From the NCBI RefSeq assembly GCF_000789235.1, contig NZ_KN525716.1:1022071-1086070 (forward strand): a stretch of DNA of 64,000 nucleotides, read 5' to 3'. Origin of the DNA: Wocania ichthyoenteri Th78. GTDB taxonomy: Bacteria; Bacteroidota; Bacteroidia; Flavobacteriales; Flavobacteriaceae. Under the pieces are notes generated by a model, which saw only the letters and a list, made by a program, of their open reading frames with translations, did no database searches and was not told the DNA's origin. This document shows, piece by piece, positions 1 through 64,000 of this stretch. The translations under genes and the position numbers were made by a program. Numbering within the stretch: the first letter of the stretch is position 1; every line of letters begins with the position of its first letter.

Positions 1-12
1 GATTCGCAATGT

Positions 13-573
13 CTAGTTTGATTTATATTTTGAAAACTTTTCTAGTTCTTCCGCAATATAGGTTTTCCATTTTGCTTGGTTTTCAAAATGTCTTGAATAA
101 TTAGTTTCAGCATCATATTTATCTTGCATTACAGACAGCTCTTCGTTAATTGATTTATTAAGTTGCCGTAATTCATTCTTAATAGTATTTGATATTTTAA
201 GCTGGCTAATTCGTTGCCTAAATTTACGCACATGTAGTTCGGTAATATTAAAATGCAATTGTTCGTGACCTAAAACATGATTATCTGCAACATTGGGTTT
301 ATACCACGATTGTTCTGGATAAAAATGACAAAACACCTCAGTTGTAAAGCTTATAACTTTTGAATCTGTTTCTCTTACCGAAAACCCAAATGAAATACCA
401 GAAGCTGTAATAGCAACGGCACTTACTTTATAATTTGGTTCCCCTTTAAAATCTGCCCAAGATAGTTTGTAAGATTCATTCCAAGACATTGCAGGTTCGT
501 CTTGAACACAAACAAAAAAACATAAAACAAATAATAATTTTATCACAGAAAAAATGAAGATTAAAAATAACAA
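13..573 (-). CDS. DUF922-like secreted putative zinc-dependent protease
   Basis: Small exported protein of 186 residues. The first ~22 residues are a hydrophobic stretch that looks like a signal peptide or anchor. Residues 103-107 read HEQLH, an HExxH zinc motif, followed by TELH (111-114), which gives more possible ligands. The order 'xxSxADFKG...GHEQLHFNITE' resembles DUF922, described as putative secreted Zn-dependent proteases; activity is inferred. The reading frame opens with TTG at 573. The first ATG (residue 29) would remove the signal sequence, so TTG or another non-ATG start is more likely. It lies downstream of the LysM gene on the same strand, with a short palindromic repeat between them. 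Confidence 0.65.
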   Translation of the reverse strand: MLFLIFIFSVIKLLFVLCFFVCVQDEPAMSWNESYKLSWADFKGEPNYKVSAVAITASGISFGFSVRETDSKVISFTTEVFCHFYPEQSWYKPNVADNHVLGHEQLHFNITELHVRKFRQRISQLKISNTIKNELRQLNKSINEELSVMQDKYDAETNYSRHFENQAKWKTYIAEELEKFSKYKSN

Positions 574-605
574 TTAGAGTATTTGGCTACTTACAATTCT
601 TTTAT

Positions 606-640
606 GAGATTGCCGCAGTCGTGCCTCCTTCGCAATGATG
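606..640. repeat. REP-like palindrome, AGATTGCC...CGCAATGA family (copy 1)
   Basis: Imperfect palindrome: GAGATTGCCGCAGTCG, then CCTTCGCAATGATG. A second copy with the same ends (CAGATTGCCACGTC / CCTCGCAATGACG) lies at 16522-16554. It sits between two genes of the same strand. Such GATTGC/GCAATGA palindromes are common dispersed repeats in bacterial chromosomes. Confidence 0.55.
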
Positions 641-667
641 TAAAACTAAAACGTTTCGCTTTAAAGC

Positions 668-2590
668 TTATTGTTTTACCTCAACGATTGTTAAATTTTG
701 ATATTTTACTAAATACACTGTATCATTATAATAACCACCAAAAAGTTTTTTTTTGTATGCAAACTTGTTTTCTACATATTCAGTTAGTGGTGCGTTATTA
801 ACAGACATGTATAGATCTGCTGAAGACACTATACGTAATACAACATCCATAGTCAAATCAAAGCCCTTAACTGCTGCACTATTTGGTGTTGTATTATAAA
901 GTTTTTCATAACGTTTTACAAAAGCGTTATTATCGGTTTCGTTATACGATTTAGATGTGGTTGCATAAAGAAATTGTAATTTTGATAGATGCTCGTTAGA
1001 AACACCATCACTAGTAAAAGCATTATTCATGTTGGTAGTAACCAAGGTTATTTCTATAGCTTGAGTATTTGTTTTGGTGTTTTCTTCTTTAATTAATGAA
1101 GCTAAAATGCTTGTAACATTAGAAACAAAACCATCATCTTTTGTTTCTAAAAACACAATGTTTTTACCAGGTTTTAAAGCATCTTCTATATCTTGCTTAG
1201 TGACAAAAAACTTATCTACACCTTCCTTATCTTTTTTTGAATGAATTTGTTTTGCATGATTAAAATCTCTTTTTAAATCATTAGAGATTTGAGTGTGCTT
1301 TGAATCTGAAACAACAACTATGTTATTCGCCAGAGTATCAGCTTTCACATGATTAACTAAAGTACTTTTCAATTTATCATTTGGTGGTCTGGATTGAAAT
1401 ACATTATCGTATAATTTTAAATTCAATCCAATTGGAGAAACCACTGGTACATTATAGCTCCTTAATTTTAATGCAGCTTTTTCAAAAGTGTTTGGGGTTA
1501 ATGGCCCTATTACAGCATTAACCGTTTCAAAATCATTTTCATCTATTATTTTTGACACTTCACCAACTTCATTCTTAGTATCATACACATCTACTTTAAG
1601 TGAAACACCTAAGGTTTTCAAAGAATCGATAGCCAATAAAACTCCTGAATAAAAATCTAATGAAGCATCTAAATAAGGGTCTTTAGTAATACTCTTTTTA
1701 GTATCATCAACAGTTCCAAAATCAACTCTATTTAACCTAAAAGGCAGCATAATGGCAATGCGTTTTGTATTAAAGTCTACAATGCTATCGGCTAAGTTAA
1801 TATTGTTTGATTCTTCAATTGAAACAGCATCGGTAAAAGGTATTTTTAAAATCATACCTACTTTTAAACCACTTTCTGCTAACTCTGGATTTAAAGCTTC
1901 TAATTCTGCTTGTTCTAATCCTAATTTAAGCTTTAATCGATAAAAACCTTCTTTTGGTAATACTTTATAATAGCTATATTTTTCATCAACTTCCCGTTCT
2001 TTATCATCTTCAATATTTGGCACTATTATTTCCTGACCATCTTTTAAAACATCCCCCATTTCTGGATTAAGCTCTTCTAGCTCTTTAACCGACATTCCAA
2101 ATTTATAAGCAATACGCCATTTACCTTCTTTGGGTTGGACAACGTAAGTTTTTGTAGGGTTTGCTTCAATCTCTTCAGTTATTTTAAATATAGGAATTTG
2201 TAGTTTATCACCTTTTCTAAGCGGATCTGCGTATAAAAATTTATTGTATTTTTTTATATCATCTTCAGATACATTGTACCTTTTTGCTAAACTATATAAG
2301 GTTTCTTTTCTTCTAGTTTTATGCTTTTTAAATCCCTGCAATTCTTTAACTATAACCATTTTAGGCTTTTTAGCCTTAGAAACTGGAATAATTAAAACCG
2401 TATTTGGTTTTAACTCCTTTTTGGCATCTGGATTTAATGCGTAAATATCTGATGGTGTTACAAAATATCTTTTTGCAATAGCTTCAATAGTTTCTCCTTT
2501 TTTAACTTGATGCGTACTGAAGTTTTGAGCATTAATTGTATTAAAACTAAATAGTAATAATAAACATAAAACGGTAAGAAATCTATTCAT
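668..2590 (-). CDS. LysM-repeat protein with a periplasmic-binding-protein-like domain
   Basis: Exported protein of 640 residues with a signal peptide (1-21, ending INA-QN). Four LysM-like units follow, at about 27-71, 87-136, 147-193 and 207-252; the first has the classic HQVKKGETIEAIAKRY start. From about residue 275 the protein changes to a type I periplasmic-binding fold resembling ABC amino-acid receptors (IAIMLPF, later AVIGPLTPNTFEKAA and VPVVSPIG). LysM domains bind peptidoglycan. The C-terminal domain has no visible transporter partner, so it may sense or bind a ligand at the wall. It follows guaA on the same strand after a spacer of ~200 bp. Family assignment is firm; role is unknown. 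Confidence 0.8.
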   Translation of the reverse strand: MNRFLTVLCLLLLFSFNTINAQNFSTHQVKKGETIEAIAKRYFVTPSDIYALNPDAKKELKPNTVLIIPVSKAKKPKMVIVKELQGFKKHKTRRKETLYSLAKRYNVSEDDIKKYNKFLYADPLRKGDKLQIPIFKITEEIEANPTKTYVVQPKEGKWRIAYKFGMSVKELEELNPEMGDVLKDGQEIIVPNIEDDKEREVDEKYSYYKVLPKEGFYRLKLKLGLEQAELEALNPELAESGLKVGMILKIPFTDAVSIEESNNINLADSIVDFNTKRIAIMLPFRLNRVDFGTVDDTKKSITKDPYLDASLDFYSGVLLAIDSLKTLGVSLKVDVYDTKNEVGEVSKIIDENDFETVNAVIGPLTPNTFEKAALKLRSYNVPVVSPIGLNLKLYDNVFQSRPPNDKLKSTLVNHVKADTLANNIVVVSDSKHTQISNDLKRDFNHAKQIHSKKDKEGVDKFFVTKQDIEDALKPGKNIVFLETKDDGFVSNVTSILASLIKEENTKTNTQAIEITLVTTNMNNAFTSDGVSNEHLSKLQFLYATTSKSYNETDNNAFVKRYEKLYNTTPNSAAVKGFDLTMDVVLRIVSSADLYMSVNNAPLTEYVENKFAYKKKLFGGYYNDTVYLVKYQNLTIVEVKQ

Positions 2591-2787
2591 GTAATCTATT
2601 TTTAATTACGATAATAATACTTGTAATATCCTTAATACTTTTAATTATACATATAGTATGCCAAAAAGAATATGATATACAAAGACAATACTTTTTTAAC
2701 TTACTTAATTATATACGAACATTTTGCATAAACCAGATAACTTTATTGATATAATCATGACACACAATTAATTAGCAAGTCACCAAA

Positions 2788-4323
2788 TTATTCCCACTCA
2801 ATGGTTGCAGGTGGTTTCGAGCTAATATCGTATACTACTCTATTAACGCCTTTTACTTTATTTATTATATCGTTTGACGTTTTTTGAAGAAACTCGTAAG
2901 GTAAGTTTACCCAATCGGCTGTCATACCATCGGTACTTTCTACAGCTCTAAGTGCTACACATTTTTCGTATGTACGCTCGTCGCCCATAACACCAACACT
3001 GTTTACAGGGAGTAACATGGCACCTGCTTGCCAAACTTTATCGTATAAGCCCCAAGATTTTAATCCGTTTATAAAAATAGCATCAACCTCTTGAAGAATA
3101 CGTACTTTTTCGGCTGTAATATCGCCTAAAATTCGAATACCTAAACCTGGTCCTGGAAAAGGATGACGGCCTAAAAGTTCTGGGTCAATACCTAAAGTAG
3201 CACCAACGCGTCTTACTTCATCTTTAAAAATAGCGCGAAGTGGCTCCACAATTTTAAGTTTCATAAAATCTGGCAAACCACCAACATTATGATGACTTTT
3301 TATAGTTGCTGAAGGTCCACCAGTAGCAGATACACTTTCAATAACATCTGGATAAATAGTCCCTTGTGCCAACCATTTTACATCTTCTAATTTATGCGCT
3401 TCATCATCAAAAACCTCAATAAAAGAGTTTCCAATAGCTTTACGTTTTTTCTCTGGATCTTCAATACCCGCTAAAGCATCAAGAAATCGCTTTGATGCAT
3501 CAACGCCTTTTACGTTAAGCCCCATGCCTTCATATTGTTTTAACACATTTTCGAACTCATTTTTTCGAAGCAAACCATTATTCACGAAAATGCAATACAG
3601 GTTTTTACCAATAGCTTTGTTTAATAAAACTGCAGCTACGGTAGAATCTACACCTCCAGAAAGTCCTAGAACCACTTTATCATTCCCTACTTTTTCTTGA
3701 ATAGCTTCAACAGTTTCTTCAACAAAAGAATCTGGTGTCCAATCTTGTTTGAGTCCAGAAATACCAACTAAAAAATTCTCTAAAAGTTGTTTTCCATCGG
3801 TTGAATGATACACCTCTGGATGAAATTGAATAGCATAAGTTTGTTCGCCTTCAATTTTATAGGCTGCATTTTTAACATCGTTCGTACTCGCCAATAAAAC
3901 AGCATTTGTTGGCAATTGTTTGATGGTGTCGCTATGACTCATCCAAACTTGACTTCCTTCTGAAATATTTGCGAAGAATAATTCATCATCTTTTATAAAT
4001 GATAAATTTGCACGACCATACTCTCTTGTATTTGATGGCGCTACTTCTCCCCCAGAAAAGTGTGCTAGATATTGTGCTCCGTAACAAACAGCAAGTAATG
4101 GCTTTTTTGCTCTTATCACAGATAAATCTGGATGTAGAGCAGCTTCTCCTCTTACTGAAAATGGGCTGCCAGAAAGAATTACGGCTTTGTATTCTTCTAC
4201 GTTTGTTGGAATTTTATTGAATGGGTGTATTTCGGAATATATGTTAAGTTCTCTAACTCTACGTGCAATAAGTTGTGTGTATTGCGATCCGAAGTCTAAA
4301 ATTAATACCTTGTCGTGTTGCAT
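2788..4323 (-). CDS. guaA: GMP synthase (glutamine-hydrolysing)
   Basis: Converts XMP, ATP and glutamine to GMP in the cytoplasm, the last step of guanine nucleotide synthesis. The 511-residue protein has a class I glutamine amidotransferase domain (nucleophile C80 in [10 protein letters not shown], and the QFHPEVYHS His/Glu region), an ATP-pyrophosphatase domain with the P-loop [13 protein letters not shown], and the C-terminal dimerisation domain ending in PPATIEWE, the usual GuaA terminus. The ATG at 4323 is chosen over an in-frame TTG two codons upstream, because that TTG lies within a TAnnTTTG promoter box. The gene is downstream of the bshC-decarboxylase pair but appears to have its own promoter. 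Confidence 0.97.
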
Positions 4324-4326
4324 GCG

Positions 4327-4334
4327 CAAAAGTA
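4327..4334 (-). promoter_or_regulatory. -7 promoter box TACTTTTG before guaA
   Basis: On the minus strand the sequence reads TACTTTTG, matching the Bacteroidota -7 consensus TAnnTTTG, only 3 nt before the guaA ATG. A clear -33 TTG at proper spacing is not visible. If used, the transcript would be leaderless or almost so. Confidence 0.5.
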
Positions 4335-4385
4335 ATAATTGATTTTATATTGACGAATTACCAATCCCTCTTTTTTTAACATTTT

Positions 4386-5756
4386 TTAAACCATGGAATC
4401 TAAAATCATTTCTATGTCATTTTCTGTAGTATCCGGGTTAATAAAACAGAAACGTGAAACGGTTTCAAAAGCATTACCATTTTTCCATTTTGTTGGTGTT
4501 ACTAAAGCGAATCCTTTTCTATGATTTTCGTAAGTCCAATGCGTATAATCTTCTGGACTCCATCCTATTCTTCTATATAAAACGCATGATAAACTTGGTT
4601 CTCGCACTAACTCAACATGAGGATTTTTTTCAATCATTCTGCCAGCAATTTGTGCTAATTCAATACCACGTTCTATAGCTTCTTTATATCTATCAGTCCC
4701 ATGAGTTGCTAATGAAAACCACAGAGGCAAACCTCTAACACGACGTGTTAATTGTATTTGGTAGTCGGTTGGGTTGAAACCATGCGCGCCTTCATCTTTA
4801 AAAATATCTAAATAAGACCCTTGTTGTGAGTGTGCTTGTTTTGCCAATTCTAGATTTTTATAAATAACTGCTCCACAATCGTAAGGCGAAAACATCCATT
4901 TATGCGGATCGATTGTAATACTATCTGCTTTTTCAATACCATTAAACAAATGTCTTACAGAATCGGCTGCTAAAGCGCCACCACCATAAGCAGCATCAAC
5001 ATGAAACCATAAATTTTCTTTTTCGCAAATAGAAGCAATACCTTCTAAATCATCAATAATTCCTGCATTGGTTGTTCCACCAGTACCAACAACTGCAAAT
5101 AAACGCATGCGCTGATGCTCAGTTAAACCATCAATCGTTTTTTGTAACTCTGAGCCATACATTATATCCTCTGTATCTACCAATAAAATGTCAACATCGG
5201 CTACTTTTGCCATAGCTTTTATTGAAGAATGCGCACCTATGGATGCTATTATTAATCCTTTTTCTCCTTTAAACGCATCATTCTCTCTCCAGTGTTCACG
5301 CGCTGTAACAATTGCCGATAAGTTTGCAGCAGTCCCACCACTTGTAAAAACACCAAATGCACCTTTAGGCAAACCGGTTAAAGACACAATCCATTTCATG
5401 GCTTCATTTTCGCAAAAAATACCACCAGCACCTTCCATCCAATACGCACCATGTATACTTGATGCCGATGTTACCAAATCGAACATAATCGCTGCTCGTG
5501 TTGGAGCCGCTGGCACGAAAGCTAAATTTCTTGGATGATCTACAGGCACATTACTTTTCATTAAGTATTTTCTCCATTTTTTAAAAGCAACCTCGCCACC
5601 TATACCTTCTCTGGTAATGGTTTCTCCTACTAATGCTTTTAATTCTTCAGATTTTTTAGGCTTCCCTATTTTAGGGTTTGTAGATGAAATTCTATCTATG
5701 GTATATTTCATAACATCCATAGTCATTTCAACTAACTCTATATCTATTTTATGCAT
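4386..5756 (-). CDS. Group II PLP-dependent amino acid decarboxylase
   Basis: Cytoplasmic PLP enzyme of 456 residues in the aromatic-L-amino-acid/glutamate/aspartate decarboxylase superfamily. K286 in TIDPHKWMFSPYDCG is the Schiff-base lysine. H176 (SIGAHSSIK) is the PLP-stacking histidine and D254 (FHVDAAYGGG) contacts the PLP nitrogen. GTGGTTNAGIIDD is also typical. The substrate cannot be read from sequence; aspartate, glutamate, cysteine sulfinate and aromatic amino acids are possible. It starts 6 bp after the bshC stop codon, so the two are probably co-transcribed. Confidence 0.85.
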   Translation of the reverse strand: MHKIDIELVEMTMDVMKYTIDRISSTNPKIGKPKKSEELKALVGETITREGIGGEVAFKKWRKYLMKSNVPVDHPRNLAFVPAAPTRAAIMFDLVTSASSIHGAYWMEGAGGIFCENEAMKWIVSLTGLPKGAFGVFTSGGTAANLSAIVTAREHWRENDAFKGEKGLIIASIGAHSSIKAMAKVADVDILLVDTEDIMYGSELQKTIDGLTEHQRMRLFAVVGTGGTTNAGIIDDLEGIASICEKENLWFHVDAAYGGGALAADSVRHLFNGIEKADSITIDPHKWMFSPYDCGAVIYKNLELAKQAHSQQGSYLDIFKDEGAHGFNPTDYQIQLTRRVRGLPLWFSLATHGTDRYKEAIERGIELAQIAGRMIEKNPHVELVREPSLSCVLYRRIGWSPEDYTHWTYENHRKGFALVTPTKWKNGNAFETVSRFCFINPDTTENDIEMILDSMV

Positions 5757-5762
5757 TTAATA

Positions 5763-7361
5763 TTACATGTTTAGTATTAAAAAATCACCCTTTAGAGGTT
5801 GTAAACTTTTAATCAAATTAGGGATTAATTCTTCTCCATATTCTAAATAAAATTCTGAGAAATTTGTATTACGTTCTTGTAAACTACTTCCTGGAAATAA
5901 GGCTCTTTGAATATCAGTCATTCGAGAAACTTGGTCTGCTAACTTCTTTTTTTGAGCTTTTAACAGACGTTTTTCAAGATTATCTAATCCTTTTAATTGT
6001 TTTGTTTCTTGGGCTTTTATTGCTCCTAAAAATGATTTATCTGTTTGTTCGGCTAATTTATATAAATCTTCAAATTGTTTTTTAAGATATTCTTTTTGTT
6101 GAGAAAAGTCAATTTCAATATCAGAAATTTGTCTTACTTTTTTATTTATAAAAGCATTAGGCTTTAAAAAAATGTCTGTTTTTGAAATATTTAATTTTTC
6201 AAGTTTCTTATACTGATTTTCGGTTTGAATTAAAACCGAATTACGCAACAATAATATAGGAAACGGTACTTTTACTTTATTGAAAAATTCTTTTAACTGA
6301 AACCAATAAGCTAGCTCACCTCCCCCGCCAATATAACATAGATTTGGCAAAATAACTTCTTGATATAACGGACGCATAATCACATTTGGTGAAAAGCGTT
6401 CTGGATGATTTTTTACTTCATTTAAAATTTCATCTTTATTAAACGTGATATCTGTATTATTTACTTTGTAAACGTTGTCTTCAAAAACAATACGTTCGCG
6501 TAAATTTTCTTTTAAATAAAATAAATTAATCTCTCTGGGATTAACCTGAATATTATAACTTTTTTCAAGTTTGATATTGGTTTTTGAAACTTCAGTAAAC
6601 GACGTTTGATTTAATAATTCATCTTCTATAAAAGGGATAAATTGCTTTTTTAAATCGGCATCATTAGCATCAATAATTACCAATTCATAATCCTTAAATA
6701 ATTGGTTTGCTAAAAAACGTGTGGCATCCGTTAAGTTATCATGTTTTATATAAGCTTCTTCAAATAACTGCTTTAAATAATCGGCATTTTTACTGCTGCT
6801 TAATTCTTTTGAAAACAACTCAAAAACCTTATCTAATCCGTTGGTTGATAATTCGCCAACCGCACCATTTGATTGCTTATTCCACTGTACTTTTTTGCCT
6901 TCAAAATTGAAATAATTAATTTCTTCGAAATCGTGATCCTCGGTAGCCATCCAATACACAGGTACAAAATTGTATTTTGGGTATGCTTCTTTTAATACTT
7001 TTGAAAGGTTTATTGTTGAAATTATTTTATACAGAAAATATAAAGGTCCTGTGAATAAATTAAGCTGGTGTCCTGTGGTAATTGTAAAGGTATTCTCTGA
7101 TTTTAATAATTCAATATTTTGAAGTGTGCCTTTTGATGCTTGAATATTTTGATATTGTTTTTTTAAAACTGAAGCTAAAACTATACGATGAGATTCTGAA
7201 ACAAATTCAGAACGACGCTTTTCTTCTATTTGGTCTTTAAAATTTTCAAGCTTTGGAAAACGATTATAAGACGAATTTAATTCATTTTTTTCGTCTAAAT
7301 AATCACAAATTAGTGGTGAAAAGTAACCAGTATCTCGAAACGGAATATAATTTTGCTGCAT
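5763..7361 (-). CDS. bshC: Bacillithiol biosynthesis cysteine-adding enzyme BshC
   Basis: Last enzyme of bacillithiol synthesis: it joins cysteine to glucosaminyl-malate. The 532-residue protein shows BshC signatures: TTGHQLNLFTGPLYFLYKI near residue 95 (usual form tGqQ...tGPLYtiyK) and YWMATEDHDFEEINYF near 135. A lysine-rich coiled-coil region lies near 425-475, as in BshC. It indicates that the cell uses bacillithiol as its low-molecular-weight thiol; bshA and bshB are not in this window. It is the first gene of an operon with the decarboxylase, with a TATATTTG box about 20 bp upstream. Confidence 0.92.
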   Translation of the reverse strand: MQQNYIPFRDTGYFSPLICDYLDEKNELNSSYNRFPKLENFKDQIEEKRRSEFVSESHRIVLASVLKKQYQNIQASKGTLQNIELLKSENTFTITTGHQLNLFTGPLYFLYKIISTINLSKVLKEAYPKYNFVPVYWMATEDHDFEEINYFNFEGKKVQWNKQSNGAVGELSTNGLDKVFELFSKELSSSKNADYLKQLFEEAYIKHDNLTDATRFLANQLFKDYELVIIDANDADLKKQFIPFIEDELLNQTSFTEVSKTNIKLEKSYNIQVNPREINLFYLKENLRERIVFEDNVYKVNNTDITFNKDEILNEVKNHPERFSPNVIMRPLYQEVILPNLCYIGGGGELAYWFQLKEFFNKVKVPFPILLLRNSVLIQTENQYKKLEKLNISKTDIFLKPNAFINKKVRQISDIEIDFSQQKEYLKKQFEDLYKLAEQTDKSFLGAIKAQETKQLKGLDNLEKRLLKAQKKKLADQVSRMTDIQRALFPGSSLQERNTNFSEFYLEYGEELIPNLIKSLQPLKGDFLILNM

Positions 7362-7380
7362 GTTTAATTTAAAAGCTATA

Positions 7381-7388
7381 CAAATATA
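7381..7388 (-). promoter_or_regulatory. -7 promoter box TATATTTG before bshC
   Basis: Minus-strand TATATTTG, 19 nt before the bshC ATG, matches the Bacteroidota -7 element. No convincing -33 TTG is seen at 17-23 bp. Confidence 0.5.
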
Positions 7389-7566
7389 CAGCTATTCAAT
7401 TTTTATCATTCTAAAAAATACGTTAAAGCATTTGTCTTTTAATCAATATTTCAACACTCCATTTTTTATATCAAAATTGCATTATCCTTAACTTTTTAAT
7501 AAAAATACACTATTAATTCATACAATTTTTAGTAATTTCACATAACGTCATCAAAATAAATCAATC

Positions 7567-8376
7567 ATGAAAAATCAAAATTTCATATTAATCTATTCTT
7601 TTTTCCTATTCACTTTATTAAGTTGTAATAAATCTGGTGTTTTTGATGAACCCGATATTGCAGAACCAGGACCAAGAACTTATGAAAATATTCAAGAAGA
7701 TTTTGAAAATATTGATTTTAAAACTGGACACAATGATGTAGACCTAGAAAATCTTGAGAATGATATTTGGAAGTTTAGAGTAGTAATGCCCGATGTAGAT
7801 TTTACAAATAACAAGAGACCTCTAATTATTACTCTACATGGATGCGCTTCATGTGGTATATCTCCTGATTCGCATAAATTTACAGAGTGTTTAGCCGAAG
7901 TAGGGTTTGAATCTCTTGATGCCATTATTTTAAGCCCTAATAGCAATGGCAAACTATGGCCTACAATAGAAAATAATGAGCAAGTTAAAACTCTAGTAGA
8001 TTTGGCATCTACATATCTTCCTGTAGACACAAATAAAATTGTAATACATGGTTATAGCGACGGAGGTAACGGAAGCTGGTTTTTTGCTGAAACACAATCT
8101 AACATATTTTCAGCATCCATTCCTATGGCAAGTCAATACAATACCACAAATAGTGGTATAGGCAGACAAATCCCTATTCCAGTATATGTTATTCATGGAC
8201 AAGAAGATGCGCTATTCCCTGTAGAAAATGTCGAAAATTGGGTAAATGCTAGTATTGAATCTGGTAGTGATATTACAATGGTTGTAGCTCCAGATTTAAC
8301 CCATAATGAACCTTGCGAATATGCATTCTATTTACAAGATGCTACTGATTGGTTAGTTAATCATGTTTGGAATTAA
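7567..8376 (+). CDS. Lipoprotein alpha/beta hydrolase (esterase/PHB-depolymerase-like)
   Basis: Exported lipoprotein of 269 residues: the hydrophobic N-terminus ends in the lipobox LLSC with C20. The alpha/beta-hydrolase core has an oxyanion-type ITLHGCASCG (88-97), the nucleophile elbow HGYSDGG with S164, an acid candidate D214 in VIHGQEDALF, and H246 in DLTHNEPC. This resembles secreted feruloyl esterase, dienelactone hydrolase or PHB-depolymerase-like proteins. The substrate is unknown. It is a single gene, with a terminator directly downstream. Confidence 0.75.
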   Translation: MKNQNFILIYSFFLFTLLSCNKSGVFDEPDIAEPGPRTYENIQEDFENIDFKTGHNDVDLENLENDIWKFRVVMPDVDFTNNKRPLIITLHGCASCGISPDSHKFTECLAEVGFESLDAIILSPNSNGKLWPTIENNEQVKTLVDLASTYLPVDTNKIVIHGYSDGGNGSWFFAETQSNIFSASIPMASQYNTTNSGIGRQIPIPVYVIHGQEDALFPVENVENWVNASIESGSDITMVVAPDLTHNEPCEYAFYLQDATDWLVNHVWN

Positions 8377-8404
8377 ATTTAGTATAAGAAATAAAAAGCT
8401 TTAG

Positions 8405-8431
8405 AACCTGATAAATATATCAGGTTTTTTT
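8405..8431 (+). terminator. Rho-independent terminator after the esterase gene
   Basis: Stem AACCTG / CAGGTT with a 10-nt AT loop, followed by a T run, 29 bp after the stop codon. Confidence 0.7.
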
Positions 8432-8478
8432 ATGTTATAAATTAAGTAAATTAGCTCTCAATTAATTCTCCATTATTT

Positions 8479-10980
8479 ATGAAACAGTATTTAAGTAATT
8501 TTCTCTTATTAGCTTTTTTAGCATTTATATTTAATGCTAACTCTCAAAATCTTCAATCTCCTTCTGAATTTTTAGGGTACGATTTGGGTACTCAATTTTC
8601 AAGACACCATCAAGTAGTCGATTATTTTAAACATGTTTCCAATCAACTTCCAAATCAAATAAAGCTAGAAAAATATGGTGAAACTTACGAGCGCAGACCT
8701 CTGATGCTTGCTTATGTTTCATCCGAAGAAAATTTACATAACCTTGAAACTATCCGCCAAAATAACTTAAAAAATACTGGCATGAATAATGGCACACCAA
8801 CAAATACTGATGTTGCAATTGTATGGTTAAGTTATAATGTTCATGGTAACGAAGCATCAAGTACAGAGGCTGCAATGAAAACGCTTTACAAGCTCTTAAC
8901 CGAAAAACAAGAGTGGCTAAAAAACACTTTGGTAATAATTGATCCTTGCATAAATCCAGACGGACGCGATCGATACGCCAATTGGTATAACGAAACAGCT
9001 AGTAAGCCATACAATATCAATCAACAAGCCAGCGAACATAATGAGCCTTGGCCAGGTGGAAGACCAAACCATTATCTTTTTGATTTGAATAGAGATTGGG
9101 CTTGGGCAACACAAATTGAATCTGCTTCAAGACTTAAAATATACAACAAATGGTTGCCACATATTCATGTCGATTTTCATGAACAAGGGATTAATGAACC
9201 GTATTATTTTGCGCCAGCAGCAGAACCTTTTCATGAAATAATTACCAATTGGCAACGCTATTTTCAGACACAGATTGGGAAAAATCATGCTAAATATTTT
9301 GATGCGGCTGGCTGGCTTTATTTTACTAAAGAACGTTTCGATTTGCTCTATCCTAGTTATGGCGACACCTACCCAACCTACATGGGAGCTATTGGGATGA
9401 CTTACGAGCAAGCCGGTCACGGACGTGCTGGATTAGGTATTTTAAATGATGAAGGCAACGTTTTAACTCTCGTTGATAGAATTGCGCATCATACAACTGC
9501 CGCCTTATCAACTGTTGAAATAGCTTCAAAAAATGCTGAAAAATTAAATATTGAGTTTAAAAAATTCTTTAATAATTCAAACTTAAAATATAAAAGTTAT
9601 GTTTTAAATGGCAATTCAGATAAAATTGAATCCTTAAAAAACCTACTAGATAAACACGAGATTACTTATGGTTTTGCTCAAAGCGGAAAAGTTAGCGGTT
9701 ATAATTATACTACGTCTTCACAAGGGCAAATAAATACATCATCGAACGATTTGGTGGTAAGCACTAATCAACCAAAGGGAAAAATGGTAAAAGTGCTTTT
9801 TGAACCTAATACCAAATTAAACGATTCTATAACTTATGATATTACGGCGTGGAGCATACCTTATGCTTACGGATTAAACGCTATTGCTAGTAAGAACTTA
9901 GTACGCTTTAACGCAACCAAACCAACAACTACAATAAACAACACCATTAGCAAAACTGCAACTGGTTATATTGTAAAATGGAATCATTTAAAAGATGCAG
10001 AATTTTTAGCGGACTTATTAAAGCAAAATATAAAAGTTAGATTTACCGAAAAGCCTTTAAAAACTGAAGAGAAATCCTTTAATAGAGGGTCTTTAATTAT
10101 TGTAAGAGGTGATAATAAAAAGGTGGATAATTTCGATAATATCGTTTTAAAGTCGGCTAATACATATAATCGTGAACTACATGCTGTACAATCTGGGTTT
10201 TCTACAAGTGGCCCAGATTTTGGTTCGCCAGAAATTAAATTAGTTAACAAACAAAAAATCGCCATACTTTCTGGCAAAGGCACATCATCATTAAATTATG
10301 GCGCACTTTGGCACTTTTTCGAGCAGCAAATACATTACCCAATTACCTCAATTAACACTAATAACTTTAGCGGTTTAAATTTAAACAAATTTGATGTACT
10401 TATTATTCCTAGCGGGAATTACAAAAGTATTTTAAACGAAAAAGGTTTAGAGAAATTAAAATCATGGGTTACCAAAGGCGGAAAAGTAATTGCCATTAGT
10501 AATGCCTTAAAGGCTTTTGCTGACAAAAAAGGATTCAAGCTAAAAAAGAACGAAATCAACAAAAAAGAAAAAGATACCATTAACTTAATTCCTTACGCAA
10601 ACCGAGAACGTGAAGCTATTAAAAACCTAATTTCTGGCGCTATTTTTAAAACAAAAGTAGATAATACACACCCAATGGCTTTTGGTTATAGTAATATATA
10701 TTTTTCGCTTAAGTTGGGTAGTAGCCCGTATAAATTACTAAGTGATAATAATTTCAATGTGTCTTATTTAGACAATAACCCAACTCAAGTTTCTGGCTTT
10801 GCTGGAAGTAATACTTTAAAGAAATTAAACAACTCTTTAATTTTTGGAGAAGAACGTATTGGTAAAGGCAGCATGATTTATATGGTAGACGATGTTATGT
10901 TTAGAAGCTTTTGGGAAAACGGAAAACTGTTTTTAGTAAATGCCATTTTCTTTGTAAATAATAACGCGGTTGAGTTGTAG
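8479..10980 (+). CDS. Secreted M14-family zinc carboxypeptidase
   Basis: Exported metallopeptidase of 833 residues with a signal peptide (1-22). The M14 zinc site starts at H122 and E125 in SYNVHGNEASSTEA. The third ligand region is HIHVDFHEQG, with FDLNRDWAW before it, and the likely catalytic Glu is in GMTYEQAGHGRAG. The C-terminal third, from about residue 590, has a class I glutamine-amidotransferase-like fold (KIAILSGKG, DVLIIPSGNYKSIL, WVTKGGKVIAIS), which is common in long Bacteroidota M14 peptidases. It probably trims extracellular or periplasmic peptides. It converges with rimO. Confidence 0.85.
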   Translation: MKQYLSNFLLLAFLAFIFNANSQNLQSPSEFLGYDLGTQFSRHHQVVDYFKHVSNQLPNQIKLEKYGETYERRPLMLAYVSSEENLHNLETIRQNNLKNTGMNNGTPTNTDVAIVWLSYNVHGNEASSTEAAMKTLYKLLTEKQEWLKNTLVIIDPCINPDGRDRYANWYNETASKPYNINQQASEHNEPWPGGRPNHYLFDLNRDWAWATQIESASRLKIYNKWLPHIHVDFHEQGINEPYYFAPAAEPFHEIITNWQRYFQTQIGKNHAKYFDAAGWLYFTKERFDLLYPSYGDTYPTYMGAIGMTYEQAGHGRAGLGILNDEGNVLTLVDRIAHHTTAALSTVEIASKNAEKLNIEFKKFFNNSNLKYKSYVLNGNSDKIESLKNLLDKHEITYGFAQSGKVSGYNYTTSSQGQINTSSNDLVVSTNQPKGKMVKVLFEPNTKLNDSITYDITAWSIPYAYGLNAIASKNLVRFNATKPTTTINNTISKTATGYIVKWNHLKDAEFLADLLKQNIKVRFTEKPLKTEEKSFNRGSLIIVRGDNKKVDNFDNIVLKSANTYNRELHAVQSGFSTSGPDFGSPEIKLVNKQKIAILSGKGTSSLNYGALWHFFEQQIHYPITSINTNNFSGLNLNKFDVLIIPSGNYKSILNEKGLEKLKSWVTKGGKVIAISNALKAFADKKGFKLKKNEINKKEKDTINLIPYANREREAIKNLISGAIFKTKVDNTHPMAFGYSNIYFSLKLGSSPYKLLSDNNFNVSYLDNNPTQVSGFAGSNTLKKLNNSLIFGEERIGKGSMIYMVDDVMFRSFWENGKLFLVNAIFFVNNNAVEL

Positions 10981-11043
10981 ATTTAAAGACTTGACTTTGT
11001 AAAAAATTTCAGCTACCACCGTTTAGCTGCTAATATAAAACAA

Positions 11044-11070
11044 CTTGTACTGAGTGGAGTCACAAAGTAT
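11044..11070 (-). repeat. Degenerate copy of the CTTCGACT..GCTCAGTxCAAG repeat
   Basis: CTTGTACTGAGTGGAGTCACAAAGTAT is a decayed reverse-strand relative of the elements at 29891-29911 and 36297-36320. It lies in the convergent spacer between the M14 peptidase and rimO. Confidence 0.4.
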
Positions 11071-11117
11071 TAAAACGATTTGATATCAGTTGAGCATTAA
11101 ACGAAACACTCAATTAA

Positions 11118-12422
11118 TTAATGAGCTACCTCTGCATACAAATCGAAATCTTCAGCTTCAATAATTTTTACATTTGCAAACTCCCCTGTTTTTAAATAGA
11201 TTTTTGTTGCATCAATAAGAACTTCGTTATCTACATCGGGCGAATCGAATTCGGTACGTCCGATAAAATAATTTCCTTCTTTTCTATCAATAACCACTTT
11301 AAACTCCTGCCCTATTTTTTGCTGATTCAATTCCCAAGAAATCTGAGATTGAATTTCCATAATTTGGTTTGCTCTGTCAATTTTCACTTCTTCTGGCACA
11401 TCATCTTCTAAATTATAAGCATGTGTGTTTTCTTCGTGAGAATAAGTAAAACATCCTAAACGCTCAAAACGCATGTCTTTGACCCAGTTTTTCAAAGTTT
11501 GAAAATCTGCTTCGGTTTCACCCGGATATCCAACAATAAGGGTGGTTCTAATCGTCATATTAGGAACAGCAGCTCTAAAATCTTTTAATAATTTAGTTGT
11601 TTTTTCTTGAGTTGTTCCGCGGCGCATACTTTTTAAAATAGCATCAGAAATATGTTGCAACGGAATATCTAAATAGTTACAAATTTTAGGCTCGCGATTC
11701 ATCACGTCCAATACATCCATTGGGAATCCTGTTGGAAATGCATAATGCAAACGAATCCACTCCACACCTTCAACTTTTACTAAAGCTTCAAGAAGCTCTG
11801 CTAAATTTCGTTTTTTGTATAAATCGAGTCCGTAATAGGTTAAATCTTGTGCAATTAAAATGAGTTCTTTAACGCCATTCTCAGCTAATTTTTCAGCTTC
11901 AATAACAATATCTTCAATAGGCGTGCTTTTATGTTTTCCTCGCATTAAAGGAATGGCACAAAAACTACAAGGTCTGTCACAACCTTCAGCAATTTTTAAA
12001 TAGGCATAATTTTTAGGTGTCGTCGTTAAACGCTCGCCAATAAGTTCGTGTTTATAATCGGCACCCAAAGCTCTTAGTAAACCGGGTAATTCTGTAGTCC
12101 CAAAATACTCGTCAACATTCGGAATTTCTTTAACTAAATCTGGCTTATAACGCTCACTTAAACAACCTGTTACAAACACCTTATCAACTTCGCCTTCTTC
12201 TTTTTTCTGAACGTATTCTAAAATCGTATTAACACTTTCTTCCTTTGCATTATTAATAAATCCACAGGTATTAATCACCACAATATTACCTTCTTCTTCA
12301 TGTACAACCTCTTTATTGTTAGCTTTAAGTTGGCCCATTAATATTTCGCTGTCGTAAACATTTTTACTACAACCCAAGGTTACTACGTTTATTTTATTTT
12401 TTTTAAGAGTTTTTGTGCGCAT
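11118..12422 (-). CDS. rimO: Ribosomal protein S12 methylthiotransferase RimO
   Basis: Radical-SAM enzyme that adds a methylthio group to the conserved aspartate of ribosomal protein uS12. The 434-residue protein has the N-terminal UPF0004 domain (NVVTLGCSKNVYDSEILMGQL region, with further Cys in NTCGF and VTGCLSERY), the radical-SAM cluster EGCDRPCSFCAIPLMRG (CxxxCxxC), and a C-terminal TRAM domain. The SKNxYDSE signature and the radical-SAM loop favour RimO over MiaB. It appears monocistronic. Confidence 0.95.
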   Translation of the reverse strand: MRTKTLKKNKINVVTLGCSKNVYDSEILMGQLKANNKEVVHEEEGNIVVINTCGFINNAKEESVNTILEYVQKKEEGEVDKVFVTGCLSERYKPDLVKEIPNVDEYFGTTELPGLLRALGADYKHELIGERLTTTPKNYAYLKIAEGCDRPCSFCAIPLMRGKHKSTPIEDIVIEAEKLAENGVKELILIAQDLTYYGLDLYKKRNLAELLEALVKVEGVEWIRLHYAFPTGFPMDVLDVMNREPKICNYLDIPLQHISDAILKSMRRGTTQEKTTKLLKDFRAAVPNMTIRTTLIVGYPGETEADFQTLKNWVKDMRFERLGCFTYSHEENTHAYNLEDDVPEEVKIDRANQIMEIQSQISWELNQQKIGQEFKVVIDRKEGNYFIGRTEFDSPDVDNEVLIDATKIYLKTGEFANVKIIEAEDFDLYAEVAH

Positions 12423-12442
12423 ACGTTCTATAAATCTGGGCG

Positions 12443-12450
12443 CAAAGATA
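12443..12450 (-). promoter_or_regulatory. -7 promoter box TATCTTTG before rimO
   Basis: Minus-strand TATCTTTG 20 nt before the rimO ATG fits TAnnTTTG. A -33 TTG is not obvious. Confidence 0.5.
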
Positions 12451-12511
12451 CGTAATACTTAATGATTAATGAATATTGAATAGCGACTACATAATTTTGA
12501 CTTTTTAGAAT

Positions 12512-12537
12512 AGATTCCCGTTTTCACGGGAATGACA
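12512..12537. repeat. GATTCCCG...CGGGAATGAC palindrome (copy 1)
   Basis: Hairpin ATTCCCG-TTTTCA-CGGGAAT followed by GACA. Close relative at 19665-19691 and a decayed one at 15418-15440. It lies in the divergent spacer between rimO and the serine hydrolase gene. Confidence 0.6.
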
Positions 12538-12551
12538 ATTTCATAAGGAAA

Positions 12552-12572
12552 CTTCGAAGTTTGGCTTCGAAG
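12552..12572. repeat. Paired CTTCGAAG palindromes
   Basis: CTTCGAAG, a 5-nt spacer, then CTTCGAAG. Each half is self-complementary, so the two can pair as a hairpin or serve as two half-sites. It lies 60 bp upstream of the next plus-strand gene. Confidence 0.45.
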
Positions 12573-12631
12573 CGTTTATTTTCAATTAAACCTTTCTTAT
12601 ATTTATACGTCTTAAATTAAAACCTGCTACT

Positions 12632-13717
12632 ATGAAAAAGAAACTCTACCTTATTTTATTGGTAATTATATCTTTTTTTAATTGCTCATCAAATGATAAT
12701 CCAATTGATGAAAACCCAATTCAAGACGAACTCTACTTTCCTCCAATAGACTCTGATGTATGGGAAACAAAGTCGATAGGTGATTTAGGGTGGAACGAAA
12801 GTGCATTACAACCGCTTTTAAATTATGTTGAAAGTAAAGGCACCAAAGCTTTTATTATTTTAAAAAATGGTCGCATAGTTGTTGAATGGTATGGCAATGG
12901 AGAAGATGAAGCCTCAAATTTAGCGTGGAATTCTGCCGCTAAAACACTAGTGGCTTTTACAACTGGTATTGCTCAACAAGAAGGCTTTTTAAATATTAAT
13001 GATTCGTCAAAAGATTATTTAGGTAACGGCTGGTCTAATTTAACATCAGAACAAGAAGAAAGTATAAGTATTTGGAATCATTTAACCATGACTACTGGTT
13101 TAGATTATACTGTTTCTAATAATAATTGTACAGATCCAGAATGTTTTATTTATAAAAATGAATCTGGCAGTTTTTGGTTTTATCATAACGGAGCATATAC
13201 CATATTGCATGATATTGTTGCTGGTGCTGTAAACACCGATTTTGATAGCTATTTTAATGATAAGTTGAAAAACAAAATTGGTATGCAAGGTGCTTGGATA
13301 CCCTTTGGATATTACAAACTATACTATAGCAATGCTAGAAGTATGGCAAGATTTGGGCTATTAAACTTAAACAAAGGAACATGGAATAAAACAGCTATTC
13401 TAAATGATAGCAGCTATTTTGAAGCGATGACAAGTACATCGCAAGACTTAAATAAAGCGTATGGTTTTTTATGGTGGTTAAACGGAAAAGATAGTTATAG
13501 AAGCCCTAGTTTAACCTTGGAGTTTCAAGGACGATTAATCCCGAATGCTCCAGATGATTTAATTGCTGGTTTGGGTAAAAATGATCAAAAAATGTACATT
13601 ATACCAAGTAAAAATCTTGTTATAATTAGAATGGGCGATGATGCTGGTGAAGCTTTATTAGGCCCTTCAAGTTTTGATAACGACCTTTGGGGAGAAATTA
13701 ATAAACTGATTAACTAG
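12632..13717 (+). CDS. Lipoprotein serine hydrolase, beta-lactamase fold
   Basis: Exported lipoprotein of 361 residues (lipobox FFNC, C18). The penicillin-binding/beta-lactamase nucleophile motif SxxK is S101-AA-K104 in AWNSAAKTLVAFTTG. The motif before it (FIILKNGRIVVEWYGNG) is typical of class C-like 'serine hydrolase' proteins. YHNGAY near residue 190 could be the YxN element. It is probably an esterase or peptidase rather than a true beta-lactamase; substrate is unknown. It converges with the amidase gene and overlaps it by 4 bp. Confidence 0.75.
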   Translation: MKKKLYLILLVIISFFNCSSNDNPIDENPIQDELYFPPIDSDVWETKSIGDLGWNESALQPLLNYVESKGTKAFIILKNGRIVVEWYGNGEDEASNLAWNSAAKTLVAFTTGIAQQEGFLNINDSSKDYLGNGWSNLTSEQEESISIWNHLTMTTGLDYTVSNNNCTDPECFIYKNESGSFWFYHNGAYTILHDIVAGAVNTDFDSYFNDKLKNKIGMQGAWIPFGYYKLYYSNARSMARFGLLNLNKGTWNKTAILNDSSYFEAMTSTSQDLNKAYGFLWWLNGKDSYRSPSLTLEFQGRLIPNAPDDLIAGLGKNDQKMYIIPSKNLVIIRMGDDAGEALLGPSSFDNDLWGEINKLIN

Positions 13718-15351
13718 TTGTAATTTTTTGGTGCTTTTCGCCTTTTGGAAACCTGCTCATACAAATAGGGCCAACTCAATAAATCATTTTCAGATAAGGG
13801 TTTACTAATAAACGTTAAACCTTTTGGCGCACCTTTTTCCGTGTAACCCATAGGCACCGTTATAGCAGGGTATTCAGCCACTGCAGCAAAACCTGCATGG
13901 TAATTATTTATAGATAAAAAACCATCTAAATTATGTTTTTTCATTGGTTTATCATAAAAGATTCTTCCATTAGTTTTTAATGTGTTTTTTATATTTTGAA
14001 ACTCTCCATTGGTTGCACTGTCTGCTACAATGCCTTCAAATAGTTTTTGACCATAAGGCATAATATGAATTGAATCTTTTTTATTGAAATTAACAACATC
14101 CTTAACAGAGTTTACCTCTATTTCGTTATCTGCAAAGTTTGAAAGGTATTTAGGCAAATCGGTTTTCATGTCTAAGTTTAACAGCCTTAAAAAATTAGGT
14201 AAGTCAACTTTCTCTTCCTTTACTTCAATAATTATAGCATCTTTAGATTTTAAATCTGAAATAGCTTGAGCATATAACGAATCTTCTAACAACCTTTTAA
14301 ATGCACCAAAACGTTTTCCTCTTAAATTGTCATTTGATGAAATATCACTATAAAAATTATTTTTCCATTTTTTATTAATCGATTTTGAATCCTTTTCATC
14401 AAAACCAAACATCGCATCTAATAAAATAGCATTATCCGTTACATTCTTAGTCATAGGTCCTGGTGTATCCAAAGTTGACGAAATAGGCACAATACCACTT
14501 CTACTTAATAACCCAATAGTTGGTTTTAAGCCCACTACCGAATTCTGACTTGAAGGCGATAAAATAGAACCCGATGTTTCGCTACCAACTGCTGCCACAC
14601 AAAAATTAGCAGCAACAGCTACACCGCTACCTGAACTTGAGCCACCTGTGTCCAAAACGCGTCTTCCATAAGGATTTAGGGTTTGTCCTCCAATAGCACT
14701 ATAACCACTTGGACAATCACCACAAAAGAAATACGCCCATTCGCTAAGGTTTGCTTTTCCTAAAATTAAAGCCCCTTGATTTTTTAACTGCTTTACAATA
14801 AAAGCATCTTCAGTTTTATTATTTTGTAGTGCTACAGCTCCTGCAGTTGTGGGCATTCCAGAAGTATTAATGTTATCTTTTAATAAAATGGGCATGCCAA
14901 AAACAGGATGTTTTAACATTCTATTTCTTAAATCGATGTCTTTTTGTTTGGATTCTGCTATTACGTTTGGATTTAATGAAATAACTGAATTAAGCGATAA
15001 TTCATTTTCTCTATCAAACTTTCTAATACGATACAAATAGAATTTAGTAAGCAATTCATAAGATAATTTACCAGACGATATATGTTTTTGAAGTGTTGGA
15101 ATATCTGCCTCTAAAATTAATGGTTTTAAATTATTATAAACCACCTCAGTAAAATTTTCTAAACCCTCTTCAAAAGGTTTCCAAATCTTACTATTATTAA
15201 TATACTTAGAATCTAAAACCTTAAATTCTCTAAAGTCTTTTACTCCTATAGTATCTTCTACAATTGACGTTTCTGTTGATGAAACTTTAGAATTTTGATT
15301 TTTACAAGAAAAGATAAAAAAGGGTAATAGAAAGAAAATAGAAAATCTCAT
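13714..15351 (-). CDS. Lipoprotein amidase (amidase signature family)
   Basis: Exported enzyme of 545 residues with a lipobox at FSC (C16). It carries the amidase-signature Ser-cisSer-Lys triad: K158 in MPILLKDNINT, the cis-Ser in DTGGSSSGSG (238-240), and nucleophile S262 in VGSETSGSILSP. Family members hydrolyse amides; here the substrate is unknown and location is presumably the periplasm. The protein has ~120 residues before the catalytic core. It overlaps the convergent serine hydrolase by 4 bp, so no terminator fits between them. Confidence 0.85.
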   Translation of the reverse strand: MRFSIFFLLPFFIFSCKNQNSKVSSTETSIVEDTIGVKDFREFKVLDSKYINNSKIWKPFEEGLENFTEVVYNNLKPLILEADIPTLQKHISSGKLSYELLTKFYLYRIRKFDRENELSLNSVISLNPNVIAESKQKDIDLRNRMLKHPVFGMPILLKDNINTSGMPTTAGAVALQNNKTEDAFIVKQLKNQGALILGKANLSEWAYFFCGDCPSGYSAIGGQTLNPYGRRVLDTGGSSSGSGVAVAANFCVAAVGSETSGSILSPSSQNSVVGLKPTIGLLSRSGIVPISSTLDTPGPMTKNVTDNAILLDAMFGFDEKDSKSINKKWKNNFYSDISSNDNLRGKRFGAFKRLLEDSLYAQAISDLKSKDAIIIEVKEEKVDLPNFLRLLNLDMKTDLPKYLSNFADNEIEVNSVKDVVNFNKKDSIHIMPYGQKLFEGIVADSATNGEFQNIKNTLKTNGRIFYDKPMKKHNLDGFLSINNYHAGFAAVAEYPAITVPMGYTEKGAPKGLTFISKPLSENDLLSWPYLYEQVSKRRKAPKNYN

Positions 15352-15417
15352 AATTAGTATTTTGAATAAAAATACTAATTAATTTGATGACTTAGTTTCT
15401 ATCTTCAAGAAGAATAA

Positions 15418-15440
15418 CGATTCCTGTCTTTGCAGAAATT
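15418..15440. repeat. Decayed GATTCCTG...GCAGGAATGAC palindrome (copy 3)
   Basis: ACGATTCCTGTCTTTGCAGAAAT matches the left arm of the copy at 19665-19691 exactly (GATTCCTGTCTT) but the right arm has changed. It abuts the ftsY stop codon. Confidence 0.45.
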
Positions 15441-16394
15441 TTACTTAAAAAACGAATCAACAAACTCAAATTTATTAAACACTTGCAAATCTTCAATACC
15501 TTCACCAACGCCGATATATTTTACAGGTATTTTAAATTGGTCTGAAATACCAATCACGACACCACCTTTAGCTGTTCCGTCAAGTTTTGTAACGGCCAAA
15601 GATGTCACTTCGGTTGCCGCAGTAAATTGTTTGGCTTGCTCAAAAGCATTTTGTCCTGTAGAACCATCTAAAACCAATAACACATCGTGTGGTGCATCTC
15701 CAACTACTTTTTGCATAACGCGTTTAACTTTGGTAAGCTCGTTCATTAAATTTACCTTGTTGTGTAAACGTCCTGCAGTATCAATAATAATAACATCGGC
15801 ATTTTGATTAACTCCAGATTCTAAAGCATCAAAAGCAACTGATGCTGGATCGCTACCCATGTCTTGTCTAATCATTGGTACATCTACACGGTCTGCCCAA
15901 ACTTGTAATTGGTCTATTGCAGCTGCTCTAAACGTATCGGCTGCTCCTAAAACTACTTTTAAACCTTGTTTTTTAAATTGATAAGCTAACTTACCTATTG
16001 TTGTTGTTTTACCAACACCATTAACACCAACAACCATTAATACATATGGTTTTTTGTTTTCAGGAATTGTAAATTCGGTGTCTTCGCCTGAGTTTGTTTC
16101 ACTTAATAAACCTGCTATTTCTTCGCGAAGTATTTTATTAAGTTCATCTGTTCCTAAATATTTATCTTTTGCAACGCGTTCTTCTATACGTTCAATAACT
16201 TTTAGTGTGGTATTTACACCAACATCACTCGATACTAAAACCTCTTCAAGATTATCTAAAACTTCATCGTCTACTTTAGATTTTCCTGCTACGACTTTAC
16301 TTAGTTTACCTAAAAAACTTGATTTAGATTTTTCTAACCCTTTGTCTAATGTTTCCTTTTTTTCTGATGAAAATATTTTTTTTAAAAAACTCAT
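15441..16394 (-). CDS. ftsY: Signal recognition particle receptor FtsY
   Basis: SRP receptor GTPase that delivers ribosome-nascent chain complexes to the Sec translocon. It is short (317 residues), without the acidic A domain of E. coli FtsY. N domain: about 20-95. G domain: P-loop GVNGVGKTTTIGKLA near 122-136, the DTFRAAAIDQLQ insertion-box region, DTAGRLHN, TKLDGTAKGG, and the closing KYIGVGEGIEDLQVF. It is separated from the upstream DUF4295-rpmG-rpmB genes by a terminator and a repeat element, so it is probably transcribed separately; no clear promoter seen. Confidence 0.96.
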   Translation of the reverse strand: MSFLKKIFSSEKKETLDKGLEKSKSSFLGKLSKVVAGKSKVDDEVLDNLEEVLVSSDVGVNTTLKVIERIEERVAKDKYLGTDELNKILREEIAGLLSETNSGEDTEFTIPENKKPYVLMVVGVNGVGKTTTIGKLAYQFKKQGLKVVLGAADTFRAAAIDQLQVWADRVDVPMIRQDMGSDPASVAFDALESGVNQNADVIIIDTAGRLHNKVNLMNELTKVKRVMQKVVGDAPHDVLLVLDGSTGQNAFEQAKQFTAATEVTSLAVTKLDGTAKGGVVIGISDQFKIPVKYIGVGEGIEDLQVFNKFEFVDSFFK

Positions 16395-16449
16395 TAAAAA
16401 TGTTTATTCGTTTGTCGTTAATTTGTTTAGAAGTTAAAACTTCTTTTTT

Positions 16450-16597
16450 GCGTTAGGGATTGAAGCGGCATCCTTTTTAAACAATTTAAAAGTGACATTG
16501 CTTATGAGAACTAAACTTTGGCAGATTGCCACGTCCTTTGTCCTCGCAATGACGTTTTAAAAAGATACAGCGAAAAGCCCGCCCCTTGTGGTAACGC
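16450..16597 (+). repeat. Composite GCGTTAGGGATTGA...TAACGC element (copy A)
   Basis: Starts GCGTTAGGGATTGAAGCGGC and ends AGCCCGCCCCTTGTGGTAACGC. The ends (GCGTTA/TAACGC) and the inner ATCCTTTTT/AAAGATAC segments can pair into a long imperfect hairpin. A second palindrome (16522-16554) is nested inside. Relatives: 29871-29980, 36325-36433, and 48563-48644 in reverse orientation. It fills most of the 333-bp spacer between ftsY and the DUF4295 gene. Confidence 0.75.
16522..16554. repeat. REP-like palindrome, AGATTGCC...CGCAATGA family (copy 2)
   Basis: CAGATTGCCACGTC, spacer, CCTCGCAATGACG. Same family as 606-640, here nested within the larger composite element. Confidence 0.6.
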
Positions 16598-16671
16598 TCA
16601 AATTAATATTGTCAATTTTCGCACCACTTTTTTTTACTGTAATTATGGCAGTAAATTTACTAAAATATAAG

Positions 16672-16704
16672 CATAAAAAAACTGCTTCCAAAATGAAAGC
16701 AGTT
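16672..16704 (-). terminator. Terminator of the rpmB-rpmG-DUF4295 operon
   Basis: Read on the minus strand: AAACTGCTTTC, loop, GGAAGCAGTTT, then a run of T. It is 24 bp after the DUF4295 stop codon. Confidence 0.75.
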
Positions 16705-16727
16705 TATAATATTTTATGCAATTAGTT

Positions 16728-16880
16728 TTACTTTTTATTTAAAAAGTCGTTTACTAATTCTGGACTCATAATAGACTCAACAAACATGTAAGCTCCTGTT
16801 TTTGGAGACTTAACCATTTTTATAGCTTTTGTTAATCTTTTTGATCCTGTTTGTAATGATGCTACTGATTTCTTTGCCAT
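16728..16880 (-). CDS. DUF4295 small basic protein
   Basis: Protein of 50 residues, starting MAKKSVASLQTGSKRLTKAI and ending ELVNDFLNKK. This matches DUF4295, a small basic family conserved in Bacteroidota and found directly after rpmG, as here. It may be ribosome-associated, judging by position and composition only. It starts 37 bp after rpmG's stop and is followed by a good terminator, so it closes the rpmB-rpmG operon. Confidence 0.9.
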   Translation of the reverse strand: MAKKSVASLQTGSKRLTKAIKMVKSPKTGAYMFVESIMSPELVNDFLNKK

Positions 16881-16917
16881 GACTTATGCGTTGTTTGAAG
16901 TTTTCTAAAACTTCTAA

Positions 16918-17100
16918 TTATTTAATTTCTTTATGAACTGTCATACGTTTAAGAATTGGATTAAATTTTTTAATCTCCATTCTATCTGGCGTATTTTTTT
17001 TATTTTTTGTAGTAATGTAACGCGAAGTTCCTGGTTGCCCAGACTCTTTATGCTCTGTACATTCTAATATTACTTGTATTCTGTTGCCTTTCTTTGCCAT
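16918..17100 (-). CDS. rpmG: 50S ribosomal protein L33
   Basis: L33 (bL33) of 60 residues, with the typical [13 protein letters not shown] start and the [19 protein letters not shown] core. Only one cysteine is present, so this is the zinc-free (C-minus) form lacking the two CxxC pairs. It is the second gene of the rpmB-rpmG-DUF4295 operon. Confidence 0.97.
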
Positions 17101-17126
17101 GTCTTTTTACTTATTAAATACAGCTA

Positions 17127-17363
17127 TTATTTATAAAACCCTTTAGATTTTGCTTCCTTAATTGCTGCAGAAATACCAATTTTATTAATAGTTTTTAAAG
17201 CAGATGTTGAAACTTTTAAAGTTATCCAGCTTTCATCTTCTGGAATGTAAAAACGTTTCTTCACTAAATTCGCGTTAAATTTGCGTTTAGTTCTGTTCAT
17301 TGCATGAGACACGTTGTTTCCAACCATTGCCTTCTTTCCTGTAAGTTCACAAACTCTTGACAT
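17127..17363 (-). CDS. rpmB: 50S ribosomal protein L28
   Basis: L28 (bL28) of 78 residues: MSRVCELTGKKAMVGNNVSH at the start and a basic middle (NRTKRKFNANL). The first CxxC pair is reduced to a single Cys (CELTGK), so it is also the zinc-free form. First gene of its operon, 41 bp downstream of a well-formed promoter. Confidence 0.97.
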   Translation of the reverse strand: MSRVCELTGKKAMVGNNVSHAMNRTKRKFNANLVKKRFYIPEDESWITLKVSTSALKTINKIGISAAIKEAKSKGFYK

Positions 17364-17404
17364 TATTTATAACTTTAAATTTTTTGTTGCTTAAAATCGA
17401 GGTG

Positions 17405-17434
17405 CAAATATACAAATTCTTTGTATTATGGCAA
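17405..17434 (-). promoter_or_regulatory. Promoter of rpmB operon (TTG-N19-TATATTTG)
   Basis: On the minus strand: -33 TTG, 19 bp, then TATATTTG, matching the Bacteroidota sigma consensus. It lies between cinA and rpmB. It shows that the ribosomal genes have their own start although they follow cinA on the same strand. Confidence 0.75.
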
Positions 17435-17442
17435 CCTAATTT

Positions 17443-18696
17443 TTATCTATTTTTTAAAATTTCTTTTTGAAGCATTTCGAATGCTTTATTTACCGCTTTA
17501 TTTATCACTTTTACACGATGGTTTCCCATATTAAACTTTTCTGAAAACACATGGTTTTTTGTAGCTATGGCGATAAAAACAGTTCCAACCTCAGCATCAG
17601 CATCACCTTTTTCTGGACCAGCATTCCCTGTGGTTGCTATAGCATAATCTGAATTAAATAATTGCAATGCATTTTTTGCCATAACCTCGACAACTTGAGC
17701 ACTTACAACAGAATATACATCAATAATAGTTTTAGAAACCCCTAAGACATCAATCTTAGACTGGGTTGCATAAGTTACTAATCCTCCTTTAAAGTATGCA
17801 GATACTCCTGCATTTGCGGTAATGTGTTCTGCAATTTTTCCGCCTGTACAACTTTCGGCTACTGCAAGTGTTTTACCTAATTTAACTAATTGCTTTCCTA
17901 GAACCACTTCAATAGATGATTCTTCGTCTTCAAAACCATAAAACTCATCTTTAATTAATGGTAATAATTGATCTATTTGTTGCTGTACCTCATCTTTAAT
18001 TTGTTGTTCATTAAATCCTTTTGCCGTTAATAGTAACCTAACCTTTCCTAAGTTTGGTAAATAGGCGAGTTTAATGTGTTTTGGCAAGGCATCTTCCCAA
18101 GTTTCTATTCTTGCGGCAAGCGAGCTTTCACCAACACCATAAACCAACAATGTTTTATGTAATATAAACGGGCAATTAAATGTGTCTTTTAATTTTGGAA
18201 TAACCTCATTTTCCATTAAAGCTTTCATCTCAAAAGGTACACCTGGAAGTGATATAAAAACTTTGCCTTTAGCGGCAATCCACATACCAGGAGCACTACC
18301 TAATTTATTCATTAAAACTGTTGCTTTTGATGGCACTAAAGCTTGGTCTTTATTTACTTGTGCTAGTGGTTGTTTAATATATTGCTCCCATAAATGCTCA
18401 ATATTTTTTAAAACTGAAGCATCACGTACTAATGTATCATCAAAATATTCTGCAATGGTTTTTTTGGTAATATCGTCTTTTGTTGGCCCTAATCCACCTG
18501 TTAAAATAATAATGTCTGCATTTTCTTTGGCTTCTTTTAACGCTTTAAGTATATGGGATTTATCATCTTGAATTGAAGTAATTTGATAAACTGAAACGCC
18601 TATTTTATTGAGTGCTTTAGCTATAAAAACCGAATTGGTATCTGTAACTTGCCCGATAAGCAACTCATCACCAATGGTAATTATTTCAGCCTGCAT
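17443..18696 (-). CDS. cinA: CinA family nicotinamide-nucleotide amidohydrolase
   Basis: Two-domain CinA of 417 residues. The N-terminal MoCF-type domain (ITIGDELLIGQVTDTNS; ILTGGLGPTKDD) has ADP-ribose pyrophosphatase activity in studied members. The C-terminal domain (LAVAESCTGGKIAEHIT; ATTGNAGPEKG) is the PncC-type NMN deamidase that recycles NAD breakdown products. The start codon overlaps the stop codon of the upstream Hpt gene by one base (TAATG), so the two are translationally coupled. Confidence 0.93.
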   Translation of the reverse strand: MQAEIITIGDELLIGQVTDTNSVFIAKALNKIGVSVYQITSIQDDKSHILKALKEAKENADIIILTGGLGPTKDDITKKTIAEYFDDTLVRDASVLKNIEHLWEQYIKQPLAQVNKDQALVPSKATVLMNKLGSAPGMWIAAKGKVFISLPGVPFEMKALMENEVIPKLKDTFNCPFILHKTLLVYGVGESSLAARIETWEDALPKHIKLAYLPNLGKVRLLLTAKGFNEQQIKDEVQQQIDQLLPLIKDEFYGFEDEESSIEVVLGKQLVKLGKTLAVAESCTGGKIAEHITANAGVSAYFKGGLVTYATQSKIDVLGVSKTIIDVYSVVSAQVVEVMAKNALQLFNSDYAIATTGNAGPEKGDADAEVGTVFIAIATKNHVFSEKFNMGNHRVKVINKAVNKAFEMLQKEILKNR

Positions 18697-19037
18697 TATA
18701 AATTAAAATCGGATTTTATTTCTACCAATGCATTGTCAACAGCTGTAATAACAATATTTAGCTTATCGGTAATATCTAAATCTGTTTTAGTAAATTTCCC
18801 CCAATCTTGAACTTCTATTAAATCTTCAAGAATACCAAGTTCAAACAAATCTACTGTGGGTTTCATTTTATGAGCCGCTTGATATGCTTCTTGATAATCT
18901 TTTTCAGCTACTGCTTTCTTTAGTCGTTCTGCATCAACTGAAACTTCTTCTAAAAAAGTCTCTGCCAAGGTTGCAACAAAATCTTCGTCGTTGTCAGCTA
19001 ATTCGCGTACTCTAAATAATTTGTAATGTTGTTCCAT
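18696..19037 (-). CDS. Stand-alone Hpt-domain phosphotransfer protein
   Basis: Small helical protein of 113 residues with an Hpt phosphotransfer motif: H56 in AYQAAHKMKPTVDLFEL, the usual AH.LK/M. environment. Such proteins relay phosphate between hybrid kinases and response regulators. No kinase or regulator is next to it; a hybrid kinase is 20 kb away (38429). It starts directly after the FAH-family stop codon (TAAATG) and its stop overlaps the cinA start, so it is the middle gene of a tight operon. Confidence 0.8.
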   Translation of the reverse strand: MEQHYKLFRVRELADNDEDFVATLAETFLEEVSVDAERLKKAVAEKDYQEAYQAAHKMKPTVDLFELGILEDLIEVQDWGKFTKTDLDITDKLNIVITAVDNALVEIKSDFNL

Positions 19038-19649
19038 TTATTTTACTGTAATTGAAAACATTTCTTTGTCTTCTATAAATCCTTTTAATTTATCGTTAGC
19101 AATAACTTTGCCAACTCCTGCTGGCGTGCCTGTAAATATAATATCTCCAATCTTTAAAGTAAAATATTTTGAGACATATTCTATTATTTCATCAATTTTC
19201 CATAACATGTGGCTTGTATTTCCTTGCTGAACTATGGTGTCATTTTTTTGTAACGAAAATTTTATATCATCAACATTTCTAATAACATCAACCGAAAGCC
19301 AGTTCCCTACAACAGCAGCACCATCAAATGCTTTTGCTTTTTCCCAAGGCAACCCTTTGGCTTTTAACTGACTTTGTAAATCACGTGCTGTAAAATCAAT
19401 ACCCAACCCAATTTCTTTATAATACTTATGCGCAAATTTTTTATCAATATGTTTCCCTACCCTATTTATTTTAACCAAAATTTCAACTTCGTGATGCACA
19501 TCATCTGAAAAATCTGGAATAAAAAAAGGCTGTTTTTTAAGAAGAATTGCTGTATCTGGTTTTATAAAAACGACTGGATCTGTTGGTTTTTCGTTTTCTA
19601 ATTCTTTAATATGTTCAGTATAATTTCTTCCGATGCAAATTAACTTCAT
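19038..19649 (-). CDS. Fumarylacetoacetate hydrolase family protein
   Basis: Protein of 203 residues, the single-domain FAH size. It starts MKLICIGRNYTEHIKEL, with KPDTAILL and the metal-ligand segment HHEVEILVKI (Glu ligands), then GIDFTARDLQ, KAFDGAAVVG and IIFTGTPAGVGKV. Studied members are acylpyruvate hydrolases or oxaloacetate decarboxylases (FAHD1/YcgM type). First gene of the FAH-Hpt-cinA operon. Confidence 0.88.
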   Translation of the reverse strand: MKLICIGRNYTEHIKELENEKPTDPVVFIKPDTAILLKKQPFFIPDFSDDVHHEVEILVKINRVGKHIDKKFAHKYYKEIGLGIDFTARDLQSQLKAKGLPWEKAKAFDGAAVVGNWLSVDVIRNVDDIKFSLQKNDTIVQQGNTSHMLWKIDEIIEYVSKYFTLKIGDIIFTGTPAGVGKVIANDKLKGFIEDKEMFSITVK

Positions 19650-19664
19650 AACTTTTTATTAAGT

Positions 19665-19691
19665 GAGATTCCTGTCTTCGCAGGAATGACA
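19665..19691. repeat. GATTCCTG...CAGGAATGAC palindrome (copy 2)
   Basis: GAGATTCCTG-TCTTCG-CAGGAATGACA, a hairpin between the exonuclease gene and the FAH gene. Same family as 12512-12537. Confidence 0.65.
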
Positions 19692-19694
19692 AGA

Positions 19695-20471
19695 TTACCC
19701 TAATTTATTATTAAAGCTTTTTAATTTTATGGCAGTTAGCACTTTTTTGGTGTACAACGGAAAATCAGCATTAAGCAACCAACCAAAATATCCGGGTTCT
19801 TTCTCTAAAACATCTGTTACCAATTTGCCTTTGTGTTTTCCGAAAGAAAAACATTCAATACCTTCTTTATTATAGGTTATAAATCCTGCAAAATCTGCAA
19901 ACTTTTTTCGTGAGCTAAATTCAGCTAAAAATTTGGTGTCGTTTTCAAGGTCTTCGTATTTAGCAATTTGAGCTTTTAAAACCTCGTATGTCGCATTCGT
20001 ATCTGCCTCGGCACTATGTGCGCCGTCTAAATTTTTATCGCAATAAAACTTATAAGCGGCACTTAATGTGCGTTGTTCCATTTTATGGAATATGGTTTGA
20101 ATATCAATTGATAGGCAGTTTTTCATATCAAAATCTACCTCAGCACGTAGCATTTCTTCGGCTAAAAGCGGAATATCAAATCGGTTTGAATTAAAGCCTC
20201 CTAAATCAGAATCTTTAATGAGGTTATAAATCTCTTTTGCAAGCTCTTTAAACGTTGGTTTATCGGCAACATCAGCATCAGAAATACCATGAATCTCTGT
20301 AACTTCCTTTGGAATTGGCATTTCTGGATTTACCAACCACGTTTTACTTTCTTCTTTTCCGCTAGGGTACACTTTTAGTATCGAAATCTCAACAATACGG
20401 TCTTTGGTAATATTTATTCCTGTGGTTTCTAAATCGAAAAAACAGATGGGTTTTGTTAGATTTAATTGCAT
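19695..20471 (-). CDS. DEDDh 3'-5' exonuclease (DnaQ-like)
   Basis: Exonuclease of 258 residues with the DEDDh site: D and E in FFDLETTGI (13-21), D in FNSNRFDIPLL, and H/D in GAHSAEADTNATYEV. The C-terminal segment (FGKHKGKLVTDVLEKEPGYF) is the small domain seen in many Bacteroidota DnaQ-like and exodeoxyribonuclease X-like proteins. It could act in DNA repair or as a polymerase III epsilon-like proofreading nuclease; sequence does not decide. Confidence 0.85.
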   Translation of the reverse strand: MQLNLTKPICFFDLETTGINITKDRIVEISILKVYPSGKEESKTWLVNPEMPIPKEVTEIHGISDADVADKPTFKELAKEIYNLIKDSDLGGFNSNRFDIPLLAEEMLRAEVDFDMKNCLSIDIQTIFHKMEQRTLSAAYKFYCDKNLDGAHSAEADTNATYEVLKAQIAKYEDLENDTKFLAEFSSRKKFADFAGFITYNKEGIECFSFGKHKGKLVTDVLEKEPGYFGWLLNADFPLYTKKVLTAIKLKSFNNKLG

Positions 20472-20514
20472 TAGCTATTTTTATTAAGCGTAAAGGTACT
20501 AAATTACTAAAGTG

Positions 20515-20550
20515 TAAAAAACAAAAAACCAACCGTTTTAATGGTTGGCT
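20515..20550 (-). terminator. Terminator after the E2 acyltransferase gene
   Basis: Minus strand: GCCAACC, AT-rich loop, GGTTGG, then TTTTTTGTTTTTT. It lies 50 bp after the E2 stop codon. Confidence 0.8.
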
Positions 20551-20599
20551 TTTATACTGTACTATTATATTGAGGTTCTTTGCTGCGCTCTGAATATCA

Positions 20600-21919
20600 C
20601 TAAATTTCTCTATTACTATCCCAAGCTTCTAAATAATCCGCAACAGCTTTTACAAACTGTCCACCAAGTGCACCATTTACTACACGATGGTCGTAAGAAT
20701 GCGACAAAAACATTTTATAACGAATACCAATAAAATCGCCTTCTGGCGTTTCAATAACTGCGGGCACTTTTCGTATAGCTCCTAAAGCTAAAATACCAAC
20801 TTGTGGCTGATTAATAATTGGAGTTCCCATAATACTACCAAAGGTCCCCACATTAGTAACGGTATAAGTTCCTCCTTGAATATCGTCTGGTTTTAATTGG
20901 TTCAATCTAGCTCTGTTTGCTAAATCGTTAACCTGTTTGGTCATGCCTACTAAATTAAGTTGGTCTGCATTTTTAATAACTGGTACAATTAAATTACCAT
21001 CGCCAAGAGCAGCAGCCATACCAAGGTTAATGTTTTTCTTTTTTATAATTTTATCTCCTTGAATAGAAATATTCATCATTGGAAAATCACGCAATGCTTT
21101 AGCAATGGCTTCCATAAAGATTGGCGTAAAGGTTAAATTTTCGCCTTCGCGCTTCATAAATCCATCTTTAACTTTCTTTCTCCAATTCCAAATTTTAGTT
21201 ACATCGGCTTCAATAAAACTTTGAACGTGTGCCGAGGTTTGCGTAGATTCCACCATGTGATGAGCAATAAGTTTGCCCATTCTAGTCATTTCAATAATTT
21301 CATCTTCACCACTTGCAACAACCGATGTTGGTGCAGTTTTTTGCTGGGTCTCAGCTTTTGTGATAGGTTTTTTAGTTTCAGAAATTGATGCTACTTCTTT
21401 TTTAGTAGAACCTCTATTGTCTATATAATTTAAAACATCGTTTTTAGTTACACGTCCGTTTTTACCTGAACCAATAATCGCATCCAATTCATTTTGAGAA
21501 ATACCCTCTTGCTTTGCTATGTTTTTAACTAGCGGCGAATAAAAACGATCTTCTTTTGAGCTAACTGGAGCAACAGTTTCTTTTGCAACCACTATTGTTT
21601 GTTCTACTTGTTCAACTGCTACTTCTTGTTTTTCGACTTCAGCAGTGGTAGATTGAATATTATCGATAGAATTTTCTCCTTCAGTTTCAATAATAGCAAT
21701 GGTTTGTCCAACCTGAACAATATCATCTACATTAAAAAGCTTTTCAATTAAAATACCATCAACTTCACTTGGCACTTCACTATCTACTTTATCTGTAGCA
21801 ATTTCTAAAACCGCTTCATCTAACTCGATAGTATCGCCAACCTCTTTTAACCAAGAAGTTATCGTTGCTTCAGCAACACTTTCTCCCATTTTTGGTAACT
21901 TAAGTTCAAACTTTGCCAT
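20600..21919 (-). CDS. Dihydrolipoamide acyltransferase (E2) of a 2-oxoacid dehydrogenase
   Basis: E2 component of 439 residues, probably of a branched-chain or pyruvate-type 2-oxoacid dehydrogenase. It has an N-terminal lipoyl domain with the lipoylated K44 (EIATDKVDSEVPSE), a linker rich in Val, Glu and Gln, an E1/E3-binding domain (RFYSPLVKNIAKQEGI ... GRVTKNDVL, about 127-170), and the C-terminal catalytic domain. The active-site motif reads HSYDHRVVNGALGG, with Asn where the usual HxxxDG has Asp. E1 and E3 genes are not adjacent. A strong terminator follows. Confidence 0.9.
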   Translation of the reverse strand: MAKFELKLPKMGESVAEATITSWLKEVGDTIELDEAVLEIATDKVDSEVPSEVDGILIEKLFNVDDIVQVGQTIAIIETEGENSIDNIQSTTAEVEKQEVAVEQVEQTIVVAKETVAPVSSKEDRFYSPLVKNIAKQEGISQNELDAIIGSGKNGRVTKNDVLNYIDNRGSTKKEVASISETKKPITKAETQQKTAPTSVVASGEDEIIEMTRMGKLIAHHMVESTQTSAHVQSFIEADVTKIWNWRKKVKDGFMKREGENLTFTPIFMEAIAKALRDFPMMNISIQGDKIIKKKNINLGMAAALGDGNLIVPVIKNADQLNLVGMTKQVNDLANRARLNQLKPDDIQGGTYTVTNVGTFGSIMGTPIINQPQVGILALGAIRKVPAVIETPEGDFIGIRYKMFLSHSYDHRVVNGALGGQFVKAVADYLEAWDSNREI

Positions 21920-21955
21920 ATCTATAATGTAATCCTTAATTTTTAATTTCAGTTT

Positions 21956-21963
21956 GCAAAATT
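21956..21963 (-). promoter_or_regulatory. -7 promoter box TAATTTTG before the E2 gene
   Basis: Minus-strand TAATTTTG 36 nt before the start codon fits the -7 consensus; no clear -33 TTG. Confidence 0.45.
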
Positions 21964-22005
21964 AATAAAAAAACATTGATTTTTTTAAACTATTTGCAAT
22001 AAAAA

Positions 22006-23106
22006 CTATTCTAAAACCACAACCTCTCCTCTGCTTATCGCATCGTCGCTCCCAAGTATAAAATTAGAATTTTCTGGTAATATTTTATAGGTTACATGTT
22101 TATTTTTCACACCATCTCCAACCATCTCAATAATTCTTTTATAGCCCAACCCTTTAGCATCAAAAATAACTTCAGTGTGCTCTTGAATATTTTTTAAATC
22201 TGATTTTAAAGTAACCTCGTTCTCCAAAGCAAATTTAAGCTTTTCATTAATTTGATTTGCAATTAAAACATATTTTTCAATAGTTTTAGTTTTTTTAACC
22301 GGTGTTTTTCTAAACACATAAACTAACCTTATACCAATCCAAACTAGCATATCAAAAAAAATATTTTTCTTAAAATGCTTTTTATAAAAAATCTGCATAG
22401 CGCCATAAAAACGACGTGCATAATATTTATCTCTTAATGTGCTTTCTCCTTTAAAATGAATGATTGTTGTATCACTGAAATAGTAATTATTATAACCTGA
22501 TTTTAAAACTTTATATGATAAATCAATGTCTTCGCCATACATAAAATAATCTTCATCAAAACCGCCTACTTCATTATAAAGATCTCGTTTCATAAACATA
22601 AAAGCTCCAACTAACACATCTACTTTTCCACTTTCATTTTCATTCAAATGATTCGCATAATAGTCTTTAGAACTGCCTATTGATTTTTTAAAAGCAGCCC
22701 CTATATAAGGAACGTTTCGTTTACTTTCTGGTAAAAACTCTCCAACTCCATTTATTAATTTGCACCCTATAACCCCCAATTTTTCTTTATTTTGTGCAAA
22801 GCTTAAAAGTTTAGTGAAAGTGTCTTCGGCAACAACAGTATCTGGATTTAGTATACAAACATACTCACCTTTTGCTTGTGAAACACCTATATTATTGCCT
22901 TTTGAAAAGCCAAAATTTTCTTTATTTTTTATGAGTTTAATATTAGGGAATAATGTTTTTACCATATTGCAACTATCGTCTTCAGAATAATTATCGATTA
23001 CAATAATTTCTGCATCAATATTTAAAACAGCTGCTTGTACACTTTTTAAACAGAGTTCTAAAAAGTAACGAACGTTATAATTTAGTATGACTATTGATAA
23101 TTTCAA
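22006..23106 (-). CDS. GT2-family glycosyltransferase
   Basis: GT-A-fold glycosyltransferase of 366 residues. It starts MKLSIVILNYNVRYFLELCL; IIVIDNYSEDDSC and NKENFGFSKGNNIGVSQAKG form the nucleotide-sugar pocket, and ILNPDTVV supplies the acidic pair. FDEDYFMYGEDIDLSYKVLKSG is the usual rhamnosyltransferase-like ED motif. A membrane-associating hydrophobic helix lies near 245-262. It probably builds surface polysaccharide; donor and acceptor are unknown. Second of two GT genes downstream of recR. Confidence 0.9.
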   Translation of the reverse strand: MKLSIVILNYNVRYFLELCLKSVQAAVLNIDAEIIVIDNYSEDDSCNMVKTLFPNIKLIKNKENFGFSKGNNIGVSQAKGEYVCILNPDTVVAEDTFTKLLSFAQNKEKLGVIGCKLINGVGEFLPESKRNVPYIGAAFKKSIGSSKDYYANHLNENESGKVDVLVGAFMFMKRDLYNEVGGFDEDYFMYGEDIDLSYKVLKSGYNNYYFSDTTIIHFKGESTLRDKYYARRFYGAMQIFYKKHFKKNIFFDMLVWIGIRLVYVFRKTPVKKTKTIEKYVLIANQINEKLKFALENEVTLKSDLKNIQEHTEVIFDAKGLGYKRIIEMVGDGVKNKHVTYKILPENSNFILGSDDAISRGEVVVLE

Positions 23107-23186
23107 ATTAATCTCATCTATTTAACTTTGCCCTTAAGCTTATGACTTCTAATTTATATGTAAAGAACCTTTACAAATTATATACT

Positions 23187-24116
23187 CTAAAATAACTTAA
23201 TTGTTACAAAAAAACGACTACTCTTTCTATTATTCATCTTTAAAGTTAAAAACCCTAGTTTATAAAAATCAAACATATAAATATTAACAAATCCAATAGA
23301 TAATAAATATTTAATTAGAGGCTTAAAAATTAAAAATATTCCTAAAATTATTTTTCTGATTTTATATAGCTTAAAATAGACTCTTAAAAGCACTACATCT
23401 TCTATAAAACTTTTATCATAATTTACATATTCAAGTATATCAACTAAATTACTAATAGCCTTTTCGGTATTATTAATATAATCAATATTATTGTCTAAAC
23501 TGCCATTTAAAACTGGGTTGTTAGTATGATTTATTACAATGCTATTTTTTTTTAATTCAAATCCAAATAAAGTATCTTCATGACCATAATCAACAAGTCT
23601 TTCATCAAATGGAGTTTCTTCAAATATAGCCTTGTTAATTAAAAAATTATTGGTCATAAAAGATTTATTTTTACTTTGTTTTCTTATTAACCAGTTTTTA
23701 TTTTCTCTTTTCAAACCACAAAGCCATCGAAGTCTCTTATTTCTTTTTGGTTTTACTTTTTTGTAAATGCTACCGCCATAAATTATACTGTATCGTCTTT
23801 CTTTTATTTCTTTAATATAATTTAACAAAAAATGATTTGAAATAATGATAGAATCACAGTCTAAAAAAAGCATGTTTTCAAACTTGGCATATTTAATAAA
23901 TCTATTTCTTATAGCTGCTCTTCCAACATTTTTATCTAATTCAATATACACTTGATTTGCGCATACACTTTTATTTAATTCTTTAATTGAATTTTTAGAA
24001 CAATCATCTATAAGAATTATTTCGGATGGCACTTTTAGAAGCAAAGCCTGTCTAGATAGCTCATTTACAAGTTTTGTGACTTTACAATTATAAATAGGAA
24101 TACAAATTGAAATCAT
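23187..24116 (-). CDS. GT2-family glycosyltransferase, very AT-rich
   Basis: Glycosyltransferase of 309 residues: MISICIPIYNCKVTKLVNEL, then SEIILIDDCSKNS, NVGRAAIRNRFIKYA and MLFLDCDSIII (acidic pair of the GT-A site), with FDERLVDYGHEDTLFGFEL as the C-terminal catalytic motif. The last ~80 residues are hydrophobic and basic (LGIFLIFKPLIKYLLSIGF), suggesting membrane association. Codons are noticeably richer in A/T than in neighbouring genes, with many AAA, AAT and ATA, which may reflect a later gain. It starts 9 bp after the recR stop codon. Confidence 0.85.
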   Translation of the reverse strand: MISICIPIYNCKVTKLVNELSRQALLLKVPSEIILIDDCSKNSIKELNKSVCANQVYIELDKNVGRAAIRNRFIKYAKFENMLFLDCDSIIISNHFLLNYIKEIKERRYSIIYGGSIYKKVKPKRNKRLRWLCGLKRENKNWLIRKQSKNKSFMTNNFLINKAIFEETPFDERLVDYGHEDTLFGFELKKNSIVINHTNNPVLNGSLDNNIDYINNTEKAISNLVDILEYVNYDKSFIEDVVLLRVYFKLYKIRKIILGIFLIFKPLIKYLLSIGFVNIYMFDFYKLGFLTLKMNNRKSSRFFVTIKLF

Positions 24117-24125
24117 TAATCAATA

Positions 24126-24743
24126 TTATAATTTTAAAGAAGTTTCAAACGGAATTCTATTCACAATACTTCTTCCTAAGGTAATCTCATCAGCATATTC
24201 TAATTCATCTCCAACCGAAATTCCACGCGCAATAGTTGATGTAATGACCTTATAATCTTGAATTTGCTTATATATATAAAAGTTGGTGGTATCGCCTTCC
24301 ATTGTAGAGCTTAATGCGAAAATTAACTCCTTTACAATCCCTTGCTTTACTTTAGTTACTAGTGTTTCAATATTCAAATCGTGAGGACCAATACCATCCA
24401 TTGGCGATATTTTTCCGCCTAAAACATGATACAATCCTTTAAAAGAGCTTGTATTTTCAATTGCCATAACATCTCTAACATCTTCAACGACACAAATAAT
24501 AGTTTCATTTCTATTTGGATTAGCACATATTTCGCAAAGATTTATATCGCTAATATTATGGCAAGATTTACAAAATTTCACATTGCCTCGCATATTTTGT
24601 AAAGCCTCAGAAAGCATAGTGGTTTGTTCTTTAGGCTGCCTTAACATATGCAACACTAAACGCAATGCTGTACGCTTACCAATTCCTGGTAATTGAGACA
24701 TTTCGTTAACAGCACGTTCTAGTAATTTTGAAGAAAACTCCAT
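24126..24743 (-). CDS. recR: Recombination protein RecR
   Basis: RecR (205 residues) acts with RecO/RecF to load RecA at gaps. Helix-hairpin-helix [18 protein letters not shown]4 zinc finger [16 protein letters not shown], and Toprim domain ([14 protein letters not shown], then [16 protein letters not shown]) are all present. First gene of the leftward run with the two glycosyltransferases; divergent from the symporter. Confidence 0.97.
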
Positions 24744-24873
24744 GGCTGCGAATTTACTATTTAGACCTGAATTTCACTAATTTTAAATATAAGACTTTTA
24801 ACTATTGTGTACTACTATTTGGAAATTGAAATTTAATATTTGTACTTTGAAAACTTAAAAAATTGCTTTTTAT

Positions 24874-26334
24874 ATGACAGCCACACAAATACTACTACTC
24901 ATTGCCGCCTATTTTGGCTTACTTATTCTAATATCTTATTTAACTGGAAAAGACGATAGTAACGACGTTTTTTTCAAAGCCAAAAAGCAATCGCCTTGGT
25001 ATTTAGTCGCTTTTGGAATGATTGGTGCTTCCCTTTCAGGTGTTACTTTCATATCGGTTCCAGGAATGATTGGCGGTCAACAATTTGCCTACATGCAAGG
25101 CGTTTTTGGTTTTTTTGTGGGTTATTTATTTATTATATTAATATTGCTTCCGCTGTATTACAAACTCAACGTCACTTCAATTTATCAATATTTAGAGCAG
25201 CGTTTTGGCATAGTAAGTTATAAAACTGGTGCTTTTTTCTTCTTACTTTCTAGAGTAACTGGTGCATCATTTAGATTGTATTTAGTGGCTTTATCTATGC
25301 AATATATTGTTTTTGAAAAACTTGGTGTTCCGTTTTGGTTAACTGTTGTTATTTCAATTTTACTAATCTGGTTGTATACCAAAAGAGGAGGTATTAAGAC
25401 TATTATCTGGACCGACACTTTACAAACCTTAGCGATGTTAGTTTCTGTGGGAGTTGGTATTTATCTAATAAATCAGAAATTAGATTTCACAGTAATTAGT
25501 ATGTTAAAATCTGAATCGTTTTCGGCAAAAAGTCAAATTTTCTTTTTTGATGACCCTAATGCTACAACTTATTTCTGGAAATACTTTATTGGAGGTATAT
25601 TTATAGCCATTGCCATGACTGGTTTAGACCAAGATATGATGCAAAAAAACTTGACTTGTAAAAACAAAAAAGACGCTCAAAAAAATATGTTTACCATGGC
25701 TACTTTAGTTATTGTAGTAAATTTTGCGTTTTTGTCTCTTGGTGCTTTACTGTTTATTTATGCCGATAAATTTAACTTGCAAATACCTGTTGTAAATGAG
25801 ATAATAAGAACTGATTTATTATTCCCAGAAATTGCCATGAATCAAGGTTTAGGTAATACCTTATCTATAACATTTCTTATAGGTTTAATTGCAGCTGCTT
25901 ATAGTAGTGCAGATAGTGCGTTAACATCATTAACCACATCGTTTTCAGTAGACTTTTTAAACATTGAGAAAAAACCAGAAGCAGAGCAAAAACCCTTGCG
26001 CAAAAAAGTACATATAGGAGTTTCTTTATTGCTAATACTTGTAGTTATTATATTCAATAACCTAGAAGGTAATGTGGTAAGTAATTTATTCAAATTTGCA
26101 ACGTACACTTATGGTCCGCTATTGGGTTTATTCGCCTTTGGTATTTTAAGTAAGCGTCAAATAAAAGACAGCTATGCGTGGATTGTTGCACTACTATCTA
26201 TTATACTAAGCTTTGTAATAACATCTTTACCAGAAAGTGTTATAGGTGCATATAAGTTTCATTGGGAAATATTACCACTAAATGGCATTATTACCTATTT
26301 AGGTTTAATATTGATTAGTAGAAAGCAAAACTAA
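24874..26334 (+). CDS. Sodium:solute symporter family transporter
   Basis: Inner-membrane transporter of 486 residues in the SSS family, with about 13 hydrophobic segments. The first helices carry the family pattern FGMIGASLSGVTFISVPGM. SRVTGASFRLYL, RGGIKTIIWTDTLQ and YSSADSALTSLTTSF, with Ser/Thr likely near the sodium site, are also typical. The substrate is unknown. Its last 30 bp overlap the 3' end of the convergent CoA-binding gene. Confidence 0.9.
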   Translation: MTATQILLLIAAYFGLLILISYLTGKDDSNDVFFKAKKQSPWYLVAFGMIGASLSGVTFISVPGMIGGQQFAYMQGVFGFFVGYLFIILILLPLYYKLNVTSIYQYLEQRFGIVSYKTGAFFFLLSRVTGASFRLYLVALSMQYIVFEKLGVPFWLTVVISILLIWLYTKRGGIKTIIWTDTLQTLAMLVSVGVGIYLINQKLDFTVISMLKSESFSAKSQIFFFDDPNATTYFWKYFIGGIFIAIAMTGLDQDMMQKNLTCKNKKDAQKNMFTMATLVIVVNFAFLSLGALLFIYADKFNLQIPVVNEIIRTDLLFPEIAMNQGLGNTLSITFLIGLIAAAYSSADSALTSLTTSFSVDFLNIEKKPEAEQKPLRKKVHIGVSLLLILVVIIFNNLEGNVVSNLFKFATYTYGPLLGLFAFGILSKRQIKDSYAWIVALLSIILSFVITSLPESVIGAYKFHWEILPLNGIITYLGLILISRKQN

Positions 26335-26667
26335 AGAGCAGGCCACTTCAAACTCAATATTATTCTCTTTTAATATTTGATAAAATTCTGGGTTTTCAGT
26401 TCCTGGATTAAAAATAACACGATTAGGTTTTAAAGACACGATATAATCATAATACGCTACTTGCCGTTTAGGGTTTAAATATAAAGTTACTGTGTCTATA
26501 TTTTTATATTGTTTTAATTCTGTGTCTATATACACACCTGCAACTTCTCCATTTTTTAGTCCAAAAGCTACAACTTCATAACCATTATTTACAAGTTTTT
26601 GAATTACAAAATTTGAATACCTATTTGGTTTTAATGAGACACCAAGCACTAATGTTTTTTTATTCAT
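26305..26667 (-). CDS. CoA-binding domain protein
   Basis: Small Rossmann-like protein of 120 residues: KTLVLGVSLKPNRYSNFVIQ, a glycine-rich nucleotide loop, then YEVVAFGLKNG and YDYIVSLKPNRVIFNPGTEN. This fits the single-domain CoA-binding family (YccU-like, size 120-140). No catalytic function is known. It overlaps the convergent symporter gene by 30 bp. Confidence 0.85.
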   Translation of the reverse strand: MNKKTLVLGVSLKPNRYSNFVIQKLVNNGYEVVAFGLKNGEVAGVYIDTELKQYKNIDTVTLYLNPKRQVAYYDYIVSLKPNRVIFNPGTENPEFYQILKENNIEFEVACSLVLLSTNQY

Positions 26668-26775
26668 ATGTTAAAAGGATGTTAATACTTATTAAATATA
26701 GTAACAGAATTAAAACTTAAGCGTCTACATTATATTACTTTTAATCAAAATATCAATCAAAAAACGATCAATCAA

Positions 26776-29247
26776 ATGAAAAACTTATTTTTCGCTTGCT
26801 TATTATTATTCTCAATAACTACTCAAGCAAACTCCACAGATTCTGAAAACAATGCTGATAAAACCGGTACTATTTCAGGAAAAGTATTAGACGCAAAGTT
26901 AAAACAACCCTTACCATATGTAAATGTTATTATAAAAAATAATGCAGGAGAAACTTTAACAGGTGGTATTACTTTAGAAGATGGCTCTTTTGAAATTGAA
27001 AAAATAGCCGAAGGCAAAATTAAAATCAGCATCCAATATATAGGTTACAAAACCATAACAAAAGATGTAACAATTAGAAAAGACAATTATAAAGTTAATC
27101 TTGGCAATATTTTTTTAGAAGAAGAAGCTGAAGGTTTAGACGCAGTTACTGTTATTGCAGAAACCTCAACAATTCAACAAAAAGTAGACAGAAAAGTAAT
27201 TACTATTGGTAAAGATTTAGCGGCAACTGGTAGTGCATCAGAACTCATGGTTGGTATTCCATCTGTAAGTGTCGATGCCCAAACTGGCGACATTAGTTTA
27301 CGCGGTAACCAAAACGTTCGTGTTATGGTAGATGGTAAATTATCAAACATTCCAACGGCTCAATTACTAAAACAAATTCCTTCAACCGCTATTAAATCTA
27401 TAGAGTTAATTACTAATCCATCAGCGAAATACAATCCTGAAGGTATGAGTGGTATTATAAATATAGTGCTTCATAAAAACACAATGGTAGGCTTTAATGG
27501 GAATCTAAGCTTAGGTTTAAGTCACGAAAAAGAAGCAAAATTTAATAGTGCTTTAAATATGAATTACCGTAACGGAAAGTTTAATTTATACGGTAGTTAC
27601 AGTAATAACATTTCAAAAAATAGAAATCGCGGAAATGTTGCCAGACCCGAAAACAACTCAGAACAATTCTTTAAATTTTTAGACAAAAGACAATCTCATT
27701 TGTATAAAGCTGGTTTAGATTTTTATTTAGATGATAAAAACACCATGTCGTTTTTCACTACACAAAACACGTCTGATAGTAGCACCGAGGGCGTAACCGA
27801 AGCCTTGTTTTACAGCAATTCATCATTTAACCAAAGTCAAATTTTTCTTGCCGAAAGCAATAACATGTCATCTCAATATAATTTTGATTATAAGCATGAT
27901 TTTTCTGACGATGGCCATAATATTGAATTAGAAGTTGACTACAATACATTTGAAGATGACACACCTGCAGATTTTAAATTTCTACTAGGCTCAAATGAAG
28001 ATTATAAGGATTTTAATAATACAGATAGAAAAAGCACCACTGTAAATTTAGATTATGTAAACCCACTATCTGAAACTACAAAACTAGAATTAGGCTTACA
28101 AGCACGTTTATTTAATTCAGATATTGCATACTCGTCAACAGGAGAAACTTTGAATGATCAAGGCGTTTTAAGACCAACACCAAGTAATGATTTTGATTAT
28201 ACTAGAGACATTTATTCTGCTTACGCCACATTTAGTAAAAAGTTTGAAAAATGGACGTATCAAATAGGTATTCGTACAGAAAATGTTAAAGAAGATGCTT
28301 TGGCATTATCTTCGGAAGCGGCAAGTACAGAAACTTTTAAAAATGATTATTTCGAGTTGTATCCATCTGCTTTTATAACCTATTCTCCAAGTGAAAAAAA
28401 CTCATACCAATTTAGTTATAGTCGACGAGTAGATCGTCCAGGAATTGGGCAAGTAAACCCAATTAAAGAATGGAGTACACCCTTAATATCTTCTTTTGGA
28501 AATATAGATTTAAGACCACAGTTTACAAACTCCATTGAAGCAAATTACACAAGAACTTTAAATAACAGAAAAGGGAGCGTTACTGGGGGTGTTTTTTACA
28601 GACTTATTTCTGATGAAATTAACAGAGCTTTATTTATAGACAGAACAGATGTAACCTCGGGTCGTATTATATTAACCCATGATAATTTTGATGATACTTC
28701 TGCCTATGGTATAGAATTATCCTCAAATTACAGACCAACAAAATGGTGGAGTATAAACGGAAGTTTCGACTTGTATTCACAAACCCAAAAAGGTATTGCT
28801 GAAAATTTAACAGCACCAATAGAAACTGCTACTATTAACGATATTGAAACTAATATTGATGAAGTTGATAATGTAGCGTGGAATTTTAGAATGTTTAATA
28901 ATTTTAGTGTGAGCAAAACCTTAAGTTTTACTGCATTTGGATTTTATAGAGGAAAAAACAAAACGCTTCAATTTGATATGAAACCCATGTATTTTGTAAA
29001 TCTAGGTTCACGTGTAAGTTTTGCGCAAGGTAAAGGTTCTTTTAGCCTAAATTTTAATGATGTATTAAATACTATGAAATTCGCTTTTGAGGGCACAAAA
29101 CCATTTGAACAAATTGGTGAGTTTAATTGGGAAAGCCATACTGTACAGGCCACTTTATCATACCGTTTTGGTGGTGGAAAATATCGTGCTAAATCAAGAA
29201 AACAGCGTGATGATAACACAAAATCTGGAGGCGGAGGCTTCCTTTAA
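26776..29247 (+). CDS. TonB-receptor-like outer membrane beta-barrel protein
   Basis: Outer membrane protein of 823 residues: signal peptide 1-18, a carboxypeptidase-regulatory-like domain (about 31-115, starting GTISGKVLDAKLKQPLPYVN), a plug domain (about 135-235; LRGNQNVRVMVDGKLSN and NPSAKYNPEGMSGIINIV are typical), and a long beta-barrel like the outer-membrane beta-barrel family 3. The barrel's last strand is TLSYRF, but a basic, glycine-rich tail of about 25 residues follows (KYRAKSRKQRDDNTKSGGGG). The ligand is unknown and no SusD partner is present. Confidence 0.88.
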   Translation: MKNLFFACLLLFSITTQANSTDSENNADKTGTISGKVLDAKLKQPLPYVNVIIKNNAGETLTGGITLEDGSFEIEKIAEGKIKISIQYIGYKTITKDVTIRKDNYKVNLGNIFLEEEAEGLDAVTVIAETSTIQQKVDRKVITIGKDLAATGSASELMVGIPSVSVDAQTGDISLRGNQNVRVMVDGKLSNIPTAQLLKQIPSTAIKSIELITNPSAKYNPEGMSGIINIVLHKNTMVGFNGNLSLGLSHEKEAKFNSALNMNYRNGKFNLYGSYSNNISKNRNRGNVARPENNSEQFFKFLDKRQSHLYKAGLDFYLDDKNTMSFFTTQNTSDSSTEGVTEALFYSNSSFNQSQIFLAESNNMSSQYNFDYKHDFSDDGHNIELEVDYNTFEDDTPADFKFLLGSNEDYKDFNNTDRKSTTVNLDYVNPLSETTKLELGLQARLFNSDIAYSSTGETLNDQGVLRPTPSNDFDYTRDIYSAYATFSKKFEKWTYQIGIRTENVKEDALALSSEAASTETFKNDYFELYPSAFITYSPSEKNSYQFSYSRRVDRPGIGQVNPIKEWSTPLISSFGNIDLRPQFTNSIEANYTRTLNNRKGSVTGGVFYRLISDEINRALFIDRTDVTSGRIILTHDNFDDTSAYGIELSSNYRPTKWWSINGSFDLYSQTQKGIAENLTAPIETATINDIETNIDEVDNVAWNFRMFNNFSVSKTLSFTAFGFYRGKNKTLQFDMKPMYFVNLGSRVSFAQGKGSFSLNFNDVLNTMKFAFEGTKPFEQIGEFNWESHTVQATLSYRFGGGKYRAKSRKQRDDNTKSGGGGFL

Positions 29248-29312
29248 AATATAACATTTAATTACCTGCATAATAGTTGATGGTTAGTGTTACTGCAAGG
29301 TTATTAAATAAG

Positions 29313-29345
29313 AAAACCCAAAAGACATATCTTTTGGGTTTTTGT
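29313..29345 (+). terminator. Terminator after the beta-barrel receptor gene
   Basis: AAAACCCAAAAGA-CATAT-CTTTTGGGTTTTT, a near-perfect stem with a T run, 65 bp after the stop codon. Confidence 0.85.
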
Positions 29346-29526
29346 TTACATAATTGTTAACTTATTTTAAAAAAAGTGTTAAAAATGTTAAAATTTAATA
29401 TTTAATGTAATAAATTTTAAAACTAATCGTTAAACGCACATACAATCACACGAAAAAATAATTATTTTAAGAGTTAGTCACCTTCATTTAATAAAATTTT
29501 CGTCAATCAAAGATTCGTATGATTAG

Positions 29527-29557
29527 AAAACTCGAAATATAATTTCGAGTTTTTTTA
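29527..29557 (+). terminator. Terminator-like hairpin ACTCGAAAT/ATTTCGAGT with T tract
   Basis: AAAACTCGAAAT-AT-AATTTCGAGTTTTTTT: a strong stem and T run with no gene before it within 280 bp. It suggests the end of a non-coding transcript. Confidence 0.65.
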
Positions 29558-29701
29558 TGCAAAAAAAAATTAAAACACTGATAATCTGTGTAATGAATTT
29601 AAAATTAATTCGTCCAAAATCATAACATTAGATATGGAAAGTATTTTTTATTTGAATTAGTCGTCAATAAAAGCATATAAATTGCTAAATGTTTAAAACA
29701 G

Positions 29702-29728
29702 AAACTCGAAATTGAAATTTCGAGTTTC
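29702..29728 (+). terminator. Second ACTCGAAAT/ATTTCGAGT hairpin
   Basis: AAACTCGAAATT-G-AAATTTCGAGTTT, the same stem as at 29527 but with a weak T tract (TTTCTTA). Confidence 0.5.
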
Positions 29729-29828
29729 TTATGTTTAAAGATGTTAAAAAATATAATAAAAGTAAGTTTTTTACGTCTTATATAATAGTTTGTATACTTA
29801 ATACAAGTTTAAGGTGGTTAATAGTTGA

Positions 29829-29861
29829 AAAAACCAAAACGGTATGTTTTGGGTTTTTTGT
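29829..29861 (+). terminator. Terminator-like hairpin AACCAAAAC/GTTTTGGGTT with T tract
   Basis: AAAACCAAAAC, short loop, GTTTTGGGTTTTTTG and a longer T run. Fourth hairpin in the spacer, just before the composite repeat. Confidence 0.6.
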
Positions 29862-29870
29862 TTTTTTTGA

Positions 29871-29980
29871 GTTAGGGATTGAGGTATACATTCGACTTCG
29901 CTCAGTACAGGTCTGTTGGAGCTCGCCGACGCAGGAGGAAGCGACTGCCCAAAGCCCGACCCCTTTTCGGGGTAACGCCC
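29871..29980 (+). repeat. Composite GTTAGGGATTGA...TAACGCCC element (copy B)
   Basis: Begins GTTAGGGATTGAGG, contains GAGCTCGCCGACGCAGGAGG and AGCGACTGCCCAAAGCCCGA, ends CGGGGTAACGCCC. It has a nested TTCGACTTCGCTCAGTACAG element at 29891-29911. The inner core is the same subtype as copy D (48563-48644), where the nested element is absent. Confidence 0.75.
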
Positions 29981-30000
29981 AAATGTTTTATTTTATTTGT

Positions 30001-31005
30001 TTACCATTTAATAATGGCACTTGCCCATGTAAAACCACTACCAAAAGCTGCAAGAACCACATTACCACCTGGTTTTATTTTGCCTTCTTCCCATGCTTCG
30101 GTTAAAGCAATAATTACAGATGCGGCGGTGGTATTACCATATTTTTGAATGTTATTAAAGACTTGGTCGTCTCTTAATGCAAATTTCTTTTGAATAAATT
30201 GAGCGATACGTAAATTGGCTTGATGAGGAATGAGCATATCTATATCTTCTTTATTGAGTCCGTTTTTTATTAAGCCTTCTATAATAACTTCACTAAAACG
30301 AACCACTGCGTGCTTAAAAACAAAAGTGCCATCCATATATGGAAAATAAGATAAATCTTCTTCTTTAGATTCTAATATTTGCGGTACCCAATGCTTAATG
30401 CTTGGCGATTCTACAATAAGTTTATCAGCATATTTGCCCTCGCTATGCAAATGTGTAGATAAAATGCCTTTTGTATTATCTTCTTCTCTAGATAGAACGC
30501 AAGCGCCCGCTCCATCACCAAAAATAACAGTAACACCTCGTCCTCTAGTAGTTTTATCTAATCCGTTAGAATGATATTCTGCACCTACAACCAGAACGTT
30601 TTTGTACATCCCCGTTTTTATAAATTGGTCGGCAACCGAAATAGCATAAACAAATCCAGAGCATTGGTTTCTAATATCAATAGCTCCCACGTTTTTCATA
30701 TCTAATAAATCCTGAATTTGCACACCACAACCAGGAAAATAGTAATCTGGTGTCATAGTTGCAAAAACAATAAAATCAATATCATCTTTAGTTAATCCCG
30801 AACGCTCAATTGCCATCCTAGAGGCTTTTGCCCCCATAATTGCTGATGTGTCGTCAGTTCCTTCTTTTATCCATCTGCGCTCTTGTATACCTGTGCGTTC
30901 TTGTATCCAAGCATCATTGGTATCCATCATTTTAGACAAATCTTCATTAGTTACCACATTTTCTGGAACATATTTACCTAAGCCTATTATTTTTGAATTG
31001 TACAT
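30001..31005 (-). CDS. fabH: 3-oxoacyl-ACP synthase III (FabH/KAS III family)
   Basis: Thiolase-fold condensing enzyme of 334 residues. The catalytic triad is visible: C115 (IDIRNQCSGFVYA), His in LIPHQANLRIAQ and Asn in KYGNTTAASVI. It starts fatty-acid synthesis by condensing an acyl-CoA with malonyl-ACP; close paralogues serve other pathways, so the gene symbol is a family-level call. The start MYNSKIIGLGKYVPEN (31005) is preferred; the frame stays open 15 codons further but into AT-rich repeats. Not next to plsX, fabD or rpmF. Confidence 0.88.
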   Translation of the reverse strand: MYNSKIIGLGKYVPENVVTNEDLSKMMDTNDAWIQERTGIQERRWIKEGTDDTSAIMGAKASRMAIERSGLTKDDIDFIVFATMTPDYYFPGCGVQIQDLLDMKNVGAIDIRNQCSGFVYAISVADQFIKTGMYKNVLVVGAEYHSNGLDKTTRGRGVTVIFGDGAGACVLSREEDNTKGILSTHLHSEGKYADKLIVESPSIKHWVPQILESKEEDLSYFPYMDGTFVFKHAVVRFSEVIIEGLIKNGLNKEDIDMLIPHQANLRIAQFIQKKFALRDDQVFNNIQKYGNTTAASVIIALTEAWEEGKIKPGGNVVLAAFGSGFTWASAIIKW

Positions 31006-31034
31006 AGCTATCAATTTTTGAAAAACCAAAGTAC

Positions 31035-31119
31035 AAAATTTAAAATTCAAATTACAATATTTAAAATTCCAAAAGCAGCTCTAAGAGTATTTTGGAATTT
31101 AGCAATCTTAGAATTTGTT
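31035..31119. repeat. Seven-base periodic array in inverted arrangement
   Basis: Five consecutive heptads on the left (AAAATTT, AAAATTC, AAATTAC, AATATTT, AAAATTC) and diverged TTGGAAT-type heptads on the right from about 31092. The inner arms AATTCCAAAA and TTTTGGAATT are perfectly complementary. It lies in the divergent spacer between fabH and htpG. Confidence 0.55.
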
Positions 31120-31162
31120 TTTTTAAAGAAAAAAGTCGTGTCAGTTTGTCATATTTCATCAA

Positions 31163-31190
31163 TTGGCATTTTTGTTGACTATTACTTTTG
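31163..31190 (+). promoter_or_regulatory. Promoter of htpG (TTG-N17-TACTTTTG)
   Basis: TTG at 31163, 17 bp, TACTTTTG at 31183-31190: a good Bacteroidota promoter. It predicts a leader of ~60 nt before htpG. Confidence 0.75.
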
Positions 31191-31216
31191 CAGTAATTGA
31201 AAATCAAGTTAAACAG

Positions 31217-31236
31217 TTTTCCGCCTTCGCGGAAAA
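31217..31236 (+). promoter_or_regulatory. Perfect hairpin in the htpG leader
   Basis: TTTTCCGC-CTTC-GCGGAAAA: an 8-bp perfect stem with a 4-nt loop, ending 19 nt before the htpG ATG. It may be a regulatory RNA structure or a dispersed palindrome. Confidence 0.5.
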
Positions 31237-31255
31237 GAAAAACAAATAAATTATT

Positions 31256-33169
31256 ATGACAAAAGGAAATATTAATGTTTCGGTAGAGAATATCTTTCCT
31301 CTCATTAAAAAATTCTTGTATAGCGATCACGAAATCTTTTTACGTGAGCTTATTAGTAATGCTACAGATGCCACTTTAAAGTTGAAACATTTAACTAATG
31401 TTGGCGATGCTAAAGTAGAATACGGCAATCCTCAAATTGAACTTAAAATTGATAAAGACGGTAAAAAACTCCATATTATAGATCAAGGCTTAGGAATGAC
31501 TGCTGATGAAGTTGAAAAATACATCAATCAAGTCGCGTTTTCTGGAGCTGAAGAGTTTTTAGATAAATATAAAGATTCTGCTAAAGATTCAGGGATTATT
31601 GGGCATTTTGGACTTGGTTTCTATTCTGCTTTTATGGTTGCTGAAAAAGTAGAGATTATTACAAAATCTTATAAAGACGAACCTGCAGCACATTGGACTT
31701 GTGATGGCTCTCCAGAATTCACTTTAGAAGCTTCAGATAAAACTGAAAGAGGTACAGAAATCATTCTTCATATTGCTGAAGACTCAACCGAGTTTTTAGA
31801 AGAGAGCAGAATTCGCGAGTTATTACAGAAATACAACAAGTTTATGCCTATTCCAATTAAATTTGGAACTAAAGAAATAAACGATCCAGAGCACGAGCCT
31901 AAAACAACAAAAGACAAAGACGGTAAAGAAACTACCGAACCACATAAACAAATTACGGTTGATAATATTATTAACAACCCTAATCCTGCATGGACAAAAC
32001 AACCAGCCGATTTAAAAGATGAAGACTATAATAGTTTTTATAGAGAATTGTACCCCATGCAATTTGAAGAGCCATTATTTAACATTCACTTAAATGTAGA
32101 TTATCCGTTCAATTTAACAGGGATTTTATATTTCCCTAAAATGACGAACGATTTAAACATTCAGAAAGATAAAATTCAACTGTATCAAAATCAAGTTTTT
32201 GTAACCGATAATGTTGAAGGTATTGTGCCAGAGTTTTTAACCATGTTACGTGGTGTTATTGATTCTCCAGATATTCCATTAAACGTTTCTCGCAGCTATT
32301 TACAAGCCGATGGTGCGGTTAAAAAGATTTCATCTTACATTACTAGAAAAGTTGCCGACAAATTAAAATCGTTATTCAACAATAACCGTGAAGATTTTGA
32401 AGCCAAATGGAACGATATTAAAATTGTTATTGAATATGGCATGCTTTCTGAAGAAAAATTCTTCGAAAAAGCAGATGCATTTGCACTTTACCCAACAGTT
32501 GATGGCAGCTATTTTACTTACGAAGAATTGGTAAATAAAATAAAAGCCAACCAAACCGATAAGGATGACAAAATGGTGATTCTTTATGCATCAAATAAAG
32601 ATGAACAACACAGTTACATTGAAGCTGCAAAAGCTAAAGGTTACGAAGTATTACTTTTAGATTCGCCAATTGTATCACATTTAATGCAAAAACTAGAAAC
32701 TACAAAAGAGAAAATAGCTTTTGTTCGTGTAGACTCAGACAATGTAGATAAGTTAATTCAGAAAGACGAAACTAAAATTTCTAAGTTAGACGAAGATCAA
32801 ACTAAAGCTTTAGATGAATTGTTAAAAGAGGTTATCCCATCAGAAAAATTCATGGTACAGTTAGAACCTATGGATAGTGATGCTGCCCCGTTTATGATTA
32901 CACAACCAGAATTTATGCGTAGGATGAAAGAAATGCAAGCCACAGGTGGCGGAGGCGGAATGAATATGTTTGGTAGTATGCCAGAAATGTACAACTTGGT
33001 TGTGAATACTAACTCTGAATTAGTTGGTGAAATTCTTGGTACAAAAACCAAAAAGAAACAAGAACGTTTAATTACACAAAGTTTAGATTTGGCTAGACTA
33101 TCTCAAGGACTACTTAAAGGTGAAGAATTAACAAACTTTATTAAACGCAGTTATGATATGATAAAGTAA
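31256..33169 (+). CDS. htpG: Molecular chaperone HtpG (Hsp90)
   Basis: Cytoplasmic Hsp90 homologue of 637 residues. The GHKL ATPase motifs are in place: N-box ELISNATDATLKLK (the usual 'SNASDA' reads SNATDA), DQGLGMT and GHFGLGFYSAFMV. The charged linker (about 215-240; EPKTTKDKDGKETTEP) is short. Middle domain has NVSRSYLQAD. The glycine-rich C-terminal stretch TGGGGGMNMFG is followed by the dimerisation region. It has its own promoter and terminator, with a hairpin in the leader. Confidence 0.97.
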   Translation: MTKGNINVSVENIFPLIKKFLYSDHEIFLRELISNATDATLKLKHLTNVGDAKVEYGNPQIELKIDKDGKKLHIIDQGLGMTADEVEKYINQVAFSGAEEFLDKYKDSAKDSGIIGHFGLGFYSAFMVAEKVEIITKSYKDEPAAHWTCDGSPEFTLEASDKTERGTEIILHIAEDSTEFLEESRIRELLQKYNKFMPIPIKFGTKEINDPEHEPKTTKDKDGKETTEPHKQITVDNIINNPNPAWTKQPADLKDEDYNSFYRELYPMQFEEPLFNIHLNVDYPFNLTGILYFPKMTNDLNIQKDKIQLYQNQVFVTDNVEGIVPEFLTMLRGVIDSPDIPLNVSRSYLQADGAVKKISSYITRKVADKLKSLFNNNREDFEAKWNDIKIVIEYGMLSEEKFFEKADAFALYPTVDGSYFTYEELVNKIKANQTDKDDKMVILYASNKDEQHSYIEAAKAKGYEVLLLDSPIVSHLMQKLETTKEKIAFVRVDSDNVDKLIQKDETKISKLDEDQTKALDELLKEVIPSEKFMVQLEPMDSDAAPFMITQPEFMRRMKEMQATGGGGGMNMFGSMPEMYNLVVNTNSELVGEILGTKTKKKQERLITQSLDLARLSQGLLKGEELTNFIKRSYDMIK

Positions 33170-33212
33170 TAAGTTGACGCGCTGATTCATTTTCAGCATC
33201 CTATTATAAATA

Positions 33213-33245
33213 AAAACCACTTTGTGAAAACAGAGTGGTTTTTTG
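33213..33245 (+). terminator. Terminator of htpG
   Basis: AAAACCACTTTG, AAAA-type loop, CAGAGTGGTTTTTTG, 43 bp after the htpG stop codon. Confidence 0.8.
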
Positions 33246-33288
33246 TTTTTCCTAGCGTTTGACTTTGTCAGAAAAAAAAATGATAACT

Positions 33289-33310
33289 TCGTTTAAAATA
33301 TTTTAAACGA
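33289..33310. promoter_or_regulatory. Perfect 22-bp AT-rich palindrome upstream of the sulfatase
   Basis: TCGTTTAAAAT/ATTTTAAACGA, perfectly symmetric, 40 bp before the sulfatase start and downstream of the htpG terminator. It looks more like an operator than a terminator, as it lacks a GC-rich stem and a T tract. Confidence 0.45.
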
Positions 33311-33350
33311 ACACTTCAAAAAACTAGTTCCAAATAATATGTAATATAAC

Positions 33351-34790
33351 ATGAGACCATTTAATTATATACTATTTCTCTTTATATGTATTAGTTTATA
33401 TTCTCAAGAGAAAAAGCCAAATATATTGTTTATCATTTCTGACGATTTAACAGCCACGGCAGTCTCATCTTACGAAAACAAAACATGCCATACTCCAAAC
33501 ATCGATAAATTAGCTTCAGAAGGTATTAGGTACACCAAAGCCTACACACAATATCCTGTTTGTGGGCCATCACGAGCTTCTTTTATGTCGGGATACTACC
33601 CTAATGCCACCACAACTTTTGGTTATGTTAGCGGAAGAAAAAACATAGGCACTAACAGAAAAACATGGTCGCAATTATTTAAAGACAATGGCTATTACAC
33701 CGCACGAGTGAGTAAAATTTACCACATGGGTGTTCCTATTGATATTGAAACAGGCTCGAACGGACAAGATGATGAAGCCTCGTGGACCGAACGTTTTAAC
33801 AGTCAAGGTCCTGAATGGAAAGCCAATGGTAATGCAGAATTGGTTCAAGGAAACCCTGATGGAAAAATTGAAAGAAAAGGTGGAAACGTGATGACCATTG
33901 TAAAAGCAGATGGCGACGATTTAGTCCATTCGGATGGGAAAACTGCAAAAAAAGCGTCCGAACTTATTAGAAAACATAAAAGTAAACCCTTCTTTTTAGC
34001 GGTTGGTTTTGTACGACCACATGTGCCTTTTGTGGCTCCGAAATCTTATTTTGAACCGTATCCCTTTAACAACATAACACTACCTAAAAAAGTGGATGAC
34101 GATTGGGACGACATACCAAAACGAGGTATAAACTACGTAACGAGCGTTAATGCTAAAATGACTTTAGAGCAAGAAAAAAAGGCAGTAGCTGCATATTATG
34201 CGTCGGTAGCATATATGGACGCACAAGTTGGAAAAGTACTTAAAACACTTAAAGAAGAAGAATTGGAAGACAATACCATTGTTATTTTTACTTCGGACCA
34301 CGGCTTTCATTTAGGCGAACATAATTTCTGGATGAAAGTAAGTTTACATGAAGAATCTGTTCGTGTGCCATTAATTATTAAAGTCCCTGGTAAAAAAGCC
34401 ACTGTCTGTCATTCTTTTGTCGAATTACTGGATTTGTATCCAACCATTTCAGAATTAGCAGGTTTAAAACCATCAAAATATATCCAAGGAAAAAGCTTAG
34501 TAAAAACCATTGATAATCCTAAAAAGAAAGTTCGAAATATGGCTTTTAGTGTATCGCAAGGTGGAAAAAGTTTTTTATTACGACATGATAAATGGGCTTA
34601 TATTCAATATAACGAAGATGCCTCAGCTGGCATTGAACTTTTTGATATGGAAAACGACCCAAAACAATTTACCAATTTAGCTCTAAAACCTAATTATTTT
34701 AAAATTGTTAAGCGATTTAAAAAGAAACTAGCTCAAAAATTAAAAGCCGTTAGAACTAATGATTTAGGTATTGAGTATTCAATTGACTAA
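33351..34790 (+). CDS. Secreted type I sulfatase (iduronate-2-sulfatase-like)
   Basis: Exported sulfatase of 479 residues with a signal peptide (1-18). The sulfatase site CxPSR is present as C71 in YPVCGPSRASFMSG; the Cys must be converted to formylglycine by a maturase not seen here. Metal ligands include D31/D32 (IISDDLT) and TSDHGFHLGEH. It probably removes sulfate from algal or animal polysaccharides. No SusC/SusD pair or glycoside hydrolase is adjacent, so it is not in an obvious utilisation locus. A perfect palindrome lies just upstream. Confidence 0.92.
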   Translation: MRPFNYILFLFICISLYSQEKKPNILFIISDDLTATAVSSYENKTCHTPNIDKLASEGIRYTKAYTQYPVCGPSRASFMSGYYPNATTTFGYVSGRKNIGTNRKTWSQLFKDNGYYTARVSKIYHMGVPIDIETGSNGQDDEASWTERFNSQGPEWKANGNAELVQGNPDGKIERKGGNVMTIVKADGDDLVHSDGKTAKKASELIRKHKSKPFFLAVGFVRPHVPFVAPKSYFEPYPFNNITLPKKVDDDWDDIPKRGINYVTSVNAKMTLEQEKKAVAAYYASVAYMDAQVGKVLKTLKEEELEDNTIVIFTSDHGFHLGEHNFWMKVSLHEESVRVPLIIKVPGKKATVCHSFVELLDLYPTISELAGLKPSKYIQGKSLVKTIDNPKKKVRNMAFSVSQGGKSFLLRHDKWAYIQYNEDASAGIELFDMENDPKQFTNLALKPNYFKIVKRFKKKLAQKLKAVRTNDLGIEYSID

Positions 34791-34881
34791 TATCTTAGAT
34801 TCTACTTAAATAATTTATTCTATCGAATTTAACGCAACTAATAGACATATCTTGCATCTATAAGGTAATAAATCATAAAAA

Positions 34882-35280
34882 ATGATGAGACAGAATATCA
34901 TATTTTTAATCCTTTTATCCTTTGTTATTTTATCCTGTAAAACTGATGATGATAACTTAATTAACACTTGTAACGTTACAAACCCAATTGAAGATTTAGC
35001 TTGGTTAAAAGAAATAATTGCAGACATAGAACAATCAAGTCAAAGTGATGAGTTTTATATTTCTCAAGCTATATATGAAGGAAAAACTGTATTTATAGTT
35101 GGTAATTGTTGTGCTTCATGCAACTCAATCCTTCCTGTTTATAATTGCGACGGTGAACGGATTAACATACTTGGGTGTAAAGAAGAGTTTATTAATTTTA
35201 GTATTTTAAATAGTGATACAGTGATTTGGAGTTCTGAAAACTTTATTTGTAAAGATTCAGATATTTTTTTATGCGATTAA
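34882..35280 (+). CDS. Cysteine-rich small lipoprotein, unknown function
   Basis: Lipoprotein of 132 residues: MMRQNIIFLILLSFVILSC, lipobox with Cys after LS, then an acidic DDDN that fits Bacteroidota surface-export signals. The mature part has a Cys cluster (NCCASCNSILPVYNCDGERI, then LGCKEEF) and ends FICKDSDIFLCD. The CC...YNCDG pattern is reminiscent of DUF6970-type lipoproteins, but I am not certain. Two tandem ATG codons open the frame; either may be used. Nothing nearby suggests a role. Confidence 0.65.
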   Translation: MMRQNIIFLILLSFVILSCKTDDDNLINTCNVTNPIEDLAWLKEIIADIEQSSQSDEFYISQAIYEGKTVFIVGNCCASCNSILPVYNCDGERINILGCKEEFINFSILNSDTVIWSSENFICKDSDIFLCD

Positions 35281-35283
35281 AAT

Positions 35284-35982
35284 TTAATTAAACTCTGTCT
35301 CAAAAAGCGTTGTAAAATGCTTTAATAATTTTTCTTTTACCTCTTCCATAGACACTTCTTTTACACCAAGTTCTACGTTTAATGAGGTTACTGCTTTTCC
35401 GCGAATACCGCAGGGAATAATATTATCGAAATACCCCAAATTAGCATTTACATTTAGCGCAAAGCCATGCATCGTTACCCAACGGCTTGCTCGCACGCCC
35501 ATAGCACAAATTTTACGGGCAAACGGCGTGCCAACATCTAACCATACGCCTGTTTCTCCTGGGCTTCTTTCGGCTTTTAAGTCGTATTCCGCAAGCGTTA
35601 AAATTATCATTTCTTCTAAAAATCGTAGGTATTTATGGATGTCGGTAAAAAAGTTTTCCAAATCTAAAATAGGGTAGCCCACTACTTGCCCCGGCCCGTG
35701 ATAGGTAATATCGCCACCACGATTTATTTTATAAAAGGTTGCTCCTTTTTGAGTAAGTTGTTCTTCGTTTAAAAGTAGGTTTGAAAAATCACCACTTTTA
35801 CCTAAAGTATAAACATGCGGATGCTCTACAAACAAAAAATAGTTATTAGTTTTTAAACCAGCAGCTTCTCGCCTATTTTTAATTTTAGTATCTACAATAT
35901 GCTTAAACAGTTGTTCTTGGTAATCCCAAGTTTGTTTATAATCTTTAAGACCTAAATCTTGCAGTTCTATTGTCTTGTTCAT
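35284..35982 (-). CDS. lipB: Octanoyltransferase LipB
   Basis: Transfers octanoyl from ACP to lipoyl domains, such as that of the E2 at 20600-21919. The 232-residue protein has GGDITYHGPGQVVGYPIL, the lysine in FARKICAMGVRASRW, TMHGFALNVN and the acyl-thioester Cys in IIPCGIRGKAVTSL. The ATG at 35982 is chosen because the upstream in-frame start (35991) lies within the TAATTTTG promoter box. It converges with the small lipoprotein gene, 3 bp apart. Confidence 0.95.
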   Translation of the reverse strand: MNKTIELQDLGLKDYKQTWDYQEQLFKHIVDTKIKNRREAAGLKTNNYFLFVEHPHVYTLGKSGDFSNLLLNEEQLTQKGATFYKINRGGDITYHGPGQVVGYPILDLENFFTDIHKYLRFLEEMIILTLAEYDLKAERSPGETGVWLDVGTPFARKICAMGVRASRWVTMHGFALNVNANLGYFDNIIPCGIRGKAVTSLNVELGVKEVSMEEVKEKLLKHFTTLFETEFN

Positions 35983-35988
35983 AGACTG

Positions 35989-35996
35989 CAAAATTA
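35989..35996 (-). promoter_or_regulatory. -7 promoter box TAATTTTG before lipB
   Basis: Minus-strand TAATTTTG, 6 nt before the lipB ATG, so the transcript would have almost no leader. Confidence 0.5.
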
Positions 35997-36077
35997 CAAT
36001 AATTTATATAAAAAATGACAGAAGTCCCATGACAGAAGTAGAAATCCAAATGCAAACTGAATACTATAGACTGAAAG

Positions 36078-36236
36078 CTAATTTTTTGGATTATTAATTA
36101 TAACCAGTGCTGCAATAACGCCTGGGACCCAGCCACAAAGCCATAATAAAAAAGTGATTAAAATAGAACCACAACCTTTATCTAAAACAGCTAAAGGTGG
36201 ACAAATAATAGACAGTAAAACTCTCCAGAAACTCAT
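36078..36236 (-). CDS. YqaE/Pmp3-family small membrane protein
   Basis: Protein of 52 residues made of two membrane helices: MSFWRVLLSIICPPLAVLDK then ILITFLLWLCGWVPGVIAAL, ending NNPKN. This is the Pmp3/YqaE (UPF0057) pattern. Family members in yeast and plants affect membrane potential and salt tolerance; in bacteria they are poorly characterised. It stands alone upstream of lipB on the same strand. Confidence 0.88.
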   Translation of the reverse strand: MSFWRVLLSIICPPLAVLDKGCGSILITFLLWLCGWVPGVIAALVIINNPKN

Positions 36237-36296
36237 GATTTGATTTATTTAATTGATGATTTACTTATTTGACGTAAAAGTATATTTTTTGTTACA

Positions 36297-36320
36297 CTTC
36301 GACTGTGCTCAGTGCAAGCT
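36297..36320 (+). repeat. CTTCGACT..GCTCAGTGCAAG element
   Basis: CTTCGACTGTGCTCAGTGCAAG, an imperfect palindrome found also at 29891-29911 and decayed at 11044-11070. It flanks the composite repeat copy C directly. Confidence 0.55.
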
Positions 36321-36324
36321 TTCT

Positions 36325-36433
36325 GCGTTGGGGATAGTAGTGAAAATCCTTTTTGCTCGTGCCTCACAAAAAGATTGTAACGCATAGCCCGACCACTTGC
36401 CTTGAGCGCAGCCAAAGGGTTGTGGTAACGCCC
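36325..36433 (+). repeat. Composite GCGTTGGGGATAG...TAACGCCC element (copy C)
   Basis: Begins GCGTTGGGGATAGTAG, has AATCCTTTTTGCTCG paired with CAAAAAGATTGTAACG, then AGCCCGACCACTTG, and ends TTGTGGTAACGCCC. A CCTTGAGCGCAGCCAAAGGG palindrome (36400-36419) is inserted between the two conserved end blocks. It lies upstream of lysS. Confidence 0.7.
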
Positions 36434-36440
36434 AAAAAAT

Positions 36441-36475
36441 TCGTAAATCAATAATCGCAAATCGTAAATCAATTG
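36441..36475 (+). repeat. Seven-base periodic array TCGTAAA upstream of lysS
   Basis: Five consecutive heptads: TCGTAAA, TCAATAA, TCGCAAA, TCGTAAA, TCAATTG. It abuts the lysS -7 box. On the other strand it would read as a spurious MIYDLR-type frame. Confidence 0.6.
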
Positions 36476-36477
36476 AT

Positions 36478-36485
36478 TATCTTTG
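36478..36485 (+). promoter_or_regulatory. -7 promoter box TATCTTTG of lysS
   Basis: TATCTTTG 32 nt upstream of the ATG at 36518. It lies within the upstream extension of the reading frame, which supports the downstream ATG as the true start. Confidence 0.6.
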
Positions 36486-36517
36486 TGCCTTTAAAATTTA
36501 CACTCAGCATTTATAAT

Positions 36518-38215
36518 ATGTCGCAATTATCAGAGCAAGAACTTGTACGAAGAGAAAAGTTAATAAAACTACGCGAATTAGGCATTAATCCGTATCCAGC
36601 GGATTTATACCCAGTAAACCATACCTCTAAACAGGTAAAAGAACAGTTTGAAGAAGGTAAAAAAGTAACTATAGCTGGAAGATTAATGCTAATAAAAGTA
36701 CAAGGAAAAGCAAGTTTTGCGCAGTTACAAGATGCTGAAGGTAAAGTACAAGTATATTTTAATCGTGACGAAATTTGTACTGGCGATGACAAAACCAAAT
36801 ACAATGATGTCTTTAAAAAGCTATTAGATTTTGGAGATTTTATTGGAATTGATGGCGAATTGTTTACAACGAAAGTTGGTGAAAAATCGGTTCGTGTAAA
36901 AGACTTTACACTTTTAAGTAAAGCTTTAAAACCTTTGCCATTACCGAAAGAAAAAGATGGAAAAATATATGATGCGTTTACCGACCCTGAGCAACGTTAT
37001 AGACAACGTTACGCAGATTTAGTGGTGAATCCACATGTAAAAAATGTGTTTGTTAAGCGCACAAAATTATTTAATGCTATGCGTAACTTTTTTAACGACG
37101 CTGGTTATTTTGAGGTTGAAACACCTGTGTTGCAACCCATTCCTGGCGGTGCTGCAGCGCGCCCGTTTATTACACATCACAATGCTTTGGATGTCCCATT
37201 ATACATGCGTATTGCCAACGAATTGTATTTAAAACGATTAATTGTTGGTGGTTTTGATGGTGTTTACGAGTTTTCTAAAAACTTTAGAAACGAGGGTATG
37301 GACAGAACTCATAATCCTGAGTTTACAGCCATGGAAATTTATGTTGCTTATAAAGATTACAACTGGATGATGGATTTTTGTGAGCGCTTATTAGAACATT
37401 GTGCCATTGCTGTTAACGGCACAACAAAAGCAACTTTTGGTGAACACGAAATAGATTTTAAAGCACCTTACGCCAGAGTAACTATGGCCGATTCTATAAA
37501 GCATTTTACAGGATTTGATATTACTGGTAAAAGCGAAGATGAAATTAGACAAGCTGCCAAAGATTTAGGTGTAGAAGTTGATAACACCATGGGTAAAGGC
37601 AAACTTATTGATGAAATTTTTGGCGAAAAATGTGAAGGCAACTATATACAACCAACATACATTACAGACTATCCGAAAGAGATGAGTCCGCTGTGTAAAG
37701 AGCATCGAGATAATCCAGAGTTAACAGAACGTTTTGAATTGATGGTTTGTGGTAAAGAAATTGCCAATGCTTATTCTGAATTAAACGACCCCATAGACCA
37801 ACGCGAACGTTTTGAACATCAATTAAAACTAGCTGCAAAAGGAGATGACGAGGCTACAGAGTTTATAGATCACGATTTTTTACGTGCTTTAGAATATGGT
37901 ATGCCTCCAACATCGGGTATGGGTATTGGCATGGATAGATTAATTATGTTTTTAACTAATAACCAGTCGATACAAGAAGTGTTGTTCTTCCCTCAAATGA
38001 GACCAGAGAAAAAACAAGTGGCATTAAGTGATGAAGGAAAAGCTGTTTTAGATATTTTAAAGAAAGCTGAAAAATTAGAATTAAATGATTTGAAAGTTCA
38101 ATCTGGCTTATCAAATAAAAAATGGGACAAAACCATTAAGGAATTGACTAAAAACAAATTGGCTAAAGTTGAAAAGACAGATGAAGGTTTGTTTGTAAAT
38201 TTGTTTAACAAATAA
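36518..38215 (+). CDS. lysS: Lysyl-tRNA synthetase (class II)
   Basis: Charges tRNA-Lys. The 565-residue protein starts MSQLSEQELVRREKLIKLRE, with an OB-fold anticodon-binding domain (about 55-165) and the class II catalytic core: motif 2 KNFRNEGMDRTHNPEFT and motif 3 TSGMGIGMDRLIMFLTN. After the core comes a C-terminal extension of ~65 residues, basic and winged-helix-like (LELNDLKVQSGLSNKKWDK), common in Bacteroidota LysS. Start chosen from the promoter box and homologous N-terminus. Confidence 0.97.
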   Translation: MSQLSEQELVRREKLIKLRELGINPYPADLYPVNHTSKQVKEQFEEGKKVTIAGRLMLIKVQGKASFAQLQDAEGKVQVYFNRDEICTGDDKTKYNDVFKKLLDFGDFIGIDGELFTTKVGEKSVRVKDFTLLSKALKPLPLPKEKDGKIYDAFTDPEQRYRQRYADLVVNPHVKNVFVKRTKLFNAMRNFFNDAGYFEVETPVLQPIPGGAAARPFITHHNALDVPLYMRIANELYLKRLIVGGFDGVYEFSKNFRNEGMDRTHNPEFTAMEIYVAYKDYNWMMDFCERLLEHCAIAVNGTTKATFGEHEIDFKAPYARVTMADSIKHFTGFDITGKSEDEIRQAAKDLGVEVDNTMGKGKLIDEIFGEKCEGNYIQPTYITDYPKEMSPLCKEHRDNPELTERFELMVCGKEIANAYSELNDPIDQRERFEHQLKLAAKGDDEATEFIDHDFLRALEYGMPPTSGMGIGMDRLIMFLTNNQSIQEVLFFPQMRPEKKQVALSDEGKAVLDILKKAEKLELNDLKVQSGLSNKKWDKTIKELTKNKLAKVEKTDEGLFVNLFNK

Positions 38216-38428
38216 ACTTCAACCTCAAGTATTAAATCCAATACCTACAATCCTTAAAACAAAACTATTTAAAGAACTAAACTTAAATTGAAAATATTAA
38301 GCTATATTGATAGTATTATTACTAAAATAGCATCTATATACAATAAATCTTATAATTGTATTTTCATAGTTAATTAAAATTGGGTTAAAACGGCTCTCAC
38401 ATTAGCCCCAAACTAATATTGCATTATA

Positions 38429-40483
38429 ATGTTTAAAAAACTCAACAAAAAAATTCTGTTGTTTCCTTTAGCTTCATTTATAATTACTGTTTTAATAGTT
38501 TTTACTATTTGGAATAAGGCTCAAAACAACAACAATCAATTAATTAAAGAAAATGTTCTTCAAACAGGAAATCTTATTTCCAAAGAGTTTAAAAACATTA
38601 TAAAAGCAGATATCGCTCATCTTCAAAACCTTAAAAACAGAATTGAATTTACAAATGGAGCCTATCTAGAGTATTGGGGAAAAGATGCCAATATGTTATT
38701 ACAACAAAATCAATCTTTTAAATTTCTAGAATGGATTGATAGTACTATGGTGATAAGAAAAATCAACCCTTTATTTGGCAATGAAAGTGCGATTAATTTA
38801 GACATTTCTAAGATTGAATACCGAAGAGATGAATGGATAAAACATAGTAAAGATGGTTCAACAAATATAACTCAATGGGCAAACTTAACGCAAGGTGGCA
38901 ACGCTTTTTTAGTAGACGTTCCAGTTTATTTCCAAAACCGCTTTCAAGGCACTATCACTGCTGGGATGGACTTTAAAGAAAACTTTAACAAACTAACAGC
39001 CAGCTTAGAAGACCAATATTCAATAAAGCTTTGGGATGATAAAAAAACTCTTTTTTATCAATTAAATATAAGCAATGATCTTAAAACTGAGCACGATTTT
39101 GTTCATGAAAGTAGTATTTTAGTTGATGCATTGGACAATCAAAAATGGTTATTAAAAATTTCTGCAAGTAACGAATTACTTTTATCTCAAGGAAAAACTA
39201 TTATAAATTTCACCTTATTAATTGGATTAATTTTTTGCGTCTTAATGAGTTTACTAATTTACTTTTATTTAAAAGCTAGAGAAAGTACAAAACTGGCCCT
39301 TGAGTCAAACTTCAAGCTTTCAAAAACAAATAAAAAATTGAACAAATCACGATTAAGAGCCGAAAAAGCATCATTAGCTAAATCAGAGTTTTTATCTAAT
39401 ATGAGCCACGAAATACGCACACCACTACATGCAATATTGGGGTTCATTGAGCTTTTAAAAAGTAGTAAACTAAATAAAGTTGATAAAGAATATCTAGACT
39501 TAATGGGGAAGTCTTCTAACAATTTATTGGGCATTGTTAATGACATTTTAGATTTTGAAAAAATTGAATCAGGACAAATAGCATTAACAGAAGTACGCTT
39601 TAATCCATCAGAAAAAATAAGCGATTTAATAGAAGTTAATCAGTTCCTTTTTTTAAAAAAGAACTTGTTCTTGAAAGCCAATTTCAAAAACACTCATAAT
39701 ATGATGGTTATTGGTGATGAAAGTAAATTAATGCAAGTAGTTAATAATGTTATTAAAAACGGATTAAAATTTACTAACTCGGGTGGAGTGACGTTAGAAT
39801 ATAACGAAACAATAGTAAAGAAAAACCAACTAAGAATAAACATTTCAATTCAAGATACTGGAATTGGCATCCCTAAAGATAGAATAAATACAATTTTTGA
39901 AAGATTTACTCAAGTTGAAAATAGCATAAAAAAACAGTTTGAAGGTAGTGGTCTTGGATTAGCCATTAGTAAAATTTTCATTAATATGATGGGTGGTAAA
40001 ATTACTGTTAAAAGTATTCCTAATGTAGGCACTAATTTTCAATTTGATGCAATATTTCCAATTGCAAAAAAGCAAAGCCAAAAATTAAATATAAGTAATA
40101 AAAAAAGTGTTGTTTTTTCTGATTTAAATGTTTTAATTGTTGATGATAATAATCTTAATATTATTGTTCTTAAAAAATTCCTTGAAGATGTAGGCATAAA
40201 TCCAGATTCGGCAAAAAACGGAAAAATTGCTTTAGAAAAATTTAAAACGAAATCATACCAACTCATTTTTATGGATATTCATATGCCAGAAATGGATGGA
40301 TGGGAAGCTACCGAAGAGATTAGAAAAATTAATACTGATATTATAATTTTTGGACTTTCTGCAAATGTTACGACTGAGGCAATAGATAGAGCTTTAGAAA
40401 ATGGTATGAATAATTACCTCTCTAAACCCTTTAAAAAAGAACATATTTATAAACTCTTACATTTTCATTTTAGCAATAAATAA
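38429..40483 (+). CDS. Hybrid sensor histidine kinase
   Basis: Membrane hybrid kinase of 684 residues. TM1 about 11-29, an extracytoplasmic sensor of ~225 residues (the FLEWIDSTMVIRKINP segment is CHASE-like), TM2 about 257-282. Then a coiled coil, HisKA with phospho-acceptor H327 (SNMSHEIRTPLHAILGF), HATPase (N-box NNVIKNGLKF; DTGIGIPKD; GSGLGLAIS) and a C-terminal receiver with D616 (IFMDIHMPEMDGWEA). There is no output regulator or Hpt next to it; the orphan Hpt at 18696-19037 could be a partner. It appears monocistronic. Confidence 0.92.
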   Translation: MFKKLNKKILLFPLASFIITVLIVFTIWNKAQNNNNQLIKENVLQTGNLISKEFKNIIKADIAHLQNLKNRIEFTNGAYLEYWGKDANMLLQQNQSFKFLEWIDSTMVIRKINPLFGNESAINLDISKIEYRRDEWIKHSKDGSTNITQWANLTQGGNAFLVDVPVYFQNRFQGTITAGMDFKENFNKLTASLEDQYSIKLWDDKKTLFYQLNISNDLKTEHDFVHESSILVDALDNQKWLLKISASNELLLSQGKTIINFTLLIGLIFCVLMSLLIYFYLKARESTKLALESNFKLSKTNKKLNKSRLRAEKASLAKSEFLSNMSHEIRTPLHAILGFIELLKSSKLNKVDKEYLDLMGKSSNNLLGIVNDILDFEKIESGQIALTEVRFNPSEKISDLIEVNQFLFLKKNLFLKANFKNTHNMMVIGDESKLMQVVNNVIKNGLKFTNSGGVTLEYNETIVKKNQLRINISIQDTGIGIPKDRINTIFERFTQVENSIKKQFEGSGLGLAISKIFINMMGGKITVKSIPNVGTNFQFDAIFPIAKKQSQKLNISNKKSVVFSDLNVLIVDDNNLNIIVLKKFLEDVGINPDSAKNGKIALEKFKTKSYQLIFMDIHMPEMDGWEATEEIRKINTDIIIFGLSANVTTEAIDRALENGMNNYLSKPFKKEHIYKLLHFHFSNK

Positions 40484-40484
40484 T

Positions 40485-41309
40485 TTAGGGAAGTATTTTA
40501 TTTATGGTAATGAAGTAAGCTTCAAAATCAATCAAATTTCCATGATTACCTCCTTCAATAGTTATAAAAGTAACTAAGTCTTTTGGTGATACTTCAAAAA
40601 GTTTTTTAGCAGATTTATAAGGAACCACCACATCGTCTGTTCCATGAAACATTGTAATTGGGCATTTTACTTGCTGAATATATTGAAACGATGGTAGCTT
40701 ATACTTTAAAAGTTTTTCAACAGGAAACATAGGAAATCTCGATTGCGACACATCTGTAATACTATAATACGGTGTTTCTAAAATAAGTTGACTTGGTTTG
40801 TTTTTTGATGCTAAATACGCAGCAATTCCTGAACCTAAAGATCTTCCGTAAAGTGTAATTTCATTTTCTTTATATCGTTCTTTTAAATAATCATAGCAAT
40901 ATTGAGCATCATTATAAAGTACATCTTCACTTAACTTACCTGTACTTTTTCCATAGGTTCTGTAATCCATTATAAGCACATCGTATTGTTTTTCAACAAA
41001 ATATTCAGCTATAAAACCCCAACGTGATAAATCGCCTGCATTTCCATGAAAATATAGTATAACCCCTTTAGGGTTTTCCGTTTTAAAATGAATAGCATTA
41101 ATTACTGCTTTATCATCTGTTTTTAAAAATAATTCTTCGAAAGGTTTCGAAAATTTAAACACGTAATCTTGCTCTAAAACCGTTGGAAAAAAAAGCATTT
41201 TTTCTTGCAAAAAATATAATAAAGAGCCAACCATAATGTAGATGCTTAAAAGAAATAAAACGCCTTTTTTAAGCTTTTGTTTTAATGGGTTTTGAAGTGT
41301 GTTTAACAT
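40485..41309 (-). CDS. Membrane-anchored alpha/beta hydrolase (second of a pair)
   Basis: Hydrolase of 274 residues with an N-terminal membrane helix (about 16-34), resembling BEM46/ABHD13-type enzymes. Core motifs: GVILYFHGNAGDLSRWG (oxyanion region), the nucleophile elbow TLYGRSLGSGIAA, TMFHGTDDVVVP (Asp) and EGGNHGNLIDFE (His). It is a paralogue of the gene just upstream and starts 41 bp before that gene ends. Substrate unknown. Confidence 0.83.
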   Translation of the reverse strand: MLNTLQNPLKQKLKKGVLFLLSIYIMVGSLLYFLQEKMLFFPTVLEQDYVFKFSKPFEELFLKTDDKAVINAIHFKTENPKGVILYFHGNAGDLSRWGFIAEYFVEKQYDVLIMDYRTYGKSTGKLSEDVLYNDAQYCYDYLKERYKENEITLYGRSLGSGIAAYLASKNKPSQLILETPYYSITDVSQSRFPMFPVEKLLKYKLPSFQYIQQVKCPITMFHGTDDVVVPYKSAKKLFEVSPKDLVTFITIEGGNHGNLIDFEAYFITINKILP

Positions 41310-42147
41310 GAATACTTGTAGTTGATAAATCGATGTCGTGTGGTTTTTGGTTAAGTATATCGTGAATCATTTTATGGTAAGATTCAAAGTTATTTAAATC
41401 TTTATGACCGCCACCAATTACTGAATGTAGCTTAGTAAGTTTAGGGTTGACTTGCGATAATTTTACACTGGTTTTATACGGAATTAAATTATCATTGGTT
41501 CCATGAATAATGTGGATTGGGCATTGTACATATTTTAACCATTTATAAGTTGGTAATGGATATTTTATTAAAATACTTAACGGCATAAAAGGTGCATAAC
41601 GCGCCGTAACTTTAGTTAAACTATAATATGGCGCATCTAAAATGAGCATTTTGGGGTTATTCATTGAGGCTAATTTTGCCGCAAAACCTGAACCTAAAGA
41701 GCGACCATAAAGTATAATCCTATCTTCGGTTGTATGCTCTTTTATTTTATTATACACTTTCTGTAAATCGCGCTTAATGGCTTTTTGCGAACGTCTGCCC
41801 GTGCTTTTTCCAAAACCTCGGTAATCTACCATAAGCACATTATAATTGTGTCGTGTAAAATCAACTGCAAATTTACCCCAACCTTTTATGCTTTTCGAGT
41901 TTCCTTTTAGATATAAAACAATGCCTTTTGATTCCCCTTTGGGTTTAAAAAGAATACCGTTTATAACGGCACCATCTCTGGTTTCAAGATTATGCTCTTC
42001 AAAATCTTGATTTTCATAATTAAACTGAAAATCATTTGGTAATTTTTCTGGCTTAAACAACATATAATCTTGCAAATAGTACAAAGCAATACTTATTGCA
42101 ATGTAAACTATCAATACAATTATAAGCGTATGTAACCAATATGGCAT
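41269..42147 (-). CDS. Membrane-anchored alpha/beta hydrolase (first of a pair)
   Basis: Hydrolase of 292 residues with an N-terminal helix (about 6-27). GIVLYLKGNSKSIKGWG replaces the usual HG oxyanion sequence with KG. The nucleophile elbow is ILYGRSLGSGFAA, with IIHGTNDNLIP (Asp) and GGGHKDLNNFE (His). The same layout as the next gene points to a tandem duplication. It follows the GDYXXLXY gene by 36 bp and may belong to that operon. Confidence 0.83.
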   Translation of the reverse strand: MPYWLHTLIIVLIVYIAISIALYYLQDYMLFKPEKLPNDFQFNYENQDFEEHNLETRDGAVINGILFKPKGESKGIVLYLKGNSKSIKGWGKFAVDFTRHNYNVLMVDYRGFGKSTGRRSQKAIKRDLQKVYNKIKEHTTEDRIILYGRSLGSGFAAKLASMNNPKMLILDAPYYSLTKVTARYAPFMPLSILIKYPLPTYKWLKYVQCPIHIIHGTNDNLIPYKTSVKLSQVNPKLTKLHSVIGGGHKDLNNFESYHKMIHDILNQKPHDIDLSTTSIHVKHTSKPIKTKA

Positions 42148-42183
42148 ATTAAAAAATACGTTAGATTACTAATATACAATAAA

Positions 42184-42762
42184 TCAATCTATTGCCTTTT
42201 CAATGTCTTTCTCAACATAGTCTTTAATTGAAATATCGTTTATAACCACATCATTTAAAACTGCTTCGCCATCTTTAATATATACTAAAGCGTAGGTTGT
42301 ATTGGTAGTAGAATCGCGTCTGTTATTTCTAACTGCAACTTCGGCATCATAAGCTTTGGTTTCTTCCATATAATACCGATTAAATGGTAGATTGAAGTTT
42401 AGTTTTTGCTCATTTTTATTGTACCACCATACTTCTCCAACAATAAAATCTTTATTCAAATTTAAAGGCGATTTACTTACTTGGTTCACTTTTGCAAAAC
42501 CTAAACTATCGGTATCTAAATACACGTAAACTTTATCTTGTCTCTCCCAAAGTGAATCGTTAGTTACAAAAGAACTTATCTCGTAATTCAAGTTGATGTA
42601 TTTACCTCTGTAAGGATCACTGGGGTCTACAGGCTGAGTTTTAAATTTATATGCTGTTCCTGTATTTATAATACTTTCTCTATTAAAAATCATTTGAGCT
42701 GGAACGAATAATTGTGCTGCTGCTACAACTACAAATAGTATAAATATGTGAATTGTTTTCAT
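42184..42762 (-). CDS. GDYXXLXY-domain membrane-anchored protein
   Basis: Protein of 192 residues with an N-terminal hydrophobic segment (5-24) and the family motif at residues 53-60: RGKYINLNY, i.e. GxYxxLxY with Lys for the usual Asp. The rest is predicted periplasmic or extracellular beta structure. The family often accompanies DUF2157/DUF4401 membrane proteins, as here, but has no known function. The ATG at 42762 is 1 bp after the TIGR02117 gene and starts the signal-anchor. Confidence 0.85.
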   Translation of the reverse strand: MKTIHIFILFVVVAAAQLFVPAQMIFNRESIINTGTAYKFKTQPVDPSDPYRGKYINLNYEISSFVTNDSLWERQDKVYVYLDTDSLGFAKVNQVSKSPLNLNKDFIVGEVWWYNKNEQKLNFNLPFNRYYMEETKAYDAEVAVRNNRRDSTTNTTYALVYIKDGEAVLNDVVINDISIKDYVEKDIEKAID

Positions 42763-42763
42763 G

Positions 42764-43414
42764 TTATTGTTTTTTGTATTTATTAATAATTCCGAAATCA
42801 AAAGGCGTCCAGTAACAGCTTTTTAAACCACTAGTTTTAAGCGCAGAATTTGCCCAAGAGTTACACGTTTTTATAATAGAATAACTTCCTTTAGCTTTAT
42901 AAAAATCGTCATTTAAATTATAGCCTTTGTTTTTCAAGATTATTTTATTGCCATTTTCGTCAAACTTGAAAGCATTTAAAATATACTTATTAAGCTTCGA
43001 TAATTGCTCTTCATTTATGTTAATCACAGTCCATTTAGGGTTCTTTTCTGAATATCTTGTTAGATGAATCAATGTATTACCCTTTAAAAACATAGCGCTG
43101 AAGGCATTTTTAAAAGTTAAATCGCTCCATGTTGGCGTGTTTAAATAAAAATTTTCGTCTCCCCAACCAAAGGACAAATATTTTTCATCTTTCATTTTAA
43201 GTCCATTAATTAATTCATTATCAACTTCCGAAACCGGTATTATAATATCCAAATGAATACCATTTGTACTAAGGAATATCTCTTTTTCAGTATATAAACC
43301 TGCTTCATTTTTATTAATAGTAATAGCCGTTAACAATAGAGAAACTAAAAGATAAATTGCAGGGAGAGCCAAAACTCCTAAAATAAGTTTTAATATTTTT
43401 TTTAAATACTTCAT
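42764..43414 (-). CDS. TIGR02117/DUF2459-family protein
   Basis: Protein of 216 residues with an N-terminal membrane helix (about 8-30) and the family pattern: STNGIHLDIIIPV, then YLSFGWGDENFYLNTPTWSD and LIHLTRYSEKNP, with CNSWANSALKTSGL near the end. The conserved His and Cys suggest an NlpC/P60-like papain fold, but activity is unproven. Members were first noted near urease genes; there is none here. The start codon overlaps the DUF2157 stop by one base (TAATG). Confidence 0.85.
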   Translation of the reverse strand: MKYLKKILKLILGVLALPAIYLLVSLLLTAITINKNEAGLYTEKEIFLSTNGIHLDIIIPVSEVDNELINGLKMKDEKYLSFGWGDENFYLNTPTWSDLTFKNAFSAMFLKGNTLIHLTRYSEKNPKWTVININEEQLSKLNKYILNAFKFDENGNKIILKNKGYNLNDDFYKAKGSYSIIKTCNSWANSALKTSGLKSCYWTPFDFGIINKYKKQ

Positions 43415-44694
43415 TATTCAGTCTTACTTTTCTTTTGCCTTTTCAACATCATATAATTGGTAAAAAAGAAACCTAAACCAACACTTACAAACAGCAAACC
43501 TCTAATTACAAAACTCATGTTTGTATCAAAAAAGCGACATATTATAAGCGTGGTTATTATTAGTAATCCATAATTTAAAATGCCAAAATGAAATTTATCT
43601 GCTCCAATTTTTATCGCTATAATTCCTAAAGCTAGAATCAACAAATTAATTAATACTATTGAAACGAAACTACCAGATATTCCAATAAAAAAGATAACTG
43701 TAAAAATGATAAACACCCATTGAAAAAGATTGAATTTTTTAATCCATTTTTTTGTGTGTGAATAGATTAAAACACTTAATGCTATTAGAAAAAGCACTAT
43801 TGATATATAAAATTCTTGAGAATTAAATACAATATCATGTCTTAAAATATCTTCCCACAACCATTCAAAACTAGTAAGCATTAGCATATAAATAGTTCCT
43901 AAAGACCCTAAAACTAAATATCCATTTTTTCTTAATTTCTGATTATCGAAAAAAGGTAACTTCCCTATATTATATAACAATCCAAATAGAATAACATACA
44001 TTAAAAACCCAAACTCTGCACTTTTTGCAACAAAAGATCCTAATACTATAACACCACTTAAAGGTAAAAGCCAATTAAAAATTGAAGTGATATTATGCGC
44101 TTTTTTAAATTTTAATAAATTGAAATAATAAGGTAATAGTATTACTAATAGCAACAAATACATCCAAGGTGTTTGGTTGCCATCAAAATACCCATATGCA
44201 CAAGCATAATTTGTTGCATAAACAATATGTAAAATAGCTAGCGCATTAGATTTTAAATGATAAATAAGCGGCGCACAAAGTAAAATCCAAGTTAGCATGT
44301 AGCTGCTAAAATCTCCAGGAATATTGTAAATCTGACTCACTAAAGCCATACTAGAACCTACCGCAAAAAACAAGAATACTCCAGAAGCCTCTTTCCAAGT
44401 TACCGATTTCTGTTTTAAAATAGAATAACCTACAAATAATTGCCCTATAACTAATGGTGCAAAAGCAAAAATGGTTTTTATCAATCTGGAAAAATCATCC
44501 CAATTATGTGCCAGTATTAAAATAATACCAAGACCAACAAGTGTAGAGCCCAATACTGCAAAAACAGTAAATAATCGATTTGGCGAATCTACTTTTTTAG
44601 ACTTATAATAGTTTTCGATATTTGTTGCAACTTCAGTTGAAATAACTTGCTTTTCAACAAGCTCTTTTATATCGTTTTGAATTTTTGAACTCAT
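43414..44694 (-). CDS. DUF2157 multi-pass membrane protein
   Basis: Inner-membrane protein of 426 residues. A short soluble N-terminus (KIQNDIKELVEKQVISTEVA, a helical pair) precedes about 12 hydrophobic segments. SRLIKTIFAFAPLVIGQ and the AVGSSMALVSQIYNIPGD region are typical of DUF2157. The length exceeds the usual DUF2157 core, so part may correspond to DUF4401. Function is unknown; it belongs with the GDYXXLXY and TIGR02117 genes. Confidence 0.85.
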   Translation of the reverse strand: MSSKIQNDIKELVEKQVISTEVATNIENYYKSKKVDSPNRLFTVFAVLGSTLVGLGIILILAHNWDDFSRLIKTIFAFAPLVIGQLFVGYSILKQKSVTWKEASGVFLFFAVGSSMALVSQIYNIPGDFSSYMLTWILLCAPLIYHLKSNALAILHIVYATNYACAYGYFDGNQTPWMYLLLLVILLPYYFNLLKFKKAHNITSIFNWLLPLSGVIVLGSFVAKSAEFGFLMYVILFGLLYNIGKLPFFDNQKLRKNGYLVLGSLGTIYMLMLTSFEWLWEDILRHDIVFNSQEFYISIVLFLIALSVLIYSHTKKWIKKFNLFQWVFIIFTVIFFIGISGSFVSIVLINLLILALGIIAIKIGADKFHFGILNYGLLIITTLIICRFFDTNMSFVIRGLLFVSVGLGFFFTNYMMLKRQKKSKTE

Positions 44695-44696
44695 AA

Positions 44697-45056
44697 TTAT
44701 TTATTTAAAAAAACAGATGGCAATTTAGTTGTAATTAAACTTCCCAAAGTTAGTGTCATTGTGATTAAATATATTATTAAAGCAAAAAACGCATATGATT
44801 TTACTTCAAATTTTATTCTAATAAATATTCTTAAAGATAAAAACAATATTATTGGCTGGACTAAAATACTTGGAATTGTAAATAATTCTTGAAAAACTCC
44901 TATTAGCACAAAATTCATTTTAAAAACCGTCGAGTTTAGATAAATTAAAACCAGAAATAGTGACATTATTACACTTGCACTAAAAAGAATTTTCCCTCTA
45001 GGAATTAAGCGTTTTTTATAGAATTCAACTAAGTCTTTTGTGATTTTCGGTTTCAT
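44697..45056 (-). CDS. Small membrane protein, unknown function
   Basis: Protein of 119 residues (start MKPKITKDLVEFYKKR at 45056) with three or four hydrophobic segments after a basic start. Not recognised. It ends 2 bp before the DUF2157 start, so it is the first gene of that operon. Confidence 0.65.
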   Translation of the reverse strand: MKPKITKDLVEFYKKRLIPRGKILFSASVIMSLFLVLIYLNSTVFKMNFVLIGVFQELFTIPSILVQPIILFLSLRIFIRIKFEVKSYAFFALIIYLITMTLTLGSLITTKLPSVFLNK

Positions 45057-45162
45057 TTGAAAAGATTTTAAAACCTCGCAGCCAAAAACCACGAGGTTTA
45101 GGGTTAACTAACCATCATCAAAACAACCCTTTGTATTTTTGTTTTGATTTTTGTGGTAATTA

Positions 45163-45645
45163 CTATTTATCGTCATCAATAGACCTATCGATATATTGTA
45201 CATCTCTGGTGTTTTTTTGCACTGCAATAGCTGAGAACAAACTCAACAGAAAAGACATGCCGTAAAACCCTTTTTCACTCAGTAATAAATCGGCATTCCA
45301 AAGCCCGATAACCAAGAGTACAATTGAGGTAACCGTTGTAAACCAACTAATACTATAATAAATTTCGGTAACCGGAATATCTTCTAATTTATCTCTTACA
45401 GCCTTTTGCACTGAGATAACAGAAAACAATCCAAAAAGAAGAATAGTAAAATAATATCCTTTTTCGTTTAGTAACATATCAGAATTCCATAAACCTATAC
45501 AATAAGATGTCATTCCTATTAAAAGGGCTGTCCAAGAAGCCCCAATGAATGCCGCAGTAGGTTTTTGATCGAAAATTTTAACTTCTTTTTTAATTTCTGG
45601 TTTTTTAGACTTATCATCTAAAGACACCGTTGTTTCATAATTCAT
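45163..45645 (-). CDS. YiaAB two-helix-domain membrane protein
   Basis: Protein of 160 residues with two copies of a two-helix unit: [20 protein letters not shown]...[26 protein letters not shown] and [30 protein letters not shown]. The LWNxDxLLxEKGxY repeat is the YiaAB signature. A soluble, Lys-rich N-terminus of ~35 residues precedes it. Function unknown. The ATG at 45645 is chosen. It is 106 bp upstream of the DUF2157 operon on the same strand. Confidence 0.85.
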
Positions 45646-45796
45646 AATTTTTGTTTTAATGATTACAAAGCAAAACTGCAAAACCTTTTAAAACAACCAA
45701 ACACAATTTTTACATAAAACTGACGATATTTAATTTGTATTATATCTTTAAATAACTATAATTTATTAATATTTTTAAATATTTTATGACGATTAA

Positions 45797-47305
45797 ATGA
45801 ATAACTTAAACACAATAATTTTGACATTTTCTAGTGAAGACCAACAACATTTTATAAATTATCTAGAAAAAAAGAACAAACGTAACGATACTAAAAATGT
45901 TCAATTATTTAAGTATTTGTTACAAGACGATTTAAACTCGAACGAACTGTGTTATAAACTCTACGGAAACCAAAGTAAAGGCGCATATCATGCTTTAAGA
46001 AAACGTTTATATCAATCTATAATCGATTTTATTGCTAATACAAGTTTACAAGAAGAAAAAGCTGTTGATATGCAAATTATTAAATACATATTGGCAGCGC
46101 GTACTTGCTTGCAAAACAAACAATACAAAGTGGCATATAAAATTTTAGATAAAGCCGAAACATTAGCTACAGAGCATCATTTGTTTCCCTTACTAAATGA
46201 GATTTATCATACAAAAATTCAATATGCTTATGCACATCCATCAATAGACATAAATCAACTTATTTCAAAATTTAAAAGCAATCAAAAAAAGCATCAACTC
46301 GAAGACCAGCTTAATATTGTTTACGCAAAAATTAGGCAAACGCTAAATAATATGACTTACAAAGGAGATGTTGTAGATTTTCAAACCATTTTAAACAACA
46401 CCCTAAAGGAACATCATATTAATATTAACGAATCTATGTCGTTTAAATCGCTCTACCAATTAGTAGCCATTACTAGTTTTTCGGCATTTGCAACTAACGA
46501 TTATTTAAAAATTGAGCCGTTTTTAATTAATACCTATAAATCTATATTAAAGCATAAAAACATTGACAAACAAATGTTTTATCACATCCAAATTCTCTAT
46601 TTTATTGCTAATACCCTTTTCCGAAATAAAAAATTTAGTGCGTCATTACAGTACTTAAAATTAATGCATAAGTACATGAATGAGAAACAAAAAAAGCATT
46701 ACAACAATTTTAAACTTAAATACAACTTGCTTTTAAGCCTTAATTTAAATTTTACGAATAAGCAAAACGATGCTATAGATTTATTAACTCCACTAGCTAC
46801 CATAAAACACGCTGATATCGAAACTTTATTAGATATTCGTTTAAGTTTAGTCATGTTTTATTTTCAAAAGAATGATTTAAAAAAAGCTTCAAATTTATTT
46901 TCAAAATTTTATCATACCGATAAATGGTACACCGAAAAAGCTGGGAAAGAATGGGTAATTAAAAAACACTTAATAGACATACTACTTCAAATTGAACTTA
47001 AAAATATTGATTTAGTAGAGTCGAGATTATTAAGTTTTAAAAGAAACCATTCCAAATATTTGAAAAGCATCAACCAACAGCGTGCACTAACTTATTTAAC
47101 TTTAGTTGAAGATTGTTATAAAACGCCAGAGAGAGTTACCTCTGAGGCTTTTAAAAATAAGGTTGAAAGTGCTTTTATGTGGATTGATAAAACTAGAGAA
47201 GATATTTTTGTAATGAGTTTTTATGCGTGGTTAAAAAGTAAAATGGAAAACAAACCGCTTTACACAACCACTTTAAATTTAATTAAAACTGTAACACTAG
47301 TTTAA
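45797..47305 (+). CDS. Helical repeat (TPR-like) protein, unknown function
   Basis: Cytoplasmic protein of 502 residues without a signal peptide, almost wholly helical and rich in Lys, Asn and Leu. Repeated 34-40-residue helix pairs (YKVAYKILDKAETLATEHH, FSASLQYLKLMHKYMNEKQ, LKKASNLFSKFYHTDKWY) look TPR-like. The first ~90 residues (FSSEDQQHFINYLEKKNKR ... GAYHALRKRLYQSIIDFI) may be a separate domain. It is followed after 22 bp by a secreted protein gene, so the two are probably co-transcribed. Confidence 0.7.
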   Translation: MNNLNTIILTFSSEDQQHFINYLEKKNKRNDTKNVQLFKYLLQDDLNSNELCYKLYGNQSKGAYHALRKRLYQSIIDFIANTSLQEEKAVDMQIIKYILAARTCLQNKQYKVAYKILDKAETLATEHHLFPLLNEIYHTKIQYAYAHPSIDINQLISKFKSNQKKHQLEDQLNIVYAKIRQTLNNMTYKGDVVDFQTILNNTLKEHHININESMSFKSLYQLVAITSFSAFATNDYLKIEPFLINTYKSILKHKNIDKQMFYHIQILYFIANTLFRNKKFSASLQYLKLMHKYMNEKQKKHYNNFKLKYNLLLSLNLNFTNKQNDAIDLLTPLATIKHADIETLLDIRLSLVMFYFQKNDLKKASNLFSKFYHTDKWYTEKAGKEWVIKKHLIDILLQIELKNIDLVESRLLSFKRNHSKYLKSINQQRALTYLTLVEDCYKTPERVTSEAFKNKVESAFMWIDKTREDIFVMSFYAWLKSKMENKPLYTTTLNLIKTVTLV

Positions 47306-47327
47306 TAAACTTTCATATTTTTATTGC

Positions 47328-48545
47328 ATGACCAAAATATGGCTTTCTTTAATGCTTTGTTTCAGTTTCTCTCTTTTAGCTGCCCAACAAACAGACAGCT
47401 TATCTATAAAAAATGGCATTGACAATCCTAATATTTTAACAACACATCATTTCGGAATATTTAGTTCTCGAATTCACCAAAGCTTTAAAATAAAACCTCC
47501 AAAGAACACAACCTTTAGCATAAATCATAATAGTGGTAATAATTTCCATCCGTTTGTTGAAGCCTATTTACCAAAAGACCCAGAAGTGCAGAAAGCATTA
47601 AGCAAGGTGATTTGGCACAATCGTAACTTCACGTTTGTAGATCAAGAAACCACTCCAGCAAATTATATAAATATTGTTATTGATGCTGTTATTAAAGAAT
47701 TTAGATTTAATATAAACATCCCTTTAGCAAAACGTCACGAATTAGGCATTTCACTACGCTCGTATTTAATCACAAAAGGCAAACACCCTTTTTCTTTTTT
47801 TACAGGTGATGAAACAATCGAATGGTTTCATAGTAACATTTCTGGCGGTGAAGACCCATACGGAAGACGTTATTACGGATTAAATCAAGTAAATTTTAAA
47901 TACACCGATAGAAATGGAAGCACACTAGAGCTAAACAACAACGATTTCTTTTTAAGTGGCATTGAATTCAACCATTATTACTATCCTTCATTAAAAATTA
48001 ACAATACCAAAAACATCTTTATAAGTTTCGGAAATCATTTAGGAATTAACACCTCTAAATTCAACCCGTCAATAGATTTTGGTATTTCTGCTAGCGGAAT
48101 TAAAAAAATCACATTAAAAAACAACAACCAATTTAATTTTGGCGTTGGCATGAATTTACTCCGTAAAAACATAATAAACCTAGGGGATGTTATCGATTTA
48201 GGAAACAACAAATTTTTAGCAACCATTGAAACCGATATAGAATTCACCAAATATACAAAAAAAAGAAGTTACCATGCTTTTGGAGTAAACTATCAAATAC
48301 AATCGCGTTATAGCAAACGTAAAGAAACCAGTTATTATAAACTTTTAGGTAAATGGCAAGAAATAAATGGTGGTTGGCAACATGGTATTACAACGCAATA
48401 CAAAGCACTCTCTAATTGGTCTTTTATTTACACCTACGGTCGCCCAAACTACAAACTAGCTATATATCTTAAAGAAGATTTTTTAGTAAATAATGCCCCA
48501 GATTTTCAAACAGGTCTTAGTTTAAGTATTCCTATTTTTAAATAA
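47328..48545 (+). CDS. Secreted, probably outer membrane beta-barrel protein
   Basis: Exported protein of 405 residues with a signal peptide (1-19, ending LAAQQ). The mature part alternates polar and hydrophobic residues in many short strands, often starting after Asn-rich turns, and ends in FQTGLSLSIPIFK, like a barrel strand. Not recognised as a named family. It forms a pair with the helical protein just upstream. Confidence 0.65.
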   Translation: MTKIWLSLMLCFSFSLLAAQQTDSLSIKNGIDNPNILTTHHFGIFSSRIHQSFKIKPPKNTTFSINHNSGNNFHPFVEAYLPKDPEVQKALSKVIWHNRNFTFVDQETTPANYINIVIDAVIKEFRFNINIPLAKRHELGISLRSYLITKGKHPFSFFTGDETIEWFHSNISGGEDPYGRRYYGLNQVNFKYTDRNGSTLELNNNDFFLSGIEFNHYYYPSLKINNTKNIFISFGNHLGINTSKFNPSIDFGISASGIKKITLKNNNQFNFGVGMNLLRKNIINLGDVIDLGNNKFLATIETDIEFTKYTKKRSYHAFGVNYQIQSRYSKRKETSYYKLLGKWQEINGGWQHGITTQYKALSNWSFIYTYGRPNYKLAIYLKEDFLVNNAPDFQTGLSLSIPIFK

Positions 48546-48562
48546 CAGACTTAATATTCTTT

Positions 48563-48644
48563 GGGCGTTCCCTTAGGGTCAGGCCTTCGGCAGTCGCTCC
48601 CTCCTACGTCGGTGAGCTTCAACAAATGCCTCAATCCTTAACGC
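48563..48644 (-). repeat. Composite GCGTTAAGGATTGA...AACGCCC element (copy D, reverse)
   Basis: On the minus strand: TTAAGGATTGAGGC, then GAAGCTCACCGACGTAGGAG, AGCGACTGCCGAAGG and CTGACCCTAAGGGAACGCCC. The inner core aligns with copy B (29871-29980). It lacks the nested TTCGACTTCGCTCAG segment, so it shows the uninterrupted state. Confidence 0.7.
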
Positions 48645-48685
48645 GGGTCTATCCGCCAAAGCCTTTGCTTAGACTAAGTGCTATC

Positions 48686-48698
48686 TAACATGTTAACA
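48686..48698. promoter_or_regulatory. Overlapping palindromes TAACATGTTA / TGTTAACA
   Basis: Two overlapping short palindromes ~80 bp upstream of the Spy-like gene. Possible regulator site; no regulator is known. Confidence 0.3.
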
Positions 48699-48777
48699 TC
48701 TCGTTAAATATCAAGGTGCAATTAAACCTTTTTGTTTTACCAAAGTCCTAACAACAAATAACTTAAAACATAACATA

Positions 48778-49236
48778 ATGAAAAAATTAGTAATAATTGC
48801 AGTGGCTTTTTTAGCATTACAAGCTACTGCACAACAAAAAAAAGAACGCCCTAACAATCAAGAAAGAGGTCAAAAAATGATGAACCTTTCTGCAGAAGAA
48901 ATGGCAACATTGCAAACAAAAAAAATGACCTTACATTTAGATTTAAACGAATCGCAGCAAGCAAAAATCCAGAAGCTAAATTTAGAAAATGCCACTAAAA
49001 GAAAAGCAATGATGGAAGCACGAAAAGCCAAAAAAGAAAGTGGTAATACCGAAAAACCATCAAAAGAACAACGCTTAGCAATGGTGAACACAAAGCTAGA
49101 CCATCAAATAGCAATGAAAGCAAAAATGAGAGATATTTTGAATGAGGAGCAATATGCTAAATGGGAAAAAGCGCAAGCGAATAGGATGAATAAATCTAAA
49201 AACCGTAAAAAAGGAAACGGTAAGAAAAGACAATAA
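48778..49236 (+). CDS. Spy/DUF4890-like periplasmic protein
   Basis: Small exported protein of 152 residues with a signal peptide (1-18, ATAQQ). The mature part is helical and rich in Lys, Gln, Met and Ala. HLDLNESQQAKIQKLNLE and MRDILNEEQYAKWEK are LTxxQ-like helices of the Spy/CpxP type, and DUF4890 fits. It ends in a very basic tail. It may be an ATP-independent chaperone or envelope stress protein; this is inference. Confidence 0.7.
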   Translation: MKKLVIIAVAFLALQATAQQKKERPNNQERGQKMMNLSAEEMATLQTKKMTLHLDLNESQQAKIQKLNLENATKRKAMMEARKAKKESGNTEKPSKEQRLAMVNTKLDHQIAMKAKMRDILNEEQYAKWEKAQANRMNKSKNRKKGNGKKRQ

Positions 49237-49278
49237 ATGATTTTTTGGTTGATTATTTGATTATAGTTTGTTAATGAA

Positions 49279-49310
49279 AAAACGCATTTCTGAATTCAGA
49301 AATGCGTTTT
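49279..49310. terminator. Bidirectional terminator, perfect 32-bp palindrome
   Basis: AAAACGCATTTCTG-AATT-CAGAAATGCGTTTT: 14-bp perfect arms with A and T runs on both sides. It lies between convergent genes and can end both transcripts. Confidence 0.85.
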
Positions 49311-49348
49311 GTTTTATATGCTATTTATACATGTTAGAAACTATATAT

Positions 49349-49723
49349 TCATTTTTCATGTGTGAATAGTTTATTTACAATTTTCCAATCATTATTAATT
49401 TTAGCTAATGATAAATAATCATAATAATTATACCCTAGCATGGGAACATGCAATTTAGCAACGGCAATTTTACCCATAATATCTATTCCAATTATTTTCA
49501 TTTGGAAAGATTCGCCCAAATCTTTTGGACTTTGTCTATTCTGGACTCCATCTAAATATTCTTTTATGCTTTTCAAATATTCAACTCCTTTTATATCCCC
49601 ATAAATATTTACATTCTCGTTAAAACAGGCTTCAAGTTTTACTATATCTCCATTAAAAATTCCCATGAAGTAATCAGTAATCAAATTTTCAATTTCTTTT
49701 ATATTCTCTTTATACATAACCAT
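49349..49723 (-). CDS. NTF2-like/SnoaL-type protein
   Basis: Small alpha+beta protein of 124 residues: IENLITDYFMGIFNGDIVKLEACFNEN, with an ending FxNDWKIVNKLF typical of NTF2-like (lumazine-binding-like) proteins. It binds an unknown small ligand or acts as an isomerase-type enzyme. It follows the SDR gene by 6 bp and is the last gene of the tautomerase-SDR-NTF2 operon. Confidence 0.8.
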   Translation of the reverse strand: MVMYKENIKEIENLITDYFMGIFNGDIVKLEACFNENVNIYGDIKGVEYLKSIKEYLDGVQNRQSPKDLGESFQMKIIGIDIMGKIAVAKLHVPMLGYNYYDYLSLAKINNDWKIVNKLFTHEK

Positions 49724-49729
49724 TAATTT

Positions 49730-50473
49730 TTAAATAGCATGCCCAATGGTATGTCCACCAGCAACATTAATTGTTTCTCCTGTTACAAAATTTGAAGTAG
49801 CCAAATAGTATGCAGCTTCAGCAATTTCATTTGCCTCTCCAATTCGATTCAGCAAGTGCAATCCAGCTAAACTATCCGCATCTTCAATTCCAATTTTGCC
49901 TTGTAATGGACTTCTAATAATTCCCGGGGCTATTGTGTTAATCTTGATATTGTTTTTTCCAAATTCTGCAGCTAATTGTCTCGTTAAAGAATGAATAGCA
50001 CCTTTACTTGTTAATGGCGCTGTTGCAGGAAATCCATCTATGGCATGTTCTACTAAAACGGTTCCTATGTTTATTATAGAACCATTTTGTTGTTTTATCA
50101 TATGAGGAATAGCAGCTTGAGAGGTGAAATATGTTCCCTTTAGGTTTACATTCCAATAAAGGTCTAAATCTTTTTCTTCAACATCTAAAAAAGGTTTTGG
50201 AGCAAATACTCCAGCATTATTAATTAAAACATCTACAGAATTAAATTTTTCCAGCGCTAAAGCAACGAGTTTTTTACCAGTTTCTTGTTTACTAATATCT
50301 CCAGCTAAATAAATAGCATTAGTAGGAGAACCAAATTCATTGTAAGCCTTTCTTAAATTTTCTTCATTGGAAGAGTTCATTACAACATTACTTCCTCGTG
50401 TTATAAAATATTTTGCAATTTCTTTACCAATTCCTGTGGATGCTCCTGTAATGATTACCGTTTTATTTTCCAT
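49730..50473 (-). CDS. Short-chain dehydrogenase/reductase
   Basis: Classical SDR of 247 residues: TGASTGIGKEIAKYF (cofactor loop), LAGDIS, NNAGVF, SGA-type catalytic region, then PGIIRSPLQ and FVTGETINVAGGH. The active-site tetrad is unusual: the Tyr/Lys expected as YxxxK after the Ser is replaced near ATAPLTSKGAIHSLTRQ, with no Tyr four residues before K. NAD(P)H-dependent activity is thus uncertain. Middle gene of the operon. Confidence 0.85.
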   Translation of the reverse strand: MENKTVIITGASTGIGKEIAKYFITRGSNVVMNSSNEENLRKAYNEFGSPTNAIYLAGDISKQETGKKLVALALEKFNSVDVLINNAGVFAPKPFLDVEEKDLDLYWNVNLKGTYFTSQAAIPHMIKQQNGSIINIGTVLVEHAIDGFPATAPLTSKGAIHSLTRQLAAEFGKNNIKINTIAPGIIRSPLQGKIGIEDADSLAGLHLLNRIGEANEIAEAAYYLATSNFVTGETINVAGGHTIGHAI

Positions 50474-50478
50474 TTTCT

Positions 50479-50673
50479 TTATTTTTTAGTTCCTAAATAC
50501 TGTTTCCCATTTACTCCCCAATTTTCTATTGGTATTTCATCAATAACCACATGGGTTGTTTGTGGGTTTTTGTTTAGTACTTCAACTACTAACTGTGTAG
50601 CTCCTTCTATTAATTGACGTTTTTGTTCTTGTGTCACTTGTTCATCGGTAACTCTAATATTAATGTATGGCAT
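50479..50673 (-). CDS. 4-oxalocrotonate tautomerase family protein
   Basis: Protein of 64 residues: MPYINIRVTDEQVTQEQKRQ, with Pro-1 as the catalytic base after Met removal, then TQLVVEVLNKNPQTTHVVID and ENWGVNGKQY. It isomerises unknown enol/keto substrates. First gene of the tautomerase-SDR-NTF2 operon, 5 bp before the SDR gene. Confidence 0.9.
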   Translation of the reverse strand: MPYINIRVTDEQVTQEQKRQLIEGATQLVVEVLNKNPQTTHVVIDEIPIENWGVNGKQYLGTKK

Positions 50674-50738
50674 AACTTTTCTATTAAATTAATGTTATAC
50701 AAAGGTGATGAGAACCTAAAGTGTTAGAAAGGAGGTTT

Positions 50739-50757
50739 ATCACTTCTTTGAAGTGAT
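50739..50757. promoter_or_regulatory. Perfect inverted repeat ATCACTTC-TTT-GAAGTGAT
   Basis: 8-bp arms with a 3-nt spacer, in the 121-bp gap between the Crp-like gene and the tautomerase operon. Probably an operator; no T tract, so it is a poor terminator. Confidence 0.55.
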
Positions 50758-50758
50758 G

Positions 50759-50775
50759 CAAGTCACATTGACTTG
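50759..50775. promoter_or_regulatory. Perfect inverted repeat CAAGTCA-CAT-TGACTTG
   Basis: 7-bp arms with a 3-nt spacer, one base away from the other inverted repeat. It has a Crp/Fnr-like layout (half-sites around a short spacer). Confidence 0.55.
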
Positions 50776-50794
50776 ATTATAGTAGGTAATAAAG

Positions 50795-51358
50795 TTATGA
50801 GTTTAATCTACTAAGTGTTTCTCTAGAAACACCTAAATAAGCCGCAATCATTTTTTTGGGGACACGTTGGAAAAGTTTTGGGTATTGTTCGAGAAGTAAA
50901 TCGTATTTTTCTTTAGTTGAATTCTTTAACAATGACAGAATCCTATTTTGAAGTGCAATACGACCAATTTTACTTTTTTTAGCCCAAAAACGTTCCATTT
51001 TATGCATTTGAGCAGTCAGTTTATCTCTGTTTTCGAAAGATATATATAGTAATTCACTATCTTCTATACAGTCGATAGAAGTTTTAGATTTGGTTTGTTT
51101 TACAAAAGATTCATAATCTGTAATCCACCAATTCTCCATTCCAAATTGAAGTATGTATTCCTTTCCTGCGTTATCAACAAAGTAGCTTTTTAAACACCCT
51201 TTTATTATCCAGTATTCTTTATTGACAATTTCTCCTTCTTGGACAATATATTGATGCTTACGCTTATTAATTTGCACAAAATGACTCAAAACAAAATCAA
51301 ATTCCTCATCTGTAAGGTTAATTACTTCTTCTATATGCTGTCTTAGAGGATGTGTCAT
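50795..51358 (-). CDS. Crp/Fnr-family transcriptional regulator
   Basis: Regulator of 187 residues: an N-terminal cyclic-nucleotide-binding-like beta roll (HQYIVQEGEIVNKEYWIIKG ... GKEYILQFGMENWWIT) and a C-terminal helix-turn-helix (PKKMIAAYLGVSRETLSRLNS) that ends right after the recognition helix. It lacks Fnr iron-sulfur cysteines. The ATG at 51358 is preferred to an upstream TTG. It precedes the tautomerase-SDR-NTF2 operon on the same strand, with two inverted repeats between, so it may regulate that operon. Confidence 0.88.
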   Translation of the reverse strand: MTHPLRQHIEEVINLTDEEFDFVLSHFVQINKRKHQYIVQEGEIVNKEYWIIKGCLKSYFVDNAGKEYILQFGMENWWITDYESFVKQTKSKTSIDCIEDSELLYISFENRDKLTAQMHKMERFWAKKSKIGRIALQNRILSLLKNSTKEKYDLLLEQYPKLFQRVPKKMIAAYLGVSRETLSRLNS

Positions 51359-51474
51359 TTTAATTGTTACTAACTCGTTATACAATAACTCTTACTTCTC
51401 ATATCCCGTAAACAAGTTAGAATATAGCAAAGTTTTTTGTTACTGTTATTCGATAATTTTTTATAACATAATCT

Positions 51475-51500
51475 AAAGGCTTTTATTTATCATAAAGCCT
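51475..51500 (-). terminator. Weak terminator after hemL
   Basis: Minus strand: AGGCTTT, AT loop, AAAAGCCTTTAG. Stem of 6-7 bp with a poor T tract, 9 bp after the hemL stop codon. Confidence 0.4.
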
Positions 51501-51508
51501 ATTCATTT

Positions 51509-52795
51509 TTATAGTGTTTTTGCAACTATCTCAATAGCTTCAATTGTAAAATCTAGATCTTCATAAGTTAAAGCATCGGTAATAAACCAAGTTTCAAAAG
51601 CACTTGGTGCAATATAAATACCTTTGTCAAGCAATCCATGGAAAAACTTTTTAAAAGTGTCATTATTTCCTTTTGCTGCGGTTTCAAAATCTACAACTTC
51701 AGCTTCATCAAAATGTACAGAAATCATCGAACCCACTCTATTTATAGTATGTGCAACATTATTAGCATTTAAAACTTTAGCTATACCTTCATGTAAATAC
51801 GCTGTTTTTTTAGCTAATCTGTTAAAAATTTCAGCATCATTATTCAACTCATTTAACATGGCTAATCCAGCAGCCATAGCTAAGGGGTTACCACTTAAAG
51901 TTCCTGCTTGATAAACTGGTCCTAAAGGCGCTAAATGATTCATAATTTCGTTTCGAGCTGCAAAAGCTCCAACGGGTAAACCGCCACCAATTACTTTTCC
52001 GAAGCAAACAATATCTGCTTTAATATTAAATAACTCTTGTACACCACCTTTTGCTAAACGGAAACCCGTCATCACTTCATCAAAAATCAAAAGGATATTA
52101 TTAGCATCACACAAATCTCTTAATGCTTGTAAAAATCCTTCTATTGGCGGAATACAACCCATATTTCCTGCAACGGGTTCAATAATAACACAAGAAATTT
52201 CGTTTTTATTAGCTTCAATTAATTGCGTAACATTTTCAATATCATTATAGCGCGCAAGCAATGTATCTTTAGCTGTTCCTTGTGTAACTCCTGGACTATT
52301 TGGCGAACCAAAAGTTACCGCACCACTACCCGCTTGTATTAAAAACGAATCGGAATGCCCATGATAACAACCAGCAAACTTTATAATTTTATCTTTACCT
52401 GCAAAACCGCGCGCCAATCGAACTGCACTCATACAAGCTTCAGTTCCAGAATTTACAAACCGAATTTTATCAATATTTGGCACCATAGAAACTGCTAATT
52501 GGGCGATTTGAGTTTCAATTTCTGTTGGCATACCAAACGATGTTCCTTTTTTAGCTTTATCAACTACTGCATTCACCACAGGTTCGTATGCATGACCAAG
52601 AATCATTGGTCCCCAAGAATTTATGTAATCGATTAATCGGTTATCATCCTCGTCATATAAATAAGCGCCTTTTGCCTCTTTTACAAAAATTGGTGTGCCG
52701 CCAACTGCTTTAAAAGCGCGTACCGGCGAATTTACACCTCCAGGAATAACAGTTTCAGCTTGCGCAAACAGAGCGCTACTACGTTTATAGTTCAT
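51509..52795 (-). CDS. hemL: Glutamate-1-semialdehyde 2,1-aminomutase
   Basis: PLP enzyme of 428 residues that makes 5-aminolevulinate from glutamate-1-semialdehyde in the C5 haem pathway. [19 protein letters not shown] is the typical N-terminus; [33 protein letters not shown] and the PLP-lysine segment [14 protein letters not shown] are present. It starts 8 bp after the glucosaminidase stop codon, so it is likely transcribed with it. Confidence 0.96.
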
Positions 52796-52803
52796 GTGTT
52801 TTA

Positions 52804-53625
52804 TTAATTTTTTGATGATGGTCTAACAATCAATGCTTGCCCAATGCTGATGGTATTATCGTATAAACCATTAATATTTTGAAGTTCTTTTACACTAATA
52901 TTATATTTTCTTGAAATAGAATACAAGGTATCTCCCTTTACTACCGTATAAGTTAAAGCATCACTTAGTACTGGTTCTTCGTATTTTACATAAGTATCTC
53001 CCAACACTTCTTTATCAAATTCGTATAACTTGTAACGCTCTATTAAGCTAATTAATTTTTGAGGATACTTTCTATCAGTGGCATATCCTGCGGCTCTTAA
53101 ACCTTTTGCCCAACCTTTGTAATCTTCTTTTTTAAGCTTGAAAAGCTTTGCATATCGTTTTCGCTCGGTTAAAAATAATGAATGGTCTCTAAACGAATAT
53201 TTGGCGTCTTTGTATTTCCTGAAACATTCTTGTTTTTCATCGTCATCATGATAGATTTTTTTCCCTGTCCATTTATGGCATTTTATCCCAAAATGATTAT
53301 TGGCTTGTACTGAAAGTCGCCCGTTACCAGAACCCGATTCTAAAATACCTTGCGCCAAAGTAATACTTGCAGGAATATGATATAATTGCATTTCGTTTTG
53401 AGCAATTTTTTTATAAGTGTCAATATACTTTTCTACTTTATTGGCGTATACTTTAGGTGTTGTAACCGTAACTTTTTCTTCAGTTTTATTGGTTTCAACT
53501 TTTACCTCAACCTGTTCGGTACTGTTTTTAGGTTTTTTAGTTACAATCGCTTTTTTAGAACGACAGCTAACAACAAAACTTACTAAGCAACATATTAATA
53601 CTAACCGTTTCATTTGTTTATACAT
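52804..53625 (-). CDS. GH73-type glucosaminidase with a LysM domain (lipoprotein)
   Basis: Peptidoglycan hydrolase of about 273 residues. After [17 protein letters not shown] (lipobox) and a Val/Lys-rich linker comes a glucosaminidase domain (about 75-215): [18 protein letters not shown] with the catalytic Glu, [20 protein letters not shown] and [20 protein letters not shown]. One LysM domain ends the protein ([18 protein letters not shown]). Three in-frame ATGs (53655, 53625, 53613) are possible; only the last two give a normal signal peptide. Confidence 0.88.
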
Positions 53626-53703
53626 ATTGTTTTTAAGGTCACATGTAACATTCATTTAATCATTCTTATTCGTATAGAAAATTTATTATGAATGTTTCAT
53701 TAT

Positions 53704-54615
53704 TTATTCAATTATTGGTAAATTCTTCTTTTTTAAAATTGCATTCATTCCAGAAACACCTTGCAAACCTCCTGTATGAATAGCTAAAATTTTTGATCCT
53801 TTAGAAAAAAATCCTTTATCGATTAAATCGAAAATTCCAAACATCATTTTTCCTGTATAAATAGGATCTAAAGGAATTTGATAATCCGTTTTAAAATCAT
53901 TAATAAAACTGATTAAGGCCTCATTTATTTTAGCATAGCCTCCAAAATGATAATCGACTACGAGTTTCCAATTGGTTTTGGTTACAAATCTACTAATATC
54001 TTCTTTTAAAAAATCACCTTTTAAGGCTGAAAAACCTAAAACTTGTTGACTGGGTTTTGAACAATTTATAAGTCCTGAAACAGTGCCACCAGTTCCCACT
54101 GAGGTGCATATAAAATCAAAATTTGCGTCGTCATCATTTAATATCTCTTCGCAACCTTTAATAGCTAATGGGTTTGTACCGCCTTCTGGAATTAAATAAA
54201 AGGCACCAAATTCTTCTTTTAAATTATCAATAAAATTTTGAGATGTTTTATTACGATAATCTTCACGAGATACAAACCTAAATTGCATGCCGCATTGTTT
54301 AGCAAAACTTAAAGTCGCATTGTCATCCACTTTATTTTTTAATTCTTCACCTCGAATAATACCAATGGTTTTAAAACCTTGATTTTGTCCAGCCAAAGCT
54401 ACCGCTGCAATATGATTTGAATAGGCGCCACCAAAAGTAAGCAGCGTTTTGAAACCTTTATTTTCGGCATCAATTAAGTTGTATTTTAGTTTTCTGTATT
54501 TATTTCCAGAAACAAAAGGATGTATTTTGTCCTCGCGTTTAATATACAACTCAACACCTCTATTTTCGGATAAAACAATAGGCTGATTAACACTATGTTC
54601 AAGCTTAAAAATCAT
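53704..54615 (-). CDS. PLP-dependent D-cysteine desulfhydrase / ACC deaminase-like protein
   Basis: Tryptophan-synthase-beta-fold PLP enzyme of 303 residues. SGNKYRKLKYNLIDA has the PLP lysine; TFGGAYSNHIAAVALAGQ is the phosphate/substrate loop; SVGTGGTVSGLI binds phosphate. Family members degrade D-cysteine or ACC. The Bacteroidota copies are mostly annotated only at family level. The start (ATG 54615) overlaps the 3' end of the HEKIH gene by 11 bp, so the two are coupled. Confidence 0.88.
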   Translation of the reverse strand: MIFKLEHSVNQPIVLSENRGVELYIKREDKIHPFVSGNKYRKLKYNLIDAENKGFKTLLTFGGAYSNHIAAVALAGQNQGFKTIGIIRGEELKNKVDDNATLSFAKQCGMQFRFVSREDYRNKTSQNFIDNLKEEFGAFYLIPEGGTNPLAIKGCEEILNDDDANFDFICTSVGTGGTVSGLINCSKPSQQVLGFSALKGDFLKEDISRFVTKTNWKLVVDYHFGGYAKINEALISFINDFKTDYQIPLDPIYTGKMMFGIFDLIDKGFFSKGSKILAIHTGGLQGVSGMNAILKKKNLPIIE

Positions 54616-54955
54616 TGGCACGAAGATACTTTAAAAATTCCCAAAATAGTCGTTGCTTTAAGTAATCTAAATTCAATTCGTTAGCATAAGCTTCGCGTTC
54701 AAAAGAAATATTACGATAAGCTAAATTCCAATTTCTGTATTGAATTAATCTAAACAAAAACTCAAGTATATAGGCCAAATAAAAAGGTATTACTAACATT
54801 TCTAGTTGTTGTCTCAAATGAATTTTTTCATGGTTAATTAAAATATAATCGGTTTTAAAACGACTATTTTTTAAAAACACAAAAGGAAAAACGGTTAAAC
54901 CGGTATATCCTTTTGGCACTAAGTATTTAGAAATAAAAATCATAAACAACTGCAT
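54605..54955 (-). CDS. Small membrane protein with HExxH motif
   Basis: Protein of 116 residues. A Phe-rich start precedes INHEKIHLRQQLEM, an HExxH zinc motif, then a hydrophobic helix (IPFYLAYILEFLFRLI) and SFEREAYANELNL, which could give the third Glu ligand. This arrangement resembles the core of M48/M56 membrane metallopeptidases in a minimal form. Proteolytic activity is not shown. First gene of the operon that continues with the desulfhydrase, glucosaminidase and hemL. Confidence 0.7.
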   Translation of the reverse strand: MQLFMIFISKYLVPKGYTGLTVFPFVFLKNSRFKTDYILINHEKIHLRQQLEMLVIPFYLAYILEFLFRLIQYRNWNLAYRNISFEREAYANELNLDYLKQRLFWEFLKYLRANDF

Positions 54956-55046
54956 TCAAAAATCAATCCAATCTCCACTTTCGTGAAGATGACTAATAAA
55001 TAGAAACCATGACTCTTTAGTCTACGAGTGGTTTTCCAATATATAT

Positions 55047-55054
55047 TATATTTG
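55047..55054 (+). promoter_or_regulatory. -7 promoter box TATATTTG before the DUF5522 gene
   Basis: TATATTTG ends 7 nt before the ATG at 55062, giving a nearly leaderless transcript. No clear -33 TTG. Confidence 0.5.
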
Positions 55055-55061
55055 CAATATA

Positions 55062-55226
55062 ATGAAGAAAATAATCCCCATTGAAGAAGGCGACTTCTAC
55101 TTAACGCCAGAAGGTTACCGTTGTTTTACCGAACAATACCATTTAAAAAGAGGTTATTGTTGTGAAAGCGGTTGCAGACATTGCCCATATGGCTACAGTC
55201 AAAAAACTAACTCAATAAAAAAATAA
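55062..55226 (+). CDS. DUF5522 cysteine-rich small protein
   Basis: Protein of 54 residues: MKKIIPIEEGDFYLTPEGYR, then a Cys cluster GYCCESGCRHCPYGYSQK. The CCxSGCRHCPY pattern marks DUF5522, whose four Cys suggest a metal site. The function is unknown. Independent gene between the operon above and the DUF4136 gene. Confidence 0.88.
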   Translation: MKKIIPIEEGDFYLTPEGYRCFTEQYHLKRGYCCESGCRHCPYGYSQKTNSIKK

Positions 55227-55370
55227 AATACAATAGCCCTAGCAATCTTATTTTTATACCACTTGGTATGATTATTGATACTTTTTAATAGTGAAAAACA
55301 TTAAAAATCAATAATTTTCAAGTGAATTGTTGTATTTTAGAAATGAAAAAGAAAACTAAATATTAAGACT

Positions 55371-55916
55371 ATGAAAAAAACATTAAAAGCATTACCATTT
55401 TTAGCGTTGTTAATTTTGGTCTCTTCTTGTAGCTCTGTTAGAGTGGCAACAGATTATGATAAAAATGCAAACTTTGGCGAATACAAAACCTTTGCTTTCT
55501 ACAAAACTGGAATTGATAAAGCTGAAATTAACGATTTAGATAAACGTAGAATTCTTCGTGCTATTGAATCCGAACTTTTAGCAAAAGGCTTTACAAAATC
55601 TGAGAACCCCGATTTATTAGTGAGTCTTTTTACTAAATCTCGCGAAAAAATAAACATCTATAATAACGGTTTTGGCCCTTACGGCTATGGCTGGGGGTGG
55701 CATCCTTGGTATTGGAATAATTATAATTCTAGTTCTGTGTCTCGCTCAACCGAAGGTGTTTTGTATGTAGATTTAATCGATGCCAGTAAAAAAGAACTCG
55801 TATGGCAAGGTATGGGAACGGGTTATTTATCTCAGAATATGGAGAAAAAAGAATTACGTATTAAAGAATTTGTCTCTAAAATCATGGAGAAGTATCCTCC
55901 AGGAACGCAACAATAA
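55371..55916 (+). CDS. DUF4136 lipoprotein
   Basis: Lipoprotein of 181 residues: the signal peptide ends LVSSCSSVRVATDYD (lipobox Cys about 20). The DUF4136 pattern NFGEYKTFAFY is next, followed by LDKRRILRAIESELLAKGF, NPDLLVSLF and a Gly/Tyr/Trp-rich loop (GPYGYGWGWHPWYWNN). EGVLYVDLIDASKKELVWQG completes the domain. Envelope protein of unknown role. A bidirectional terminator follows. Confidence 0.9.
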   Translation: MKKTLKALPFLALLILVSSCSSVRVATDYDKNANFGEYKTFAFYKTGIDKAEINDLDKRRILRAIESELLAKGFTKSENPDLLVSLFTKSREKINIYNNGFGPYGYGWGWHPWYWNNYNSSSVSRSTEGVLYVDLIDASKKELVWQGMGTGYLSQNMEKKELRIKEFVSKIMEKYPPGTQQ

Positions 55917-55922
55917 AACAAT

Positions 55923-55952
55923 AAAAAAGCAACTCGTTTGAGTTGCTTTTTT
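55923..55952. terminator. Bidirectional terminator AAGCAACTC-GTTT-GAGTTGCTT
   Basis: Perfect stem with A run before and T run after, between the convergent DUF4136 and nuclease genes. Confidence 0.85.
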
Positions 55953-55954
55953 AT

Positions 55955-56284
55955 TTACGGAAAATACGGTTTTGCATGCCCGTTATCAACCAACCATTGG
56001 TTAACCTCTAAACCATCTTCTAAAACAATATTAGCTAAATAACGCCCATATTTACCTTGTTTATCTTTGTAGGAGCGGATAGTAACTTCTTTATCGAGAA
56101 TCATTGTTCTTAAAATATCTCTCACTTTTTTACCTTCTTCTTTTTCTGGGCCTCTCATTTCTGGCGTATCAATACCGTAAAGGCGTAATTTCATTTCTTG
56201 CGAATGCAAAAACCCTAAATCTACAACAGCAGTCACAGTGTCTCCGTCGTAAACATCAATTATTTTGGCTTTATAATTATACAT
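55955..56284 (-). CDS. Thermonuclease-family (SNase-like) nuclease
   Basis: Compact staphylococcal-nuclease-fold protein of 109 residues. The Ca/active-site residues are visible: YDGDTVTAVVDLGF (Asp), LRLYGIDTPEMRGPE (Arg and Glu), and GKYGRYLANIVLEDG (Arg). No signal peptide, so it may be cytoplasmic or exported by another route. It follows the bestrophin gene by 15 bp on the same strand. Confidence 0.88.
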   Translation of the reverse strand: MYNYKAKIIDVYDGDTVTAVVDLGFLHSQEMKLRLYGIDTPEMRGPEKEEGKKVRDILRTMILDKEVTIRSYKDKQGKYGRYLANIVLEDGLEVNQWLVDNGHAKPYFP

Positions 56285-56299
56285 AATTTAATTTATTAA

Positions 56300-57403
56300 T
56301 TACATTACAATATCATTTGTCCATTTGTATGGTTCAGGAATATCAGTATCATCAATAAGTTGTCTAATATCAATTTCAATACCTCGACTCATATCTGTAA
56401 TAGGAATATCGTTTGGCCCACCTTCAAATGGGTTTTCGGTATTTTCGCCAATAGCTTCCATAGTATGGAACACCCAAGAAATCAATGCACTAAACGGAAT
56501 TGAAAACCACACAAAATGCTTCGCAATAAATTCCTGTATTAAATGACCTAATGATGTTTGAGATTCGTGATTTGCTAAATCTTCGAGAATATGATTACCA
56601 ATGGTTTCAAATCCCTCCATAATTCCGAAAGGTAAAAGAATGATGAAAATCCAAACAAAAAGATAATTTAAAGTAGCAAATTGTCTTGGGTACGGAAAGT
56701 TTTTAATACGCTCAGACTTACCTTGAAGTGTATAAAACTCAACCAACATATTAGCCATTTCCATATGCCTAAAATCCTCAATCAAACCTTGATTCATTAA
56801 TTCTTTTAAACGTTTAGATTGTATACCTAAAATTTGGGATGCTTGATTTTCTTTAGCAAAAACCGCCTTAAACTCAGCTTCTGAAAGATAAGGTTTTATG
56901 GCTTCTTCAATTGGAGTTTCATCTTCACATACTCTATATTTTGCTGCTCTAAATTCTATATTAGATTGCTTATTTTTAAGATACATTTCCCAGGGTTTAT
57001 CTTTACGCAACTGATAACGTAGTGCTGTTAACCATGCTACATGACGGTGAACTAGCTCACGATGTACTAAGAATAATTCAACTTCAGAAAGAGAAACTTT
57101 TGCATGGTCATTATTAATAAAATCTTTAACCATAATAGTCCAAGAACGTGATGCATTAACAATGCCTCCCCAAATTTTACGAGCTTCCCATAATCGGTCA
57201 TAAGACGCATTATTTTTAAATCCTACAATAAAAGCCACAGCGGTAGCTAAAGCCCCTAATGGCAACCACGGTACGTGTAACCATTTTAAACCTACAACAT
57301 CAAAAAGAAAAACAGGAATTAACGCTAAAAAAAGGAATAAAAAAATATGACGACGTGTCCATTTTAAAACACCGGCCACTGGAAACATTCGTCTTGTATA
57401 CAT
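56300..57403 (-). CDS. Bestrophin-family anion channel
   Basis: Membrane protein of 367 residues in the bestrophin/UPF0187 family. The N-terminal region has helices at about 20-40 and 44-65 (FLFLFLALIPVFLFDVVGL). The family motif FKNNASYDRLWEARKIWGGIVNASRSW follows. The C-terminal part carries helices about 235-255 and 290-310 and the conserved IGENTENPFEGGPNDIPITDM. Bacterial members form anion (or cation) channels. Divergent from the phenylalanine hydroxylase gene. Confidence 0.92.
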   Translation of the reverse strand: MYTRRMFPVAGVLKWTRRHIFLFLFLALIPVFLFDVVGLKWLHVPWLPLGALATAVAFIVGFKNNASYDRLWEARKIWGGIVNASRSWTIMVKDFINNDHAKVSLSEVELFLVHRELVHRHVAWLTALRYQLRKDKPWEMYLKNKQSNIEFRAAKYRVCEDETPIEEAIKPYLSEAEFKAVFAKENQASQILGIQSKRLKELMNQGLIEDFRHMEMANMLVEFYTLQGKSERIKNFPYPRQFATLNYLFVWIFIILLPFGIMEGFETIGNHILEDLANHESQTSLGHLIQEFIAKHFVWFSIPFSALISWVFHTMEAIGENTENPFEGGPNDIPITDMSRGIEIDIRQLIDDTDIPEPYKWTNDIVM

Positions 57404-57548
57404 AGTATTGAAACAATTATAGAGTTATAAATATATGGAATTCTTATTTCAAACCTTAAAACGGTTTATTTAATTTTTAATAAATCATTTTTTGACTAGT
57501 TTTTATAGAGAATTCGTATTTTTACATCAAGTTATATAAATAAAAATC

Positions 57549-59309
57549 ATGTCGAATACCATAGAATCTAATGTTATTTTAAATCGCTTACCAAAGCATT
57601 TAAAACAATTTATAAAGCCTCAAAATTACGACGATTATTCGGCTATAGATCAAGCAGTTTGGCGTTATGTAATGCGTAAAAATGTCGATTTTCTAGCAAA
57701 AGTCGCCCACAAATCCTATTTAGACGGTTTAAAACAAACAGGGATTTCTATTGATAGCATTCCTAACATGTACGGTATGAATCGCATTTTAAAAGACATT
57801 GGTTGGGCAGCAGTTGCGGTAGATGGCTTTATTCCGCCTAATGCTTTTATGGAATTTCAAGCGTATAATGTTTTGGTTATTGCGAGCGATATTAGGCAAT
57901 TAGAGCATATTGAATACACCCCTGCTCCAGATATTATTCACGAAGGTGCTGGACACGCTCCTATTATTGCAAATCCTGAATATGCTGAATATTTACGGCG
58001 TTTTGGAGAAGTTGGTAGTAAAGCCATTTCATCGGCTAAAGATTATGAGTTGTATGAAGCGGTTAGACATCTTTCCATCATCAAAGAAGCACCAAATTCT
58101 AAAGAAAACGATATCGTTTCTGCGGAAGAAAAGGTTGAATACTTACAACAAAATATGGGTAAACCTAGTGAAATGGCACTGATAAGAAACCTACATTGGT
58201 GGACTGTTGAATATGGATTAATAGGCACCATAGAAAACCCAAAAATATACGGTGCAGGTTTGTTGTCGTCTATCGGAGAAAGCGCGTGGTGTATGACTGA
58301 TGAAGTTGAAAAGCTACCTTATAACATTGAAGCTACATATAAAGATTTCGACATTACAAAACCACAACCTCAGCTTTTTGTAACGCCAGATTTTGCTCAT
58401 TTAAGCTTAATTTTGGAAGAGTTTGCCAACACGATGGCATTGCGTAAAGGTGATCTCTCTGGAGTTAATAAATTAATTCACTCTAATGCATTAGGTACTA
58501 TAGAGCTAAGTACTGGTCTACAAATTTCTGCTGTTTTTAGTCATGTTATTGAAAATGAAGGAAAACCTATTTACATTCAAACAACCGGTGAAACAGCATT
58601 GGCATATCGAGAAAAAGAGTTGGTTGGTCACGGTGTTGAAACACATACCGAAGGGTTTGGATCGCCTATTGGAAAACTGAAAGGTATTAATCTTGCTATT
58701 GAAGATATGAGTCCGCGCGATTTAAGTGCTTACAATATTTATGAAGAAAAAGTTGTAACTCTAGAATTTGAAGGTGGTATTATCGTTTCTGGTGAAATCA
58801 TAACTGGTAAACGAAACCTACAAGGAAAAATAATATTAATTAGTTTTAAAAATTGTACCGTTACACATCACGATACGGTTTTATTTAAACCAGAATGGGG
58901 TATTTATGATATGGCTGTTGGTAAAGCTATTGTTTCAGCTTTTTCTGGACCAGCAGACTTAAACAGTTTCGATTTAATTACACATGTGCCATCAACACAA
59001 ACCATTCATATTAAAAAGTCTAGCGAATTACTAAAACTTGAAGCACTTTACAAACAAGTTAGAGATTATAGAGAAGGCAAAAACAAAACCATTTCTAGAA
59101 CTAAAGTTTTAGAAGAACTTATTGAAAATCATCCTAGCGATTGGTTATTACCTATTGAACTTTACGAATTGGCTTTTATAGGAAATGAAACTAAATTATG
59201 TGAAAGCATTATAAATCATTTAGAAACTATTAAACAAAACAGACCTGAAGTTGGACGTTTAATTGATGATGGATTGGGGATTGTGAAAAAAGGAACTGTT
59301 GTAAAATAG
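57549..59309 (+). CDS. Aromatic amino acid hydroxylase (phenylalanine 4-monooxygenase-type), long form
   Basis: Iron- and pterin-dependent hydroxylase of 586 residues, about twice the length of typical bacterial PheH. The iron ligands are H131 and H136 in APDIIHEGAGHAPII and E221 in HWWTVEYGLIG; YGAGLLSSIGESAWC is also conserved. Between the histidines and the glutamate there are ~45 more residues than in human PAH (90 vs 45). Beyond residue ~300 there is a further ~290-residue C-terminal region with no known domain visible. It probably makes tyrosine from phenylalanine. Confidence 0.88.
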   Translation: MSNTIESNVILNRLPKHLKQFIKPQNYDDYSAIDQAVWRYVMRKNVDFLAKVAHKSYLDGLKQTGISIDSIPNMYGMNRILKDIGWAAVAVDGFIPPNAFMEFQAYNVLVIASDIRQLEHIEYTPAPDIIHEGAGHAPIIANPEYAEYLRRFGEVGSKAISSAKDYELYEAVRHLSIIKEAPNSKENDIVSAEEKVEYLQQNMGKPSEMALIRNLHWWTVEYGLIGTIENPKIYGAGLLSSIGESAWCMTDEVEKLPYNIEATYKDFDITKPQPQLFVTPDFAHLSLILEEFANTMALRKGDLSGVNKLIHSNALGTIELSTGLQISAVFSHVIENEGKPIYIQTTGETALAYREKELVGHGVETHTEGFGSPIGKLKGINLAIEDMSPRDLSAYNIYEEKVVTLEFEGGIIVSGEIITGKRNLQGKIILISFKNCTVTHHDTVLFKPEWGIYDMAVGKAIVSAFSGPADLNSFDLITHVPSTQTIHIKKSSELLKLEALYKQVRDYREGKNKTISRTKVLEELIENHPSDWLLPIELYELAFIGNETKLCESIINHLETIKQNRPEVGRLIDDGLGIVKKGTVVK

Positions 59310-59315
59310 GTTTTT

Positions 59316-59387
59316 CGTCGCTCTGAACTAGTTTCAGGGTCACATAATTGAAAAATCATGAGATTCTGAAACTAACTCGGAATAACG
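59316..59387. repeat. Long imperfect hairpin repeat, CTGAACTAGTTTCAG family
   Basis: Left arm CGTCGCTCTGAACTAGTTTC, right arm GATTCTGAAACTAACTCGGA: arms of ~30 bp, about 75% complementary, around a short centre. It lies in the convergent spacer between phenylalanine hydroxylase and enoyl-CoA hydratase; it looks like a flavobacterial REP-type palindrome and may also end transcription. Confidence 0.55.
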
Positions 59388-59401
59388 TAACAATACTCAA
59401 T

Positions 59402-60154
59402 TTATTTAAACCGGTTTAAAGTCTCTTTAGTAAAGGTACTCAAAACCAAGTTACCACTAATCTCGGCACGTTCAATAAGTAATTCATCCCAATACGCTGT
59501 ATCTTTCCAAAACACATCTTTCATTTCTTTTAAAGCTTCAGGATTATAACTTGCTAGTTTTTCCGCTAAAATTTTTACAGCTTCATCTAAAGCTTCAACG
59601 GTATCAAAAACATCGGCATATAAGCCTTTTTCTTTTGCAAATTTCGCAGAAAAAAAAGCTTCCGCATTTATTGTCATTTGAGACATTGTAGCTTGTCCCA
59701 TTTTTCGAGATACTGCAGGTTCAATAACAAAAGGGCCAATACCAATACTTAGTTCGCTTAATTTAATAGATGCATATTTGGTTGCCAAACAATAATCGGT
59801 TGCTGCTGCTAAACCAACGCCACCGCCAACTGCTTTTCCTTGTACACGTCCAATAATCAACTTTGGGCATTTGCGCATTACATTAATAAGATTTGCAAAA
59901 CCCGAGAAGAATTGCTTTCCAGTTTTGGCATCATCAATAGAAATAAGTTCTTTAAAACTTGCGCCAGCACAAAACGTTCTGTCTCCTCCACTTTTTAAAA
60001 CAATAACTTTAATAGCATCATTATTTCCAGCGTCAACAATAGTCTGTTCTAGTTTTTTGAGGTTTTCACTTGGCATCGCATTATGCTCTGGATGGAAAAA
60101 CTCAATATATCCAACTTGATTTTCAATCTCTAATTTTACGTATGGTTTTAACAT
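59402..60154 (-). CDS. Enoyl-CoA hydratase/isomerase family protein
   Basis: Crotonase-fold protein of 250 residues: ESxxKxxF-type start, DRTFCAGASFKELIS (oxyanion-hole loop), GKAVGGGVGLAAATDYCLAT and SELSIGIGPFVIEPAVSRKMG. Substrate not definable; a beta-oxidation-type or amino-acid catabolic role is possible. The crotonase glutamates are not both evident at the usual positions. It follows the threonine dehydratase gene by 15 bp, so it may be the second gene of an operon. Confidence 0.87.
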   Translation of the reverse strand: MLKPYVKLEIENQVGYIEFFHPEHNAMPSENLKKLEQTIVDAGNNDAIKVIVLKSGGDRTFCAGASFKELISIDDAKTGKQFFSGFANLINVMRKCPKLIIGRVQGKAVGGGVGLAAATDYCLATKYASIKLSELSIGIGPFVIEPAVSRKMGQATMSQMTINAEAFFSAKFAKEKGLYADVFDTVEALDEAVKILAEKLASYNPEALKEMKDVFWKDTAYWDELLIERAEISGNLVLSTFTKETLNRFK

Positions 60155-60169
60155 AGTTGCAAATTACAA

Positions 60170-61111
60170 TTATTTATTAAACGGTAAATTAGACAAATCT
60201 ACATTTCCGCCAGAAATTATTACACCAATATTTTTATTTTTTAAAGCTTCTTTTTCTTTTAAAACTGCTGCAAAAGCAACGGCACTTGAAGGTTCGATAA
60301 TAATTTTCATACGTTCCCAAATGAGTTTCATAGCATGAATTATTTCATCTTCTTCAACACGTATAATTTTCTCTACATACTTTTTTATAATCGGGAAATT
60401 TCTGTCGCCTAAATGCGTTCTTAAACCATCGGCAATCGTATTTGATGTTTCATTTTTTTCAATGTTTCCAGATAGTAACGACCTGTAAGCATCATCAGCT
60501 TCTTTGGGTTCTCCAGCAATCACTTTACAGTTTTTAGAAAAATATTTTGCAGCCAATAATGTTCCAGCCAATAAACCTCCTCCACCAACGGGTGTAAAAA
60601 TATAATCTAAATCGGGATAATCTTCCAATAACTCTATAGCTGCTGTACCTTGTCCGTAAATAACATCATCATCATTTGACGGATGAATAAACATAGCTCC
60701 TTTTTTAATTACAATTTTATGAGCTTCTTTTTCTCGTGCTTTAATATTTGATTCGCATTCAATAATAATCCCTTCATAAGTTTTTACTGCATCTTTTTTT
60801 ACCTGAGGGGCATTTTTAGGCATCACAATAAAAGCTTTAACTCCTATTTGTTTTGCTGCCAACGATAAAGCTTGAGCAAAATTACCAGAAGAATGTGTTA
60901 CCACGCCTTTACTTTTCTGTGTGTCCGTCAAATTTAAAATAGCATTGGTAGCACCTCGCATTTTAAAAGCGCCCATTTTCTGAAAGTTTTCGCATTTAAA
61001 AAAAACATTTGCATCGCATAAATTATCTATTAATTGCGAAGTTAAAACTGGGGTTCTGTGAATGTATGATTTTATACGATTGTGGACGTTTTGCAAAGTA
61101 ATTTTATTCAT
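60170..61111 (-). CDS. PLP-dependent threonine/serine dehydratase-like protein
   Basis: Fold-type II PLP enzyme of 313 residues without the regulatory ACT domain. FKCENFQKMGAFKMRGATNA contains the PLP lysine; SSGNFAQALSLAAKQ binds substrate; TPVGGGGLLAGTLLAA binds phosphate. This fits serine racemase or catabolic threonine dehydratase. It follows the DUF4230 gene by 9 bp, so DUF4230, this gene and the hydratase probably form one transcript. Confidence 0.9.
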   Translation of the reverse strand: MNKITLQNVHNRIKSYIHRTPVLTSQLIDNLCDANVFFKCENFQKMGAFKMRGATNAILNLTDTQKSKGVVTHSSGNFAQALSLAAKQIGVKAFIVMPKNAPQVKKDAVKTYEGIIIECESNIKAREKEAHKIVIKKGAMFIHPSNDDDVIYGQGTAAIELLEDYPDLDYIFTPVGGGGLLAGTLLAAKYFSKNCKVIAGEPKEADDAYRSLLSGNIEKNETSNTIADGLRTHLGDRNFPIIKKYVEKIIRVEEDEIIHAMKLIWERMKIIIEPSSAVAFAAVLKEKEALKNKNIGVIISGGNVDLSNLPFNK

Positions 61112-61120
61112 AATTGAGAA

Positions 61121-61735
61121 TTACAATTTTAAATTTTGAAAGATGTCCAACGATTCCATTTGTGTTTCGTTATATTTCAATGTCCAACCTAAAGAATTGG
61201 TTAAAATGTAAAACTTTGAAAGCTCACTAACCAACCTGTTTTTCGCATTGGCTTTTAAATCAGATTTTTCTAGTTTTTTAGCTAATGACACTTTAACTGT
61301 GTTTTTTATATCGTTGTAATCTTTAGCTTCAAAAGGATTAAAAAAATCGGATTGCATATCGTAATACTCCAAATCTGGATTTATTTTTATTTCTTCTTTT
61401 GGAATACTAATTATTTGAAGTGTTTTTGTGGCTTCATCAATTTTAAATTCAATTTTACTTAAATCGTAAGCAATCGTAACTTCAGCATTTACAACAACCA
61501 GTGCTTTTTTATCTGAAGTAAAATAGTCTCCAAAAATTTCTTTGGAGTTTTTATAGTTAAAGACTTCGCTAAAATGACCTTCGGTAACAATAAGCTTTCC
61601 AACATTTTTAATTTGCTTTTGAATAAGTGCCGAACTTTCTTGAAGTACTATTTTATTATCTCTTTTGTCTCCACAATATTTAAAAGTGAATAAAACAACT
61701 AAAGTAATTACGACACCAAATAGAATTTTTCGCAT
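61121..61735 (-). CDS. DUF4230 membrane-anchored protein
   Basis: Protein of 204 residues with an N-terminal membrane helix (3-20; ILFGVVITLVVLFTF) and an extracytoplasmic domain. LIVTEGHFSEVFNYKNSKE, then VVVNAEVTIAYDLSKIEFKID and ISIPKEEIKINPD are the DUF4230 pattern. Function unknown. First of a probable three-gene operon. Confidence 0.87.
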   Translation of the reverse strand: MRKILFGVVITLVVLFTFKYCGDKRDNKIVLQESSALIQKQIKNVGKLIVTEGHFSEVFNYKNSKEIFGDYFTSDKKALVVVNAEVTIAYDLSKIEFKIDEATKTLQIISIPKEEIKINPDLEYYDMQSDFFNPFEAKDYNDIKNTVKVSLAKKLEKSDLKANAKNRLVSELSKFYILTNSLGWTLKYNETQMESLDIFQNLKL

Positions 61736-61852
61736 GTACCAATTTAGAAATATTTTTCTATTAAGCTAAGAGAAGTATAATTTATAAACAAAAAAACATC
61801 AGTTTCCTTCGACATAAGAAGTCTAACTAATGTTGTAAATAAACTAACAGTA

Positions 61853-61880
61853 CAAATATAATATGCTAGAAGAGAACAAA
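61853..61880 (-). promoter_or_regulatory. Promoter TTTG-N16-TATATTTG before DUF4230
   Basis: Minus-strand TTTG, 16 bp, then TATATTTG: a near-consensus Bacteroidota promoter ~118 bp before the DUF4230 start, predicting a ~110-nt leader. Confidence 0.55.
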
Positions 61881-61921
61881 TGTTAACTAAAGGTTAAACA
61901 AATATTAAGTTAAATAAAGCA

Positions 61922-61980
61922 TAAAAAAACACCAATTATAAACCATATTATTTATGATTTAAGTAACTGATGTTTTTTTG
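61922..61980. terminator. Possible bidirectional terminator after GSCFA gene
   Basis: AAAAAAACACCA and TGATGTTTTTTT (one mismatch) form a 12-bp stem with an inner ATAAA/TTTAT pairing. T tracts exist on both strands. Confidence 0.4.
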
Positions 61981-62135
61981 ATACGTACTGATTAATAGCG
62001 TTTTAAATCTACAATTATAAGTTTAATTTTAAATAATTTATCGATAAACCGTTATTAAAAAAGATGAAACGTAGCAATCAATATTTATACCTGCTAATTA
62101 AAAACTATATGGATTATTTGTAAAGGCATTACAAA

Positions 62136-63095
62136 TTAAAACTCAATAAAAGGAAATTCTCTTTGAAGAAATTCTTTTTTACTTTCTAAACTTTGAAGAA
62201 ATTTAGTATGTGCTTCAGAATTTGGATTGAAAGGCTTATGTTGTAATCCTTTTTGAATCGTATCCACGTCTCTCATAGTTTTAGAAGCTTCTTTTGAAAT
62301 CCAAACCTCTTGAAACTTCTCCCAAATATAATGTATTGCCATACTGTTTGGATGCAACATATCTTCATTATAAAAACGATAATCTCGAAGTTCATCCATC
62401 ATAATTTCATAAGAAGGGAAATAAGAAAGATTAATAAACTGCATTTGTGATGACAGTAATTTATGAATTGCAGAAATTAGGTGTGCTTTACTTTGTGTGT
62501 TTTCAACAAAACCATCTTTAATATGTCTAACAGGTGACACCGTAAAAATAATTGAAACATCAGTATTTACGCTTTTAATTAATTCGAGTAGATTTTTTAA
62601 GGATTCAAAGACAGCATCAACTGGCATTAATTCTTTTTTAAATTGCTTTTGCGGTACTTTATGACAATTAGCAACTATTTTATTGGTTTCAATATGATTA
62701 TAAACCCAAGCTGTCCCTAATGTGATTATTATGTGTGTTGATTTACTGATTTGTTTGTTTATTGATTTTATAGCAAGATTCAAATCTGCTAATAAATCTT
62801 CTTTTGAAGTATTACTTAACCTTGAATGCGCGTCAAAACAATGCCATTGTTCATTTTGAAAAAAGACATCATCTTCAGAATATTCTTTTTTATCAATAGC
62901 ACTAGTAAATAATGTTTCAATGGCTTTAGAGTGAAATAGTATTCCGAACGGATTTTGTGAATTTTGAAACTTGAAATAGTTGAGTTTTTCTCCAATATTT
63001 TCTGAAAAACAAGAACCCAATAATAGAACATTAGAGTTATAATCTATTTGATTATTAGATTGTTTTTCTATTAGTATTTGTGTTTGTAGCTTCAT
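62136..63095 (-). CDS. GSCFA-domain protein
   Basis: Protein of 319 residues. The GSCF motif is at 27-30 (VLLLGSCFSENIGE), with NPFGILFH next, HIIITLGTAWVY, TVSPVRHIKDG and LHPNSMAIHYIWEKFQE. This is the GSCFA family, an SGNH-hydrolase-like group that may act on surface glycans; activity is unproven. The ATG at 63095 (MKLQTQILIE) is chosen over one at 63116. Confidence 0.9.
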   Translation of the reverse strand: MKLQTQILIEKQSNNQIDYNSNVLLLGSCFSENIGEKLNYFKFQNSQNPFGILFHSKAIETLFTSAIDKKEYSEDDVFFQNEQWHCFDAHSRLSNTSKEDLLADLNLAIKSINKQISKSTHIIITLGTAWVYNHIETNKIVANCHKVPQKQFKKELMPVDAVFESLKNLLELIKSVNTDVSIIFTVSPVRHIKDGFVENTQSKAHLISAIHKLLSSQMQFINLSYFPSYEIMMDELRDYRFYNEDMLHPNSMAIHYIWEKFQEVWISKEASKTMRDVDTIQKGLQHKPFNPNSEAHTKFLQSLESKKEFLQREFPFIEF

Positions 63096-63165
63096 AGAAT
63101 TAATTTCCTGTAACATTTTCTACTTTTCACACACTAATAACGAATAACATTTAACAATTATAAAC

Positions 63166-63267
63166 ATGAAAAAGAATAAAATCAAATATGCATCATTAAA
63201 ACATAAATTTTTAAAATTTTACAGATGTGAAATAAAAACGTTCAATAAAATTTTAGGAATTAAATAA
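63166..63267 (+). CDS. Possible 33-residue basic peptide
   Basis: Short frame MKKNKIKYASLKHKFLKFYR then CEIKTFNKILGIK, with 11 lysines. The start has no evident promoter or ribosome site. It is opposite to its neighbours and the composition matches the AT-rich DNA, so it may be chance. Confidence 0.2.
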   Translation: MKKNKIKYASLKHKFLKFYRCEIKTFNKILGIK

Positions 63268-63270
63268 CTT

Positions 63271-64000
63271 TTAATTTAAATAACCCTTAGCTTTTTCTAA
63301 AGCCTCACTAATTCCATCTGGGTTCTTACCTCCTGCGGTTGCAAAAAATGGTTGTCCGCCGCCGCCGCCTTGAATATATTTACCCAATTCTCTAACTACT
63401 TGTCCGGCATTTAATCCTTTACTTGCTACTAATTCTTTTGAAATATAACAAGATAACAATGCTTTTCCGTTTTGTTCGGTTGCAAATAATAGAAATAAGT
63501 TATCGAACTGACTTCCCAACTCGAAAGCAACATCTTTTATACCTGAAGCATCTAAATCTAGTTTTTTAGCTAAAAATTGAATACCATTAATATCTTGTAA
63601 CTCACTTTTAAGTTCGCCTTTTATGTTTTTCGCTTTATCTTTTAATAAAGCCTCTATTTGCTTTTTAAGATTTGCATTTTCATCTTGTAAATTCTGCAAT
63701 GCTTTAACAGGTTCTTTGGTGTTATTAAGCAAATCTTTCATTTCAAAGTAAGCACGGTTATTTTCAAAGTAAAAATCTTTAACCGCATCGTTTGTAATAG
63801 CTTCAATACGACGTATTCCTGCAGCCACAGCACCTTCCGATACTATTTTGAAATGCCAAATATCAGCTGTATTTTTCACATGTGTGCCTCCACAAAGCTC
63901 TATAGATTTCCCAAATCGAATAGCACGAACTGTATCGCCATATTTTTCACCAAATAAACTCATTGCACCTTCTGCAATAGCTTCTTCTTTTGGTATATTT
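63271..64000 (-). CDS. alaS: Alanyl-tRNA synthetase, C-terminal part (cut by window edge)
   Basis: The 3' part of alaS; the frame runs on through position 64000 (reading [12 protein letters not shown] before [10 protein letters not shown]), so the 5' part is outside the window. The second editing-domain zinc motif is visible in [16 protein letters not shown] (Cys and His). A Lys-rich coiled coil follows, then the C-Ala domain ending [22 protein letters not shown]. It charges tRNA-Ala and edits mischarged Ser/Gly. Confidence 0.95.

Follow-up and report, generated by a model that had tools for sequence, protein, structure and literature searches.

The window analysed here, a stretch of 64,000 nucleotides from Wocania ichthyoenteri Th78, contains a gene for a Crp/Fnr-type regulator, followed by an operon of three genes encoding a 4-oxalocrotonate-type tautomerase, a short-chain dehydrogenase/reductase (SDR) and an NTF2-like protein (Table 1). 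As the regulator and the operon both lie on the minus strand, the 121-bp gap between them (50674-50794) is 3' of the regulator gene and forms the 5' region of the operon. A first-pass annotation of this DNA had described two perfect inverted repeats without T tracts in the gap, placed between a Crp-like regulator and a tautomerase-SDR-NTF2 operon, and this description proved accurate in each respect. The arms of palindrome 1 (50739-50746 and 50750-50757; 8 bp each) and of palindrome 2 (50759-50765 and 50769-50775; 7 bp each) match exactly across 3-nt spacers, a single base separates the two palindromes, and no terminator-like site was found at 50600-50900.

Table 1. Genes and predicted regulatory features around the regulator-operon gap (positions in the window).
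Feature	Position	Strand	Remarks
NTF2-like protein (Lumazine_bd_2), 124 aa	49349..49723	-	Pfam PF12893 3.6e-25
Short-chain dehydrogenase/reductase (SDR), 247 aa	49730..50473	-	Pfam adh_short_C2 3.6e-49
4-oxalocrotonate-type tautomerase, 64 aa	50479..50673	-	Pro after Met; Pfam Tautomerase 5.6e-21; TIGR00013 1.1e-20
Predicted transcription start (A)	50695..50695	-	Leader of 22 nt; derived from the -7 box
-7 element, CACCTTTG	50700..50707	-	Bacteroidota sigma-A consensus TAnnTTTG (PMC9723704)
Box 2, AGTGA-TAAACC-TCCTT	50729..50744	-	CRP-type site with altered right half; predicted centre -41.5
Palindrome 1	50739..50757	.	Composed of one half-site each of box 1 (right) and box 2 (left)
Box 1, TGTGA-CTTGCA-TCACT	50752..50767	-	CRP-type site; predicted centre -64.5
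Palindrome 2	50759..50775	.	Not conserved except its TGTGA part, which belongs to box 1
Crp/Fnr-type regulator, 187 aa from ATG	50795..51358	-	Pfam cNMP_binding PF00027 4.1e-8; recognition helix SRETLSR

Judged as letters alone, the palindromes are only mildly unusual. At least one perfect repeat was present in 425 of 5000 first-order Markov sequences generated from the gap, and two or more were present in 120 of these 5000 and in 26 of 528 tiles of 121 bp taken from the window (arms of at least 7, spacer of 2-8, different spacers on one axis counted apart). Given that 120/5000 such sequences hold two repeats, the repeats by themselves prove little. The genome search for the two motifs that had been suggested gave no support to palindromes as genome-wide motifs: at ≤3 and ≤2 mismatches, respectively, neither was commoner than its backwards control (17 versus 27 and 10 versus 11 matches per strand).

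Phylogenetic footprinting of the gap, also proposed in the first-pass annotation, was performed with regulator orthologues from whole genomes and named genome contigs (the best 80 of 116). The 99 loci at ≥68% identity yielded 86 distinct 95-nt segments, which were anchored on their best match to TGTGA-N6-TCACT (box 1) and aligned without gaps in gene sense; the same anchoring was applied to 4250 shuffled gaps as a control. The tautomerase gene lay less than 700 nt from the regulator stop in 89 of the 99 loci and at 700-1700 nt in 4 more. The alignment revealed a conserved composite that reads, on the minus strand, TGTGA-N6-TCAC-N9-GTGA-N6-TCCT-N26-TTTG, i.e. a pair of CRP-type boxes with 23-bp spacing and, a set distance further on, a Bacteroidota -7 element. 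Counted over the 86 segments, many of which are related and hence not independent events, GTGA and TCAC of box 1, on which the segments were anchored, occurred together in 82 (shuffled gaps: 7/4250), GTGA of box 2 at +24 in 85 (6/4250) and TCCT of box 2 at +34 in 81 (13/4250), while 82 had TTTG precisely at +64 (18/4250) and the remaining 4 had it one base later, at +65. Upstream of box 1, and from TCCT to the -7 element, conservation was poor. The footprint supports a regulatory role of the gap, with the neighbouring Crp-like regulator as its likeliest binder. The conserved TCCT lies within CCTCCTT (50730-50736), the letters of the anti-Shine-Dalgarno end of 16S rRNA; since CCTCCT is kept in 43/86 segments, this likeness is probably a coincidence.

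The sigma-A -7 box of Flavobacterium psychrophilum is TAnnTTTG at -12 to -5 (PMC9723704). Taking the G of TTTG as -5, after that source, sets the predicted start at 50695 and the predicted centres of box 2 and box 1 at -41.5 and -64.5; the column of the predicted start is a purine in 84/86 orthologous segments. According to PMC5957442, Crp sites in E. coli are most frequent at -41.5 for class II and at -61.5 for class I. With a predicted centre equal to the class II peak, box 2 would occupy the class II position, where it overlaps the place of the -33/-35 element, the start itself being predicted. Box 1 would be centred 3 bp further out than is usual for class I, whose sites are expected at -61.5 or in phase with that position. 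No conserved TTG was found in the 86 aligned segments where a -33 element would lie.

The regulator belongs to the CRP/FNR superfamily, which combines a cNMP-binding-like domain with a C-terminal helix-turn-helix, as judged from its cNMP_binding domain and from full-length matches to 3dn7 (4.2e-31) and to E. coli CRP chains (from 2.1e-5) among PDB sequences. In CRP, R180, E181 and R185 read GTGA, and the R-E-x-x-x-R helix of the regulator, the conserved GTGA-N6-TCAC sites and the association between helix and sites described below all point to CRP-type specificity. The residues by which CRP contacts cAMP are R82, S83 and E72. In the phmmer alignment the regulator has a gap opposite the part of CRP that includes R82/S83, which would make cAMP an unlikely signal; the NCBIfam CRP model scored 30.2 bits against a cut-off of 266. 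The regulator also differs from an FNR-type iron-sulphur protein in that it has two cysteines, both mid-sequence, and in that the conserved sites are GTGA-N6-TCAC.

Eight CRP-like proteins were found in this genome at E≤0.001. RETLSR is present in the neighbouring regulator only, the helices of the other seven being TPEYLSE, TPEFLSR, TPESLSR, KAESLSR, TPTQLSR, DPTNYSK and TSVQLSR, and GTGA-N6-TCAC was absent from the 3.5-kb loci of these seven. The genome holds one exact composite, and the nine next matches have 3 mismatches. The only other match to a degenerate box in this genome, TGTGACAAAAGTCACA, lies just past a 263-aa open frame (L193, G000:C1:3091000-3091015). We compared 56 homologue loci selected by protein similarity from a larger set of homologues (30 whole-genome, 19 family-genome and 7 own-genome loci). 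All 35 RETLSR loci carry a module on the strand of the gene and near its 3' end (30 tandem at ≤2 mismatches, 5 single), compared with 0 of the 20 intact non-RETLSR loci; as the RETLSR loci fall into a single branch when judged by identity (44-100%, others 22-40%), this link is an association of one branch and not of many independent events. At the 21st locus of the latter group (L021, G053:C176) the regulator is broken by frame changes or stops, an intact C-terminal piece matching at 86% in another frame; the tandem module persists, different DNA takes over some 100 nt past the predicted -7 box, and the locus gave no match to the tautomerase.

In the family of this organism, the regulator was detected at E≤1e-52 in 42 of 397 genomes and the composite at ≤1 mismatch in 34. 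All 25 genomes with an exact composite have the regulator at this cut-off. The other nine comprise five with the regulator, one (G053) with the broken copy below the cut-off, and three (G314, G398 and G361) in which a 1-mismatch composite occurs with no regulator at E≤1e-52. The latter composites look like chance, given that the backwards control matches 9 genomes. Conversely, 12 of the 42 regulator genomes are without a composite at ≤1 mismatch. Among the loci examined from these 12, which are those of genomes other than G149, G176, G213, G334, G365 and G405, a single box was seen at L013, L017 and L053 and a 2-mismatch composite at L016, L051 and L052. An autoregulatory box before the regulator gene was also considered and is not general, as GTGA-N6-TCAC occurred within 250 bp in 2 of 85 cases with at least 200 bp upstream.

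The composite also accompanies regulators of 48-57% identity, there in front of unrelated operons. In the distant loci L184-L191, whose modules were found without using TTTG, TTTG is at the same offset in 12 of 12 modules. In L184, L185, L186 and L190, the module at the regulator is extended by a third CRP-type box, another 23 bp upstream, and a second module precedes a further operon roughly 1.7 kb downstream. A scan of 395 genomes of the class for the composite with TTTG gave exact matches at 7 places, including this one, and 1-mismatch matches at 8. A RETLSR regulator adjoins the 6 other exact and 6 of the 8 near-exact places, the composite lying just downstream in 11 of these 12 and divergently upstream at L225; as the search pattern included TTTG, its position in these modules (L224-L235) is not independent evidence. 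At ≤3 mismatches the composite was found in 62/395 genomes and the backwards control in about 70, and for this reason only matches with 0 or 1 mismatch were followed. The two remaining 1-mismatch places, L236 and L237, show GTGA-N6-TCAC-N9-GTGA-N6-TCAT with a TTTTG-type -7 box and no RETLSR regulator in the 5.5-6 kb seen; this layout possibly represents sites of another CRP/FNR-type regulator.

The genes behind the module vary and include those for DJ-1/PfpI, aldo/keto reductase, SDR, nitronate monooxygenase, YceI, glyoxalase, MFS, cyclase and DUF1349 proteins, among others. DoxX joins the tautomerase in some orthologues, and at L102, L106 and L119 a 281-286 aa protein of unknown function is encoded between DoxX and the tautomerase. 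The five single-box loci (L013, L017, L020, L049 and L053) have a box with both half-sites intact and TTTG 40-41 nt from GTGA, which corresponds to the predicted class II position. Box 1 accompanies proximal boxes with TCCT and is absent beside those with TCAC; single and tandem designs may thus be two ways to sufficient occupancy at the predicted position -41.5. The regulator was found at E≤1e-52 in none of the three other genomes of the genus, relatives with 88% and 83% identity occur in a Pedobacter and a Roseivirga record, respectively, and horizontal transfer of the regulator is likely. On balance, we lean towards regarding the RETLSR branch as a portable regulator-plus-promoter cassette, in which the regulator gene would carry its own promoter of fixed geometry, usually within tens of bases, in front of swappable stress or detoxification operons, and in which two designs would exchange: an intact single box at -41.5, or a TCCT box rescued by a second one 23 bp upstream. 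If true, the two designs offer a natural series for studying CRP-type activators with the Bacteroidota polymerase.

Sequence comparison across these loci establishes the site pairs, their spacing, the association with the RETLSR branch and the independence from the cargo genes. We consider it quite probable that the gap serves the tautomerase-SDR-NTF2 operon as its promoter, with two tandem sites for the adjoining regulator acting as a class II activator; the regulator would probably be a dedicated, local member of the CRP family. One regulator dimer would bind box 2 at -41.5, over the place of the -33/-35 element, and touch RNA polymerase as a class II activator, while a second dimer would abut on the better box 1 at -64.5 and help the first onto the poorer box 2. 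The lasting asymmetry of TCCT, the right half of box 2, may reflect a trade-off against contact with the sigma factor. The enzyme operon would be switched on once the cNMP-like domain senses its signal, which is probably not cAMP. From the mix of enzymes, one may guess at reactive carbonyls or electrophiles as the signal, and the first-pass suggestion of a pathway for an enol/keto compound is possible, as it fits a tautomerase, an SDR and an NTF2-like fold.

Some points speak against activation from tandem boxes: box 2 is without a canonical right half, the 23-bp spacing sets the predicted centre of box 1 off the usual class I position by 3 bp, and a site covering the -35 region could suit a repressor as well. 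With the same sites and the same regulator, a dimer on box 2 could block RNA polymerase until a signal releases it, as its predicted overlap with the place of the -33/-35 element would allow. We regard repression as improbable: a repressor needs less exact phasing, yet the boxes and the -7 element keep a base-exact distance (82/86 segments with the other 4 longer by one base, and all of the 12 distant modules), and -41.5 is the classic activating position (PMC5957442).

Far less probable is the proposal that the two palindromes are themselves operators, i.e. separate dyads for the regulator or another dimer. The core of palindrome 1, TCAC-N9-GTGA, is indeed present in 83/86 segments, but it consists of the right half of box 1 and the left half of box 2 and follows from the two tandem boxes. 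Its half-sites are 13 bp apart, compared with 10 bp for a CRP dimer, and the five single-box loci are wholly without palindrome 1. As a perfect repeat, palindrome 1 occurs in 3 of the 86 distinct orthologous gaps (mean 5.97 of 8 pairs) and palindrome 2 in 1, namely this one (mean 2.6 of 7 pairs). In a shuffle test the pairs flanking palindrome 1 were complementary in excess (pair 15/23, 57 versus 43.7; pair 16/22, 45 versus 33.5), and the outer pair of box 1 (0/15) showed no such excess. Counted on a tree, however, pair 15/23 had 6 joint changes (1.8 expected, p 0.0037), pair 16/22 had none, and the control pair 15/22 scored too (p 0.0078). Covariation was therefore set aside for choosing between the dyads, the shuffles favouring the axis of palindrome 1 and the tree-based count being indecisive. 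The excess pairing, which the tandem boxes do not need, could reflect contact between neighbouring dimers, or nothing.

Of the first-pass claim that the repeats are binding sites, the regulatory nature of the gap and the neighbouring regulator as likeliest binder thus stand, as far as sequence comparison can tell, and the palindromes as conserved units do not. Box 1 overlaps the facing arms of the two repeats, which in plus-strand order are the right one of palindrome 1 and the left one of palindrome 2, and because the conserved tandem boxes straddle the palindromes, the suggested competition between dimers on the two repeats is unsupported. Very probably, the palindromes are overlapping views of two side-by-side sites for the neighbouring CRP-like regulator; perfect palindromes picked by eye can arise as by-products of tandem sites. 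Least probable of all are RNA hairpins (a terminator, attenuator or processing site) in a read-through transcript of the regulator, since, although the RNA of the gap folds both repeats (-17.8 kcal/mol, z -1.80; 10/200 shuffles fold as well), they are without a T tract or an intrinsic terminator at 50600-50900, palindrome 2 is not conserved, the fixed spacing to the promoter element points to DNA, and both repeats lie outside the operon's own transcript given the predicted start.

If class II activation from the tandem boxes is right, the site bound, the layout of the promoter and the target operon have been predicted from sequence alone for a recurrent branch of Bacteroidota regulators. The branch would then also offer a simple case of class II activation with the unusual sigma-A promoter of Bacteroidota, and a means of identifying which genes other such regulators control. 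In titles and abstracts, mostly of open-access papers and with subscription papers largely outside, we found no description of this regulator branch or its sites. The closest solved sequence is 3dn7, a cyclic nucleotide binding regulatory protein (residues 5-185), for which we know of no DNA site; unlike SRETLSR, its helix TPEYLSE is of the type of the non-RETLSR paralogues in this genome. FNR-type regulators have an N-terminal cysteine cluster and the site TTGAT-N4-ATCAA. Together with FNR/DNR-type proteins, the regulator belongs to the same superfamily and matches the NCBIfam Fnr model weakly (5.4e-8, 32 bits, cut-off 228), but it differs from them in its RETLSR helix, its GTGA sites and its two cysteines, neither of which is in an N-terminal cluster. 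The consensus site of E. coli CRP is TGTGA-N6-TCACA. The site in the window, GTGA-N6-TCAC, matches it, and SRETLSR aligns with SRETVGR of CRP. Box 2, if centred at -41.5 as predicted, would also be placed as in E. coli CRP class II promoters (PMC5957442). Unlike E. coli CRP, the regulator appears local and dedicated to its operon, its proposed tandem dimers are 23 bp apart, box 2 has the asymmetric half TCCT, the promoter has a Bacteroidota -7 box, and the segment around R82/S83 of CRP is aligned to a gap. As a CRP-type regulator it is of a known kind; new here is a local regulator with a promoter of fixed tandem sites.
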